This document shows, one piece after another, positions 1-53,493 of a DNA stretch of 53,493 bases. A model generated the notes under the pieces. The model made no database searches and was not told the DNA's origin. It worked only from the letters and a program-made list of their open reading frames with translations. The first letter of the stretch is position 1; each line of letters begins with the position of its first letter. Origin of the DNA: Gemmatimonadota bacterium (GTDB lineage Bacteria > Orphanbacterota > Orphanbacteria > Orphanbacterales > Orphanbacteraceae); contig JAGUYC010000066.1 of NCBI GenBank assembly GCA_020061515.1, positions 1 to 53,493 of the forward strand, in the 5' to 3' direction. A program made the translations under genes and the position numbers.

Positions 1-109
1 GGCCGAGACGTCGCGCACCTCGCGGTCGATGGAGCCGCGCACCTCGCGCACGGAGAGAGCGGGAAGAAGCGTCGCGAGCGAGAGGCCGGGACGGTCCTTC
101 ACCATCATG
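1..109 (-). CDS. murE: UDP-N-acetylmuramyl-tripeptide synthetase, N-terminal fragment (runs off window)
   Basis: Minus strand reads MMVKDRPGLSLATLLPALSVREVRGSIDREVRDVSA; ATG overlaps the ftsI stop; dcw cluster order. Confidence 0.65.
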
Positions 110-2093
110 GCTCGCTCCCCACGAGCGTGCACGCGATCCCCGATCGAAGAAGCGTTCCCGGCGCGGGATCCTGCGAGGCGACCGTCCCCGACCCGCGGAC
201 GCGGACCGCCGCCTCGGCGCGAAGAAGCACCGCTTTCGCCTCGCGGAGGAAGCGCCCCGTGCAGTCGGGCATCGTCTCCGGAAGGCACGCGGCGAAGGAG
301 GGCTCGGGCTCGGCGCGCGCAGGCTCCCCCGCGTGGGCCCAGGTCGCGACCGCTTCCCGGCGAAGCGTGGGGAGGAACGGCTCGGCAATCTCCGAGCACG
401 CCGCCTTGAGGAAGATCTCCCGGACCACCGGGCCCGCGACGGCTCCCCCGTAATAGACGCGGGAGACATCGACGAGGACCACGGCCAAGACGATCCTCGG
501 GTCGTCGGCCGGCGCGTAGCCGATGAACGAGGGGGTGAACCGCGTGTCCGAGTAGCCGCCCCCCTCGACGATCATCTCGGCGGTCCCCGTCTTCCCCGCG
601 AGACGCCAGAGGGGAACGTCGAGGCCCTTGCCGGTCCCGCGGAGCACGACCCCCCGCATGCAGTCCCGCATGAGCGCCGCGGTCTCCGAGGAGACGACGC
701 GGCGGACCGCCCGCGAGCGGAAGCGTTCGCGAACGGTCCCGTCCGGATTCAGGATCGACTCGACGATGCGGGGCTCCATGAGAACGCCGTCGTTGGCGAT
801 CGCGGCGTACGCGGCGGTGAGCTGGAGAAGGGTGACCGCGATCTCCTGTCCAAACGCGACCGTTCCGAGCGAGCGGCCGCTCCACTCGCGGGGGCGGCGG
901 AGAAGCCCGGGGAGCTCACCGGGAAGCGCGATTCCGGTGCGCGCCCCGAACCCGAACGCGCGCGAATAGGAATAGAGCTTCTCCACCCCGCGCGCGTAGG
1001 ATCCTTCTCCGCGCCCGCCGAGGCGGTAGCCGATCTGCGCGCTCACGATGTTCGACGACTTCTCGAATCCCTGCCGCCCCGTGAGCCGATCGTAGCGGCT
1101 CGTTCTCGCCTCGCGGACCTTGTAGCTGCCGAAGCTCATCTCGCCGTTGCCGGCGTCGAAGATCTCGTAAGGGGAAACCGCTTGTTCCTCGAAGGCGGCG
1201 GAGTAGGTGACGAGCTTGAACGTCGAGCCCGGCTCGTACTGCGCCGCGATGCAGCGGTTCATCAGGATCGATCCGCCCGAGCGTCTCCGCTCCTCCTCGG
1301 AGAACGAGGTCGCCATCGCGAGCACATCGCCGGTGGACGGCTCCATCGCCATCGCCATCCCCCACGCGGCCCCCGACGACTCGACCGCCTCGATCAGCTC
1401 CTGCTCGACGATCGTCTGGAGGGACGCGTCGAGCGTAAGCTTTACGTCGCAACCGTCGACGGGCGGACGGTAGGGAAAGCCGGGAAGGGAGCGTGGGCCG
1501 ACCTTCGGGATCGCCTGGAGGACCTTCCAGCCGTCCTCGCCGCGGAGGATCGGCTCGAACTCCTTCTCGATCCCCTCAATCCCCTTCATGTCCAGGTCGG
1601 TGACGCCGACGACCTGAAGGGCGAGGTTCTCGAACGGGCGCGTCCTCTCCTTCTCCGGAATGCAGTAGACGCCGGGAAGATCGGCCTCGGCGATCCGGTC
1701 GCCGACCTCCGGGTCGACCTTGCGGGCGATGTAGGCGAAGCGGGAACGTTTCCCGAGCTTCTCACGCACGGCGGATGGACGAATCCCGAGGATCCCTCCG
1801 AGAACCGCGCCGGTCTCGTCCAGGGCGCCGAGCTCCTGAATCCGCGCGGGGTCGGCGATAATCGTGTTCGAGGAGAGCGTCCGCGCGAGCACCTCTCCGT
1901 TCCGGTCGTAGATCCGCCCGCGGTTCGCGGGGATCGCCACGCGGTACTCGTGCTGCTTCTCCGCGCGCTCCCGGTAGTGCTCATGCTTGAGGATCTGAAT
2001 GTTCATGAGGCAGGCGACGAGGTAGACCCAGAGGCATGCCCCTCCGACGCAGACCAGAAACAGACGGTACCGGGCCTGATACGGACTCACCGA
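105..2093 (-). CDS. ftsI: Peptidoglycan D,D-transpeptidase (division PBP) with C-terminal PASTA-like domain
   Basis: Single TM then RGRIYDRNGEVLA, EPGSTFKLVTY, SSNIVSAQIG and KTGTAE motifs; the 5' extension of the ORF-track call (to 2231) overlaps ftsL, so the start is near 2093. Confidence 0.9.
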   Translation of the reverse strand, partial: SVSPYQARYRLFLVCVGGACLWVYLVACLMNIQILKHEHYRERAEKQHEYRVAIPANRGRIYDRNGEVLARTLSSNTIIADPARIQELGALDETGAVLGGILGIRPSAVREKLGKRSRFAYIARKVDPEVGDRIAEADLPGVYCIPEKERTRPFENLALQVVGVTDLDMKGIEGIEKEFEPILRGEDGWKVLQAIPKVGPRSLPGFPYRPPVDGCDVKLTLDASLQTIVEQELIEAVESSGAAWGMAMAMEPSTGDVLAMATSFSEEERRRSGGSILMNRCIAAQYEPGSTFKLVTYSAAFEEQAVSPYEIFDAGNGEMSFGSYKVREARTSRYDRLTGRQGFEKSSNIVSAQIGYRLGGRGEGSYARGVEKLYSYSRAFGFGARTGIALPGELPGLLRRPREWSGRSLGTVAFGQEIAVTLLQLTAAYAAIANDGVLMEPRIVESILNPDGTVRERFRSRAVRRVVSSETAALMRDCMRGVVLRGTGKGLDVPLWRLAGKTGTAEMIVEGGGYSDTRFTPSFIGYAPADDPRIVLAVVLVDVSRVYYGGAVAGPVVREIFLKAACSEIAEPFLPTLRREAVATWAHAGEPARAEPEPSFAACLPETMPDCTGRFLREAKAVLLRAEAAVRVRGSGTVASQDPAPGTLLRSGIACTLVGSEP

Positions 2094-2533
2094 TCCCGCT
2101 CCCCTCCCCTCGTCTCCTTTCCGAGTCTGCCGACGCGCTCCCAGAAACGATCGAATCTCCGGCCGGCCGAGCCGAGGATGCCGGCGGCGAGCGATCCGCC
2201 GGCCGGCTGCACGGGCGGAGTCTCCCGCCACTCGGGCAGATACGCCTGCCGCTCGGGCTCCGGGAGCTCGAGCGCAAGAGTGGAAAGCGCGATCTCCTCG
2301 ATTCGCTCCCGCTTCGTGAGCGAGGAGATCCGTCCGCGCGCGCGCTCCACATCGTCGCGAAGCCTCTCGAGACGCATCTCAAGATCTCTGTTTTCCTGGT
2401 GGAGGCGGGTCACGGAGAAGCGCTGGTTGACGCAGGCGACAAGCACGATCACCGACACGACGAGAATGGGAGCGAAGCGGCCGGTCCGGATCCCCGCCCG
2501 GAGACCGCTTCGCACGAGGGCTCTCGCGTTCAT
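2087..2533 (-). CDS. ftsL: FtsL-like cell division protein
   Basis: Small protein with one TM and a coiled coil (RLHQENRDLEMRLERLRDDVERARGRI) between rsmH and ftsI. Confidence 0.65.
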   Translation of the reverse strand: MNARALVRSGLRAGIRTGRFAPILVVSVIVLVACVNQRFSVTRLHQENRDLEMRLERLRDDVERARGRISSLTKRERIEEIALSTLALELPEPERQAYLPEWRETPPVQPAGGSLAAGILGSAGRRFDRFWERVGRLGKETRGGERDR

Positions 2534-3513
2534 CCGTTCCCCCTTCCTTCTCTCCCCTCGGGGGCGATCCGAACCGCCGCGCGGAGTCGGGCGCTCCTCG
2601 CCCGCGGGTTCCTCGCCACCTCCTCCTCGGACGGTCGGATCGCCCGGCGGGAAGATAGATGGAGCGCCGGGGTGCGTCCGCACCGGCAGACTGGCAGGTG
2701 CGGTGGACAGACGCAGCCCCGGGCCCACTCCTGAAAACGTTGCTTGACGACTCGATCTTCGATCGAGTGATACGCGATCACGGCGATGCGCCCGCCCGGC
2801 GCGAGCACGTCCACGGCCTGCGACAGTCCTTCCTCGAGCGAGGCGATCTCCTCGTTCACCTCGATGCGGATCGCTTGGAACACGCGCGCGAGTCCCTTGA
2901 TCCTTCCTTGGGCCGGAAGACGCGAAGAGACAACCTCGGCCAGCCGGCGCGTGCCGGCGATCGGAGCCGTCTCTCGCGCGCGCACGATCGCCCGCGCGAT
3001 CGCCCCGGCGTTCCGTTCTTCCCCCCAGCGGCGGATCATCCTCGCGAGTTCCTCGGCCGAGTAGCCGTTCACCACGTCGTAGGCGCTCCTGGTCCCGCTC
3101 CGGTCCATCCTCATGTCGAGCGCCCCCTCGGTCCGGTAGGAGAACCCGCGCTCGGAACGGTCGATTTGGAAGGAGCCGATCCCGAGGTCGAAGAGGATTC
3201 CCCCCACGCGCCCTTCCGATCCGGGACCGAGGAGCGCGCGAAGATCCCGAAAATTCCCTCGCACCAGATCCACGGGAACCGCGGATCGCACGAAGCGGCG
3301 CCCGGCTTCCTCGAGAATCTCTCCGTCGCGATCGATCCCCACGACACGCTCGATTCCCTCCACGGCATCGAGGACCGCGGCCGTGTGGTTGCCCAGCCCG
3401 AAGGTCGCGTCGACGAAGACTCCGCCCGGGAACGGCCGCAGCGCCTCGGCGACCTCGCGCGCCAAGACCGGTTCGTGGCCCCCTCCGCCGAGGGCCGGGT
3501 CATCGGATCTCAT
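2530..3513 (-). CDS. rsmH: 16S rRNA (cytosine(1402)-N(4))-methyltransferase
   Basis: HEPVLAREV, FVDATFGLGNHTAAVL, SYHSIEDRVVKQ motifs; downstream of mraZ. Confidence 0.95.
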   Translation of the reverse strand: MRSDDPALGGGGHEPVLAREVAEALRPFPGGVFVDATFGLGNHTAAVLDAVEGIERVVGIDRDGEILEEAGRRFVRSAVPVDLVRGNFRDLRALLGPGSEGRVGGILFDLGIGSFQIDRSERGFSYRTEGALDMRMDRSGTRSAYDVVNGYSAEELARMIRRWGEERNAGAIARAIVRARETAPIAGTRRLAEVVSSRLPAQGRIKGLARVFQAIRIEVNEEIASLEEGLSQAVDVLAPGGRIAVIAYHSIEDRVVKQRFQEWARGCVCPPHLPVCRCGRTPALHLSSRRAIRPSEEEVARNPRARSARLRAAVRIAPEGREGRGNG

Positions 3514-3973
3514 CGGGACGCGACTTCTCGTGCAACCGAGCCAGCTCCTCGGCGGCCCGCTCGAACGTCATGTCCGATCCGGAGTGGTACGCCTCATAGA
3601 TTTCTGGGTTAAATATTTCAATATGTTGGAACACACCGAGCACGAGCGCCTCGCGGTCGATCTTCGCGTACTCGCGAAGGTCCTTCGAGAGGACGATCCG
3701 GCCTTGCGCGTCAAGAACGCACGGCTTCGCGTGATACCCCATCATGCGGGCGATCCGCCGGACGTTGGTCGATGTGAACGGAAGACGGTGGATCAGGCTC
3801 TCTTCTTCCTCCCATCGGTCGGGAGGATAGAGAGCGATGCAGTGCTCGTAGCCGAGGGTCAGGGTTCCCGAGCGGCCGGGCTCGGGGAAGAGAATCTTGC
3901 GGAAAGCCGCTGGGATGATCACGCGCCCCTTCGAGTCGACGGCGACGCGATGGGAGCCGAGGAGCCGTTCCAC
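3500..3973 (-). CDS. mraZ: MraZ transcriptional regulator
   Basis: SHRVAVDSKGRVIIPAAFR and DAQGRIVLSKDLREYA repeats; upstream of rsmH. Confidence 0.95.
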   Translation of the reverse strand: MERLLGSHRVAVDSKGRVIIPAAFRKILFPEPGRSGTLTLGYEHCIALYPPDRWEEEESLIHRLPFTSTNVRRIARMMGYHAKPCVLDAQGRIVLSKDLREYAKIDREALVLGVFQHIEIFNPEIYEAYHSGSDMTFERAAEELARLHEKSRPDEIR

Positions 3974-4168
3974 CGTTTCCCTCCGGGTGCGGCGGAAGGC
4001 GGGTGCACTCGCGATTTCCCTTCGCTCGTTTCGGGCGCCGTGCTATCCTTCGCCCGCACGGCTGTCGAGATCCGGCCCCCCGGATTCCGCTCGACAGCGA
4101 TGCGAGGAACCCATGGCCTCTGCGCTCCTGCTCGGGGGCTCCGAAACAAACAATAGAGGGGACCGCGC

Positions 4169-4221
4169 CCCACTTCCACCCACGGATCCCCACTTTATGC
4201 CCCCGCTTGGGAGCGTGTCAA
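4169..4221 (-). promoter_or_regulatory. mraZ promoter (TTGACA-16-CATAAA) with three MraZ-box-like GTGGG repeats at 10-bp spacing
   Basis: cccac on plus at 4169, 4179 and 4189 (GTGGG on minus); tgtcaa 4216-4221 and tttatg 4194-4199. Confidence 0.7.
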
Positions 4222-4385
4222 CACTTTTTTCCCTCTCCGGCGCCCTTTTCCCGCACGTCTTCCCCGCGGCGAAGCGGCTCCCCCCCCGGCTCTCGAATCC
4301 GATCGAAGGAAACGTCGCAACCTCTTATCGAAAGGCGAATTGACCCTCGGCCTGCGAAGGTGGGGAGAAGTGGGAGAAAGAAGAG

Positions 4386-4413
4386 AAAGACCGGACGCGC
4401 CTGTCCGGTCTTT
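4386..4413 (-). terminator. Intrinsic terminator between acyl-CoA dehydrogenase end and mraZ promoter
   Basis: aaagaccggac-gcgcct-gtccggtcttt: perfect 11-bp stem with A/T flanks. Confidence 0.85.
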
Positions 4414-4434
4414 TGATGGTTCAAGAATCGCGGG

Positions 4435-5580
4435 TCAGTCCCCTCGGACGACGTCGCGCCCGATCGTGCTTCTCTGGATCTCGGACGTTCCTTCGAAGAT
4501 CTCCGCCGCCTTCGCGTCGCGGTAGATCTGCTCGATGCGATACTCGCGCATGTAGCCGTAGCCGCCGTGAATCTGGATCGCGCGGCTCGCGGTGCGGGTC
4601 GCCGTCTCGGTGGCGAAGAGCTTCGCCTGGCACGCCTGCCTGGCGTACGGAAGGTCCTTCTCCTTCCGCCAGCCCGCCTCGTACGTGAGCAGGCGCGCGG
4701 CGTCGATCTCGGTTCTCATGTCGGCGAAGAGCCACTGGATCCCCTGAAAGTCGGCGATCCGTTGCCCGAACTGCTCGCGCGCGCGCGCGTAGTCGCGCGC
4801 CGCTTCGAAGGCCTCCTCCGCCATGCCGACCGCGGAGGCGGCCACCGCGATCCGTCCGCCGTGGAGCGTCTCGATCGCGATCCGAAGTCCCTTCCCCGGC
4901 GCGCCGAGGAGCGCGCTCTCCGGAACCTCGACGTCGCGGAAGATCAGCTCGCACGTGGGCGAGCTCTTCAGCCCCATCTTGTTCTCCACCGTGCCGACGG
5001 AGAAGCCCGGCGCGGTCGCATCGACGAGAAACGCCGACATCCCGCGGATCGCGCCGCCCCCCCGATCGATCTTCGAGAAGAGGATCACGAAATCGGCGAC
5101 CGAGCCGTTCGTGATGAAGATCTTCGTTCCGTTGATGACGTAGCGGTCTTTCTTCTTCACCGCGGCCGTCTTGATGTGGGTCGCGTCCGATCCGGCGTCC
5201 GGCTCGCTGAGGGCGTAGCACCCGAGAAGCTCTCCCGTCGCGGAGCCGCGGAGATACTTCCGCTTCTGCTCTTCGGTGCCGAAGACGAGGAGCGGATAGT
5301 TGAGGAGCGAATTATGAAGCCCGAGAGTCATCCCCTGCCCGGCGCTCGCGCGGGAGATCTCTTCGGTGGCGATGAGATAGCTCGTGAAGTCGAGCCCCTG
5401 CCCGCCGTATTCCTCCGGGACGCACATGCCGAGGAAGCCGTTCTCGGCAAGCCTCTTGGTGATCGGGCGAGAGAACTCCCCCTTCTCCTCCGCCTCCGCC
5501 GCCTCCTCGCGGATCTCGTCCGCGAACTGGCGCGCCATGTTCCGAATCATCTCTTGCTCTTCGGTCCAACTGAAGTCCAT
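4435..5580 (-). CDS. Acyl-CoA dehydrogenase
   Basis: MDFSWTEEQEMIRNMARQFADEI; YALSEPDAGSD; QIHGGYGYMREYRIEQIYRDAKAAEIFEGTSEIQR. Confidence 0.95.
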   Translation of the reverse strand: MDFSWTEEQEMIRNMARQFADEIREEAAEAEEKGEFSRPITKRLAENGFLGMCVPEEYGGQGLDFTSYLIATEEISRASAGQGMTLGLHNSLLNYPLLVFGTEEQKRKYLRGSATGELLGCYALSEPDAGSDATHIKTAAVKKKDRYVINGTKIFITNGSVADFVILFSKIDRGGGAIRGMSAFLVDATAPGFSVGTVENKMGLKSSPTCELIFRDVEVPESALLGAPGKGLRIAIETLHGGRIAVAASAVGMAEEAFEAARDYARAREQFGQRIADFQGIQWLFADMRTEIDAARLLTYEAGWRKEKDLPYARQACQAKLFATETATRTASRAIQIHGGYGYMREYRIEQIYRDAKAAEIFEGTSEIQRSTIGRDVVRGD

Positions 5581-5650
5581 CTTCTTCTCCGGCGGCCGGG
5601 CGGGGCGCACGAACCCTTCGCGCCCGGGCAAGGAGCGGATCCGGGGCCGC

Positions 5651-6433
5651 CTACTTCCCGCGGAACTCCGCTTTCCGTTTCTCGAGGAACGCGCGGCACC
5701 CTTCCTTCGCGTCCTCGGTTCCGCACACGAGCCCGAAGAGGGACGCTTCGTAGGCGCTCCCCTCCTCCAGCGTCATGTCGAGACCGTGATGGATTGCGTC
5801 GAGGGCGCAGCGCACCGCGATCGGTCCGACCTTGTAGATCGGCTCCAGGATCTCCCCGCACGCGTCGAGAAGATTCTCTGGCGGAACGACGCGGTTGACG
5901 AGTCCGATTCGAAGCGCCTCGTCGGCGAGGACCTTGCGTCCGGTCGCGACGATCTCCGAGGCGATTCCTTTCCCGACGAGCCGCGCGAGGCGCTGGGTCC
6001 CGCCGTAGCCGGGGATCACCCCGAGACTGACCTCCGGGAGCCCGAAGACCGCCTTCTCCGAGGCGACGCGCATCGTGCACGCGAGCGCGAGCTCGCATCC
6101 TCCGCCGAGAGCGAAGCCGTTCACGGCCGCGATCACCGGCTTTCCGATCTTCTCGATCAGCCCGAACACGTGCTGCCCGGAGAGGGAGAACGCGCGGGCG
6201 CCTTCCGCGTCGAGCGCGGCGATCTCGTTGATGTCGGCCCCCGCCACGAAGGCGCGGTCCCCCTCGCCGGTGACGATCACGCCTCCCACCGAGGAATCCC
6301 TTTTGAGTTCAAGGAAAACCTCGCGGAGCTCGTTCATCGTCTCCTTGTTCAGGGCGTTCAGGACCTTCGGGCGGTTGATGCGGACGACCGCCGTCTTTCC
6401 GGTCCGATCGACGACGAGATGCTTCGCCTCCAT
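5651..6433 (-). CDS. Enoyl-CoA hydratase/isomerase family protein
   Basis: Crotonase motifs AFVAGADINEIAAL, NGFALGGGCELALACTMRVAS. Confidence 0.93.
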   Translation of the reverse strand: MEAKHLVVDRTGKTAVVRINRPKVLNALNKETMNELREVFLELKRDSSVGGVIVTGEGDRAFVAGADINEIAALDAEGARAFSLSGQHVFGLIEKIGKPVIAAVNGFALGGGCELALACTMRVASEKAVFGLPEVSLGVIPGYGGTQRLARLVGKGIASEIVATGRKVLADEALRIGLVNRVVPPENLLDACGEILEPIYKVGPIAVRCALDAIHHGLDMTLEEGSAYEASLFGLVCGTEDAKEGCRAFLEKRKAEFRGK

Positions 6434-6722
6434 GTTCGCCTCCCCTCTCTTCGTTCGAATCGAGAAGCGCCGCGCTCCGTCCGGACGGTCCGCCGCCCGG
6501 CCGGATGCGTGTCCCTTGCCTCGCGCGGAGAGCGTGCCGGTCGGTCCGCCGCCGGAAAGAAGCGCCGTCCCTTCCGGAGCGGAACGGTCACGCTCTCCCA
6601 GGCTACCGGCACGGCGCGCGGGGTGTCAACAGCATTCTCCCCGAGGCGCGGCGCGTAACTCGTTCGAAAGCAAAAGGGTTATCCGATTGACGCGGCGCCC
6701 CGCTTCCCGCTAGTCTCCTCGC

Positions 6723-8393
<1,671 letters not shown>

Positions 8394-8414
8394 CCTGGCC
8401 GGGGAGGATGCCTC

Positions 8415-8816
8415 TTGAAGATCGTTCGGGTCGATCATGTCGGGATCGCGATGCAGGAGATCGAGTCGATCGGTCCCCTTCTTCGCGCCCTCTTTCCCGA
8501 TCGGGATCCCCACGTGGAGACGGTTCCGGATCAGGGGGTGAAGACGACCTCCCACCGCGCGGGGGAGACGTCCCTCGAGTTCCTCGAGGGGTCCGGCGCG
8601 GATGGCCCGGTCGATCGGTTCCTCGCGAAGCGAGGGAACGGGATCCACCACATCGCGCTCGCGGTCGAGGATCTCGAGGGGGCTCTCGCGGAGCTTCGAG
8701 AAGCCGGCATCCCTCTCATCGACGAGACGCCTCGGCGCGGCGCGGAGGGGAAGCGAATCGCTTTCCTTCATCCGAAGGGGACCGGCGGGATCCTGATCGA
8801 GCTGTGCGAGGCGTGA
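8415..8816 (+). CDS. mce: Methylmalonyl-CoA epimerase (VOC family)
   Basis: VRVDHVGIAMQEIE..GNGIHHIALAVEDL; TTG start; adjacent to MCM. Confidence 0.9.
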   Translation: MKIVRVDHVGIAMQEIESIGPLLRALFPDRDPHVETVPDQGVKTTSHRAGETSLEFLEGSGADGPVDRFLAKRGNGIHHIALAVEDLEGALAELREAGIPLIDETPRRGAEGKRIAFLHPKGTGGILIELCEA

Positions 8817-8883
8817 TCCGGGCCGCGCGGCGGCGCGGGTCCTTGTTCTTCATTTCTCAAGGATCGAGAGGCGGCCGAGACCG

Positions 8884-10584
8884 GTGACCACGTTTCTTCT
8901 TCCGATCGGTGCGCTGTTCTTCCTCGCCGCAACCCTCCTCCTCCGGCAGCCTCCGGGGCTCGCGATCACCGCGCTTCTTCTCTCCGCCGTCTCGTTCGTC
9001 CCGATTTCGAGCGAGTTTCCCCGGACCTTCGAGCGGGCGGGCGCGCGGGTCGAGCGACGCTTCGCTCTCCTTCTCGGTCTTCTGACGGCGGCGCTTGTTG
9101 CGTTCTACGCTTGGCTCTGGGGATTCCACGCATACCGGTTCCAGCCGGTCGTTCACGACGAGTTCGCCTATCTCTTTCAGGCGAAAACCTTTCTCGCGGG
9201 CCGACTTCTCTTTCCATCCCCGCCCGAGCCGCTCTTCTTCGACGCGTTTCACATCCTGACCGATCCGGTCTACGCGTCGAAATACCCGCCGGGACACGCG
9301 CTTCTTCTTCTCCCCGGAGTCTCGCTCGGCGTGCCGTGGCTCGTCCCGATCCTCGCGACCGCCCTCTCGCTCGCGCTCCTCGGGATTCTCGCGAGGCCGC
9401 ATCTCGGCGCCGCGGGATCCCTTCTTCTCGTCCTTCTCTTCGGCTTCGCTCCCGCGGGGATCCAAACGGCGACTACCTACCTCTCGCAGACGTCGTATCT
9501 CCTCTCGTTCCTCCTCTTCGTCTTCTTCTTGACGCGCTGGGTGCGGAGCGGCGGGCGCGCGAACCCTCTTCTCGCGGGGCTCTTTCTCGGTCTCGCGTTC
9601 CTCGTCCGGCACTGGAATGCCGTCGTGCTCGCTGCGTTCGCAGCCGCGTGTCTTCTTCTCTTCCGCGAAGCGCGCGCTTCCTTCCGGAGACCGGCGCGGA
9701 CCGCGCTCTTTCTCCTTCCTCTCGCGCTCGCTGCGTTCTCGGTGCTCGCGTACAACCGCGCCGTCACCGGCTCGGCCTTCACGACCCCCTGGGAGCTTTA
9801 TGCCGAAAGGAGCCAGCCCGAGGACCGGTTCGGGTTCTACAGAGGGGAACCGATCGAGGAGCGCTCGGTCGCCGCGGGGAAACGGATCTACAACGAACGA
9901 GTGCTCTATCCGAACCGCACGCGCTACACGCCGGACCTCGCGATCCGATCGCTCCTTATCTTGCGGATCCCGATGTCCGCGTGGGAGGCGCTCCCGCCGG
10001 TCGGCTTCCTCTTTCTCGTGCCGTTCCTCCTCGCGCTTCGGGGCGCGCGGCGCCAGGCCGGTCTTGCGGCACTCTCGTTCTCGTTCCTTCTCCACGCGGC
10101 GTACCTTCTGTATTGGTTCCCGTGGGGACCGTACTACCACGAGATCACGCCCCTTCTTCTCGCGCTCCCCCTTCTCGGCGCGCGGGAGACGATGGAGCGC
10201 GCGTCGCGAGAGAGGCGTCCCGGCGTCTTCCTTTCGGCGATCCTTCTCCTCTCCCTTACCCTGGCGGCGGCCGCGGCCCGTCTCCCCTTCCAGATCGACT
10301 TCCGAAGGGAGAAGGCGGCCGTTCACGCCCGCTTCGAGCGCCTCGCCCTGCGCCGAACGCCGCCCGGATCGATCCTCTTCCTTCGCTACGGACGGGGTCA
10401 CAACCCGGACCTCGACCTCGTGAACAACGAGCCGGACCTCGCGCGCGCGGCGAGGATCTACGTCCACGATCTCGGCGAGGAGAGAAATCGAGCGTTCCGC
10501 GAGGCGCACTTCCCGGACCGCGCGCCGTTTCATTTCGACGAGGATCGCCGCACGGTCGCGCCCGGCTACGCGCCCCCCCAATAG
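8884..10584 (+). CDS. Multi-TM glycosyltransferase family 39-like membrane protein
   Basis: Polytopic, with the acidic loop motif VVHDEFAYLFQAKTFLAGR and ASKYPPGHALLL. Confidence 0.7.
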   Translation: MTTFLLPIGALFFLAATLLLRQPPGLAITALLLSAVSFVPISSEFPRTFERAGARVERRFALLLGLLTAALVAFYAWLWGFHAYRFQPVVHDEFAYLFQAKTFLAGRLLFPSPPEPLFFDAFHILTDPVYASKYPPGHALLLLPGVSLGVPWLVPILATALSLALLGILARPHLGAAGSLLLVLLFGFAPAGIQTATTYLSQTSYLLSFLLFVFFLTRWVRSGGRANPLLAGLFLGLAFLVRHWNAVVLAAFAAACLLLFREARASFRRPARTALFLLPLALAAFSVLAYNRAVTGSAFTTPWELYAERSQPEDRFGFYRGEPIEERSVAAGKRIYNERVLYPNRTRYTPDLAIRSLLILRIPMSAWEALPPVGFLFLVPFLLALRGARRQAGLAALSFSFLLHAAYLLYWFPWGPYYHEITPLLLALPLLGARETMERASRERRPGVFLSAILLLSLTLAAAAARLPFQIDFRREKAAVHARFERLALRRTPPGSILFLRYGRGHNPDLDLVNNEPDLARAARIYVHDLGEERNRAFREAHFPDRAPFHFDEDRRTVAPGYAPPQ

Positions 10585-10589
10585 AAAGA

Positions 10590-10611
10590 GGCCGCGGGCG
10601 GTCCCGCGGCC
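10590..10611. terminator. Bidirectional terminator hairpin
   Basis: ggccgcggg-cggt-cccgcggcc between convergent genes. Confidence 0.7.
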
Positions 10612-10636
10612 CTTCGTCAAGAGCTTGAGATCTCGA

Positions 10637-11311
10637 TTAACGATACAGAGTCTTCACCTGGCCCCAGCTCGACTCCTCGGTCCCCGTGACCTCCGCGCAG
10701 ACCCAGACGTCCCACGAGGTGAGGTTCGTGTCGTCGCCCGCCGCCGCGTCGCCGATCTCGAGCCAGAAGTTCCCGCCCGTCGGCGCGCCGATGAAGGCGG
10801 CGAAGGGGAAGGGGGATTCCGGCGCCGGCAGGTAGCAGCCGGTCGGGATCAGGGACGGGCAGGTCGGGTCGCCGAGGGCCGCGAGCGCCTCGTCCCCGAA
10901 CGTGTAGTAGCCGTTCACGTCGCCGCTGCAGCCGCAGCATCCGTCCGGCCAGGGACAGCCCGCGAGGTTCGGGCGACAGAGGAGCGCCACCGGCCCGATG
11001 TCGTAAACGTTGTCTCCGTCCACATCGTAGTAAAGCCAAGCGACGAGGTCGCCGACCCAGGTCTGGGTGAGCGTCAGGCTGCCGATGATCTTCGTGATCA
11101 CGCCGCCCGGGGCGGTGGGCAGAGGACCGAACGTGTACAGGACGTCCGAGACCAACACCTGGCCGACCGGGAAGACATACTGCGTGCACCCGGTCACGTC
11201 GCACTCGACGCGCTCCGCCGGCTCGCCGCCGTCGTTCGGGATCTTGACGTCGTCGGCGTACGCGCCGATGGCGATCCCGAGGAGGAGAATCACGATCGCC
11301 GTCTTCTTCAT
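10637..11311 (-). CDS. Secreted protein with proprotein-convertase-P-like domain, ending TEESSWGQVKTLYR
   Basis: Signal peptide MKKTAIVILLLGIAIGAYA; IGSLTLTQTWVGDLVAWLYYDVDG. Confidence 0.75.
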   Translation of the reverse strand: MKKTAIVILLLGIAIGAYADDVKIPNDGGEPAERVECDVTGCTQYVFPVGQVLVSDVLYTFGPLPTAPGGVITKIIGSLTLTQTWVGDLVAWLYYDVDGDNVYDIGPVALLCRPNLAGCPWPDGCCGCSGDVNGYYTFGDEALAALGDPTCPSLIPTGCYLPAPESPFPFAAFIGAPTGGNFWLEIGDAAAGDDTNLTSWDVWVCAEVTGTEESSWGQVKTLYR

Positions 11312-11526
11312 TCCACACACCTCTCGGCAAGGACCCTTGTGTCTTCCGCTCGGAAGACCCGCGGTTCGCGCGCGGCCTGCGCCGGGAGCCCGGAGAGGGT
11401 CCGTTCTCCGGACGGGGGGCAACAAGGCCGCCCTTCCACCATAACAAACAGAAACTATCGAAGAGGCCCGCCCCCCACCGTCCGGGGCGATGCTCTCCTC
11501 GTCCACGGGGGTCTCGAAGCGGTGAT

Positions 11527-11556
11527 AGGTTAGCATGAGGACCTCTGCGATGTCAA
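11527..11556 (-). promoter_or_regulatory. Putative sigma70-type promoter, TTGACA-18-TAACCT, upstream of secreted protein
   Basis: tgtcaa 11551-11556, aggtta 11527-11532. Confidence 0.4.
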
Positions 11557-11589
11557 GGGCGTTCGGGAGCCGGGTTCGGAGGTCCCCAC

Positions 11590-11659
11590 GGCGACGGAAG
11601 GGAGGCCTCTTGAGGCCACGATCCGCGTCCGCAGTAGGAAACGCGTGCATCGTCCAGGC
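11590..11659. repeat. Right-half copy (C) of the 183-bp palindromic element
   Basis: ggcgacggaagggaggcctc..gatccgcgtccgcagtaggaaacgcgtgcatcgtccaggc matches right half of copies A and B. Confidence 0.75.
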
Positions 11660-11671
11660 GGAAAAGAAGGA

Positions 11672-11692
11672 GCCGCGGCTTTGAACCGCGGC
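11672..11692 (-). terminator. Terminator-like hairpin downstream of second secreted protein
   Basis: gccgcgg-ctttgaa-ccgcggc; flanked by 3'UTR similar to the 10590 terminator region. Confidence 0.55.
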
Positions 11693-11720
11693 CCCTTCAC
11701 AAAGAGCTTGAAGGATCAGG

Positions 11721-12662
11721 CTAACGATAGAGCGTCTTCACCTGGCCCCAGCTCGTCTCCTCGGTCCCCGTCGGGCAGTCCAGCGTTCCGGTCAGGGTCC
11801 AGGCCCCGCCGCCCGAGAAGTTGTCGAGGATCAGGTAGTACGTGCCGCCCACGGCGAACACATGGTTGATCACCTCGGTCCCGCCCGAGAACGTTGCGTC
11901 CGCGCCGACGACGCAGGTGTTCGCCGGATCGGCGCAGTCGGTCACGATGTAGAACGACGCGTCGGCCGCCGAGTAGTAGGAGAGGCCGATCGTCGCGCCC
12001 GCCGGAACGGTGAACACGTACGTGATGTCCTTGCCCGCCGCGGAGTACCCCGTGCAGGAGGTCGGGTACACGCCCGGCGAGTAGTCGTTAATCGCGTACG
12101 TCATGTTCCCGGAGAGGTTGATCGTCGTGTTGCAGAGGATCTCGATCGCGCCCTCGCAACGGTCGTTCTCCGGCGGAGGAGGCGGCGGCTCGCAGGCCGT
12201 GCAGGTCATCGTGAGCGTGAACGCGCCCTGGGCCGTTCCGTAGCCGTCCACGACGATGTAGTACGTCCCCGGACCGACGCAGCCGGTGAGCGCGGAGGCG
12301 TCGCCGTACGCGATGCAGGCGTTCTCGCTGCACGAGCTGAGGATGAACACGTCGAGGTCGACCGACATGCCGGAGAGCGCCGCGCGGATCGTGTTCCATC
12401 CGGTCGTCGTGAGAACGAACACCTTCTCGGGTCCGCCCTCGTTCCAGGAAACGCAGTTGTAGGTGTTCACGTTGTTCACGCCGCCGACCGTCGTGCTCTG
12501 GATGGCCTGGCCGCACGCGATCACGGTGGCGCCGGTACAGTCGAGCGCGCGGGAGTTCTCAACGGGCACGCCGATCTCCGCCTCGATCTTCTTGTCCCGC
12601 TCATCGGCGAACGCCGGCAGAGCGAACACGAGACACAAAGCGATCACAAACAGGTTTCTCAA
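11721..12662 (-). CDS. Secreted protein with tandem PPC-like domains, ending TEETSWGQVKTLYR
   Basis: TTG start with AGGAGG SD; signal peptide RNLFVIALCLVFALPAFA; repeated GTYY[IL]V[VL]D segments. Confidence 0.75.
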   Translation of the reverse strand: MRNLFVIALCLVFALPAFADERDKKIEAEIGVPVENSRALDCTGATVIACGQAIQSTTVGGVNNVNTYNCVSWNEGGPEKVFVLTTTGWNTIRAALSGMSVDLDVFILSSCSENACIAYGDASALTGCVGPGTYYIVVDGYGTAQGAFTLTMTCTACEPPPPPPENDRCEGAIEILCNTTINLSGNMTYAINDYSPGVYPTSCTGYSAAGKDITYVFTVPAGATIGLSYYSAADASFYIVTDCADPANTCVVGADATFSGGTEVINHVFAVGGTYYLILDNFSGGGAWTLTGTLDCPTGTEETSWGQVKTLYR

Positions 12663-12838
12663 GATGCTCCCTCCTTTTGCGGCTCTCGTCTTGTCGGGAC
12701 AAGACCGCCGCGCATCAATCGCCACGAACTCTTGCTATCACGGATTCGTACACCTTGACTTCCGCAATCACCTCCTCGCTTCCAGTCGCTTCGGTCGAAG
12801 ATGCTTCGATCCAGTCTCCTCTTTTTGTCGGTGTTTGC

Positions 12839-12868
12839 ATTGTATCATCCCGGAGACCTCGGGGTCAA
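12839..12868 (-). promoter_or_regulatory. Putative promoter, TTGACC-18-TACAAT
   Basis: ggtcaa 12863-12868, attgta 12839-12844; about 170-nt 5'UTR. Confidence 0.5.
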
Positions 12869-13074
12869 CTGCAAAAGCGCCTTTCCCTTGAGCCTGCAAG
12901 GTCGGTGCGTCCCTGCGGCGACTTCGGGGGAATCCCCCGGTCCCGTCCGACCATTCGGATCGGCAGGCGCCCGGAAAACCTTGAATGGACAGGCGTTGAT
13001 CGAATGGAGATCGAGTCTTCCGCCCCTCCCATAACTTCTGAGAGGAGCCTCGTATTCAGTTCATTTAACTAATG

Positions 13075-14772
13075 TTACGAACAGCCGGCCGAAGAGGATC
13101 TTCCGGAGGGGGACTGCCGCCTCCTCGTGCGACCGGTTTGCCCGCGACGGCTCTCTCGGCCTCCCTCCTCTCCCCTCGGCAGGTAGAGATCGATCTCTCC
13201 CCGGGACGGATCCGCGCGCGCGATCCCCACGCGGACCCGATCGCCCATCCGAAAGACCGTCCGGGTGCGCCGCCCGATGAGGCGCGCGTTCCTCTCGTCG
13301 AACCGGAACTCGTCCCCTTCGAGGAGCGAGGTCCGCACGAGCCCCTCGGCGCCGAGGCCGTCGATGCGAACGAAGAACCCGAACCGGACGACGCCGGTGA
13401 TCCTCCCTTCGAACTCCTCGCCGAGGCGCTTCGCGAGGTATCTCGCCTGCAGCATGCGCACCGCGAGCCGCTCGGCCGCCTCCGCCGCCCGCTCCGTCTC
13501 GCTGCAGTGCTTTCCCACGGCGTCGATTCGCGGCGCGAGGCGGCGCGCGTACGAGGGGACATATCCGGACCGCCCGCGGAGCGCGCGCAGCATTCGATGG
13601 ACGAAGAGGTCCGGGTAGCGACGGATCGGAGAGGTGAAGTGCGTGTAGTGCCGAAAGGCGAGACCGAAGTGGCCGATGTTCTCCCGCTGATAGACCGCCT
13701 TCTGCATCGAGCGGAGCATGAGCTCGTGGACGAGGTCCGCGTCGGGAGCGAGCTTGATCTTCTCGAGAAAGCGGGCGAAGCGGATCGGGCGCATGTCGTC
13801 CGAGACGGGGAACGAGTATCCGAGGCGATCCATCATGTAGGAGAAGAACGCGAGGCTCTCCCGATCGGGCCGGCCGTGCACGCGGTAGAGAAGCGGCTGT
13901 CCCTTGCGCATCACCTCGACCGCGACCGCTCGGTTCGCGGCGAGCATGAACTCCTCGATCAGACGATGGGACTCGAGGCGGACCCGCCGGCCGATCTCAA
14001 CGACCTCTCCTCGCTCGTCGAGAACGACCTTCGCCTCGGGAAGATCGAAATCGAGCGAGCCCTCCTCGGAGCGCCGCCGGAAAAGGAGGCGCGCGAGCGT
14101 GCGCGCGAGGAGGAGGTTCTCCGCGACGCGAAGGGTTTTCGCGTCCGCTTTCCCCTCGTCGAAGAAGCGCTGCACCTCCTCGTACGAGAGCTTCGCGCGG
14201 GAGCGGATCACGCTCTCCTCGAAGCGCCACTTGATGGGTGATCCATTCGCATCGAAATCGATGACGATCGTATGCGCGAGGCGCCGGCGGTTCGGGCGGA
14301 GCGAACAGACGTCGTTCGAGAGGGGCTCGGGGAGCATCGGGATCACGAAGCCGGGAAGATAGACCGAGTTCCCGCGGCGGAACGCCTCCCGGTCGAGCGC
14401 GCTCCCCTCCCTCACGTAGAAGGAGACGTCCGCGATGTGGACGCCGAGCCGATAGCCGTCTTTCCGGCGCTCGACGGAGATCGCGTCGTCGTGGTCCTTC
14501 GCGTCGGACGGATCGATCGTGTAGACGAGATCCTTCGTCCGATCGACCCGCCGCGATTCCTCCGCCGCCGTCTCCTTCGCCGCCTCGCGGTCCGCCTCTC
14601 GGAGAACGGAAGCCGGGAACGCGGTCGGGAAACCGAATGTCCGAACGACGGATAGAAGATCCGCGCCGGACGCGCGCGGTTCGCCGGGCCTCGCCTCCCT
14701 CGGCCCGCGCGCTTTGGCCGGGCGCCCGGCCGCCTCCCGGCTTCTCCTTCGACTCTTCCACTCCTTCCTCAT
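13075..14772 (-). CDS. RNase II/R family exoribonuclease lacking N-terminal cold-shock domains
   Basis: TIDPSDAKDHDDAISVERR, HYTHFTSPIRRYPDLFVHR, C-terminal S1-like EGRITGVVRFGFFVRI. Confidence 0.88.
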   Translation of the reverse strand: MRKEWKSRRRSREAAGRPAKARGPREARPGEPRASGADLLSVVRTFGFPTAFPASVLREADREAAKETAAEESRRVDRTKDLVYTIDPSDAKDHDDAISVERRKDGYRLGVHIADVSFYVREGSALDREAFRRGNSVYLPGFVIPMLPEPLSNDVCSLRPNRRRLAHTIVIDFDANGSPIKWRFEESVIRSRAKLSYEEVQRFFDEGKADAKTLRVAENLLLARTLARLLFRRRSEEGSLDFDLPEAKVVLDERGEVVEIGRRVRLESHRLIEEFMLAANRAVAVEVMRKGQPLLYRVHGRPDRESLAFFSYMMDRLGYSFPVSDDMRPIRFARFLEKIKLAPDADLVHELMLRSMQKAVYQRENIGHFGLAFRHYTHFTSPIRRYPDLFVHRMLRALRGRSGYVPSYARRLAPRIDAVGKHCSETERAAEAAERLAVRMLQARYLAKRLGEEFEGRITGVVRFGFFVRIDGLGAEGLVRTSLLEGDEFRFDERNARLIGRRTRTVFRMGDRVRVGIARADPSRGEIDLYLPRGEEGGRESRRGQTGRTRRRQSPSGRSSSAGCS

Positions 14773-15021
14773 GCGGGGAACGGTAGTGCCCGCACGGGAG
14801 ATCGTCAACGAGGGACGCATCCCGCGGAAAGAACCGCAGGGAAGGAGAGCGACCGAGGCGCCGGCTTTGCTTGCGGCGCGCCGACTCCGCGCTTATACTC
14901 GCTCCGGATATTCGATCAACGGTCGACGCCCGGGACCTCCCCGGGCCCCGGACGGCCATCAACGGCATTCTTCAACCCCATCGATTGGGATCCAACGTCT
15001 GCTGAAAGTGAGAGGAACGAG

Positions 15022-16308
<1,287 letters not shown>

Positions 16309-16311
<3 letters not shown>

Positions 16312-16491
16312 CCTGGATGATGCACGCGTTTTCGTCGCGAGGGTGCGGAGCGCGAGACGAGAGGCCGAACTGGACGAGCCGCTCCCGGAATCGTAGTCTC
16401 GGCACTACGATGAGGAAGCGGCGACGGAAGAGAGGCCTCGTAGGCCGCGATCCGCAGCCGCAGTAGGAAACGCGTGCAGAATGCAGGCTAA
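16309..16491. repeat. 183-bp imperfect palindromic element, copy A
   Basis: tagcctggatgatgcacgcgttttc...ggaaacgcgtgcagaatgcaggcta; central hairpin cgtagt-ctcggc-actacg at 16392-16409. Confidence 0.85.
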
Positions 16492-16506
16492 CTCGAGGGG
16501 AGCGGA

Positions 16507-19500
16507 ATGGAGAAACCGCCTCGGCCTCGACACGAGATGCTCGGCGACCTCCAGGAGCGGGCCAAGGAGCTCAACTGCCTGTACGAGGTCGAGAGACATC
16601 TCGGCCGGTCCGGCGCCCCCCGGGACGTCGTTCTCCAAGAGGTCGTCGAGGCGATCCCGGGCGGCTTTCAGCACGTGAAGGCGTGCCGGGCAATTCTCGT
16701 CTGCGGCGGCGAGGAGTACCGCTCCGAGCCGTTCGACCCGACCCCTTGGGTGTTGTCCGCGCCGCTCGAAATCCAAGGAGAGCCGCTCGGCCGGCTCTCC
16801 GTCTTCTACATCGAGGAGATGCCCCCCGAGGACGTGGGCCCCTTCCTCTCCGAGGAGGAGCGGCTGGTCAACATCGTGGCCAACCGTTTAAGCCATTATC
16901 TTTTCTATCAGAAGCTTCGAGACATTCAAAGAGACATTGAAGAGACGCGGAAGGCGAACGTGTACGATCCGAAGGAGGATTGGCGGGCGCCGATCCGCCT
17001 CCTGCGCGAATCGGACCGGAGCGTCTACCTGCGGATCGCCCGGCGCATGCTGAACCACCTAACCCGCATCGGGATCGACGAGGCGCGAACGCTCCTCGCC
17101 GGCGGCGGAGGGCCGTGCGGCGAGGAGGTCTCGGGAGAGACGAACGTCCCGAGCCGCTGCCTGGAGCCGGACGGCGCCGTTCTCATGAGCGACCGGCCGT
17201 TCGAGCTCGCGAGCCGGCATCTCTCCGGCGCGGAGATCCTGAGGCGCGTCGAGCGATGGCTGGTGGAAGACAAGGCCGGGTACTTCATCAAGATCCTGAA
17301 CAGCCCTCGCTCTTCGCTTCCGGAGCTGGCGGACGCCATCCGCCGCTTCCACGTCCTCATCTCCGGCGGCGCGGGGCTTCCCGATTCGACGCTGAAGAGC
17401 CTCCGCGTCTCGCTGACGCAGCGTCTCTTGACCGAGCAGCTCGACTTCGTCCGAACGGCGAAGGACTTCATGGAGATCACGGACTTCGTCGACCTGATCA
17501 AACGACTGATCATGCCCCCCGAGAGCCACGGCAAGCTGGGCGGGAAGGGCGCGGGGCTTCTTCTCGCCCACAAAGTCCTCCAGAGCACGCTCACGAAAGA
17601 GCGGCCCATCGGGGACGTGAAGATCCCCAAGACCTGGTACATCGCCTCCGACGGGCTCTTCGATTTCGTGGGACACAACGACCTCCAGGACGTGATCGAG
17701 CAGAAGTTCAAGGAGATCGATGATGTACGAAATGAATACCCGAGCATCATTCGACTCTTTAAGAGCGCCTCGTTCACGCCCCGCGTAGTGAGCGGCCTTT
17801 CGCTGGCGCTCGACGACCTCGGCGAGGTTCCTGTGATCGTGCGGAGCTCCAGCCTGTTGGAGGACCGTTTGGGCACCGCCTTCTCGGGCAAGTACAAGAG
17901 CCTCTTCCTGGCGAACCAGGGAACGAAAGAGGAGAGATTGGACGCCCTAATGGACGCGATCGCCGAGGTCTATGCATCGATCTTCGGGCCCGACCCGATC
18001 GAGTACCGGCGCGAGCACGGCCTCCTCGAGTTCGACGAGGAGATGGGGATCCTCATTCAGGAGGTGGTCGGCACCCGAGTGGGACGTTACTTCTTTCCCG
18101 CGTTCGCGGGGGTCGCCTTCAGCAACAACGAGTTTCGCTGGTCGCCCCGCATCAAGAGGGAAGACGGGCTCGTTCGAATCGTCGCCGGGCTCGGGACGCG
18201 TGCGGTGGACCGCGTGGCGGACGACTACCCGGTCCTCGCGGTTCCCGGGAAACCCGAACTGAGAGCGAACGTCTCCATCGACGAGATCGTTCGCTACGCC
18301 CCCCGCAAGATCGACCTCATCAATCTGGAAACCCGTACGCTGGAGACGGTGGACATCGACAGCCTGATCAAGGAATGCGGGAGCGCCTATCCCGCAATGG
18401 ATCTCGTCTTCTCCATCGTGCAGGACGACAGGCTTCGCAAGCCGATCGATCTCTTGGTCGATCCGGAGAAGGACGACCTCGTCGCCGCCTTCCAGGGGCT
18501 TTTCGCGGACACTCCGTTTCTGAAGCACATCCGGAACATCATGACCATTCTTCAAGAGCACATGCACACGCCGGTCGACGTGGAGTTCGCCCACGACGGG
18601 CGCGACTTCTATCTCCTCCAGTGTCGCCCGCAGAGCTATGCCGGCGAGACCGCGCCCGCGCCGATTCCCAAGGATATTCCCCCGCAAGACGTCGTCTTCT
18701 CCGCCCATCAGTACGTCTCCAACGGTTTCGTCCCGGATATCACGCACGTGGTCTACGTGGATCCGGAGGGCTACGGCGAGATCGAGACGCGCGAGGAGCT
18801 TCTTGCGGTCGGACGCGCGGTCGGCCGCCTGAACAAAATGCTCCCCAAGAGGCAGTTCATCCTGATGGGGCCGGGACGTTGGGGGAGCCGCGGCGACCCG
18901 AAGCTGGGCGTCAGCGTGACGTACGCCGACATCAACAACTCGTCGATGCTGGTGGAGATCGCGCGCCGAAAGGGGAGCTACGTGCCCGACCTCTCCTTCG
19001 GCACCCACTTCTTCCAGGATCTCGTGGAGTCCCGGATCCGCTTCCTGCCTCTCTACCCGGACAACCCCGGCGTCGTCTTCAACGAGACGTTTCTGAAGAA
19101 GTCCGCGAACTTGCTTCCCGAGATCCTTCCGGAGTTCGACGTTCTTTCCGGAACGGTTCGGGTGATCGATGTTCCCGCCTCGGCCGAAGGCCGCGTGTTG
19201 CGCGTGCTCCAGAACGCGGAAATCGACGAGGCGGTGGCCTTTCTGATCGCGCCCGCAGAAGGACCCCGCGGAAGACCCGACAGCGGAGCGGGCGCGGAAG
19301 CTCTCCGCAAGCCTCTCCAGTATTGGCAATGGCGGATGAAGATGGCCGAGCGGATCGCGGAGGAGATCGACGCCGCGCGGTTCGGAGTTCAAGCGATGTA
19401 CGTCTTCGGAAGCACGAAGAACGCCACCGCCGGCCCAGCGAGCGACATCGATCTTCTGGTGCACTTCCGAGGGGACGAATGCCAGAGGAGGGAGCTCCTC

Positions 19501-19701
19501 AGCTGGTTCGAGGGATGGAGCCTCTGCCTCGCCGAGATGAACTATTTACGTACCGGTTATCGAAGCGACAGGCTTCTCGACGTGTACCTCGTCACCGACG
19601 AGGACATCGCCAACCGAACCAGCTACGCCGTCAAGATCGACGCGGTGACCGACGCCGCCCGCGAGCTGCCGCTCGGAAAACGGGAAGATCGCGAAGATTA
19701 G
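16507..19701 (+). CDS. GAF-like / PEP-pyruvate-binding (PPDK_N-like) / Pol-beta-type nucleotidyltransferase fusion protein
   Basis: GKGAGLLLAHKVLQ, VPVIVRSSSLLEDRLGTAFSGKYKSLFL; C-terminal VFGSTKNATAGPASDIDLLVHF. Confidence 0.8.
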   Translation: MEKPPRPRHEMLGDLQERAKELNCLYEVERHLGRSGAPRDVVLQEVVEAIPGGFQHVKACRAILVCGGEEYRSEPFDPTPWVLSAPLEIQGEPLGRLSVFYIEEMPPEDVGPFLSEEERLVNIVANRLSHYLFYQKLRDIQRDIEETRKANVYDPKEDWRAPIRLLRESDRSVYLRIARRMLNHLTRIGIDEARTLLAGGGGPCGEEVSGETNVPSRCLEPDGAVLMSDRPFELASRHLSGAEILRRVERWLVEDKAGYFIKILNSPRSSLPELADAIRRFHVLISGGAGLPDSTLKSLRVSLTQRLLTEQLDFVRTAKDFMEITDFVDLIKRLIMPPESHGKLGGKGAGLLLAHKVLQSTLTKERPIGDVKIPKTWYIASDGLFDFVGHNDLQDVIEQKFKEIDDVRNEYPSIIRLFKSASFTPRVVSGLSLALDDLGEVPVIVRSSSLLEDRLGTAFSGKYKSLFLANQGTKEERLDALMDAIAEVYASIFGPDPIEYRREHGLLEFDEEMGILIQEVVGTRVGRYFFPAFAGVAFSNNEFRWSPRIKREDGLVRIVAGLGTRAVDRVADDYPVLAVPGKPELRANVSIDEIVRYAPRKIDLINLETRTLETVDIDSLIKECGSAYPAMDLVFSIVQDDRLRKPIDLLVDPEKDDLVAAFQGLFADTPFLKHIRNIMTILQEHMHTPVDVEFAHDGRDFYLLQCRPQSYAGETAPAPIPKDIPPQDVVFSAHQYVSNGFVPDITHVVYVDPEGYGEIETREELLAVGRAVGRLNKMLPKRQFILMGPGRWGSRGDPKLGVSVTYADINNSSMLVEIARRKGSYVPDLSFGTHFFQDLVESRIRFLPLYPDNPGVVFNETFLKKSANLLPEILPEFDVLSGTVRVIDVPASAEGRVLRVLQNAEIDEAVAFLIAPAEGPRGRPDSGAGAEALRKPLQYWQWRMKMAERIAEEIDAARFGVQAMYVFGSTKNATAGPASDIDLLVHFRGDECQRRELLSWFEGWSLCLAEMNYLRTGYRSDRLLDVYLVTDEDIANRTSYAVKIDAVTDAARELPLGKREDRED

Positions 19702-19822
19702 GAGCGAAGAGAAGCGGGTCCGACCCCCGTGGAGAGCAGCCACGACGAGGATTCGGGCGGCCCGACCGGAAGCGGGGAAGCTGGTCCGTGGGCGGGGGGA
19801 AAGGGCGGGCCGTCCCGACGGA

Positions 19823-20035
19823 TCAAGGCATGGGAACGTACTTCGCGAGCTCCTCAAGACCCTTGTCGATCCTTCTCGGAGCGAACTCGACTTGTTGATT
19901 GAGCAGGAAAGGCCTGGGAAGTTCCAGCGGACGGATTCCGGAAGTGAACGAGATGAGCCTTGCGCCGGGTTTCCGTCCCATCAAGATATTGGTTGTGAAG
20001 AAACTCCTCCACTCGAACTCGACCCACGGCCGTCT
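19823..20035 (-). pseudogene. Possible gene remnant abutting repeat copy B (open frame ...LISFTSGIRPLELPRPFLLNQQVEFAPRRIDKGLEELAKYVPMP*)
   Basis: Protein-like open frame ending at a stop; upstream end abuts the 183-bp element; unidentified. Confidence 0.3.
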
Positions 20036-20218
20036 TAGCCTGGATGATGCACGCGTTTTCGTCGCGAGGATGCGGAGCGGGAGCCGAGAGGCCGACCGGT
20101 ACGAGCTGCTCCTGGAAACGTAGTCTCGGCACTACGCTCTAGGAAGCGGCGACGGAAGGGAGACCTCGCAGGCCGCGATCCGCAGCCGCAGTAGAAAACG
20201 CGTGCATAATCCAGGTTA
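20036..20218. repeat. 183-bp imperfect palindromic element, copy B
   Basis: tagcctggatgatgcacgcgttttc...gaaaacgcgtgcataatccaggtta, 23/25 terminal inverted repeat; central hairpin 20119-20136. Confidence 0.88.
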
Positions 20219-20532
20219 GGTAGTCCGGTCGGGTTGCGACTGCAATCAGCGACGTCGCGGCATCCAACGCATCATCGATGATTGGCGGAAAGAACGGGCA
20301 CCTGATGTCCTGACTGCTGCAGATTGCGGAGATCCGTCGATCTCCGAGAGAGGGGCACACCAAGAGGACCGATTCCAAGGACAAGGAATCGGGCGCGGCA
20401 CATCCCCGCCCCACCATGCTCCGTACCGTTTAACCCGGAGACGAGAAGTCTCGGGGCTTCGCCCGAGTCCACGGACGAGTTCCGGAGGTCCGCACGAGCA
20501 ACGAACGCCCTCCGGAAGAGGCCCCTTCGCCC

Positions 20533-23500
20533 TCACCGCCCGGTCCGGCGCGCAGCCCTTGCGAACTCCGCGAGCTCCCTCTCCACGCGATCCGCGAACG
20601 GATGCCCCGCGCGGCGATAGGCGTCCGCCCTCTCGGCGAGGAACGCGTGCTCCCAGGGAACGTGCGGCTCCCAGAGGACGATGGCGGAGGAATGCGCCTC
20701 CGGACCGAGGGCGCGCCCGATCTGGACGAGCGCGGTGAGGCGCTTCTCGTCGAGGACGTACGCCGCGAAGGGATCGCCGAGCGCGTCGAACAGCGTCCGC
20801 CTCGGCCATCTCGACGGAAAGATCGAGACCCCGCTCGATGAGATGCGGCAGGGCCCAGGGATCTCGCCGGCACGTTTCGAACGCCCGCGCGAGAAGCGCC
20901 GCCGCTTCCTCGCGCCTCTCCCCTCTCCACCTGAGAAGCGCCTCGAGAACGTCCGCGTCGGCGGCGTGCACCTCGCGCACCCGCTCGATCCAGGGCGCCG
21001 CCTCGTCCGACCCCGCCTCCGCGAGGAGATGCGCCCGCACGGTCGTTTCCATCGTCCCGAGAGATCCCGGGTCTTCGTCGAGGAGAGCCCGGGAAGCGCC
21101 CGAGATGTCCCCTTCCGCGTAGAGACCGTACGCTTCCGCCCGGCCGGCCGACGCGCTCCCCGCACCCGCCTCGGGCGGCGGCTGAATCCCTTGAAGGATA
21201 TACATTCCGAACCGCTCCCTCGAGACCCGCTCCCAATCGACCCGGCCGCGCGTTCGCTCCGGTCGGTGCTCGGAATGGGCAAGGGCGCTCCTTCTCAAGT
21301 CCTCGATGTGCTGGAGACCGCTCTGGCCGACCGTGCGAGCAAAGCCGAACTCGACGACCGGGCGGTTGTCCGTGTTCACCGGCGAAGGCCCCCAGAGGGG
21401 CGCGCGCCTCGCGAGGGGATGCCCCGCGACGAACCGGGAGAGAAAGCTCTCGAGACCGCGCGCGCGCCAGGCGTGCGCGAGGGCGGATGCGTACGGCTCC
21501 TTCTCCAGCCGGCCCCGGAGCGCCGGGACGTCGTACTCGATCGGCGTTCGGGAACAGACGAGAAGAAGGTCGTGGACCTTGGTCTGCCACGTCTCGACGT
21601 ACGGAAAGACCGAGGCGAGCGTGGCGTAGATCGTTCGGATCGTTTGCCCGTCGACTTCATACGCCTGAACCCACTGAAGGAAGAGACCGCCGTCGGAGAG
21701 GCGCGAGGAGACGGCGCGGTAGAACTCGGCCGTGAAGAGATCGGCGATGCCGGCCCGGTACGGGTTCGAGGGCTCCGACGTGATCAGGTCGTATCGATCC
21801 CGGGAGACGAGCACGATCTCGCGGGCGTCTCCGACGAAGACCCGGACCTTCGGGTTCTCCATCGCGCGCCGGTTCACCGAAGAGCATGCTCTTGCCACAT
21901 CGAGAATCGCCGGTTCGATCTCCGCGACATCGACTTTTTCCATCGTGGGGATCGACGCGAGCCATCCGGCCGTGCTTCCGGTCCCGAGGCCGATCACGAG
22001 CGCGCGCCTCGGTTCCGGGTGGAGGATCCCTCCCACCATGCCGTACATGACCTGCGTCGGAGCGTCGAGCCGCGCGTTTCCGTCGCTCTTTCCGTTGATG
22101 AGGAACGCGAGGCCCGACGTCGTCTTGAGCGCCACGCTGCTCTCCCTCCCCTCCGCTTCCCAGAGGATGCCGCGGCGGCCGGCGTGCAGCCAGTTGCGCG
22201 CGCCGTTCTCCGTCGCGTCCGGAAGCTTGACCCGGCCGGCGCCGATCGGCGTGTGCCGCCACGCGGCCGTCGGACCGGGCCCGCGAAGAAGAAGGAGCGC
22301 GATCCCCGAGACGATCACGGGGAGGAGGATCGACCGAAAGCGCCTCCTCTCTCGAACGGCGAGGACGAGCGCCGCGGCCGAGAGCGCGAGGAGGAGAAGA
22401 ACCGCGAGCCTCCACGTTCCGGGCGCGGTGAGCGTTTCCATAAGAAGGAACCCGGCCGCGAGCGAGCCGGCGATCGCGCCGATCGTGTTCCACCCGTAGG
22501 CGAGGCCGACCTCGCGCCCCACCTTCTTCCTCCCCTCGCCGAGGAGCGCGACGAGGAGCGGGAACTGATAGCCCGAGACGAGCGCGGCGGGAAGAACGAC
22601 GAGGGATGCGACCGCCGACCAGACGGCGACGCGCGGGAAGAAGTCTTCGGCGCCGAAGGGCTGCAAGCGAAGCGCGAGAAGAGCGACCCGGTCGCCGAGA
22701 GCGAGGGGGAGCGCGATCCACGCCGCTTCCAGCGCGCCGGTGAGCGCGAACGTCTCGAGGGTCGCGGGACTTCGCCGCCCGGCGACGGCATAGAGCGCGC
22801 CGCCCGCCCCGATTCCAAGTAGCACGAGCGCGAGGATGAGACCGAACGTGTACGTCGATCCGCCGAGAAGAGGCCCGAGCATTCGATACCAGACGATCTC
22901 CATCACGAGAAAGACGAAGCCGACGAGGGCGGCGGCGGGGAGGACGAAGAGCGCGGTCGGGCGGCGGGTTGCGGCGGCGACGATCTCCGTTCCTTGCTCG
23001 TCGGCGGACCGATCCGCGGCGGCGGGCGCGGAACGCGCGATGCGAAGAGCGAGAAGCCCGATCGCTCCGTTCAGCGCGCACGCGGACCAGAGGGTTTCGC
23101 GGATTCCGATCGCTTCGAGGAGAAGAAAGGTGGCGAGAAGAACGCCCGCGACGCCGCCGAGCGTGTTCGCGCCGTAGAGGAGGGCGACACCCGTCCGGTT
23201 CCGATCCTCGTCGGTCGCCGCCGCCCGCGCCGCGGCCGGAAGGGTCCCTCCCATGAGAAACGTCGGAACGCCGATCACCATCGCCGAGAGGAGGAGCCGC
23301 GCGACCGTCGCCGTCTCGATCCCGAGCGAGGGGGAACCGCCCGTCAGCACATAGAGCCGGCGAACGAGAAGGAAGAGCCCGGGCGAGAGCGCCGCGCACG
23401 CGGCGATCCCGATCTCGAGACGGCCGTAGAAGCGAAGCGCGTTCCCGATTCGATCGACCCGCCGTCCGAGCGCGAGGCCGCCGAAGCCGAGCCCCGCCAT

Positions 23501-23674
23501 AAAGATCGCGAGCACCGCCGCGGACGCCGGAGTGGAGGCGCCGAAGACCAAGCGAAACTCGCGAAGCCAAACCGCTTGATAGACGAGCGCAGAGAAGCCG
23601 GACCCGAAGAGAAGAAGAGCGACGGTTCGCGTGCGATCGCGCAAAGCAGATACCTCCGATCCGGACCGGGACAT
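20533..23674 (-). CDS. Fused polytopic membrane/spermidine synthase-like methyltransferase; frameshift near 20795
   Basis: MSRSGSEVSALRDRTRTVALLLFGSGFSALVYQAVWLREFRLVFG; VIGLGTGSTAGWLAS..VDVAEIEPAI..DLITSEPSNPYRAGI; the C-terminus continues sensibly in a second frame. Confidence 0.8.
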
Positions 23675-23939
23675 CGAGAGGACGCTAGCCGGGCGGCTTC
23701 CCGCTGTCAACGGATCGGGGACGCGGGTTCGCGCGTTTCGCGTCTGCGACTCGCCTCCTCTCGGTCCGACCGGCCCAGCATCGCGCGATCGAAGCCGCTC
23801 CCGCGGAGGTGCCGGATTCCTGTGGACACGCGCGTTCGGCTGTGCGAACAATCATCATGCACACAATCGATCGTCTCGCCCCCCGCACTCGGCGACATGG
23901 ACCGCCGCACGGACCGAGGTCGTTTTTCGGAGGACCCAA

Positions 23940-26300
23940 ATGAAGACCGCCCGCTCACAGTCAAAGAACCGTCGGCTGAAGCCGATCGATCGCTACCTCC
24001 GCGCCGTGAACTTCCTCGCGGCGGCGCAGATCTATCTCAAAGACAACACGCTTCTCGAGAAACCGCTCCGTCCATCACACATCAAGGATCGCCTGCTCGG
24101 ACATTGGGGCACGTGTCCCGGCATCAACCTCGTCTACGCGCACCTCAACCGTCTTATTCTCGCGACCGACGCGAGCCTCCTCCTCCTCACCGGTCCCGGG
24201 CACGGAGCGGCGGCCAACCTCGCCAACATGTATCTCGAGGGATCCCTGGAGGAGTTCGATCCGGAATACACGCGCGATCGGGCGGGGCTCGACCGGCTGG
24301 TCAAGCGTTTCTCGTGGCCGGGAGGGTTCGCCAGCCACCTGACCCCCGCGCTGCCGGGAGTGATCCACGAGGGGGGCGAACTCGGGTACGCGCTCGCTAC
24401 CGCCTTCGGCGCCGTGCTCGACAATCCGGATCTCATCGCCGCCTGCATCGTCGGGGACGGCGAGGCGGAGACCGGGCCGACCGCCGGCGCGTGGCACAGC
24501 GCCAAGTTCCTGAACCCCGCGACCGACGGCGCGGTTCTGCCGATCCTTCTGCTCAACGAGTTCAAGATCGCCAACCCGACGATCTTCGCGAGCCTGACCG
24601 ACGAGGAGCTCACCGCGCTCTTCCTCGGGAACGGATACGTCGCCCGCATCGTGGGACACGACGATCTCGGCTCGGCGCTCGATTCGTCCTACGAGGCGAT
24701 CCGATCGCTCCAAGGAGCGGAGCGAAGAGGAAGGGCGCCCGCGCGGCCTCGGTGGCCGATGATCGTGCTCCGCACTCCGAAAGGCTGGACCGGCCCGAAA
24801 ACGATCGACGGCAAGGCGATCGAGGGGACGCATCGCGCGCACCAAGTGCCGGGGAAGGACCTGAAGACGAATCCAGCTCATCTCAAGGCAGTCGAGCATT
24901 GGCTCCGCTCCTACCGACCCGAGGAGCTCTTCGACAAGAAAGGCCGGCCGGCCGAGGACATCCTCGCCTTGTGCCCGAGCGGCGAGCGCCGCATGGCGAT
25001 GAACTCGCATGGCTTCGGCGGCCGGGTCCGCCGGCCTCTCGACCTTCCGCCTCTCGATGATCATTGGGTGGCGCTCAAGGCGCGCGGGGAGCCGCGCGTC
25101 GGAAGCATGGAAGTGCTCGGGCACTACCTGCGCGAGGTCGTCGAGCGGAACGCCGCCGCCCGCAACTTCCGCATCGTTTGTCCCGACGAGCTCGAATCGA
25201 ACCGGCTCGGCGAGGTGCTGAAGGCGACGAAGCGCCAGTACGCTTGGCCGGTGCCAAAGGAATCGGAGAACATCGCGCGGGACGGCCGCGTGCTCGAGAT
25301 CTTGAGCGAGCACAACTGCCAAGGTTGGCTGCAAGGATACCTCCTCACGGGCCGGCACGGGCTCTTTCCGTGCTACGAGGCGTTCATCACCATCGTGGAC
25401 GGTATGATGAACCAGTACGCGAAGTTCCTGAAGTCCGCGATCGAAGTTCCATGGCGGCGGCCCATTTCATCCTTGAACTATTTGCTCACCTCCGCGACGT
25501 GGCGCCAGGATCACAACGGCTATTCGCATCAGGGACCCGGCTTCATCAACAACCTGCTCACCAAGAAGGGGCACACGTACCATATCTACCTGCCGCCCGA
25601 CGCCAACTGCCTGATCTCGACCGTTCACGAGTGTCTCGCCACGACCGGGTTCATCAACCTCATCATCGCCGACAAGCAGCCGATGCCGCAGTGGCTCTCG
25701 ATGGAGGAGGCGCTCGATCACTGCCGGGCCGGCGCGTCGGTTTGGCGATGGGCGAGCACGAACGAGGGAGAGGACGCGGAGGTTCTTCTGGCCGGCTGCG
25801 GCGACACCACGACGATCGAGGTAGTCGCGGCCGCGCAGATCCTGCGCGAGGAGGTCCCCGATTGGCGCGTGCGCGTCGTCAACGTGACGAACCTCATGGT
25901 TCTCGGGATCCCGCAGAAGTACCCGCAAGGAATGGACGAAGCCGCTTTCCAGCGGATCTTCCCCCTGGATGTTCCGGTGATCTTCAACTTCCACGGCTAC
26001 ACCGCCGCCATCAAGCAGCTCTGCTGGGAGCGGCCGCAGCAGGAACGTTTCGATCTCAACGGTTATCGCGAGGAGGGGACGACGACCACCCCCTTCGACA
26101 TGCAGGTGCTCAACCGGACCAGCCGATACGATCTCGTGATCCAGACCGCCTGGAAGATGGCCGCGCGAAACCCGAGGGTTTCCGCGCGAGCCGAGGAGCT
26201 CATGCGCACGTACGCGCGAAAGCTCCGCGAGCACCGGCGGTTCATTTGGAGCGAGGGGTTCGACCCGCCCGAGATCACCGATTGGCGGTGGCGTGGATGA
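23940..26300 (+). CDS. xfp: Xylulose-5-phosphate/fructose-6-phosphate phosphoketolase
   Basis: LGHWGTCPGINLVYAHLNR, GDGEAETGPTAGAWHSAKFLNP, YRPEELFD. Confidence 0.96.
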   Translation: MKTARSQSKNRRLKPIDRYLRAVNFLAAAQIYLKDNTLLEKPLRPSHIKDRLLGHWGTCPGINLVYAHLNRLILATDASLLLLTGPGHGAAANLANMYLEGSLEEFDPEYTRDRAGLDRLVKRFSWPGGFASHLTPALPGVIHEGGELGYALATAFGAVLDNPDLIAACIVGDGEAETGPTAGAWHSAKFLNPATDGAVLPILLLNEFKIANPTIFASLTDEELTALFLGNGYVARIVGHDDLGSALDSSYEAIRSLQGAERRGRAPARPRWPMIVLRTPKGWTGPKTIDGKAIEGTHRAHQVPGKDLKTNPAHLKAVEHWLRSYRPEELFDKKGRPAEDILALCPSGERRMAMNSHGFGGRVRRPLDLPPLDDHWVALKARGEPRVGSMEVLGHYLREVVERNAAARNFRIVCPDELESNRLGEVLKATKRQYAWPVPKESENIARDGRVLEILSEHNCQGWLQGYLLTGRHGLFPCYEAFITIVDGMMNQYAKFLKSAIEVPWRRPISSLNYLLTSATWRQDHNGYSHQGPGFINNLLTKKGHTYHIYLPPDANCLISTVHECLATTGFINLIIADKQPMPQWLSMEEALDHCRAGASVWRWASTNEGEDAEVLLAGCGDTTTIEVVAAAQILREEVPDWRVRVVNVTNLMVLGIPQKYPQGMDEAAFQRIFPLDVPVIFNFHGYTAAIKQLCWERPQQERFDLNGYREEGTTTTPFDMQVLNRTSRYDLVIQTAWKMAARNPRVSARAEELMRTYARKLREHRRFIWSEGFDPPEITDWRWRG

Positions 26301-26307
26301 GTTTCGC

Positions 26308-27423
26308 ATGAGCATCCTCGCGATCAACGCCGGCACGAGCACGCTGAAGTACGCCCTCTTCGACGACTCCTGCCGCGACGAGCGGCGGCGAGGCGTCGTG
26401 GAGTGGGACGGCGGGAGGGCGAGCGAGGCGGCGGAGACGGTCTCGCGGCTCTTGTCGCGGGAGCTCCGCGGCGGCGAGATTCGAGCCGTCGGGCACCGCG
26501 TCGTTCACGGCGGCGCGACGTTCACCGAAAGCGTTCGCGTCGATGCGGACGTGAAGCGCGAGCTGGAGCGCCTCGGGCATCTTGCACCGTTGCACAATCC
26601 GCCGGCGCTCGCGGCGATCGAGGCGGCGGAAGCGGCCCTCCCGGGCGCGACGCAGGCGGCCGTCTTCGACACCGCGTTCTTCGCGCGGCTTCCTCTCGCG
26701 CGAACCGTCTACCCGCTGCCGTACGAATGGCACGAGAAGTGGGGCGTGCGGCGGTTCGGATTTCACGGAATCAGCCACGCCTACTGCGCGGGGCGAGCCA
26801 AAGAACTGCTCGGCGGCCGGCCCGCGGAGCGGATCATCACGTGTCATCTCGGGAACGGGTGTTCGGCGGCGGCGGTCCATCGAGGCGCCGCCGTCGCCAC
26901 GACGATGGGCTTCACGCCGCTCGAGGGATTGATGATGGGCACGCGCTCCGGTTCCGTCGACCCCGGCATCCTCCTCCACGTCCAGCGGCGATGCGGTCTC
27001 GGGGCGGCCGAGCTTGAGGAGGCATTGCTTCATCGCTCGGGTCTCGTCGGCGTCTCCGGCGTATCGTCCGACTTTCGGCGCGTGCAGGATGCCGCCGATC
27101 GGGGAAACGAGCGGGCGCGTCTCGCGCTGGAGATCTACGCCGACCGGATTCGGTCTTCGGTCGGAGCGCTGGCGGTCGCGCTCGGAGGAGTCGACGCTCT
27201 CGTCTTCACCGCGGGCGTCGGCGAGAACGCCGCACGCCTTCGCGCCGCCGTCTGCGAGGGCCTGTCCTGCCTCGGGCTTGCGATCGATCCAGAGAAGAAC
27301 GCGGACTGCCGCCCCGACGCCGATGTCGCCGCTTCCTCATCGCCCGCGCGGATCCTGGTGATCCGCACCCGGGAAGAACATGCGATCGCCCGTGAAGCCG
27401 CTCGATGGGTGTCGACGACGTAG
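26308..27423 (+). CDS. ackA: Acetate kinase
   Basis: ILAINAGTSTLKYALFD, GHRVVHGG, RRFGFHGISHAYC, CHLGNGCS, GTRSGSVDPG, FTAGVGENA. Confidence 0.95.
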   Translation: MSILAINAGTSTLKYALFDDSCRDERRRGVVEWDGGRASEAAETVSRLLSRELRGGEIRAVGHRVVHGGATFTESVRVDADVKRELERLGHLAPLHNPPALAAIEAAEAALPGATQAAVFDTAFFARLPLARTVYPLPYEWHEKWGVRRFGFHGISHAYCAGRAKELLGGRPAERIITCHLGNGCSAAAVHRGAAVATTMGFTPLEGLMMGTRSGSVDPGILLHVQRRCGLGAAELEEALLHRSGLVGVSGVSSDFRRVQDAADRGNERARLALEIYADRIRSSVGALAVALGGVDALVFTAGVGENAARLRAAVCEGLSCLGLAIDPEKNADCRPDADVAASSSPARILVIRTREEHAIAREAARWVSTT

Positions 27424-27767
27424 TTCCCCGTGCTCCGAGCCCCGCGCCGCTCGCGCCCTAGTCCGCTCTGCCGGCCGGAAAATCTGTGCGTGAGGCCGCT
27501 TCGTAACTCCGACCATCCCCGCGATGCGACTTCGCCGCGCCCGCCTGATGAAGCAAAGTGCCGAAGTCCTCCAAAGTCAACCGGGCGTGAGTTTCTGGAA
27601 AGGGAACGGTCGGAATCGGCGAAATCCGCAGCAGGCCGCCGATGGAGCTTGAAGAGCTCCTTGGTCTCCGGTAGGCTCGTAACGGTCCTAGGCAATCCCC
27701 TGTGCGTCCCCGGTTTGGCTCTCATGCGCCGCGCCGAACATCGCAAAACCCGATGGAGGACTTCGTC

Positions 27768-28271
27768 ATGCGCGCTCTCTTTGACGGCTGGAAGAAGTGC
27801 TTGTTGTTCCCCGCAGCGTTCCTTCTGGCAGTTGGTCTCGGTACCGGCTGCGGCGGCGATGACGACAACGGCACCGGCCCCGACAACGGAGGCGGCGTCA
27901 ATGAACAGATCGCGTTCACCTTCGACGGAACGCAATACACAGGCGATCTATGCATGGCCAATTACATGGTCGGTGACGACGCAACCAGCCTTACCACCGG
28001 AGACGGGGACAGCTGGGCTCTGCTTATTGACTTCCCCGGAAGCAGCACAGGATCCTTCAACGCGGCCGACGGGGTATACGCCATGCTGACCCTCGCGCCG
28101 CACCTGTACCAATCAGAGGAATTCGTGATCGCGGTAACGGCCTATGGCGGGATCGGCGCGGCAGTCACGGGAACCTTCTCCGGGACTCTTGTCCATATCG
28201 CGGACGAGAATGACGTGAAGCAGATCACCAACGGAACCTTCACGGCGGAGAGACTGTCGAACGTCCAGTAG
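27768..28271 (+). CDS. Putative lipoprotein, unknown function
   Basis: ggagg SD; MRALFDGWKKCLLFPAAFLLAVGLGTGCGGDDDNG lipobox. Confidence 0.65.
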   Translation: MRALFDGWKKCLLFPAAFLLAVGLGTGCGGDDDNGTGPDNGGGVNEQIAFTFDGTQYTGDLCMANYMVGDDATSLTTGDGDSWALLIDFPGSSTGSFNAADGVYAMLTLAPHLYQSEEFVIAVTAYGGIGAAVTGTFSGTLVHIADENDVKQITNGTFTAERLSNVQ

Positions 28272-28459
28272 TTCCGGTGACAGGCTACCGAACCCGCGGA
28301 ATGCAGGGACGCCATACCCATTCTCGCCGGGATCCAACGACGAACCTTTGGGATCCGGCCACGCTTCCTTGGAAGAAGGGTCCGGCGAGCGGGTGATCGA
28401 AAGGGCGGGAATGCCTATGGCGTCCCCGAATTTGCGAATGGGCGCGCTCCGGGTTCCCG

Positions 28460-28488
28460 AGGCTCCGTCCTCTCACGAGGCGGAGCCT
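28460..28488 (-). terminator. Hairpin downstream of katG, possible terminator
   Basis: aggctccg-t-cctc-tcac-gagg-cggagcct; no clear U-tract. Confidence 0.4.
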
Positions 28489-28516
28489 GCGGGAAACTCG
28501 GAGCGGTTCACCTCGC

Positions 28517-30721
<2,205 letters not shown>

Positions 30722-30851
30722 CTAACACACGAAACCGACCCCGATCCAGGAACGGGTCGAGCGGCGATCGGCCTCTTCGTCTCGAACCGGGAGACATCAC
30801 CGTTCCACGGTTCCCACTGACCCCTCTTCCGGATCCGGGCGTGCCGACGGA

Positions 30852-31259
30852 TCATGCTTCCCTCTTCTTGAAGCGTCCTCGAATCACGATCATGTAGTCG
30901 GTGATCTCCGCGTCCTTGATCGAATCGAGACCGGAGACCGACAGCTTCTCCCAGGGGACGTCCCGCATCTCCCCTGTCTCCGAGTCGATGAAATGGTGGT
31001 GCCTGGAGACGTTCGAGTCGAAGACCGTCCCGGGTCCGAACGGGTGCTGGCGCAAGAGGCCTTTCTCGTTCATGAGGTTCAGCGTGTTGTACACCGTCGC
31101 TCGGGAGATGACGGGCAGGCGCTCTCGAACGTTCCGCAGGACCGTCTCCGCGCTCGGGTGCGTCTCGTTCCCCAGCACATAGAGGGCGATGGCCACCCGA
31201 TGAGCGGAAGGCCGAATCCCATGCGCGCGAAGAAGATCAACGACTTCGATATCCGTCAT
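30852..31259 (-). CDS. Fur-family regulator (PerR-like), upstream of katG
   Basis: LLRAHGIRPSAHRVAIALYVLGNETHPSAETVLRNVRERLPVISRATVYNTLNLMNEKGL; SRHHHFID. Confidence 0.88.
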   Translation of the reverse strand: MTDIEVVDLLRAHGIRPSAHRVAIALYVLGNETHPSAETVLRNVRERLPVISRATVYNTLNLMNEKGLLRQHPFGPGTVFDSNVSRHHHFIDSETGEMRDVPWEKLSVSGLDSIKDAEITDYMIVIRGRFKKREA

Positions 31260-31266
31260 GGAAGAT

Positions 31267-31297
31267 AGACTAGTTCCAGATCTTGACTCTGTCAAGA
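31267..31297 (-). promoter_or_regulatory. Fur-family gene promoter (TTGACA-17-TAGTCT) with 17-bp palindrome over the -35
   Basis: TCTTGAC-AGA-GTCAAGA at 31281-31297. Confidence 0.6.
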
Positions 31298-31321
31298 GGA
31301 CAATCGAACTAGGTAGAACTA

Positions 31322-31335
31322 GGGACGTAGTTCCG
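31322..31335 (+). repeat. REP-like repeat GGGACGTAGTTCCG, flank of first transposase
   Basis: Exact inverted match to 32439-32452. Confidence 0.7.
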
Positions 31336-31345
31336 CACGTTCCGT

Positions 31346-32368
31346 TCAGCGCGACTCGTTCTCGGTCATGACCGACCGGTCGAGCATCGTCGCTCCACGC
31401 TCCACCGCCCGGAGGACGCTGGACTGCGAGACATGAAGTTCGCGGGAGAGGACGGCTACCGAAAGGCCCAGCCGGTGGACGCCCAAGTGGCAGGCGATGC
31501 TCCGCGCTTGCAGGACGCTCCTTCGTCGCCCGCCTCCGGTGATTTCTGAGATGGAGAGTCCGTATTGGGCCGAGATCGTGCCCAGGATCTCCTCGAACTC
31601 TCTCATGCGCTTTTCTACCGAACGGGATCTCTCCCGAGCCTCCCGCTCGGCTTGCCCAAGTACGGACTCCACGAACTGCCCTTCGCCCAGGATCCGATCG
31701 TCGCGGGCCTCATTCGATCCCGACTCTGTCCTTGGAGGACCCCACGGATTCTCCTCGCCGGATGAAGTCCCGCCGCCGGCAAACGTTTGGACATCCGCTC
31801 GCCCCGCATCCGATCGCATGAAATCTTCGAGGCGCTTGCGTGCGGGCCCGACCCTGCTCCCGAACCGGGACAACACCGCCTCCGTATCCTGCCAGGAGCG
31901 CTCGACCTTCCCCATGAGTGCGCCGTGGCCGCTCCATGGGTACGACTCGAGCCCGGCGAGGTCGGGCACGATGCCGGCACGCACGGGGTTCAGATGAATG
32001 TATCGGACCAAAGCAAGCAGGTACGGCTCCTCGTCGACCACCTTCGAGCGGTAGCGGTTCTCGAAGAGATGGCCCACTCTCCGATGCGTCTTGTTGAACC
32101 GGATTGCGTAGCCGGTCAAGAGACGCTGCATGATTCTCGAGAGCGGCTGTGTACCGGTCCTGATCGCGAGGTGGATATGATTCGGCATCAGGCACCACGC
32201 GTAAACGAACGCAGCATCCTTCTCGCAGCTGCTCTGGAGACGATTGAGGAAATCGTCACGGTCGCGGCCGGACCGGAAGATCACGCAACGGTCGATTCCG
32301 CGGGCACGAACGTGATGGAGCAAACCGGGAATATCGATTCGAGGCTGTCTTGGCACCCGTGTCTCCAT
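31346..32368 (-). CDS. Y1 (IS200/REP-associated-type) transposase with C-terminal DnaA domain IV-like HTH
   Basis: METRVPRQPRIDIPGLLHHVRARGIDRCVIF, YAWCLMPNHIHLAI (HxH), IHLNPVRAGIV; C-terminal ARSIACHLGVHRLGLSVAVLSRELHVSQSSVLRAVER. Confidence 0.88.
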   Translation of the reverse strand: METRVPRQPRIDIPGLLHHVRARGIDRCVIFRSGRDRDDFLNRLQSSCEKDAAFVYAWCLMPNHIHLAIRTGTQPLSRIMQRLLTGYAIRFNKTHRRVGHLFENRYRSKVVDEEPYLLALVRYIHLNPVRAGIVPDLAGLESYPWSGHGALMGKVERSWQDTEAVLSRFGSRVGPARKRLEDFMRSDAGRADVQTFAGGGTSSGEENPWGPPRTESGSNEARDDRILGEGQFVESVLGQAEREARERSRSVEKRMREFEEILGTISAQYGLSISEITGGGRRRSVLQARSIACHLGVHRLGLSVAVLSRELHVSQSSVLRAVERGATMLDRSVMTENESR

Positions 32369-32438
32369 TTCGGGGGAGCGAACGGCCCGAAGAATGCGAG
32401 AAGTCACCACGCTCGGTCGATGACGACGAACGGAAGCA

Positions 32439-32452
32439 ACGGAACTACGTCC
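32439..32452 (-). repeat. REP-like repeat CGGAACTACGTCCC, inverted relative to 31322
   Basis: 14-nt exact reverse complement of 31322-31335. Confidence 0.7.
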
Positions 32453-32471
32453 CCGAGAGAGGATTCGCGTC

Positions 32472-34004
32472 TCAGCCTCCCTCCCTCCACCTCGGGCGGT
32501 CGAGGGAGCGGTACTGGATCGCCTCGGCGAGGTGCGGGGCGCGGATGCTTTCGCTCCCAACGAGATCCGCGATGGTTCTTGACACGCGAAGGATCCGGTC
32601 GTGCGCGCGCGCCGAGAGCCCGAGCTTGTCCATCGCGGCGCGAAGGAGCTTCCGCCCTTGTTCATCCGGCGCGGCGAACTTCCGAATCTCCCGCGGCCCC
32701 ATCCGCGCGTTCGTGAAGAGCCCCGGAATCGCCGCGAATCTTGAGTGTTGAACCATGCGCGCGCGCTCCACGCGCTCCCGCACCGCCGCCGACGACTCCC
32801 CCGGAGCGATCTCCGAAAGATCCTTGTACGCCACCGGCGGCACCTCAACGTGGATGTCGATCCGATCGAGCAGCGGCCCGGACACGCGGCTCGCGTACCG
32901 CTGGATCTCCCCCGGCCGGCACGCGCACCGGGGATCTCCGAAGTAGCCGCAGGGGCAGGGGTTCATCGCCGCGGCGAGCATGAAGGCGGACGGAAAGACG
33001 AGAGAGACGGCCGCGCGCGCGATGCGGATGCTCCCCTCCTCGAGAGGCTGGCGAAGAAGCTCGATGACTTTCTTCTTGAACTCGGGGAGCTCGTCGAGGA
33101 AGAGGACGCCGTGGTGGGCGAGCGACGCCTCCCCCGGGCGGGGATACGCGCCCCCGCCGACGAGTCCGGCGTCGGACGTCGAGTGGTGCGGCGCGCGAAA
33201 CGGCCTCCTCCGGACGAGCGAGGAGCCGGCGGGAAGAAGCCCCGCGACCGAATAGATTCTTGTGACATCAAGCGATTCCTCCCGCGTCAGCTCCGGAAGA
33301 ATCGAGGGAATCCTTTGAGCGATCATCGTCTTTCCGGAGCCGGGCGGACCGATGAAGAGGAGGTTGTGTCCGCCGGCCGCGGCGATCTCGACCGCCCGAC
33401 GCGCCTGCTCTTGCCCGCGGACATCCTCGAGGTCGAGAGAGAGGCTCGAACCGTCTTCAGACCCTCCGGTCGGAAGATAGGGAGGGCCTTTCTCCGGCGC
33501 GCGGAGATGCTCGATTGCGTCGCGGAGCGAGCGGACCGGATAGACGCCGATCCCCTCCACGATCGACGCCTCCTCCGCGTTCTCGGGAGGGAGAAGCATC
33601 GCCCCGACGCGCAGTCGGCGGGCGAGCATCGCCATCGAGAGGACGCCGCGCACCGGACGTAGATTCCCGTTCAGCGAAAGCTCGCCGACCGCGAGAACTG
33701 AGTCCGATCCGAACGGGTCGATCTGCTCCGAGGAGACGAGAATCCCGAGCGCGATCGCCAGATCGAAGAGCGCGCCTTCCTTTCGGATGCCGGCCGGGGC
33801 GAGGTTCACGGTGATCCGCCGCGCGGGAAAGTGAAAACCCGAGTTCTTCACCGCCGCGGCGACCCGCTCCCTCGATTCGCGAACCGTCGCGTCCGGAAGC
33901 CCGACGACCGAGAACGCAGGGAGCCCTCCGCCGAGATCCGCCTCCACCGTCACGCGGTACGCGTCGACCCCGATGAGCGCGCTAGAGAGAACGCGGGCGA
34001 GCAT
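32472..34004 (-). CDS. YifB/ComM family Mg-chelatase-like AAA ATPase
   Basis: GVDAYRVTVEADLGGGLPAFSVVGLPD, FIGPPGSGKTMIAQRIPSILP, NPCPCGYFGDP. Confidence 0.95.
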   Translation of the reverse strand: MLARVLSSALIGVDAYRVTVEADLGGGLPAFSVVGLPDATVRESRERVAAAVKNSGFHFPARRITVNLAPAGIRKEGALFDLAIALGILVSSEQIDPFGSDSVLAVGELSLNGNLRPVRGVLSMAMLARRLRVGAMLLPPENAEEASIVEGIGVYPVRSLRDAIEHLRAPEKGPPYLPTGGSEDGSSLSLDLEDVRGQEQARRAVEIAAAGGHNLLFIGPPGSGKTMIAQRIPSILPELTREESLDVTRIYSVAGLLPAGSSLVRRRPFRAPHHSTSDAGLVGGGAYPRPGEASLAHHGVLFLDELPEFKKKVIELLRQPLEEGSIRIARAAVSLVFPSAFMLAAAMNPCPCGYFGDPRCACRPGEIQRYASRVSGPLLDRIDIHVEVPPVAYKDLSEIAPGESSAAVRERVERARMVQHSRFAAIPGLFTNARMGPREIRKFAAPDEQGRKLLRAAMDKLGLSARAHDRILRVSRTIADLVGSESIRAPHLAEAIQYRSLDRPRWREGG

Positions 34005-34201
34005 CGTGTTCGCTGCCCGGACGGCCGCGCGATCCCGAGAAACGTCGAAGCCGAGATTCGGCCCGCGGCCGTCTTACCTCCACCTCGATCCTCTCTGTCT
34101 CCTCCTCCTCCGCACCCCTCGGCCTTCTTGGACGGGGAACCGCCGGAATTGACGCGTGAAGCTCCACTCGCTATGTTCCTCCTGTTCTTCGGGGGAAGTC
34201 G

Positions 34202-35824
34202 ATGCGGAATCGGAAATGGACAACCGCCGCGCTCGCCGTTTTCATCGCCGCGCTCGCGATGCGCCTCCTCTTTCTCGGCGACTTCCGCGCCTCCCCCTAT
34301 TTCGACAACCTCCTGATCGACCCGGCCTCCTACGACCGCTGGGCAGAGAAGATCGCGGCCGGCGATTTCTGGGGGGAGCGCGTCTTCTACCAGGCTCCCC
34401 TTTACGCGTACATGCTCGGAGGACTCTACGCCCTCTTCGGCAGGGATCTCCTTCTCGTTCGGATCGTGCAGTCGATCCTCGGGTCCTTCACGTGCGTTTT
34501 CCTGTTTTTGCTTACGTCCAAAGTTTTCTCGCTGCGGCGCGGCATCGTCGCGGGACTTCTCGCCGCGCTCTACACCCCCCTTCTCTTCATGGACCTCATG
34601 ATCCTGAAGTCGGTGGCCGAGATCTTCTTTCTCGCAGCCGCCCTCCTCGCGCTCGCGATCGCCGCTCGAGGCGCGAGCCTCATCCGCATCGGCCTCGCGG
34701 GGCTTCTCTTCGGCGTCGCCGTCACGGGACGCGGAAACCTCCTCTTCGCGGTCCCCTTTCTCGCGGCGTGGCTCCTCCTCCGCGAGCCGCGCCCCTTCGC
34801 GCGCGCGTCCGCCGCTCGCGCCGGCGTCTTTCTTCTCGGGATCGGCCTCGCGATCCTTCCGGTCACGATCCGAAACCGCGTCGTCGGGGAGGACTGGGTC
34901 CTCGTGGAATCGGACGCGGGGATCAACGTGTACGTCGGGAACAACCCGCGCGCGACCGGGATCCACACGCCCCCCTTCGACATCCGCACCGTTCCGGAGC
35001 ATGAGGAGGAGGACGCCGCACGCTACGCCGAGAGGGAAACGGGGCGCCGGATGAAGCCCTCCGAGATCTCGAGCTTCTGGACCCGGAAGGCGATCGCGTT
35101 CGCGCGCGCGCATCCGGCGGAAGAGGCGCGCCTGATCGCGCGGAAGTTCCAGCTCGCATGGAACGGCTACGAAGTTCCGGACAACTACGACCAGAAGTAC
35201 TTCGCGCGGGTCTCCTGGATCTTCCGCGGCTTTCTTCCCTCGTTCCTATGGATCTCTCCCTTCGCGCTTCTCGGCTTCCTGCTCTCCGCGCGGGATTGGA
35301 GAAGAACCGGGATTCTTCATCTGTTCGTGATCGCGTACCTTCTCTCGCTCCTCGTCCTCTACGTGACCGCGCGCTACCGCCTCCCGATCGTCGTCGGTCT
35401 TCTCCCCCTCGCCGCGCACGGGCTTCTGGGATTTCTCGAGATGCTCCGCGCCCGAGCCCTCCGGCGCGCCGCCCTCGCCGGCCTGCTCCTCGTCTCGGTC
35501 TGGCTCTTCGGGCGCGCGGAGCTCTTTGCGTACCGCGGCTTCGTCAAACAGGAGACCGAGATCGCCACCTTCCTCGCCGACCGTGGGGATCACGCGGGAG
35601 CGGAGAGAGCGTTCGAGCGGGCGATCGAGGAGGGGAAAGGTTCCGGGAGCCTCCATCTCGTCTATTGGAACCAGGGGGCGTTCTTCGCCCGCGCCGGCCG
35701 CCTCGCGGAGGCGGACAATGCCTTTCGGAACGCCCTTCGCGAGAACCCGGCCTTCACCCCCGCGCGCCTCGAGCTCGAAAAACTTCAGGCTCGAAGAAAT
35801 GAGGCGCCCGGCGGGGAACGCTGA
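34202..35824 (+). CDS. Glycosyltransferase 39-like membrane protein with C-terminal TPR-like region
   Basis: Polytopic with YQAPLYAYMLGGLYALFG; C-terminus DHAGAERAFERAIEEG..NQGAFFARAGRLAEADNAFRNALRENP. Confidence 0.75.
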   Translation: MRNRKWTTAALAVFIAALAMRLLFLGDFRASPYFDNLLIDPASYDRWAEKIAAGDFWGERVFYQAPLYAYMLGGLYALFGRDLLLVRIVQSILGSFTCVFLFLLTSKVFSLRRGIVAGLLAALYTPLLFMDLMILKSVAEIFFLAAALLALAIAARGASLIRIGLAGLLFGVAVTGRGNLLFAVPFLAAWLLLREPRPFARASAARAGVFLLGIGLAILPVTIRNRVVGEDWVLVESDAGINVYVGNNPRATGIHTPPFDIRTVPEHEEEDAARYAERETGRRMKPSEISSFWTRKAIAFARAHPAEEARLIARKFQLAWNGYEVPDNYDQKYFARVSWIFRGFLPSFLWISPFALLGFLLSARDWRRTGILHLFVIAYLLSLLVLYVTARYRLPIVVGLLPLAAHGLLGFLEMLRARALRRAALAGLLLVSVWLFGRAELFAYRGFVKQETEIATFLADRGDHAGAERAFERAIEEGKGSGSLHLVYWNQGAFFARAGRLAEADNAFRNALRENPAFTPARLELEKLQARRNEAPGGER

Positions 35825-35875
35825 CCCGCGACCGACGAGCCGCGCCTTTCGCCGCCCCGAAGAGATCGCCGCCGG

Positions 35876-37756
35876 CTATCCGGGGGGAAGAAGAATCACC
35901 TTCCTCGTCTCCGTGTACGCGGGGCCCACTCGAAAGCGTAGGAAGTAGACGCCGGCGGCCGCCTCCCTTCCGCTCTCGGTCCTCCGGTCCCAAACGACGG
36001 ACGCCCTCCCCGATCGCAATCGGCCCGCCTCGACGTCGCGGACCCTTCTGCCGCCGCAGTCGTACACGCGGAACGCCGCCTCCATCCCCTCGAAGGCGGC
36101 GGGAACCTCGATCGCGAAGCGGACCGGCCCCGCCGTCGGGTTCGGACCATCCGGCTCGATCGAGAGCGCGCCGTAGCGTTCCGGGAGGAGGACGGCAACG
36201 GGCCCGAAATGGAGAGATCCGCCCGGGACCTCGACCGAGAGGGAATACCGAACCCGCTGCCGCTCTCCCACCGCGGGGAGCGTGCGATCCTCGCAGAAGT
36301 AGTAGCCGGGACCGTCGAGAGCACCGAGGGCGACCAGAACTCCGCCGGCGCCCGCCTCGCTATCGTCGCGAAAGAGCGAGTACGGCGCGCGGTCCGCATC
36401 GCCCTCGACGCTCCACTCGAGAAGGACCCGGTCGCGAACGAAACGCGCGCGATGGAACCGAAGCCGAATGGGGGCAGGCGCTTCCAGCCCCGGAAGGCGG
36501 ATCCGAAGCCCGCGAAACCTCCTTTCCTCCCCGCGTTCCTCCAACCAGACGGCAAGGGAATCCTCGAGAGCGAAGGGACCTTGTCGGCCCGGCGCGAGCG
36601 AGATCGGAAACGCCCGGCCGTCCGCGAGCCGCCGCCCGCGAAGGTCCCGCTCCCCGCCTGCCTCCTCGCTCCACACGAGAAACCCGCTCCCGAAGGCCGG
36701 ATCGCGGAGGTCGCTCCCGTCCCCCGCGATCGTGTCGATCGTCCCCTCCGCGAACCGATGAAGAAGCAACACCCACCGGGTTCCCCGGCGCGCCGCGAAG
36801 GCGATCCCCTCGGAGCCGATCGAAGGGGCGAGGAGCGAATCGTCGGACCGATGGACGAGCGCGCGGTTGCGCGTCGCGAGATCCGCCGTCCAGACCGCCC
36901 ACGTCTCCCCGTCGCTCTCGAGCCATGCCGCCCGTCCGGCGCGGACCGAAGGGCTCCCCGAAGAGGGGAACTCGAGAGGAAAGGAGAACGCCTCCCCGCG
37001 AACCGGGAGCAGAAGGATCTCTCCGAACGTCCCGCAGCAGCTTTGGAACCAGGCGGAAAGGGAATCCCCCGCGGCCGGGCGCGCCGCCGGGAAGTTCGGA
37101 TCGGAGACCGGCCTCGACGTTCCGCTCTCGACGTCGAGCCGGTGGATCCGGCCCCGACGTTCGTAGAGGATGCAACCTTTGCCGAGTGAAGCATCATGCC
37201 CGCTCCGCGCAGCGCCCTCGACCTCCGTTCCGCTCCCGAGTTCGAAGAGACGAAAGCCGTCCGCCTCCCGCACGAGAAGAAACGGGAAGCGGAGGTCGAT
37301 CCCCTCCGCCGGTCCGGGATCGATGGGAATCGCGAACAGCTCGCCCGCCGTGGTCGGTCCGACCGGAACGACCGCCCTCGCGAGCAAGGCTCCTCGCGAG
37401 GAATCCATCCGCGCCTCCACCGCGAGCGACTCCTCCTCCCCCTCCGCATAGGGAAGCACGACGGGGATCCGACAGAGGACCGAATCCTCTCCCGGGAGCG
37501 GGGGAAGCGGAAAGCTCCCGACCTCCGCCCCGCGCGCGCTCCACCGGACGGCAAGCATGGCTCCCCTTTCCCACGTGCCCGTCACGCGAACCGGAACGGC
37601 GACCGAGTCCCCCGCGAGGAAGGTTCTCCACCCCCCCGTCGTGTCGACGGCGATCGCGAGCGCCCGCGGCGTGTCGATCGCGTGCGAACCGAGCGCGGCT
37701 CCCGCATTTCCGGCGACCGCAAGAGCGGCGAGGAGCACGAGCGACCGCTTTCCCAC
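35876..37756 (-). CDS. Secreted protein with beta-propeller-like region and FlgD-like C-terminal domain
   Basis: Signal peptide; C-terminus AFRVYDCGGRRVRDVEAGRLRSGRASVVWDRRTESGREAAAGVYFLRFRVG. Confidence 0.7.
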   Translation of the reverse strand: MGKRSLVLLAALAVAGNAGAALGSHAIDTPRALAIAVDTTGGWRTFLAGDSVAVPVRVTGTWERGAMLAVRWSARGAEVGSFPLPPLPGEDSVLCRIPVVLPYAEGEEESLAVEARMDSSRGALLARAVVPVGPTTAGELFAIPIDPGPAEGIDLRFPFLLVREADGFRLFELGSGTEVEGAARSGHDASLGKGCILYERRGRIHRLDVESGTSRPVSDPNFPAARPAAGDSLSAWFQSCCGTFGEILLLPVRGEAFSFPLEFPSSGSPSVRAGRAAWLESDGETWAVWTADLATRNRALVHRSDDSLLAPSIGSEGIAFAARRGTRWVLLLHRFAEGTIDTIAGDGSDLRDPAFGSGFLVWSEEAGGERDLRGRRLADGRAFPISLAPGRQGPFALEDSLAVWLEERGEERRFRGLRIRLPGLEAPAPIRLRFHRARFVRDRVLLEWSVEGDADRAPYSLFRDDSEAGAGGVLVALGALDGPGYYFCEDRTLPAVGERQRVRYSLSVEVPGGSLHFGPVAVLLPERYGALSIEPDGPNPTAGPVRFAIEVPAAFEGMEAAFRVYDCGGRRVRDVEAGRLRSGRASVVWDRRTESGREAAAGVYFLRFRVGPAYTETRKVILLPPG

Positions 37757-38092
37757 GGCGCCCTCCTTTCCCTGTCCGCCCTCCGGTGCAAGGCGCGTGC
37801 CCGACCGAGCAGCAGAGCTCCGCCGGGGATCCGCGTCCGCCTCAACGGTTTCCGCTCGGAGCGCGGCCGCCGTTTTTCGGTCGCCCGCCCACGGGATGGA
37901 CGCTCCCGACCGCGGCGTAGACTTCTCCCGCCCGCGCCGGGCTTTCCAGAATCCCCCGTTCTTTTTTGTTGCGGCGCCGAAGGAGGGGTTACACTTGTCC
38001 CCCGCCGGGAGATCCCCGCCCGGGCGGGGAAGAGAGCGAGCGCCGAAAGCCCGGCGCCGGAAAAGACAGACGCGCCCGAGGGTTTTTATTCA

Positions 38093-39195
38093 TGAATGAA
38101 GAATCGCCGCCGGTCGTGGCGAACGGGATCACCGACCCCGCGCTCGACGGGGCGACCCCGCAGGAGATCCCCCTCTCTCCCGACCTCGCGGTCGCGGCGC
38201 GCATCGCGCGCGACCGGACGCTCCCCCTCGAGGATCGCCTCGAGTCGTTCGAGGACATCATCGACTCGGAAGTCGGGGACACCTCGCTCACGCGCGCCCG
38301 CCACATCGAGCGGGAGTTCGGGATCCGCCAGCTCTATCTCAAGTTCGAGGGGGGAAACCCGACCGGGACGCAGAAGGACCGCATCGCCTTCGCGCAGGCG
38401 ATGGACGCCCTCCGGCGCGGTTACGACGCCGTCACGCTCGCGACCTGCGGGAACTACGGCGCGTCGGTCGCGCTCGCCGCGTCGCTCGCCGGGCTCGAAT
38501 GCTTCATCTATATACCGGAGACCTACCACACCAGGCGCGTGAAGGAGATGACCGATCGCGGCGGGAAGATCCTCCGCGTGCCCGGCGACTACGAAGCGGC
38601 GGTCTTCGCCTCGCGCGAGCGGGCCGACCGGGACGAGATCTACGACGCGAACCCGGGGGGCGCGAACACGAGGCTCCAGCTCCGCTCATACGGCGAGATC
38701 GCCGATGAGATCTACGACGAGCTCCGCGATGCCCCCGCGATCCTCGCGGCGCCCGTCTCGAACGGGACCACGCTCGCCGGGATCTACAAGGGGTTCTTCT
38801 CGTTGAGCCGGAGGGGGAAGACCTCACGCCTTCCGCGCCTCGTCGCCGGCTCCTCCTTCGGCAAGAACCCGATCGTCCGCGCGTTCACGAAGAACATGCC
38901 GCATTGCGAGGACCTCATCCCCCAGCGCGTGCGCGAGACAAGCATCAACGAGCCGCTCGTCAACTGGCACTCGATCGACGGCGATCTCGCCCTCGAGGCG
39001 ATTCGCGAGACGGGCGGATGGGCGGCGAACGCCTCGGACAAGAGCCTTCTCACGTACTCGAAGCTGATCCGCGAGCGTGAGGGGTTGAACACGCTCCCCG
39101 CGTCGACCGCGGGCCTCGTCGCGCTTCTCGAACAGCACAAGAAGGAACCGCTCCCGAACGACCGGTACGTGATCCTTCTTACCGGGAAACGGTGA
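38093..39195 (+). CDS. PLP-dependent fold-type II enzyme, threonine synthase-like
   Basis: GDTSLTRARHIEREFGIRQLYLKFEGGNPTGTQKDRIA; LATCGNYGASVALAASLAGLECFIYIPE. Confidence 0.85.
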
Positions 39196-40286
39196 TGGAA
39201 GAACGCGAGAGCGCGATCGTCTACTGCCGAGGCGCGTTCGGGACGCCGAACGGTAAGACCGCGCACGGGCTCGTGCGCTTCACGCGGCGCTACCGGGTGG
39301 AAGCGGTGATCGACGATCTCCGCGCGGGCGAGGACGCCGGCGAAGCGCTCGACGGGTGTCCAAGCGGCATCCCGATCGTCGCCTCGGTCGAGGAAGGGAT
39401 CCGGATCGCGGAGGAGGCGAAGCGCCCCGCGAGGCGTTTCGTGGTCGGCCTCGCTCCGGACGGAGGGCGCCTTTCCGCCGAGGCGAGAGAGGACGTCCGC
39501 CGCGCGATCGAACGGGGTCTTTCTGTCGACTCCGGGCTTCACGACTTCCTCTCCGAGGATCCCGTCCTCGCTCCTCTCGCCGCCGCGCGCGGGGTCGAGA
39601 TCCGGGACGTCCGGAAGCCTCCCGCCCGCGACGCGCTCCACTTCTTCACCGGGAAGATCGAGGAGGTCCGCTCTCTCAAGGTCGCGATTCTCGGCACCGA
39701 CTCGGCGGTTGGGAAGCGGACGACCGCGTGGAAGCTCGTCGAGGCGATCGAGCGGGCCGGGCGCCGCGCCGAGATGATCGGAACCGGACAGACCGCCTGG
39801 ATGCAGGGCGCGCGCTATTCGATCCTCATCGATTCGCTCATCAACGATTTCGTCACGGGGGAGATCGAGCACGCGGTCTGGAGCGCGTGGAAGGAAACGA
39901 ACGCGGACGTTCTCGTGATCGAGGGGCAGGGGAGCCTCCTCAACCCCGCGTACCCGGGCGGGTTCGAGATCCTCGCCGCCGCGAGACCCGACTGCATCGT
40001 CCTTCAGGACGCGCCGGCGAGGAGGGCTTACGACGGGTTCCCCGCCTTTCCGATGCACCCGCTCGGGAAGCAGATCCAGGCGATCGAGCTCGTGTCGGGG
40101 AAGTCGGTCGTCGCGATCGCCGTGAATCACGAGAACCTCGCGCGGGAGGAGATCCCGTTCGTCTGCGACGCGATCGCGCGCACGACCGGGCTTCCCGCGT
40201 TCGACGTCCTCCTGGACGGCGCCGGCCCTCTCGCATCTCTCATCCTCGAACGCATTCCCGAGACACACGACCGCCGGCGCGGGTGA
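39192..40286 (+). CDS. DUF1611-family protein (possible D-amino-acid N-acetyltransferase, DgcN-like)
   Basis: VAILGTDSAVGKRTTAWKLVEAIERAGRRAEMIGTGQTAWMQGARYSILIDSLINDFVTGEIEHAV; ATGA-type overlap with upstream gene. Confidence 0.75.
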   Translation: MMEERESAIVYCRGAFGTPNGKTAHGLVRFTRRYRVEAVIDDLRAGEDAGEALDGCPSGIPIVASVEEGIRIAEEAKRPARRFVVGLAPDGGRLSAEAREDVRRAIERGLSVDSGLHDFLSEDPVLAPLAAARGVEIRDVRKPPARDALHFFTGKIEEVRSLKVAILGTDSAVGKRTTAWKLVEAIERAGRRAEMIGTGQTAWMQGARYSILIDSLINDFVTGEIEHAVWSAWKETNADVLVIEGQGSLLNPAYPGGFEILAAARPDCIVLQDAPARRAYDGFPAFPMHPLGKQIQAIELVSGKSVVAIAVNHENLAREEIPFVCDAIARTTGLPAFDVLLDGAGPLASLILERIPETHDRRRG

Positions 40287-40361
40287 TGCGGGCGCGCCTC
40301 CGATCCGGTATCATGGCGGAACGGGGAAAGAGACCCGGCCTCGGGTGAGGGGGAAGCTCGG

Positions 40362-42755
40362 ATGCAGCCGAAGAGAAGGACCGAGGTTCTGAGCGGGAAG
40401 CGCCCCGCGGTCACTTCACGTCCAAAAGATCCGCTCGACGCTCTTCACGCCTTCGATCGTCTGGAGGTCGGACCGGTCGAGGTGCGAAGAGACCGCCTCA
40501 CCGCGCCGTACACGGTGGTGAGCGGTCGGGGGAAGGAATCGATCGACCTCGTCTATCGTTTCGAAGAGCCGGTCTTCGATCCGAAGAGCTCCTCCGACCG
40601 CAACCTCGCCTCGATGGCCGCCGCGCAGGTCGCGCTGAACTACGGCCTCTTCTGCCGCACGATCGTTTTTCACGGGGCGTTCGACGAGGCGGACCGGCGT
40701 TTCCTCGGGGAGATGGCCGAGAACACGGCGCGCGAGATCTACGTGAAGAAGTTCCTGGAGCCGAACCCGTTTCTCGTCGGGGCGGGGCTCGGCATTCCGG
40801 CCCTTCCGAGGGAGAACTATCTTCGCGCCACCCTCCTCTTCCCGGACGCGGAACCGGCCGGGAAGATCTCGTGGATGATCGACTCCGCCGATCGGAACCG
40901 GTGCGCGGTCCTCTCGAGCGGCGGGAAGGACAGCCTCCTCACGTACGGGCTTCTGAACGAGCTCGGGTATGAGGTCCACCCGATCTTCGGGAACGAGTCG
41001 GGGAGACACTGGTTCACCGCTCTCAACTCGTTCCGCCATTTCGAGAAGAACGTCCCCCACACCGCGCGCGTTTGGATGAACTCGGACCGGGTGTTCACGT
41101 GGATGCTTCGCCGCCTCCCCTTCATCCGCGCCGACTTCGCGAGCGTCCGCTCGGACGAGTACCCGATCCGCCTCTGGACCGTCGCGGTCTTTCTTTTCGG
41201 AGCGCTCCCCCTCGCGCGCGCGCGCCGCGCGGGCCGCATCCTGATCGGCGACGAGTACGACACGACGCTTCGGGCGAGCCACAAGGGGATCGAGCATTAC
41301 GACGGGCTCTTCGACCAATCCCGCTTCTTCGACAACGCCCTCTCTCGTTACTATGGCCGTAAAGGATGGGCGCTGTCGCAGTTTTCGATTCTCCGCCCGC
41401 TCTCGGAGCTCCTCATCGAGAAGACGCTCTACGAGCGCTATCCGGCGCTCGTCGAGCAGCAGGTCTCCTGCCACGCGACGCACCTCGAGGGAGGCCGGGT
41501 CTTCCCGTGCGGGCGCTGCGAGAAGTGCCGCAGGATCGTCGGGATGGTCCTTGCCTTCGGAGGGGACCCGGGCCTTCTCGGATACAGACCGGAGCAGATC
41601 GAGACTTGCCTCGCGGACCTCCCGGTGAAGGGAGCGCATCAGGAGGAGGCGAGCTTGCACATGACGCTTCGGCTGCTCGAGAAGCGCGGGCTCATCTCTC
41701 TCACTCCCCGGGAGCGGAAACGAATTCGTTCCCATCCTGAGGCGCTCCAGATTCGTTTCGATCCGAATCGTTCGCCCATCGAGGGAATCCCGATCGAGAT
41801 GCGGATCCCGCTCTACCGGATCCTCCTCGAGCACGCGGAAGGGGCGGTGCGGCGGAAGGGGCGCGCGTGGGAGGCGTTCGATCCGATGATCGATGCCGCC
41901 GCGAACCGCGCCTTCCCGTTCGAGAGGAGCGCGGGCGTCTTCTTCGAGCGCGGATCGGCGCGGGGGGAGCGCCAAGCGCGGTTTCTTCTCGGCGAGCTCA
42001 CCTGGCCCGAGGCGCGCGAGCGTCTTCGCGAGGTGGACGTCGCCCTCCTCCCCGTCGGCGCGATCGAGCAGCACGGGCCGCATCTCCCGCTCGACACGGA
42101 TGCGTTCGACGCAGAGCATCTCTGTCGCGAGGTGGCGACGCGCTGCCAGGATCCAAGACCGCTCGTGCTTCCGCTCATTCCGTACGGCGTCTCGTACTAC
42201 CACGCCGATTTTCCCGGAACGGTGAGCATCGGGAACGACACGCTCGCGCGCCTGGTTTACGAGATCGGCATGGCCCTCGCGGCGAACGGCGTGACGAAGC
42301 TCCTCATCATCAACGGACACGGCGGCAACAAGCCGGCGCTCGACTTCGCGGCGCAGATGATCAACCGGGACGCGCGCATCTTCGTCGGCGTCGACACCGG
42401 CGAGACGAGCGACGTGGACATTGACGGCATGACGGAGACGCCGAACGACGTCCACGCGGGAGAAGTCGAGACGAGCACGAGCCTCGCGACGCGACCGCAC
42501 CTCGTGGACAGCGCACGCATCGAGAAGCTCGTGCCGAGCTTCTCGAGCCGCTACCTCAATTTCACATCAAGGCGCGGCGTCTCTTGGCACGCGTTCACGA
42601 AGCGGATCTCGCCGAGCGGCGTGATGGGAGATCCGACGAAGGCGAGCGCCGAAAAGGGCGCGAAGATGTGGGAGGCGATGATCGGACACCTGGTCGAGCT
42701 TGTGGAGGACCTCAAGGCGCTCACGCTCGACGAGATCTACCAGCGGCGGTACTGA
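40362..42755 (+). CDS. Fusion: N-terminal PP-loop ATP-pyrophosphatase-like domain + C-terminal creatininase-family amidohydrolase
   Basis: AVLSSGGKDSLLTYGLLNELGYEVHPIF; CHATHLEGGRVFPCGRCEKCRRI; LLPVGAIEQHGPHLPLDTDAF; INGHGGN; DVHAGEVETS. Confidence 0.85.
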   Translation: MQPKRRTEVLSGKRPAVTSRPKDPLDALHAFDRLEVGPVEVRRDRLTAPYTVVSGRGKESIDLVYRFEEPVFDPKSSSDRNLASMAAAQVALNYGLFCRTIVFHGAFDEADRRFLGEMAENTAREIYVKKFLEPNPFLVGAGLGIPALPRENYLRATLLFPDAEPAGKISWMIDSADRNRCAVLSSGGKDSLLTYGLLNELGYEVHPIFGNESGRHWFTALNSFRHFEKNVPHTARVWMNSDRVFTWMLRRLPFIRADFASVRSDEYPIRLWTVAVFLFGALPLARARRAGRILIGDEYDTTLRASHKGIEHYDGLFDQSRFFDNALSRYYGRKGWALSQFSILRPLSELLIEKTLYERYPALVEQQVSCHATHLEGGRVFPCGRCEKCRRIVGMVLAFGGDPGLLGYRPEQIETCLADLPVKGAHQEEASLHMTLRLLEKRGLISLTPRERKRIRSHPEALQIRFDPNRSPIEGIPIEMRIPLYRILLEHAEGAVRRKGRAWEAFDPMIDAAANRAFPFERSAGVFFERGSARGERQARFLLGELTWPEARERLREVDVALLPVGAIEQHGPHLPLDTDAFDAEHLCREVATRCQDPRPLVLPLIPYGVSYYHADFPGTVSIGNDTLARLVYEIGMALAANGVTKLLIINGHGGNKPALDFAAQMINRDARIFVGVDTGETSDVDIDGMTETPNDVHAGEVETSTSLATRPHLVDSARIEKLVPSFSSRYLNFTSRRGVSWHAFTKRISPSGVMGDPTKASAEKGAKMWEAMIGHLVELVEDLKALTLDEIYQRRY

Positions 42756-42784
42756 AGAGCACGCACGAAAGGAAAGGTGAAAGC

Positions 42785-43306
42785 ATGAACCATCGATGGC
42801 TTCGCACCGTGTTCGCATCGGTCGTGTTTCTCCTCGCGGTCTTTTTCACCGCCGGGTGCGGCGGAAAGGACTCGGGAGAAAAAGCCGCTGAGAAGATGGC
42901 CGAGAAGATGCTCGAGCGGTCGAGCGGCGGAAAGGCCGACGTCGACTACGACCGGGGAAAGCTCACGGTGAAAACGAAAGACTACGAAACCGAGTCGGTC
43001 GAGGCGGCCGATTGGCCGAGCGATCTCCCGGGCGTTCCCCGCTTCGCGTACGGCAAGGTCGAACGCGTCTCCCGCTCGGAAAGCAAAGCCGACGGCGCGC
43101 GGAGTCACAGCGTCTGGCTCCGCGATGTCGATACCGACGCGGCGGCGAAGTACGAGGCGGATCTCGAGAAGGCGGGTTGGGAGACGATGCTCGTTGAGAT
43201 GGGAGATCAGGGCGCGATGGTGACCGGTCAACGAGAGGGCCTCATCATCCACCTCATGCACTCGAAGGAGGAGAAGCGCGGAAACCTGACGGTGACCGCG
43301 GAGTAG
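42785..43306 (+). CDS. Putative lipoprotein
   Basis: MNHRWLRTVFASVVFLLAVFFTAGCGGKDSGEKAAEKMAEKM; SD gaaaggtgaaagc. Confidence 0.7.
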   Translation: MNHRWLRTVFASVVFLLAVFFTAGCGGKDSGEKAAEKMAEKMLERSSGGKADVDYDRGKLTVKTKDYETESVEAADWPSDLPGVPRFAYGKVERVSRSESKADGARSHSVWLRDVDTDAAAKYEADLEKAGWETMLVEMGDQGAMVTGQREGLIIHLMHSKEEKRGNLTVTAE

Positions 43307-43428
43307 AAACCGTTCCGGCGGCGGAGCGGGGAGCGCGCATCCGGCGCGCGCGCCCCCCTCGATCCGGACCGATCCGCGCGAACTCGCCTCGGGGCGAGAG
43401 GACGGCCGTTCGCTCTCTCGCGCGGCGG

Positions 43429-45156
43429 TCAGCGCACGAGCGAGATCCGCTTCGACTCGGACGCGGTGCCCGAGACCATTCGAACGAAGTAGACGCCGGG
43501 CGCCGCGTCGCGTCCGGCGTCGTCCCGCCCGTCCCACGCGACCGACGAGCCGGCGAGCTTCCCTCGCGCGACCAGATTCCGCACGTGGCGGCCTGCGACG
43601 TCGTACACGTCGATCGATACGGGGCGGCCGGCGGGCGCCGCGAAGCGGATGTTCGCTTCGCCCGGCTCAAACGGGTTCGGCGAGACGGAAAGGAGCGGCT
43701 CGGAGGTCGGAGGCGACCCGTTCGGCGCCGGGCTTGCCACGCCGGTCAAGCTCGGGAACGCGACCACGACGAAATAGCCCTCCAGCACGAGACGGCCGCC
43801 GGGAGCTCCTCTCTCGCGCGCATCGATCTCGTCCCCGACGAGCCCGCGCGCTTCGGAACGAAGCGCGCGCGTCGGCTCGCTCGGCTCGGAGGGCGTTCCG
43901 GCGATCGCGGTCGGCGGGGAGTCGAAATCCGCCGTGAAGTAGACGCGAACGCTCCCGTCCACCGGATCGCGATCGCTGAGCGTGAGCGCGCTGATCCCGG
44001 TGAAGTCGGTCAGGGCCGTTCCGGCATCCGCGAGGCCATCGCCGTTCACGTCGACCGGGTCTCCCTCGCGCACGAGCAGCTGCTCGTCGAGGTAGAGCGC
44101 CTCGATCGCGCCTCCTTGGATGTCCCAGATGAACGCGACATCGCCTTCCGCGTTCATGTACGCCCCTTCGATCGCCCCCGCGAGGACCTCGCCGTCCAAG
44201 ACGTCCCCTTCGCGATAGACGATCCGGCCGTCGATCACGACGATCTCGTCGAGCGCGACGTCTGCGTTCGTGTCGCCGGTGAACATCCATCGCCCGGCGT
44301 CCGTGATCCCCATGAAGTCGAAATTGTCCCAGAGCTCGTTCGGCAATCCCCCCGCCGACGCCGGAACCGGTCCGTTCTCGCTGACCGGAAGGCCGTCGAC
44401 CACGACCACCGCTCCGTCAATCACCACATGGTCGTCGTTCAGCGTCGATCCGGTCACCGTTTGGACGTTGGCGATGAAGTGGTTTCCGCTCGCGGAGAAG
44501 CGGTAGTCGAAGGTGGGCGAATTGTGCCCGAGCGTGTCGGGGAGTCCGACGATGGACCCGCCTCCGAGAAGGAGCGGCGTCGCTCCGAAACCGTAGAAGA
44601 GCCCTCGGTTCTGCGTGCTCCCGCCGGGCGTGCTCGTGATCCCGCCAACGAAGTGCGGAACACCCGCCGCCGTCGCGCCGGGCCGGCTCCCAAAGCTCCA
44701 GTACTTTCCCGCGAGGTGCGGGTAGGGTTCGCGCTCGATCATCACCTTCGTATCGTCGAGATAGACCGCGTCGAGAGACGTAAACCCGTTCACCGTGTCG
44801 TCGCAGATCGGGCTGTAGGCGACCTCGAGCGCGTTCGAGATCCCGAAGAACGTCTCGAACGAATTCTGCCTGTACTGCTCGATCGATGTCTCGGTCCGAA
44901 GCACCGTTCCGGCGCCCGGGAAGTTCCCTCCCCACGCATGGCTCCGCGTGACGAGACCGTCCGTCGAGTTCACCGTGACGGCATACCCCGTGCCGTGGCT
45001 CACCGCCGTGTTGTTCAGCGATTGGATCGTGTGGCCGGGCGGGGCCCCGGGAAGCGTTCCTCCCTCCAGAAGAAGAGCGGTGGGGACCTCGGCGCGCGCC
45101 GGATGGATGGAAGGGAGCAAGAGAAAGAGAGCGGCGATTGGAAGGCGAGACCTCAC
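43429..45156 (-). CDS. Secreted protein with FlgD-like C-terminal domain
   Basis: GTG start with AGGAGG SD; signal RSRLPIAALFLLLPSIHPARA; C-terminus SVSPNPFEPGEANIRFAAPAGRPVSIDVYDVAGRHVRNL..PGVYFVRM. Confidence 0.75.
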   Translation of the reverse strand: MRSRLPIAALFLLLPSIHPARAEVPTALLLEGGTLPGAPPGHTIQSLNNTAVSHGTGYAVTVNSTDGLVTRSHAWGGNFPGAGTVLRTETSIEQYRQNSFETFFGISNALEVAYSPICDDTVNGFTSLDAVYLDDTKVMIEREPYPHLAGKYWSFGSRPGATAAGVPHFVGGITSTPGGSTQNRGLFYGFGATPLLLGGGSIVGLPDTLGHNSPTFDYRFSASGNHFIANVQTVTGSTLNDDHVVIDGAVVVVDGLPVSENGPVPASAGGLPNELWDNFDFMGITDAGRWMFTGDTNADVALDEIVVIDGRIVYREGDVLDGEVLAGAIEGAYMNAEGDVAFIWDIQGGAIEALYLDEQLLVREGDPVDVNGDGLADAGTALTDFTGISALTLSDRDPVDGSVRVYFTADFDSPPTAIAGTPSEPSEPTRALRSEARGLVGDEIDARERGAPGGRLVLEGYFVVVAFPSLTGVASPAPNGSPPTSEPLLSVSPNPFEPGEANIRFAAPAGRPVSIDVYDVAGRHVRNLVARGKLAGSSVAWDGRDDAGRDAAPGVYFVRMVSGTASESKRISLVR

Positions 45157-45375
45157 AGCGGCACCTCCTGGGGCAAACGGCGTAGGCTTTCGGCCAAAGA
45201 AGCGTATCGGCATATCGATCGTACTCGCGCGAGGGTTCTCGAGTCAAAGGAAACGTTTCGAAGCAGAAGGATCGCGCGGAGCGGCCCGCGGGCTCTCCTT
45301 CCAATCGGCAAATGGCATCCGTTCCCATCCGCGCGCGGATGGCCGGGCCGGTCGCCGCGTGCTAGACTTCCTTTC

Positions 45376-46437
45376 ATGCGCATTACCCGCATCGAGGCGT
45401 GGCCGGTCGCGATGAAGCTCGCCGTGCCGTACGCGATCGCGTACGAGACGGTCGAGACGGCGACCAACGTTTTCTTGAGGATTGAAACGAACGTGGGGGT
45501 GACCGGGTTCGGCTGCGCGGCGCCCGATCTCCCCGTGACCGGAGAGACGCCGGAGGACGTGCTCGAGGCGATCCGCACGATCGGCGAGGAGACGCTCAAG
45601 GGGACCGATCCGCTCCGGACGATCAAGTTGATCGAGATGCTCCGGCCGCACCTCGCTGCGAAGCGCTCGACGCTCGCTTGCATCGACATGGCGCTCCACG
45701 ACATCCTCGGGAAGAGCGCGGGGATGCCCCTTTGGAAGCTTCTCGGCGGCTTCCGAAGGAGCTTCCCCACGAGCATCACGATCGGGATTCTCCCGCTCGA
45801 GGAGACGGTGGCGAGGGCGTGCGAGTACGTGGGCCGCGGGTTTCGCTCGCTGAAGATCAAGGGCGGAGTGTCCGTCGATGAGGACGCGGAGCGGGTGCTC
45901 AAAGTGCGAGAGGCGGTCGGCCCGAAGATCGAGCTCCGCTTCGACGCGAACCAGGGGTACACGGTGGAGGGCTCGCTCCGCTTCGTCGAGAGCGCGCGAA
46001 AGGCGAAGCTCGAGCTGATCGAGCAGCCGACGCCGAAGGGCGAACCGGATCTTCTTGGGCATGTGACGAGCCGCGTGGCGCTCCCGATCATGGCGGACGA
46101 ATCGCTCCGCACGCTCCGCGATGCGTTCCGCCTCGCCCGGCGGGATCTCGTCGACATGGTGAACGTGAAGCTGATGAAGGTGGGCGGGATCGGCGAGGCG
46201 CTCCTCATCAACGCGGTCGCGCGCGCCGCGCGGCTCGAGGTGATGGTCGGATGCCTCGACGAGTCGGCGCTCGGAATCGCCGCGGGCCTCCACTTCGCGC
46301 TCGCGCGGCCGAACGTCGCCTACTGCGACCTCGACGGCCACCTCGACCTCGTCGACGACCCCGCCGACGGCGCGGTGATCCTCAAGGACGGGGTCCTCTA
46401 CCCGACCGACAAGCCCGGCCTCGGCTTCGATCTTTGA
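45376..46437 (+). CDS. Enolase-superfamily dipeptide epimerase / DgcA-like racemase
   Basis: MRITRIEAWPV; FRSLKIKGG, ELRFDANQGYT, IEQPTP, PIMADESLRTL, VNVKLMKVGG. Confidence 0.85.
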   Translation: MRITRIEAWPVAMKLAVPYAIAYETVETATNVFLRIETNVGVTGFGCAAPDLPVTGETPEDVLEAIRTIGEETLKGTDPLRTIKLIEMLRPHLAAKRSTLACIDMALHDILGKSAGMPLWKLLGGFRRSFPTSITIGILPLEETVARACEYVGRGFRSLKIKGGVSVDEDAERVLKVREAVGPKIELRFDANQGYTVEGSLRFVESARKAKLELIEQPTPKGEPDLLGHVTSRVALPIMADESLRTLRDAFRLARRDLVDMVNVKLMKVGGIGEALLINAVARAARLEVMVGCLDESALGIAAGLHFALARPNVAYCDLDGHLDLVDDPADGAVILKDGVLYPTDKPGLGFDL

Positions 46438-46450
46438 GATGTACTTGAGA

Positions 46451-46600
46451 TGTACCAGGTACGTTCGGATCTACCAGGTACACGAATCCGGTACACGAAC
46501 CCGACCACACCCTGGGCACTCGCGCAGCCCGAAAACCCGCAACCCTCGAGCGCACCGTCCGTGAATCAGGGCATGATACTTGCGGGTTGTACCGGGTACA
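46451..46600. repeat. Cluster of TGTACC[A/G]GGTACA palindromes upstream of second transposase
   Basis: tgtaccaggtac 46451, ctaccaggtaca 46471, ccggtaca about 46489, tgtaccgggtaca 46588-46600. Confidence 0.8.
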
Positions 46601-46615
46601 GGAGGGTGGGGCGCG

Positions 46616-47167
46616 ATGGCGCGAACGCCTCGAATCGTGATCCCCGGAGTCCCGCACCACGTCTCGCAGCGAGGGAGTCAGGGACAGCATGTGTTCGACA
46701 CCGACGAAGACCGGGTTCTTTACCTCGACCTCCTTCACAGATACGCCAACATGCACGGTCTCGGGATATGGGCATACTGCTTGATGGCGAACCACGTCCA
46801 CTTGGTCGCCGTCCCTCAGGACGCCCAATCGATCGCTCTCTGTCTTCACGGCGCGCATCGTCTCCACGCCCTCCGGCGAAACCGGCGGGCCGGCGTGACC
46901 GGACATGTCTGGCAGGGTCACTACTATTCGTGCGGACTCGACGATCGGCATCTGTGGGCGGCCGTGCGGTATGTCGAACGGAATCCAGTCCGCGCCGGGA
47001 TCGTCGCCCGCGCCGAAGACTACCCGTGGTCCAGCGCGGCCGCGCACTGCGGGTCACGCGCGAACTTGCTTCTTGCGAACGATTTTCCGCCTTCGCACGA
47101 CGTCCGGGACTGGGCCGCGTGGCTCGCCGAGCCGGACGACGAAGCCCCGGTCGCCGCGATCCGGTGA
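46616..47167 (+). CDS. Y1 (REP-associated-type) tyrosine transposase
   Basis: ARTPRIVIPGVPHHVSQRGSQGQHVF, YCLMANHVHLVAVP (HxH), YVERNPVRAGIV; ggaggg SD. Confidence 0.92.
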   Translation: MARTPRIVIPGVPHHVSQRGSQGQHVFDTDEDRVLYLDLLHRYANMHGLGIWAYCLMANHVHLVAVPQDAQSIALCLHGAHRLHALRRNRRAGVTGHVWQGHYYSCGLDDRHLWAAVRYVERNPVRAGIVARAEDYPWSSAAAHCGSRANLLLANDFPPSHDVRDWAAWLAEPDDEAPVAAIR

Positions 47168-47191
47168 GCCCGTGCAACCCTCGTCCGACCC

Positions 47192-47253
47192 TGTACCAGG
47201 CACAGACGATCCGTAGATGTACCAGGTACAGCCCGTGAAGTGTACCTGGTACA
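47192..47253. repeat. Cluster of TGTACC[A/T]GG[T/C]ACA palindromes downstream of second transposase
   Basis: tgtaccaggcaca 47192, tgtaccaggtaca 47218, tgtacctggtaca 47241. Confidence 0.85.
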
Positions 47254-47263
47254 GATTACTCGA

Positions 47264-47977
47264 TCACGGCTGTCCGTCGGCGTCGCTCCGATTCCCCAAT
47301 CGGCTCTCGAGCTCCTGAACCCGGTCGAGAAGGATCTCGAGCACGCGGACGTCGTGATCGCCACGGCTCTCGGTGAGATCCACCTTCACCGCCTCCTCGC
47401 CGTCCGGCCTTCCGCGCCCGAGGATGCGCGCGGCGATTCCGATCACGGTCGCCCCGGGCGGAACGTCCTTCACGACGACCGCGCCGGCGCCGATCCGCGC
47501 GTTCTCCCCGACGCGGAGCGCGCCGAGCACCTTCGCGCCCGCGCCGACGATGACTCCTCGCTCGAGCGTGGGATGGCGCTTCTTCTTCTCGAGGCTCGTG
47601 CCGCCGAGGGTCACCCCTTGATAGAGAACGACGTCATCGCCGATCTCGGCCGTCTCTCCGATCACGACGCCCATTCCGTGATCGATGAAGAAACGCCTCC
47701 CGACGACCGCACCCGGATGGATCTCGATCCCGGTAAGCGCGCGGCTCGCGTGGCTGAGGAGCCGTGCCGCGAAGCGCAGCCTCCACGTCCAGAGCCGGTG
47801 CGCGAGGCGATGCATCCAGATCGCGTGAAGACCCGGGTAGCAGAAGAGCACCTCGAGAGCGCTCCGCGCCGCGGGATCCTTTTCGAAGACCGTTCGAATA
47901 TCCTCGAGAGGACGGTCGAACGGTTTCGGCCATTCTTTCGCGCGCACCGCCGGCGCCGCTTCCACATGCTCCGCCAT
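47264..47977 (-). CDS. cysE: Serine O-acetyltransferase
   Basis: [44 protein letters not shown] hexapeptide repeats; downstream of cysK. Confidence 0.95.
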
Positions 47978-47981
47978 CTCC

Positions 47982-48941
47982 CTACTCCTTTCGCGCCGCG
48001 GGCGCTGCCTTCGCGACATCGAGAAGCGCCGTCGAAAGATACCGCTCCCCCGTGTCCGGAAAGATCGCGACGAGGAGCTTCCCCGCGTTTTCCCGACGCC
48101 TCGCGACCTCGAGCGCCGCGACGAGCGCCGCTCCGCACGAGATCCCGGCGAGGATCCCCTCCTCGCGCGCGATCCGGCGAGCCGCCGCGAACGCCTCGTC
48201 GCTTGATACCTGAATGATCTCGTCGATCACGCTTGGGTTCAGGATCTTCGGGACGAACCCGGCCCCGATCCCCTGGATCTTGTGCGGAGCCGGCTTTCCG
48301 CCCGACAACACCGGGGACTCCCTCGGCTCGACCGCCACGAGGCGGAGCGAAGGACGCCGCGGCTTCAGAACCTCTCCGCATCCGGTGATCGTCCCGCCCG
48401 TTCCGATCCCGGAGACGAGGATGTCGACCCTGCCGTCGGTGTCGGCCCAGATCTCCTCAGCGGTCGTCTCGCAATGGATCGCGGGGTTCGCCGAGTTCTC
48501 GAACTGTTGAGGGATATACGATTGAGGTGTTTCCGCGGCGACCTCCCGTGCCCGTTCGACCGCGCCGGTCATCCCCTTCTCGCCGGGGGTGAGGATCACC
48601 TCCGCGCCGAAAAGCCGGAGTAGGTTTCGCCGCTCAAGGCTCACGGTCTCGGGCATCGTCACGATGAGGCGATACCCCCTCGCCGCCGCCACGAACGCGA
48701 GGGCGATCCCGGTGTTTCCGCTCGTCGGCTCGACGAGCACCGTCACCCCGGGGCGGATCAGTCCCTCGCGCTCCGCCGCGTCGATCATGCTCACGCCGAT
48801 CCGGTCCTTCACGCTCGAGAGCGGGTTGAACGACTCGAGCTTCGCGACGATCCGCGCGCCTCCCTTCGGCGACAGACGCCGAAGCTCGACGAGGGGCGTA
48901 CGCCCGATGGTTTTCGTGATGTCCGAATAGATGGTTCCCAT
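47982..48941 (-). CDS. cysK: Cysteine synthase A
   Basis: [73 protein letters not shown]. Confidence 0.97.
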
Positions 48942-49017
48942 GCCAAGAGTTCCTTCCGATGGCTCCCCGCGGCGACGCTTCGCGCGGCCGCCGCCGGAAA
49001 CCGGTGCCGGGGACGAG

Positions 49018-49045
49018 AAAACCCGCCGGCGCGCTGCCGACGGGT
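49018..49045 (-). terminator. Attenuator: intrinsic terminator between cys leader ORF and cysK
   Basis: Minus strand ACCCGTCGGC-AGCGC-GCCGGCGGGT-TTTCTC; 10-bp stem (one G:T) and U-tract. Confidence 0.85.
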
Positions 49046-49083
49046 GGAAGTCTCGATCCGGTTCGGCGATCGGAAACGATGGA

Positions 49084-49164
49084 CTAGATCGAGGCCCTCC
49101 CTCCCGCGGCGCGCGCGCGACAACAACAACAGCAGCAGCCAATCCCGCGGGCGAAGGTTCTCAT
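49084..49164 (-). CDS. Poly-cysteine leader peptide [26 protein letters not shown]
   Basis: ATG AGA ACC TTC GCC CGC GGG ATT GGC TGC TGC TGT TGT TGT TGT CGC ... ATC TAG; SD GAGGA; upstream of cysK-cysE. Confidence 0.88.
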
Positions 49165-49210
49165 TCCGTTCCTCGAATCCGGCCGAACGACCGACCGTGT
49201 TTGTTGGTGA

Positions 49211-49239
49211 AGTATAGCGTGAAAGCCCGCGCGCGTCAA
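49211..49239 (-). promoter_or_regulatory. cysK-cysE promoter, TTGACG-17-TATACT
   Basis: cgtcaa 49234-49239; agtata 49211-49216; about 40 nt to leader ATG. Confidence 0.85.
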
Positions 49240-49267
49240 ACGACTCCTCGATGCGCCGGCCGGATCC

Positions 49268-50575
49268 TCACGTTCTCGCGAGGAAGGTCACCGTCTCGAC
49301 GTGCGGCGTTTGCGGGAACATGTCGACGAGAAGCACGCGCTCGATCCCGTATCCCTCCGCCTCGAGCAGGCGCGCGTCGCGCGCGAGGGTCGCCGGATCG
49401 CAGCTCACGAGGTCGATCCGCCGCGGGCGGAGACGCCCGAGGTCGCGGACCACGGAAGCCCCGAGCCCCGTCCGCGGCGGATCGGCGACGACCTCCGCTC
49501 CCTCGGAGTCTCCGAACGGAAGCCCGCTCTCCGCCCATCCGGAGAGGACCTTCTCGACGAGACCCGGGACGACGGTTCCTCTCTTCGCGACGTCCGGATC
49601 CCGCGCGAGGTTCGCGCGCGCGTCCCGAACCGCGCCGCGATCGCTCTCGACCGTCACCACCCTCTCGAAGCGATCCCCGAGCGCCGCGGCGAAAAGGCCG
49701 ACCCCGCCGTAGAGATCGAGGAGAAGAGGCCCGCTCCGGTCCGCGGATCGGCCGCGCTCTTCCATCCGCGCGCCGAGCCGGCGGACGAGCGCCTCGGTCT
49801 CCGCAAGGTTCACCTGAAAGAAGCTGTGCGCGTGCGCGCGGAACATGCGCCCGGCGAGCGGGATCTCCAGATTCTCCTCTCCCCACACCACCCTCCCGCT
49901 CACGAGAAGGCCGAGGCAGGAGGGCGGAACGCGGATCCCTCCGATCCTCGCGAGAACGCGTTCGGCGAACGAGGCGGGCTTTTCCTTCACTCCGGAGAGA
50001 TCGGCGAGGAAGCCGCCCCTCCCGTCGAGCCGGACGAGCGCCTGCGGAGCGCGCGGGAGATCGAGAAGGAACGGGAGCGCTTCGCGGTTGAACACTTCGG
50101 GCATCAGAAGGCTTCGGTCGAGCGGAATGACCTCGTGCGTCCCGCGGCGGTGCATTCCGTATCGCCCGCCGGACCCGAGATGCAGAAGAATCTTGTTCCG
50201 GTATCCCCAGGCGGGACCGGCCGGCTCCGGACCCGTCAGCCGCTCCCCGAGATCGATGCGCGCGATCCGCGCGAAGCAGTCGCGCACGATCTCCCGCTTC
50301 GCCGCCCGCTGCGCGGAGAGCTTCATGTAGAAAAGATCGGCCCCCGCGAGCGCGCCGGGCGACGCATCCGGAGGATCTTCCCGATCCGGCGAGGCATCGA
50401 GGATCTCGACGAGCGCAGCCTCGATGAACCCCTTCGCGCGCCGGACGACCCTCACCCGCACGCGCTCCCCCGGCAGCGCCCCGCGGACGAACACCACCTC
50501 CCCGTCCATCCGCCCCATCCCGGCGCCGCCGGTCACGAGCTTCTCAATCGTCGTTTCGAGGACTTCGCCGTGCAT
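49268..50575 (-). CDS. RlmD/TrmA-family RNA (uracil-5-)-methyltransferase
   Basis: TRAM-like N-terminus IEKLVTGGAGMGRMDGEVVFVRGALPGERVRVRVV; LLDLYGGVGLFAAAL; VADPPRTGLGASVV; VSCDPATLARD. Confidence 0.92.
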   Translation of the reverse strand: MHGEVLETTIEKLVTGGAGMGRMDGEVVFVRGALPGERVRVRVVRRAKGFIEAALVEILDASPDREDPPDASPGALAGADLFYMKLSAQRAAKREIVRDCFARIARIDLGERLTGPEPAGPAWGYRNKILLHLGSGGRYGMHRRGTHEVIPLDRSLLMPEVFNREALPFLLDLPRAPQALVRLDGRGGFLADLSGVKEKPASFAERVLARIGGIRVPPSCLGLLVSGRVVWGEENLEIPLAGRMFRAHAHSFFQVNLAETEALVRRLGARMEERGRSADRSGPLLLDLYGGVGLFAAALGDRFERVVTVESDRGAVRDARANLARDPDVAKRGTVVPGLVEKVLSGWAESGLPFGDSEGAEVVADPPRTGLGASVVRDLGRLRPRRIDLVSCDPATLARDARLLEAEGYGIERVLLVDMFPQTPHVETVTFLART

Positions 50576-50577
50576 AA

Positions 50578-50617
50578 GCAGAAACGCCCGGTGCCGAATC
50601 GCGAATCGGGCCGGGCG
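50578..50617 (-). terminator. Terminator-like hairpin immediately upstream of the rlmD-like start
   Basis: CGCCCGG-CCCGATTCGCGATTCGGCA-CCGGGCG then TTTCTGCTT-ATG. Confidence 0.7.
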
Positions 50618-50635
50618 CGAAGGGAGTGCGGGCTC

Positions 50636-50869
50636 CTACCAATCGAGGATCAAGTTCGTGGTGGTCCCCTGGATCCCCTCGATCGCCCGAATCTTGCTCA
50701 CCACCAGGTCGAGAATCGAATCGACCGAACCGCTTTCGACGAGACAAATGATATCCTGCTCGCCGGCCGTGATGTCGGCGCTCAGGACCTCGGGAACCTG
50801 ACGAAGGCGGTTGCGGACGTCCACCTCGCGCCCGACGTCGGTGTTGATGCGAAGATACGCCTTGGCCAT
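50636..50869 (-). CDS. Stand-alone Lrp/AsnC ligand-binding (RAM) domain protein
   Basis: AYLRINTDVGREVDVRNRLRQVPEVLSADITAGEQDIICLVESGSVDSILDLVVSKIRAIEGIQGTTTNLIL; no HTH. Confidence 0.8.
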   Translation of the reverse strand: MAKAYLRINTDVGREVDVRNRLRQVPEVLSADITAGEQDIICLVESGSVDSILDLVVSKIRAIEGIQGTTTNLILDW

Positions 50870-50920
50870 TGCCGCTCCTTCTCGGTTCGCCCCCGCGCGC
50901 CGGCGCGAAGAGCCCTCCGT

Positions 50921-51493
50921 CTAGTAGAACACGATCTTCCGCAGCGTCTGCAGCTCGTCTCCAGTCACCAGGAAGGAACCGCCCTCCTGCAGCTCGCCGC
51001 CGATCTGGTTGATGCGAACGATGAACTCGATCGTCTCGCCGTCGGTCTTCCGGATCTCCGTGCGGAAGGTGTAGTCGAGATCCTTGTCCTCGATCATGTC
51101 GTACTTGTGCGAAGCCGAAAGCGCCTCGGAAGCTCCGATCCTTCCGAGAACGCGAAGCTGCTTGATGAAGCGCTTCTTGATCTCGTAGCGGGTGTTGAGG
51201 AAGTACCCGACCAGGGCCTCGCTCGATCCGAAGCCGTGCCCGGTGTTGAAACGGATATTTCTTACATAATACGTATCGATATCGGTTGTAACGATTCCGT
51301 TCTTATTGACTTGAAGCGTTTCGAGGAAGGGAGAGTCGGATTCCGTTTCCTGGGCCGCCTCCCGATCGCGCTCCCGGCCTTCCGAGCGCGCCTTCGCGTC
51401 GGCGTCCCCGAGCCGAGGCGCTCCGGCGCAGGCCGCGAGAAGAAGGAAAAGGAACAGAAGGGGAAATGGGCTTCGCCTGATCGCCGTGGACAC
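50921..51493 (-). CDS. Putative lipoprotein, unknown function
   Basis: RRSPFPLLFLFLLLAACAGAP lipobox. Confidence 0.65.
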   Translation of the reverse strand: MSTAIRRSPFPLLFLFLLLAACAGAPRLGDADAKARSEGRERDREAAQETESDSPFLETLQVNKNGIVTTDIDTYYVRNIRFNTGHGFGSSEALVGYFLNTRYEIKKRFIKQLRVLGRIGASEALSASHKYDMIEDKDLDYTFRTEIRKTDGETIEFIVRINQIGGELQEGGSFLVTGDELQTLRKIVFY

Positions 51494-51733
51494 GTGGCAC
51501 CTCCTCGAAGGCGGACCTCGGAGCGACCGACCGCCTTCATGCTACCGGGCCGGCGCGGCGCGCGTCAAGAAGCATCGGGTCAACGATCCGGCCCCCGCAT
51601 CCCCTCGACGCAGGGCCGGAAGAGGTCGAAGATCCCGGCGATGCTCCCTCCCGACCTCCGCTCTTTTCGAGTGGCCGCGCGATGGGCCTCAGGCTAAGTT
51701 AATGCATGAGCCCCGCATGGTAGGGAGAGCCGC

Positions 51734-52762
51734 ATGAAGATCGAAGCGGAAGGCGCCCCGCATCCGGCGCTCTGGTGGCGGGAAGAGAACGGGCGCGTCG
51801 TCTGCACCCTCTGCCCCCGCTTCTGCAGCCTGCGCGAAGGACAGGCGGGCTTCTGCTTCATCCGCAAGAACGTCGGCGGCGCGCTCGTTTCGCTCGGCTA
51901 CGGGCGGCCGACCGGTTTCGGCATCGACCCGGTCGAGAAGAAACCCCTGAACCACTTCCTCCCCGGAACGTCGATCCTCTCGTTCGGAACCGCGGGATGC
52001 AACCTCGGCTGCAAGTTCTGCCAGAACTGGACGACGACGAAGGCCAAGGCGGACGCGGTGCGCACCGTCCGCGCCTCTCCGGAGGACGTCGTGCGGATCG
52101 CAATCGCCGAAGATTGCGTCTCGATCGCCTACACATACAACGACCCGGTCATCTTCGGCGAGTTCGTGATCGACGTCTCCCGCCTCGCGCGCGGGGCGGG
52201 CCTCAAGAACGTGATGGTGACCGCCGGATACATCACCGATGAGGCGCGCGCCGACGTCTTCCGTTTCATCGACGCGGCCAACGTCGATCTCAAGGCTTTC
52301 GACGATGCTTTCTATCAGAAGTACTCCCTCGCCCGCATCGAGCCGGTCAAGGAAACGCTCCTTTGGCTCCGGAATGAGACGGAGATCTGGATCGAAATCA
52401 CAACCCTTCTCATCCCCGGCCTCAACGACTCGCCGGAGGAGATTCGCGCCGAGTGCGCGTGGATTCGGGAGACGCTCGGGGCCGGAACGCCGCTCCACTT
52501 CACCGCCTTTCATCCGGACTACCGGATGAAGGACCTTCCCCGAACGCCCCACGCGACCCTCCGGCACGCCCGCTCGATCGCGAAAGAGGAGGGTCTCGAT
52601 TTCGTTTATATCGGAAACGTCTCGGACGCCGAGGGACAGACGACCTTCTGTCCCGGATGCGGCGCGGTTCTCATCGAAAGAGATTGGCACTCGGTCCGCC
52701 GGAATCGGTTGCGGGGTGGGGCGTGTCCGGATTGCGGCGCGCGGATCCCCGGGGTCTGGTAA
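51734..52762 (+). CDS. amrS: AmmeMemoRadiSam-system radical SAM enzyme (AmrS-like)
   Basis: CTLCPRFCSLREGQAGFC; FGTAGCNLGCKFCQNW; YTYNDPVIFGEFV; C-terminal FCPGCGAVLI..CPDCGARI. Confidence 0.93.
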   Translation: MKIEAEGAPHPALWWREENGRVVCTLCPRFCSLREGQAGFCFIRKNVGGALVSLGYGRPTGFGIDPVEKKPLNHFLPGTSILSFGTAGCNLGCKFCQNWTTTKAKADAVRTVRASPEDVVRIAIAEDCVSIAYTYNDPVIFGEFVIDVSRLARGAGLKNVMVTAGYITDEARADVFRFIDAANVDLKAFDDAFYQKYSLARIEPVKETLLWLRNETEIWIEITTLLIPGLNDSPEEIRAECAWIRETLGAGTPLHFTAFHPDYRMKDLPRTPHATLRHARSIAKEEGLDFVYIGNVSDAEGQTTFCPGCGAVLIERDWHSVRRNRLRGGACPDCGARIPGVW

Positions 52763-53236
52763 GTCGCCTCTCCCCAACCGCCCTTGCCGCTTTCGCCGTT
52801 CGTGCGGTAAGTGCCCGCATGTCCATTCCCCCCATTGGGAAGTCGGGCATGTATCGAACGCGTGCCCGGATTTCGGAACCGTTCTCGAAACCGATCCGCT
52901 CTTCTGCTCCGCCGAGACGGGGGACTTCGCCCTCTGCTCGAACTCGCCCGCGGCCGGCGGGCCGTGCGGCCTCCTCGGCGCGTTCGACGTCGGATGCGGT
53001 TCGTGCGGTCCGATCCGGACGCAGCCGACGAGCTGGGGAGTGATGAAGAGACTCTTTCGATCGCGCGGCTCACTGTCGGCCTTCTCACTCGCTCCGTGCG
53101 ATCCCCCGCGCCCCGGTCCGGATGTGTGCGAACAACCGCTGATTCTTCGCTTTCGCCACGTCCCTCTCCACTTTCCAAGAGGATTTCGTTAGAGTAGGAA
53201 CACTCCGCCGGCACGCGGCGGGCCGGGAGGTGATCC

Positions 53237-53484
53237 TTGCGTGTGACGCGAAGCGAAAGGCGTTCAATCCTCTTGCTCGGTCTCGTTCTGACCGTCGCGC
53301 TCGCGGTACGGCTTCTCTTTCTCACTCGGAACGGCCTCTGGTTCGACGAGGCGATCGTCATTCACCGAAGCAGTCTATCGTTCGGGGAGATGCTCCGCTT
53401 CGTCCGCTCGGGCGACAATACTCCTCCTCTTCACTACATCCTCATGTGGGGTTATTTCCGGCTGATCGGGGGGGGGGGGGGGGG
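53237..53484 (+). CDS. GT39-like membrane protein, N-terminal fragment (truncated by window end)
   Basis: TTG start behind ggaggtgat; MRVTRSERRSILLLGLVLTVALAVRLLFLTRNGLWFDEAIVIHRSSLS..TPPLHYILMWGYFRLIG. Confidence 0.7.
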
Positions 53485-53493
53485 GCAGCCCCC

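Follow-up and report, generated by a model that had tools for sequence, protein, structure and literature searches.

The trp, his, leu, phe and thr attenuators of enterobacteria share a layout in which a short leader open reading frame (ORF), led by a Shine-Dalgarno (SD) sequence and carrying a run of codons that specify the end product, is combined with alternative RNA helices (1:2, 2:3 and 3:4), an intrinsic terminator and a biosynthetic operon downstream. For cysteine, the uORFC-8-2 motif before cysS in Rhodobacterales consists of a Cys-containing upstream ORF and an intrinsic terminator and is predicted to act by ribosome-mediated attenuation (PMC8632094). Cys leader peptides also precede cys operons and cbs in Mycobacterium, P. 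acnes and B. longum, where conserved terminators are lacking (PMC1262725). According to the accounts of Canestrari 2020 given in PMC13236596 and PMC9094748, the mycobacterial poly-Cys ORFs are leaderless translation attenuators that respond to cysteine in M. smegmatis. A preliminary description of the locus reported here had mentioned poly-Cys attenuators from mycobacteria; they are indeed known there, but they are not confined to that group, since Cys leaders also occur in Propionibacterium and Bifidobacterium (PMC1262725) and in Rhodobacterales (PMC8632094).

Here we analyze a cysK-cysE operon on the minus strand of a window of 53,493 nucleotides (the whole stretch of DNA under study). The operon and the leader in front of it comprise the following features:

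49211-49239, minus strand: sigma-70-type promoter TTGACG-17-TATACT (-35 TTGACG at 49239-49234, 17-nt spacer, -10 TATACT at 49216-49211; exact coordinate check and consensus scan)
49170-49174, minus strand: Shine-Dalgarno sequence GAGGA of the leader ORF (sequence reading and coordinate check)
49084-49164, minus strand: SD-led leader ORF of 26 codons plus the stop TAG (coordinate check and comparison with the congener)
49120-49137, minus strand: six consecutive Cys codons, TGC TGC TGT TGT TGT TGT (codons 10-15), the regulatory codons
49145-49162, minus strand: segment 1, which pairs with segment 2 into the 1:2 (protector) hairpin if no ribosome is on top
49087-49119, minus strand: segment 2, codons 16-26, the 5' strand of the antiterminator, including CTCGATC at 49093-49087
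49031-49058, minus strand: segment 3, the 3' strand of the antiterminator, made up of GATCGAG (49058-49052) and the terminator 5' arm and loop
49021-49045, minus strand: intrinsic terminator hairpin (segments 3:4), ACCCGTCGGC-AGCGC-GCCGGCGGGT, GC-rich, 10 bp, -19.6 kcal/mol
49013-49020, minus strand: U-rich terminator tail (TTTCTCGT; sequence reading; the T run is longer in the congener)
47982-48941, minus strand: cysK, cysteine synthase A (TIGR01139, 452 bits versus a cut-off of 351), with SD AAGGA at 48955-48951
47264-47977, minus strand: cysE, serine O-acetyltransferase (TIGR01172, 251 bits versus a cut-off of 211)

This arrangement has all of the shared features of the enterobacterial attenuators; it differs from them in that the regulatory codons specify cysteine, in that it belongs to a different phylum-level lineage, and in that segment 2 is part of the ORF and directly follows the regulatory codons. 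With uORFC-8-2 it has in common an upstream ORF with adjacent Cys codons followed by an intrinsic terminator, whereas that motif has two Cys codons and is found in Alphaproteobacteria upstream of the cysteinyl-tRNA synthetase gene cysS; the downstream gene in the window is cysK. What it shares with the actinobacterial and mycobacterial leaders is a short ORF that contains a Cys run and precedes cysteine genes. However, those leaders are without conserved terminators, leaderless in mycobacteria and, in the citing papers, described as translational, whereas the leader in the window has an SD, an intrinsic terminator and a promoter match that ends 47 nt upstream of the start codon. As it is neither leaderless nor placed before cysS, we assign it to the ribosome-mediated transcription attenuators in general and to neither specific family. 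The components of the trp type were all found: a predicted SD-led, Cys-rich leader ORF, an intrinsic terminator, an antiterminator in simulation and cysteine-making genes downstream. Very probably, the leader acts as a ribosome-mediated transcription attenuator of the trp type, with charged tRNA-Cys as its signal and cysK-cysE as its target.

Coordinate checks, scans and NCBIfam comparison bore out every element that the preliminary description had listed (promoter, SD, 26-codon ORF, six Cys codons, hairpin and cysK-cysE), and both downstream proteins exceed their NCBIfam cut-offs. Consensus scans of 48900-49400 reported this promoter and this hairpin as the sole promoter and the sole terminator of the region, compared with means of 0.1 and 0.6, respectively, in shuffled sequence. 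The tail had been given as TTTTCTC; the first T is in fact the last base of the stem, so that the tail reads TTTCTC, and the U tract of the window is short and interrupted (UUUCUC), whereas the congener has a full U run. No relevant match to Rfam leader families was obtained for 46000-53000 at E values up to 1. The mechanical ORF call for cysE begins at 48019; judging from the orthologue in the congener, the likely start is the ATG at 47977, four bases past the cysK stop. Downstream of cysE, an ORF at 46580-47167 resembles, by eye, a small REP-associated (IS200-like) transposase, and the congener has a similar ORF past cysE (L143:8982-9677), which likewise faces the operon.

The run of Cys codons sets the leader apart from the rest of the genome. 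Runs of five TGY codons are confined to this leader in the genome of the window (3.3 Mb) and to the orthologous leader in that of the congener (G001; 3.5 Mb), one place in each. DNA, protein and pattern searches of the other five genomes of the phylum (all of one family; seven genomes in all) found no such leader, and these five genomes have no close relative of this cysK (best identity about 41-47%). The Cys codons of five neighboring genes are TGC 19 times and TGT twice, whereas the leader uses TGT at four of its six positions (49137-49120) and its counterpart in the congener at four of five; this preference could mean either that decoding is slowed or that G-C pairing in the leader is avoided.

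Evidence from conservation comes from two genomes of one genus, that of the window and G001. The preliminary description had proposed a comparison with related upstream regions, and this comparison came out in its favor in that the congener keeps the Cys run and the terminator arms. On the other side, the changes observed within the helices are one-sided. The conserved block starts at the promoter, where the -35 TTGACG is identical, the -10 reads TAAACT, and the 17-nt spacing is kept within a diverged spacer (59% identity over the promoter stretch). The SD is preserved (GAGGAGCGGAATG), and the alignment, gapless from the start codon through the whole terminator stem, shows the same ORF length and reading frame. 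Seven of 27 codons differ between the window and the congener: three synonymously (ATT>ATC, GGC>GGT, TGC>TGT), the stop (TAG>TGA) and three nonsynonymously (Cys15>Arg, Ala24>Gly, Ser25>Leu). The first five Cys codons therefore remain Cys and the sixth is Arg, a position that has no effect in the folding model. One candidate interpretation, that the leader had moved into a new neighborhood, was dropped: rlmD/rumA lies upstream in both genomes, and the congener merely has an extra ORF (L143:3975-5135), absent from the window and probably encoding a secreted protein, between rlmD/rumA and the leader.

Within the ORF, codons 1-7 and 16-23 match at all three positions; they supply both sides of the 1:2 hairpin and a large part of the antiterminator strand. 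In cysK, about 317 codons show 69 third-position differences between the same genomes. All 22 pairs of the 1:2 hairpin are kept (three via one-sided changes to G-U type pairs), as are 35 of the 40 antiterminator pairs of the window, the other five being broken; the terminator arms are identical at 20 of 20 positions and the loop at two of five. If the short ORF instead encoded a functional Cys-rich peptide that binds metal or thiols, with a constitutive terminator behind it, the identity of the N-terminal residues in both genomes would be expected. However, the N-terminal codons are also identical in their third positions and form the 1:2 hairpin, and a functional peptide would leave both the position before cysK-cysE and the competing structures unexplained, so we find this account scarcely credible.

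We folded the leader RNA of both genomes at equilibrium with standard 37 C parameters, blocking it codon by codon as a ribosome would. With no ribosome, the 1:2 hairpin and the terminator form, and the probability of the terminator, P(terminator), is 0.98-0.99 in both genomes. When segment 2 is free, a long antiterminator is the fold of lowest energy: 49123-49087 then pairs with GATCGAG and on through the terminator 5' arm and loop into the 3' arm. For the window, P(terminator) is 0.00 with the A site at Cys codons 10-13, 0.49 at codon 14 and 0.99 from codon 15 to the stop; for the congener, it is 0.03-0.05 at codons 10-12, 0.74 at codon 13 and 0.96 or more thereafter. The switch thus falls within the Cys run in both genomes, and its position stays within codons 12-15 for assumed downstream footprints of 9-17 nt. 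When pairing across the stalled ribosome is permitted, antitermination is limited to Cys codons 10-11 in the window and to about codon 10 in the congener. The model antiterminates also with stalls at codons 5-9, so specificity for cysteine rests on the Cys run itself.

The competing structure is more extensive than had been thought. The preliminary description named CTCGATC and GATCGAG as the competitor of the terminator; the two are indeed complementary, but when this is the only helix able to form (ribosome at codons 15-20), P(terminator) is still 0.98-0.99. We therefore reject it as the sole antiterminator: because it coexists with the terminator in the simulation, it is, in the model, the nucleus of the antiterminator and not the part that blocks the terminator. 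The competing segment is 49119-49096, right after the Cys codons, which pairs with the terminator 5' arm and loop. With this correction, the original proposal, in which a leader peptide and a terminator are joined by a competing structure governed by where the ribosome stands, is supported by conservation in the congener and by the simulated-ribosome folding in both genomes.

Is such pairing to be expected of any sequence encoding this peptide? Among synonymous recodings of codons 16-26 that follow the codon usage of the five neighboring genes, 0.3% reach an ensemble energy equal to or lower than that of the window's antiterminator (which thus beats 99.7%); for the congener, 4-21% are equally stable, depending on the stall position. 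Permuting the order of the codons abolishes the switch in 97-99% of cases. The duplex between codons 16-26 and GATCGAG-5' arm-loop, at -41.0 kcal/mol in the window, is matched by none of 3000 codon-order permutations, and the same type of duplex in the congener, at -32.7 kcal/mol, is matched by 0.4%. Against the hairpin alone, the observed codon order is not special among permutations, so the signal resides in the extended pairing. A coincidence of a TGY run and a terminator-like hairpin before cysK might be entertained in a GC-rich genome, all the more as leader-like ORFs with TGY runs do arise by chance elsewhere, but neither genome has a second such Cys run and the two runs occupy orthologous positions; this uniqueness, the conservation pattern and the permutation tests leave coincidence with a close to negligible probability. 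The leader is a correct observation and far from chance.

The region between the terminator and cysK bears on the level at which control is exerted. These 71 nt (49012-48942) are 94% identical in the congener, against 91% for cysK itself, and fold strongly in both genomes; perhaps they add a further level of control, acting at the cysK ribosome binding site. One could go further and suppose that control is translational, as in mycobacteria, with a stalled ribosome altering access to the cysK SD and the hairpin not being a working terminator. The conserved and folded 71 nt, the short U tract of the window and the account of mycobacterial Cys leaders as translation attenuators (Canestrari 2020, as cited in PMC13236596) would all fit. 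However, a GC-rich 10-bp hairpin with unchanged arms, a diverged loop and a U run in the congener is consistent with an intrinsic terminator; the ribosome-dependent competition is with this very hairpin, which is placed 80 nt before cysK. We regard translational control as unlikely. For the terminator-less actinobacterial Cys leaders, Rho-dependent attenuation has been proposed (PMC1262725); in the window, such a mechanism would be coupled to translation of the leader, and the hairpin would be an accessory. However, an intrinsic terminator is present and conserved here, and the RNA past the ORF is GC-rich, structured and without a long C-rich unstructured stretch, which makes this mechanism very unlikely.

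Under the trp-type attenuator that we favor, transcription would start about 40 nt upstream of the leader ORF, and we infer that the ORF is translated as it emerges, with a timing that lets the ribosome decide between the two folds during transcription. When cysteine is plentiful, the ribosome would pass the six Cys codons to the stop and cover segment 2 (49119-49087), the terminator at 49045-49021 would form, and transcription would end ahead of cysK. When cysteinyl-tRNA is short, the ribosome would stall at the first Cys codons and leave segment 2 free, with GATCGAG as its first pairing partner and the terminator 5' arm and loop as the next; the antiterminator would block the terminator, and cysK-cysE would be transcribed. 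In the absence of a ribosome, segments 1 and 2 would pair and the terminator would form. It follows from this scheme that a shortage of cysteine at the ribosomes most likely turns on cysteine production in this bacterium.

Across the domain, the leader peptide was sought in 386 genomes and found only in that of the window and in the congener. Among the matches listed for an SD-ATG-TGYx4 pattern, nearly all are Leu CTG runs read out of frame; a handful of those checked are in frame, and none of these precedes cysteine genes. Three pattern matches within the phylum were set aside: L114 and L115 look like chance and are out of frame, and L203 is a 57-aa ORF after an ArsR-like gene and not a leader. 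Leaders with His or Phe runs were also sought in the phylum; among the matches, none was noticed to be in frame. In about 220 other cysK upstream regions, searched for a short Cys ORF followed by a terminator, no other poly-Cys leader with a terminator was found, and one weaker candidate emerged (L095). Weak Cys-rich short ORFs also lie 139 nt upstream of cysK in L051 and 210 nt upstream in L018 (MSPACKCACCRPFFLCKAFGPPL and MEVDRCFCNNDSCLLL, respectively); they lack a clear SD or a terminator downstream.

The weaker candidate, L095:1955-2110, comes from a Chloroflexota metagenome-assembled genome (Anaerolineales bacterium UBA2029, DDBP01000347.1). Its ORF, MFAIARPQACACICLNTHRQRLWRGAMA*, has three Cys codons; behind it come a perfect 12-bp terminator, which has a T run, and then cysK. 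Downstream of its Cys codons, the coding sequence is nearly complementary to the terminator arm and loop, and the duplex of codons 15-28 with the ORF's own terminator (-29.6 kcal/mol) is matched by two of 3000 permutations. In equilibrium folding, the terminator wins at every ribosome position. G207 has a cysK close to that of L095, and in its class the arrangement is absent from all of the best 30 cysK matches. It is possible that L095 is an independent cysteine attenuator in Chloroflexota, and we treat it as a lead, not as a second proof.

The kind of control described here is already known; this cysK-cysE example of it is new. To our knowledge, leader-peptide regulation has not been described in this phylum-level lineage, and our analysis adds, for a lineage that is sparsely sampled (seven genomes examined), a predicted cysteine attenuator that is complete and conserved, includes an intrinsic terminator and lends itself to testing. 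The predicted behavior is specific: Cys codons 10-13 should matter and codons 14-15 hardly at all, which fits the loss of the sixth Cys codon in the congener. Terminator-based attenuation by Cys leaders may have arisen independently in several unrelated phyla (before cysK-cysE in this lineage, before at least one Anaerolineales cysK, that of L095, and before cysS in Rhodobacterales), with the antiterminators of the window and L095 built alike from post-Cys codons complementary to the terminator 5' arm and loop; we give this broader proposal an even chance of being right. Elsewhere, cysK and cysE are regulated by CysB, CymR or T-boxes, and the present locus suggests that cysK-cysE can be run by trp-type logic.
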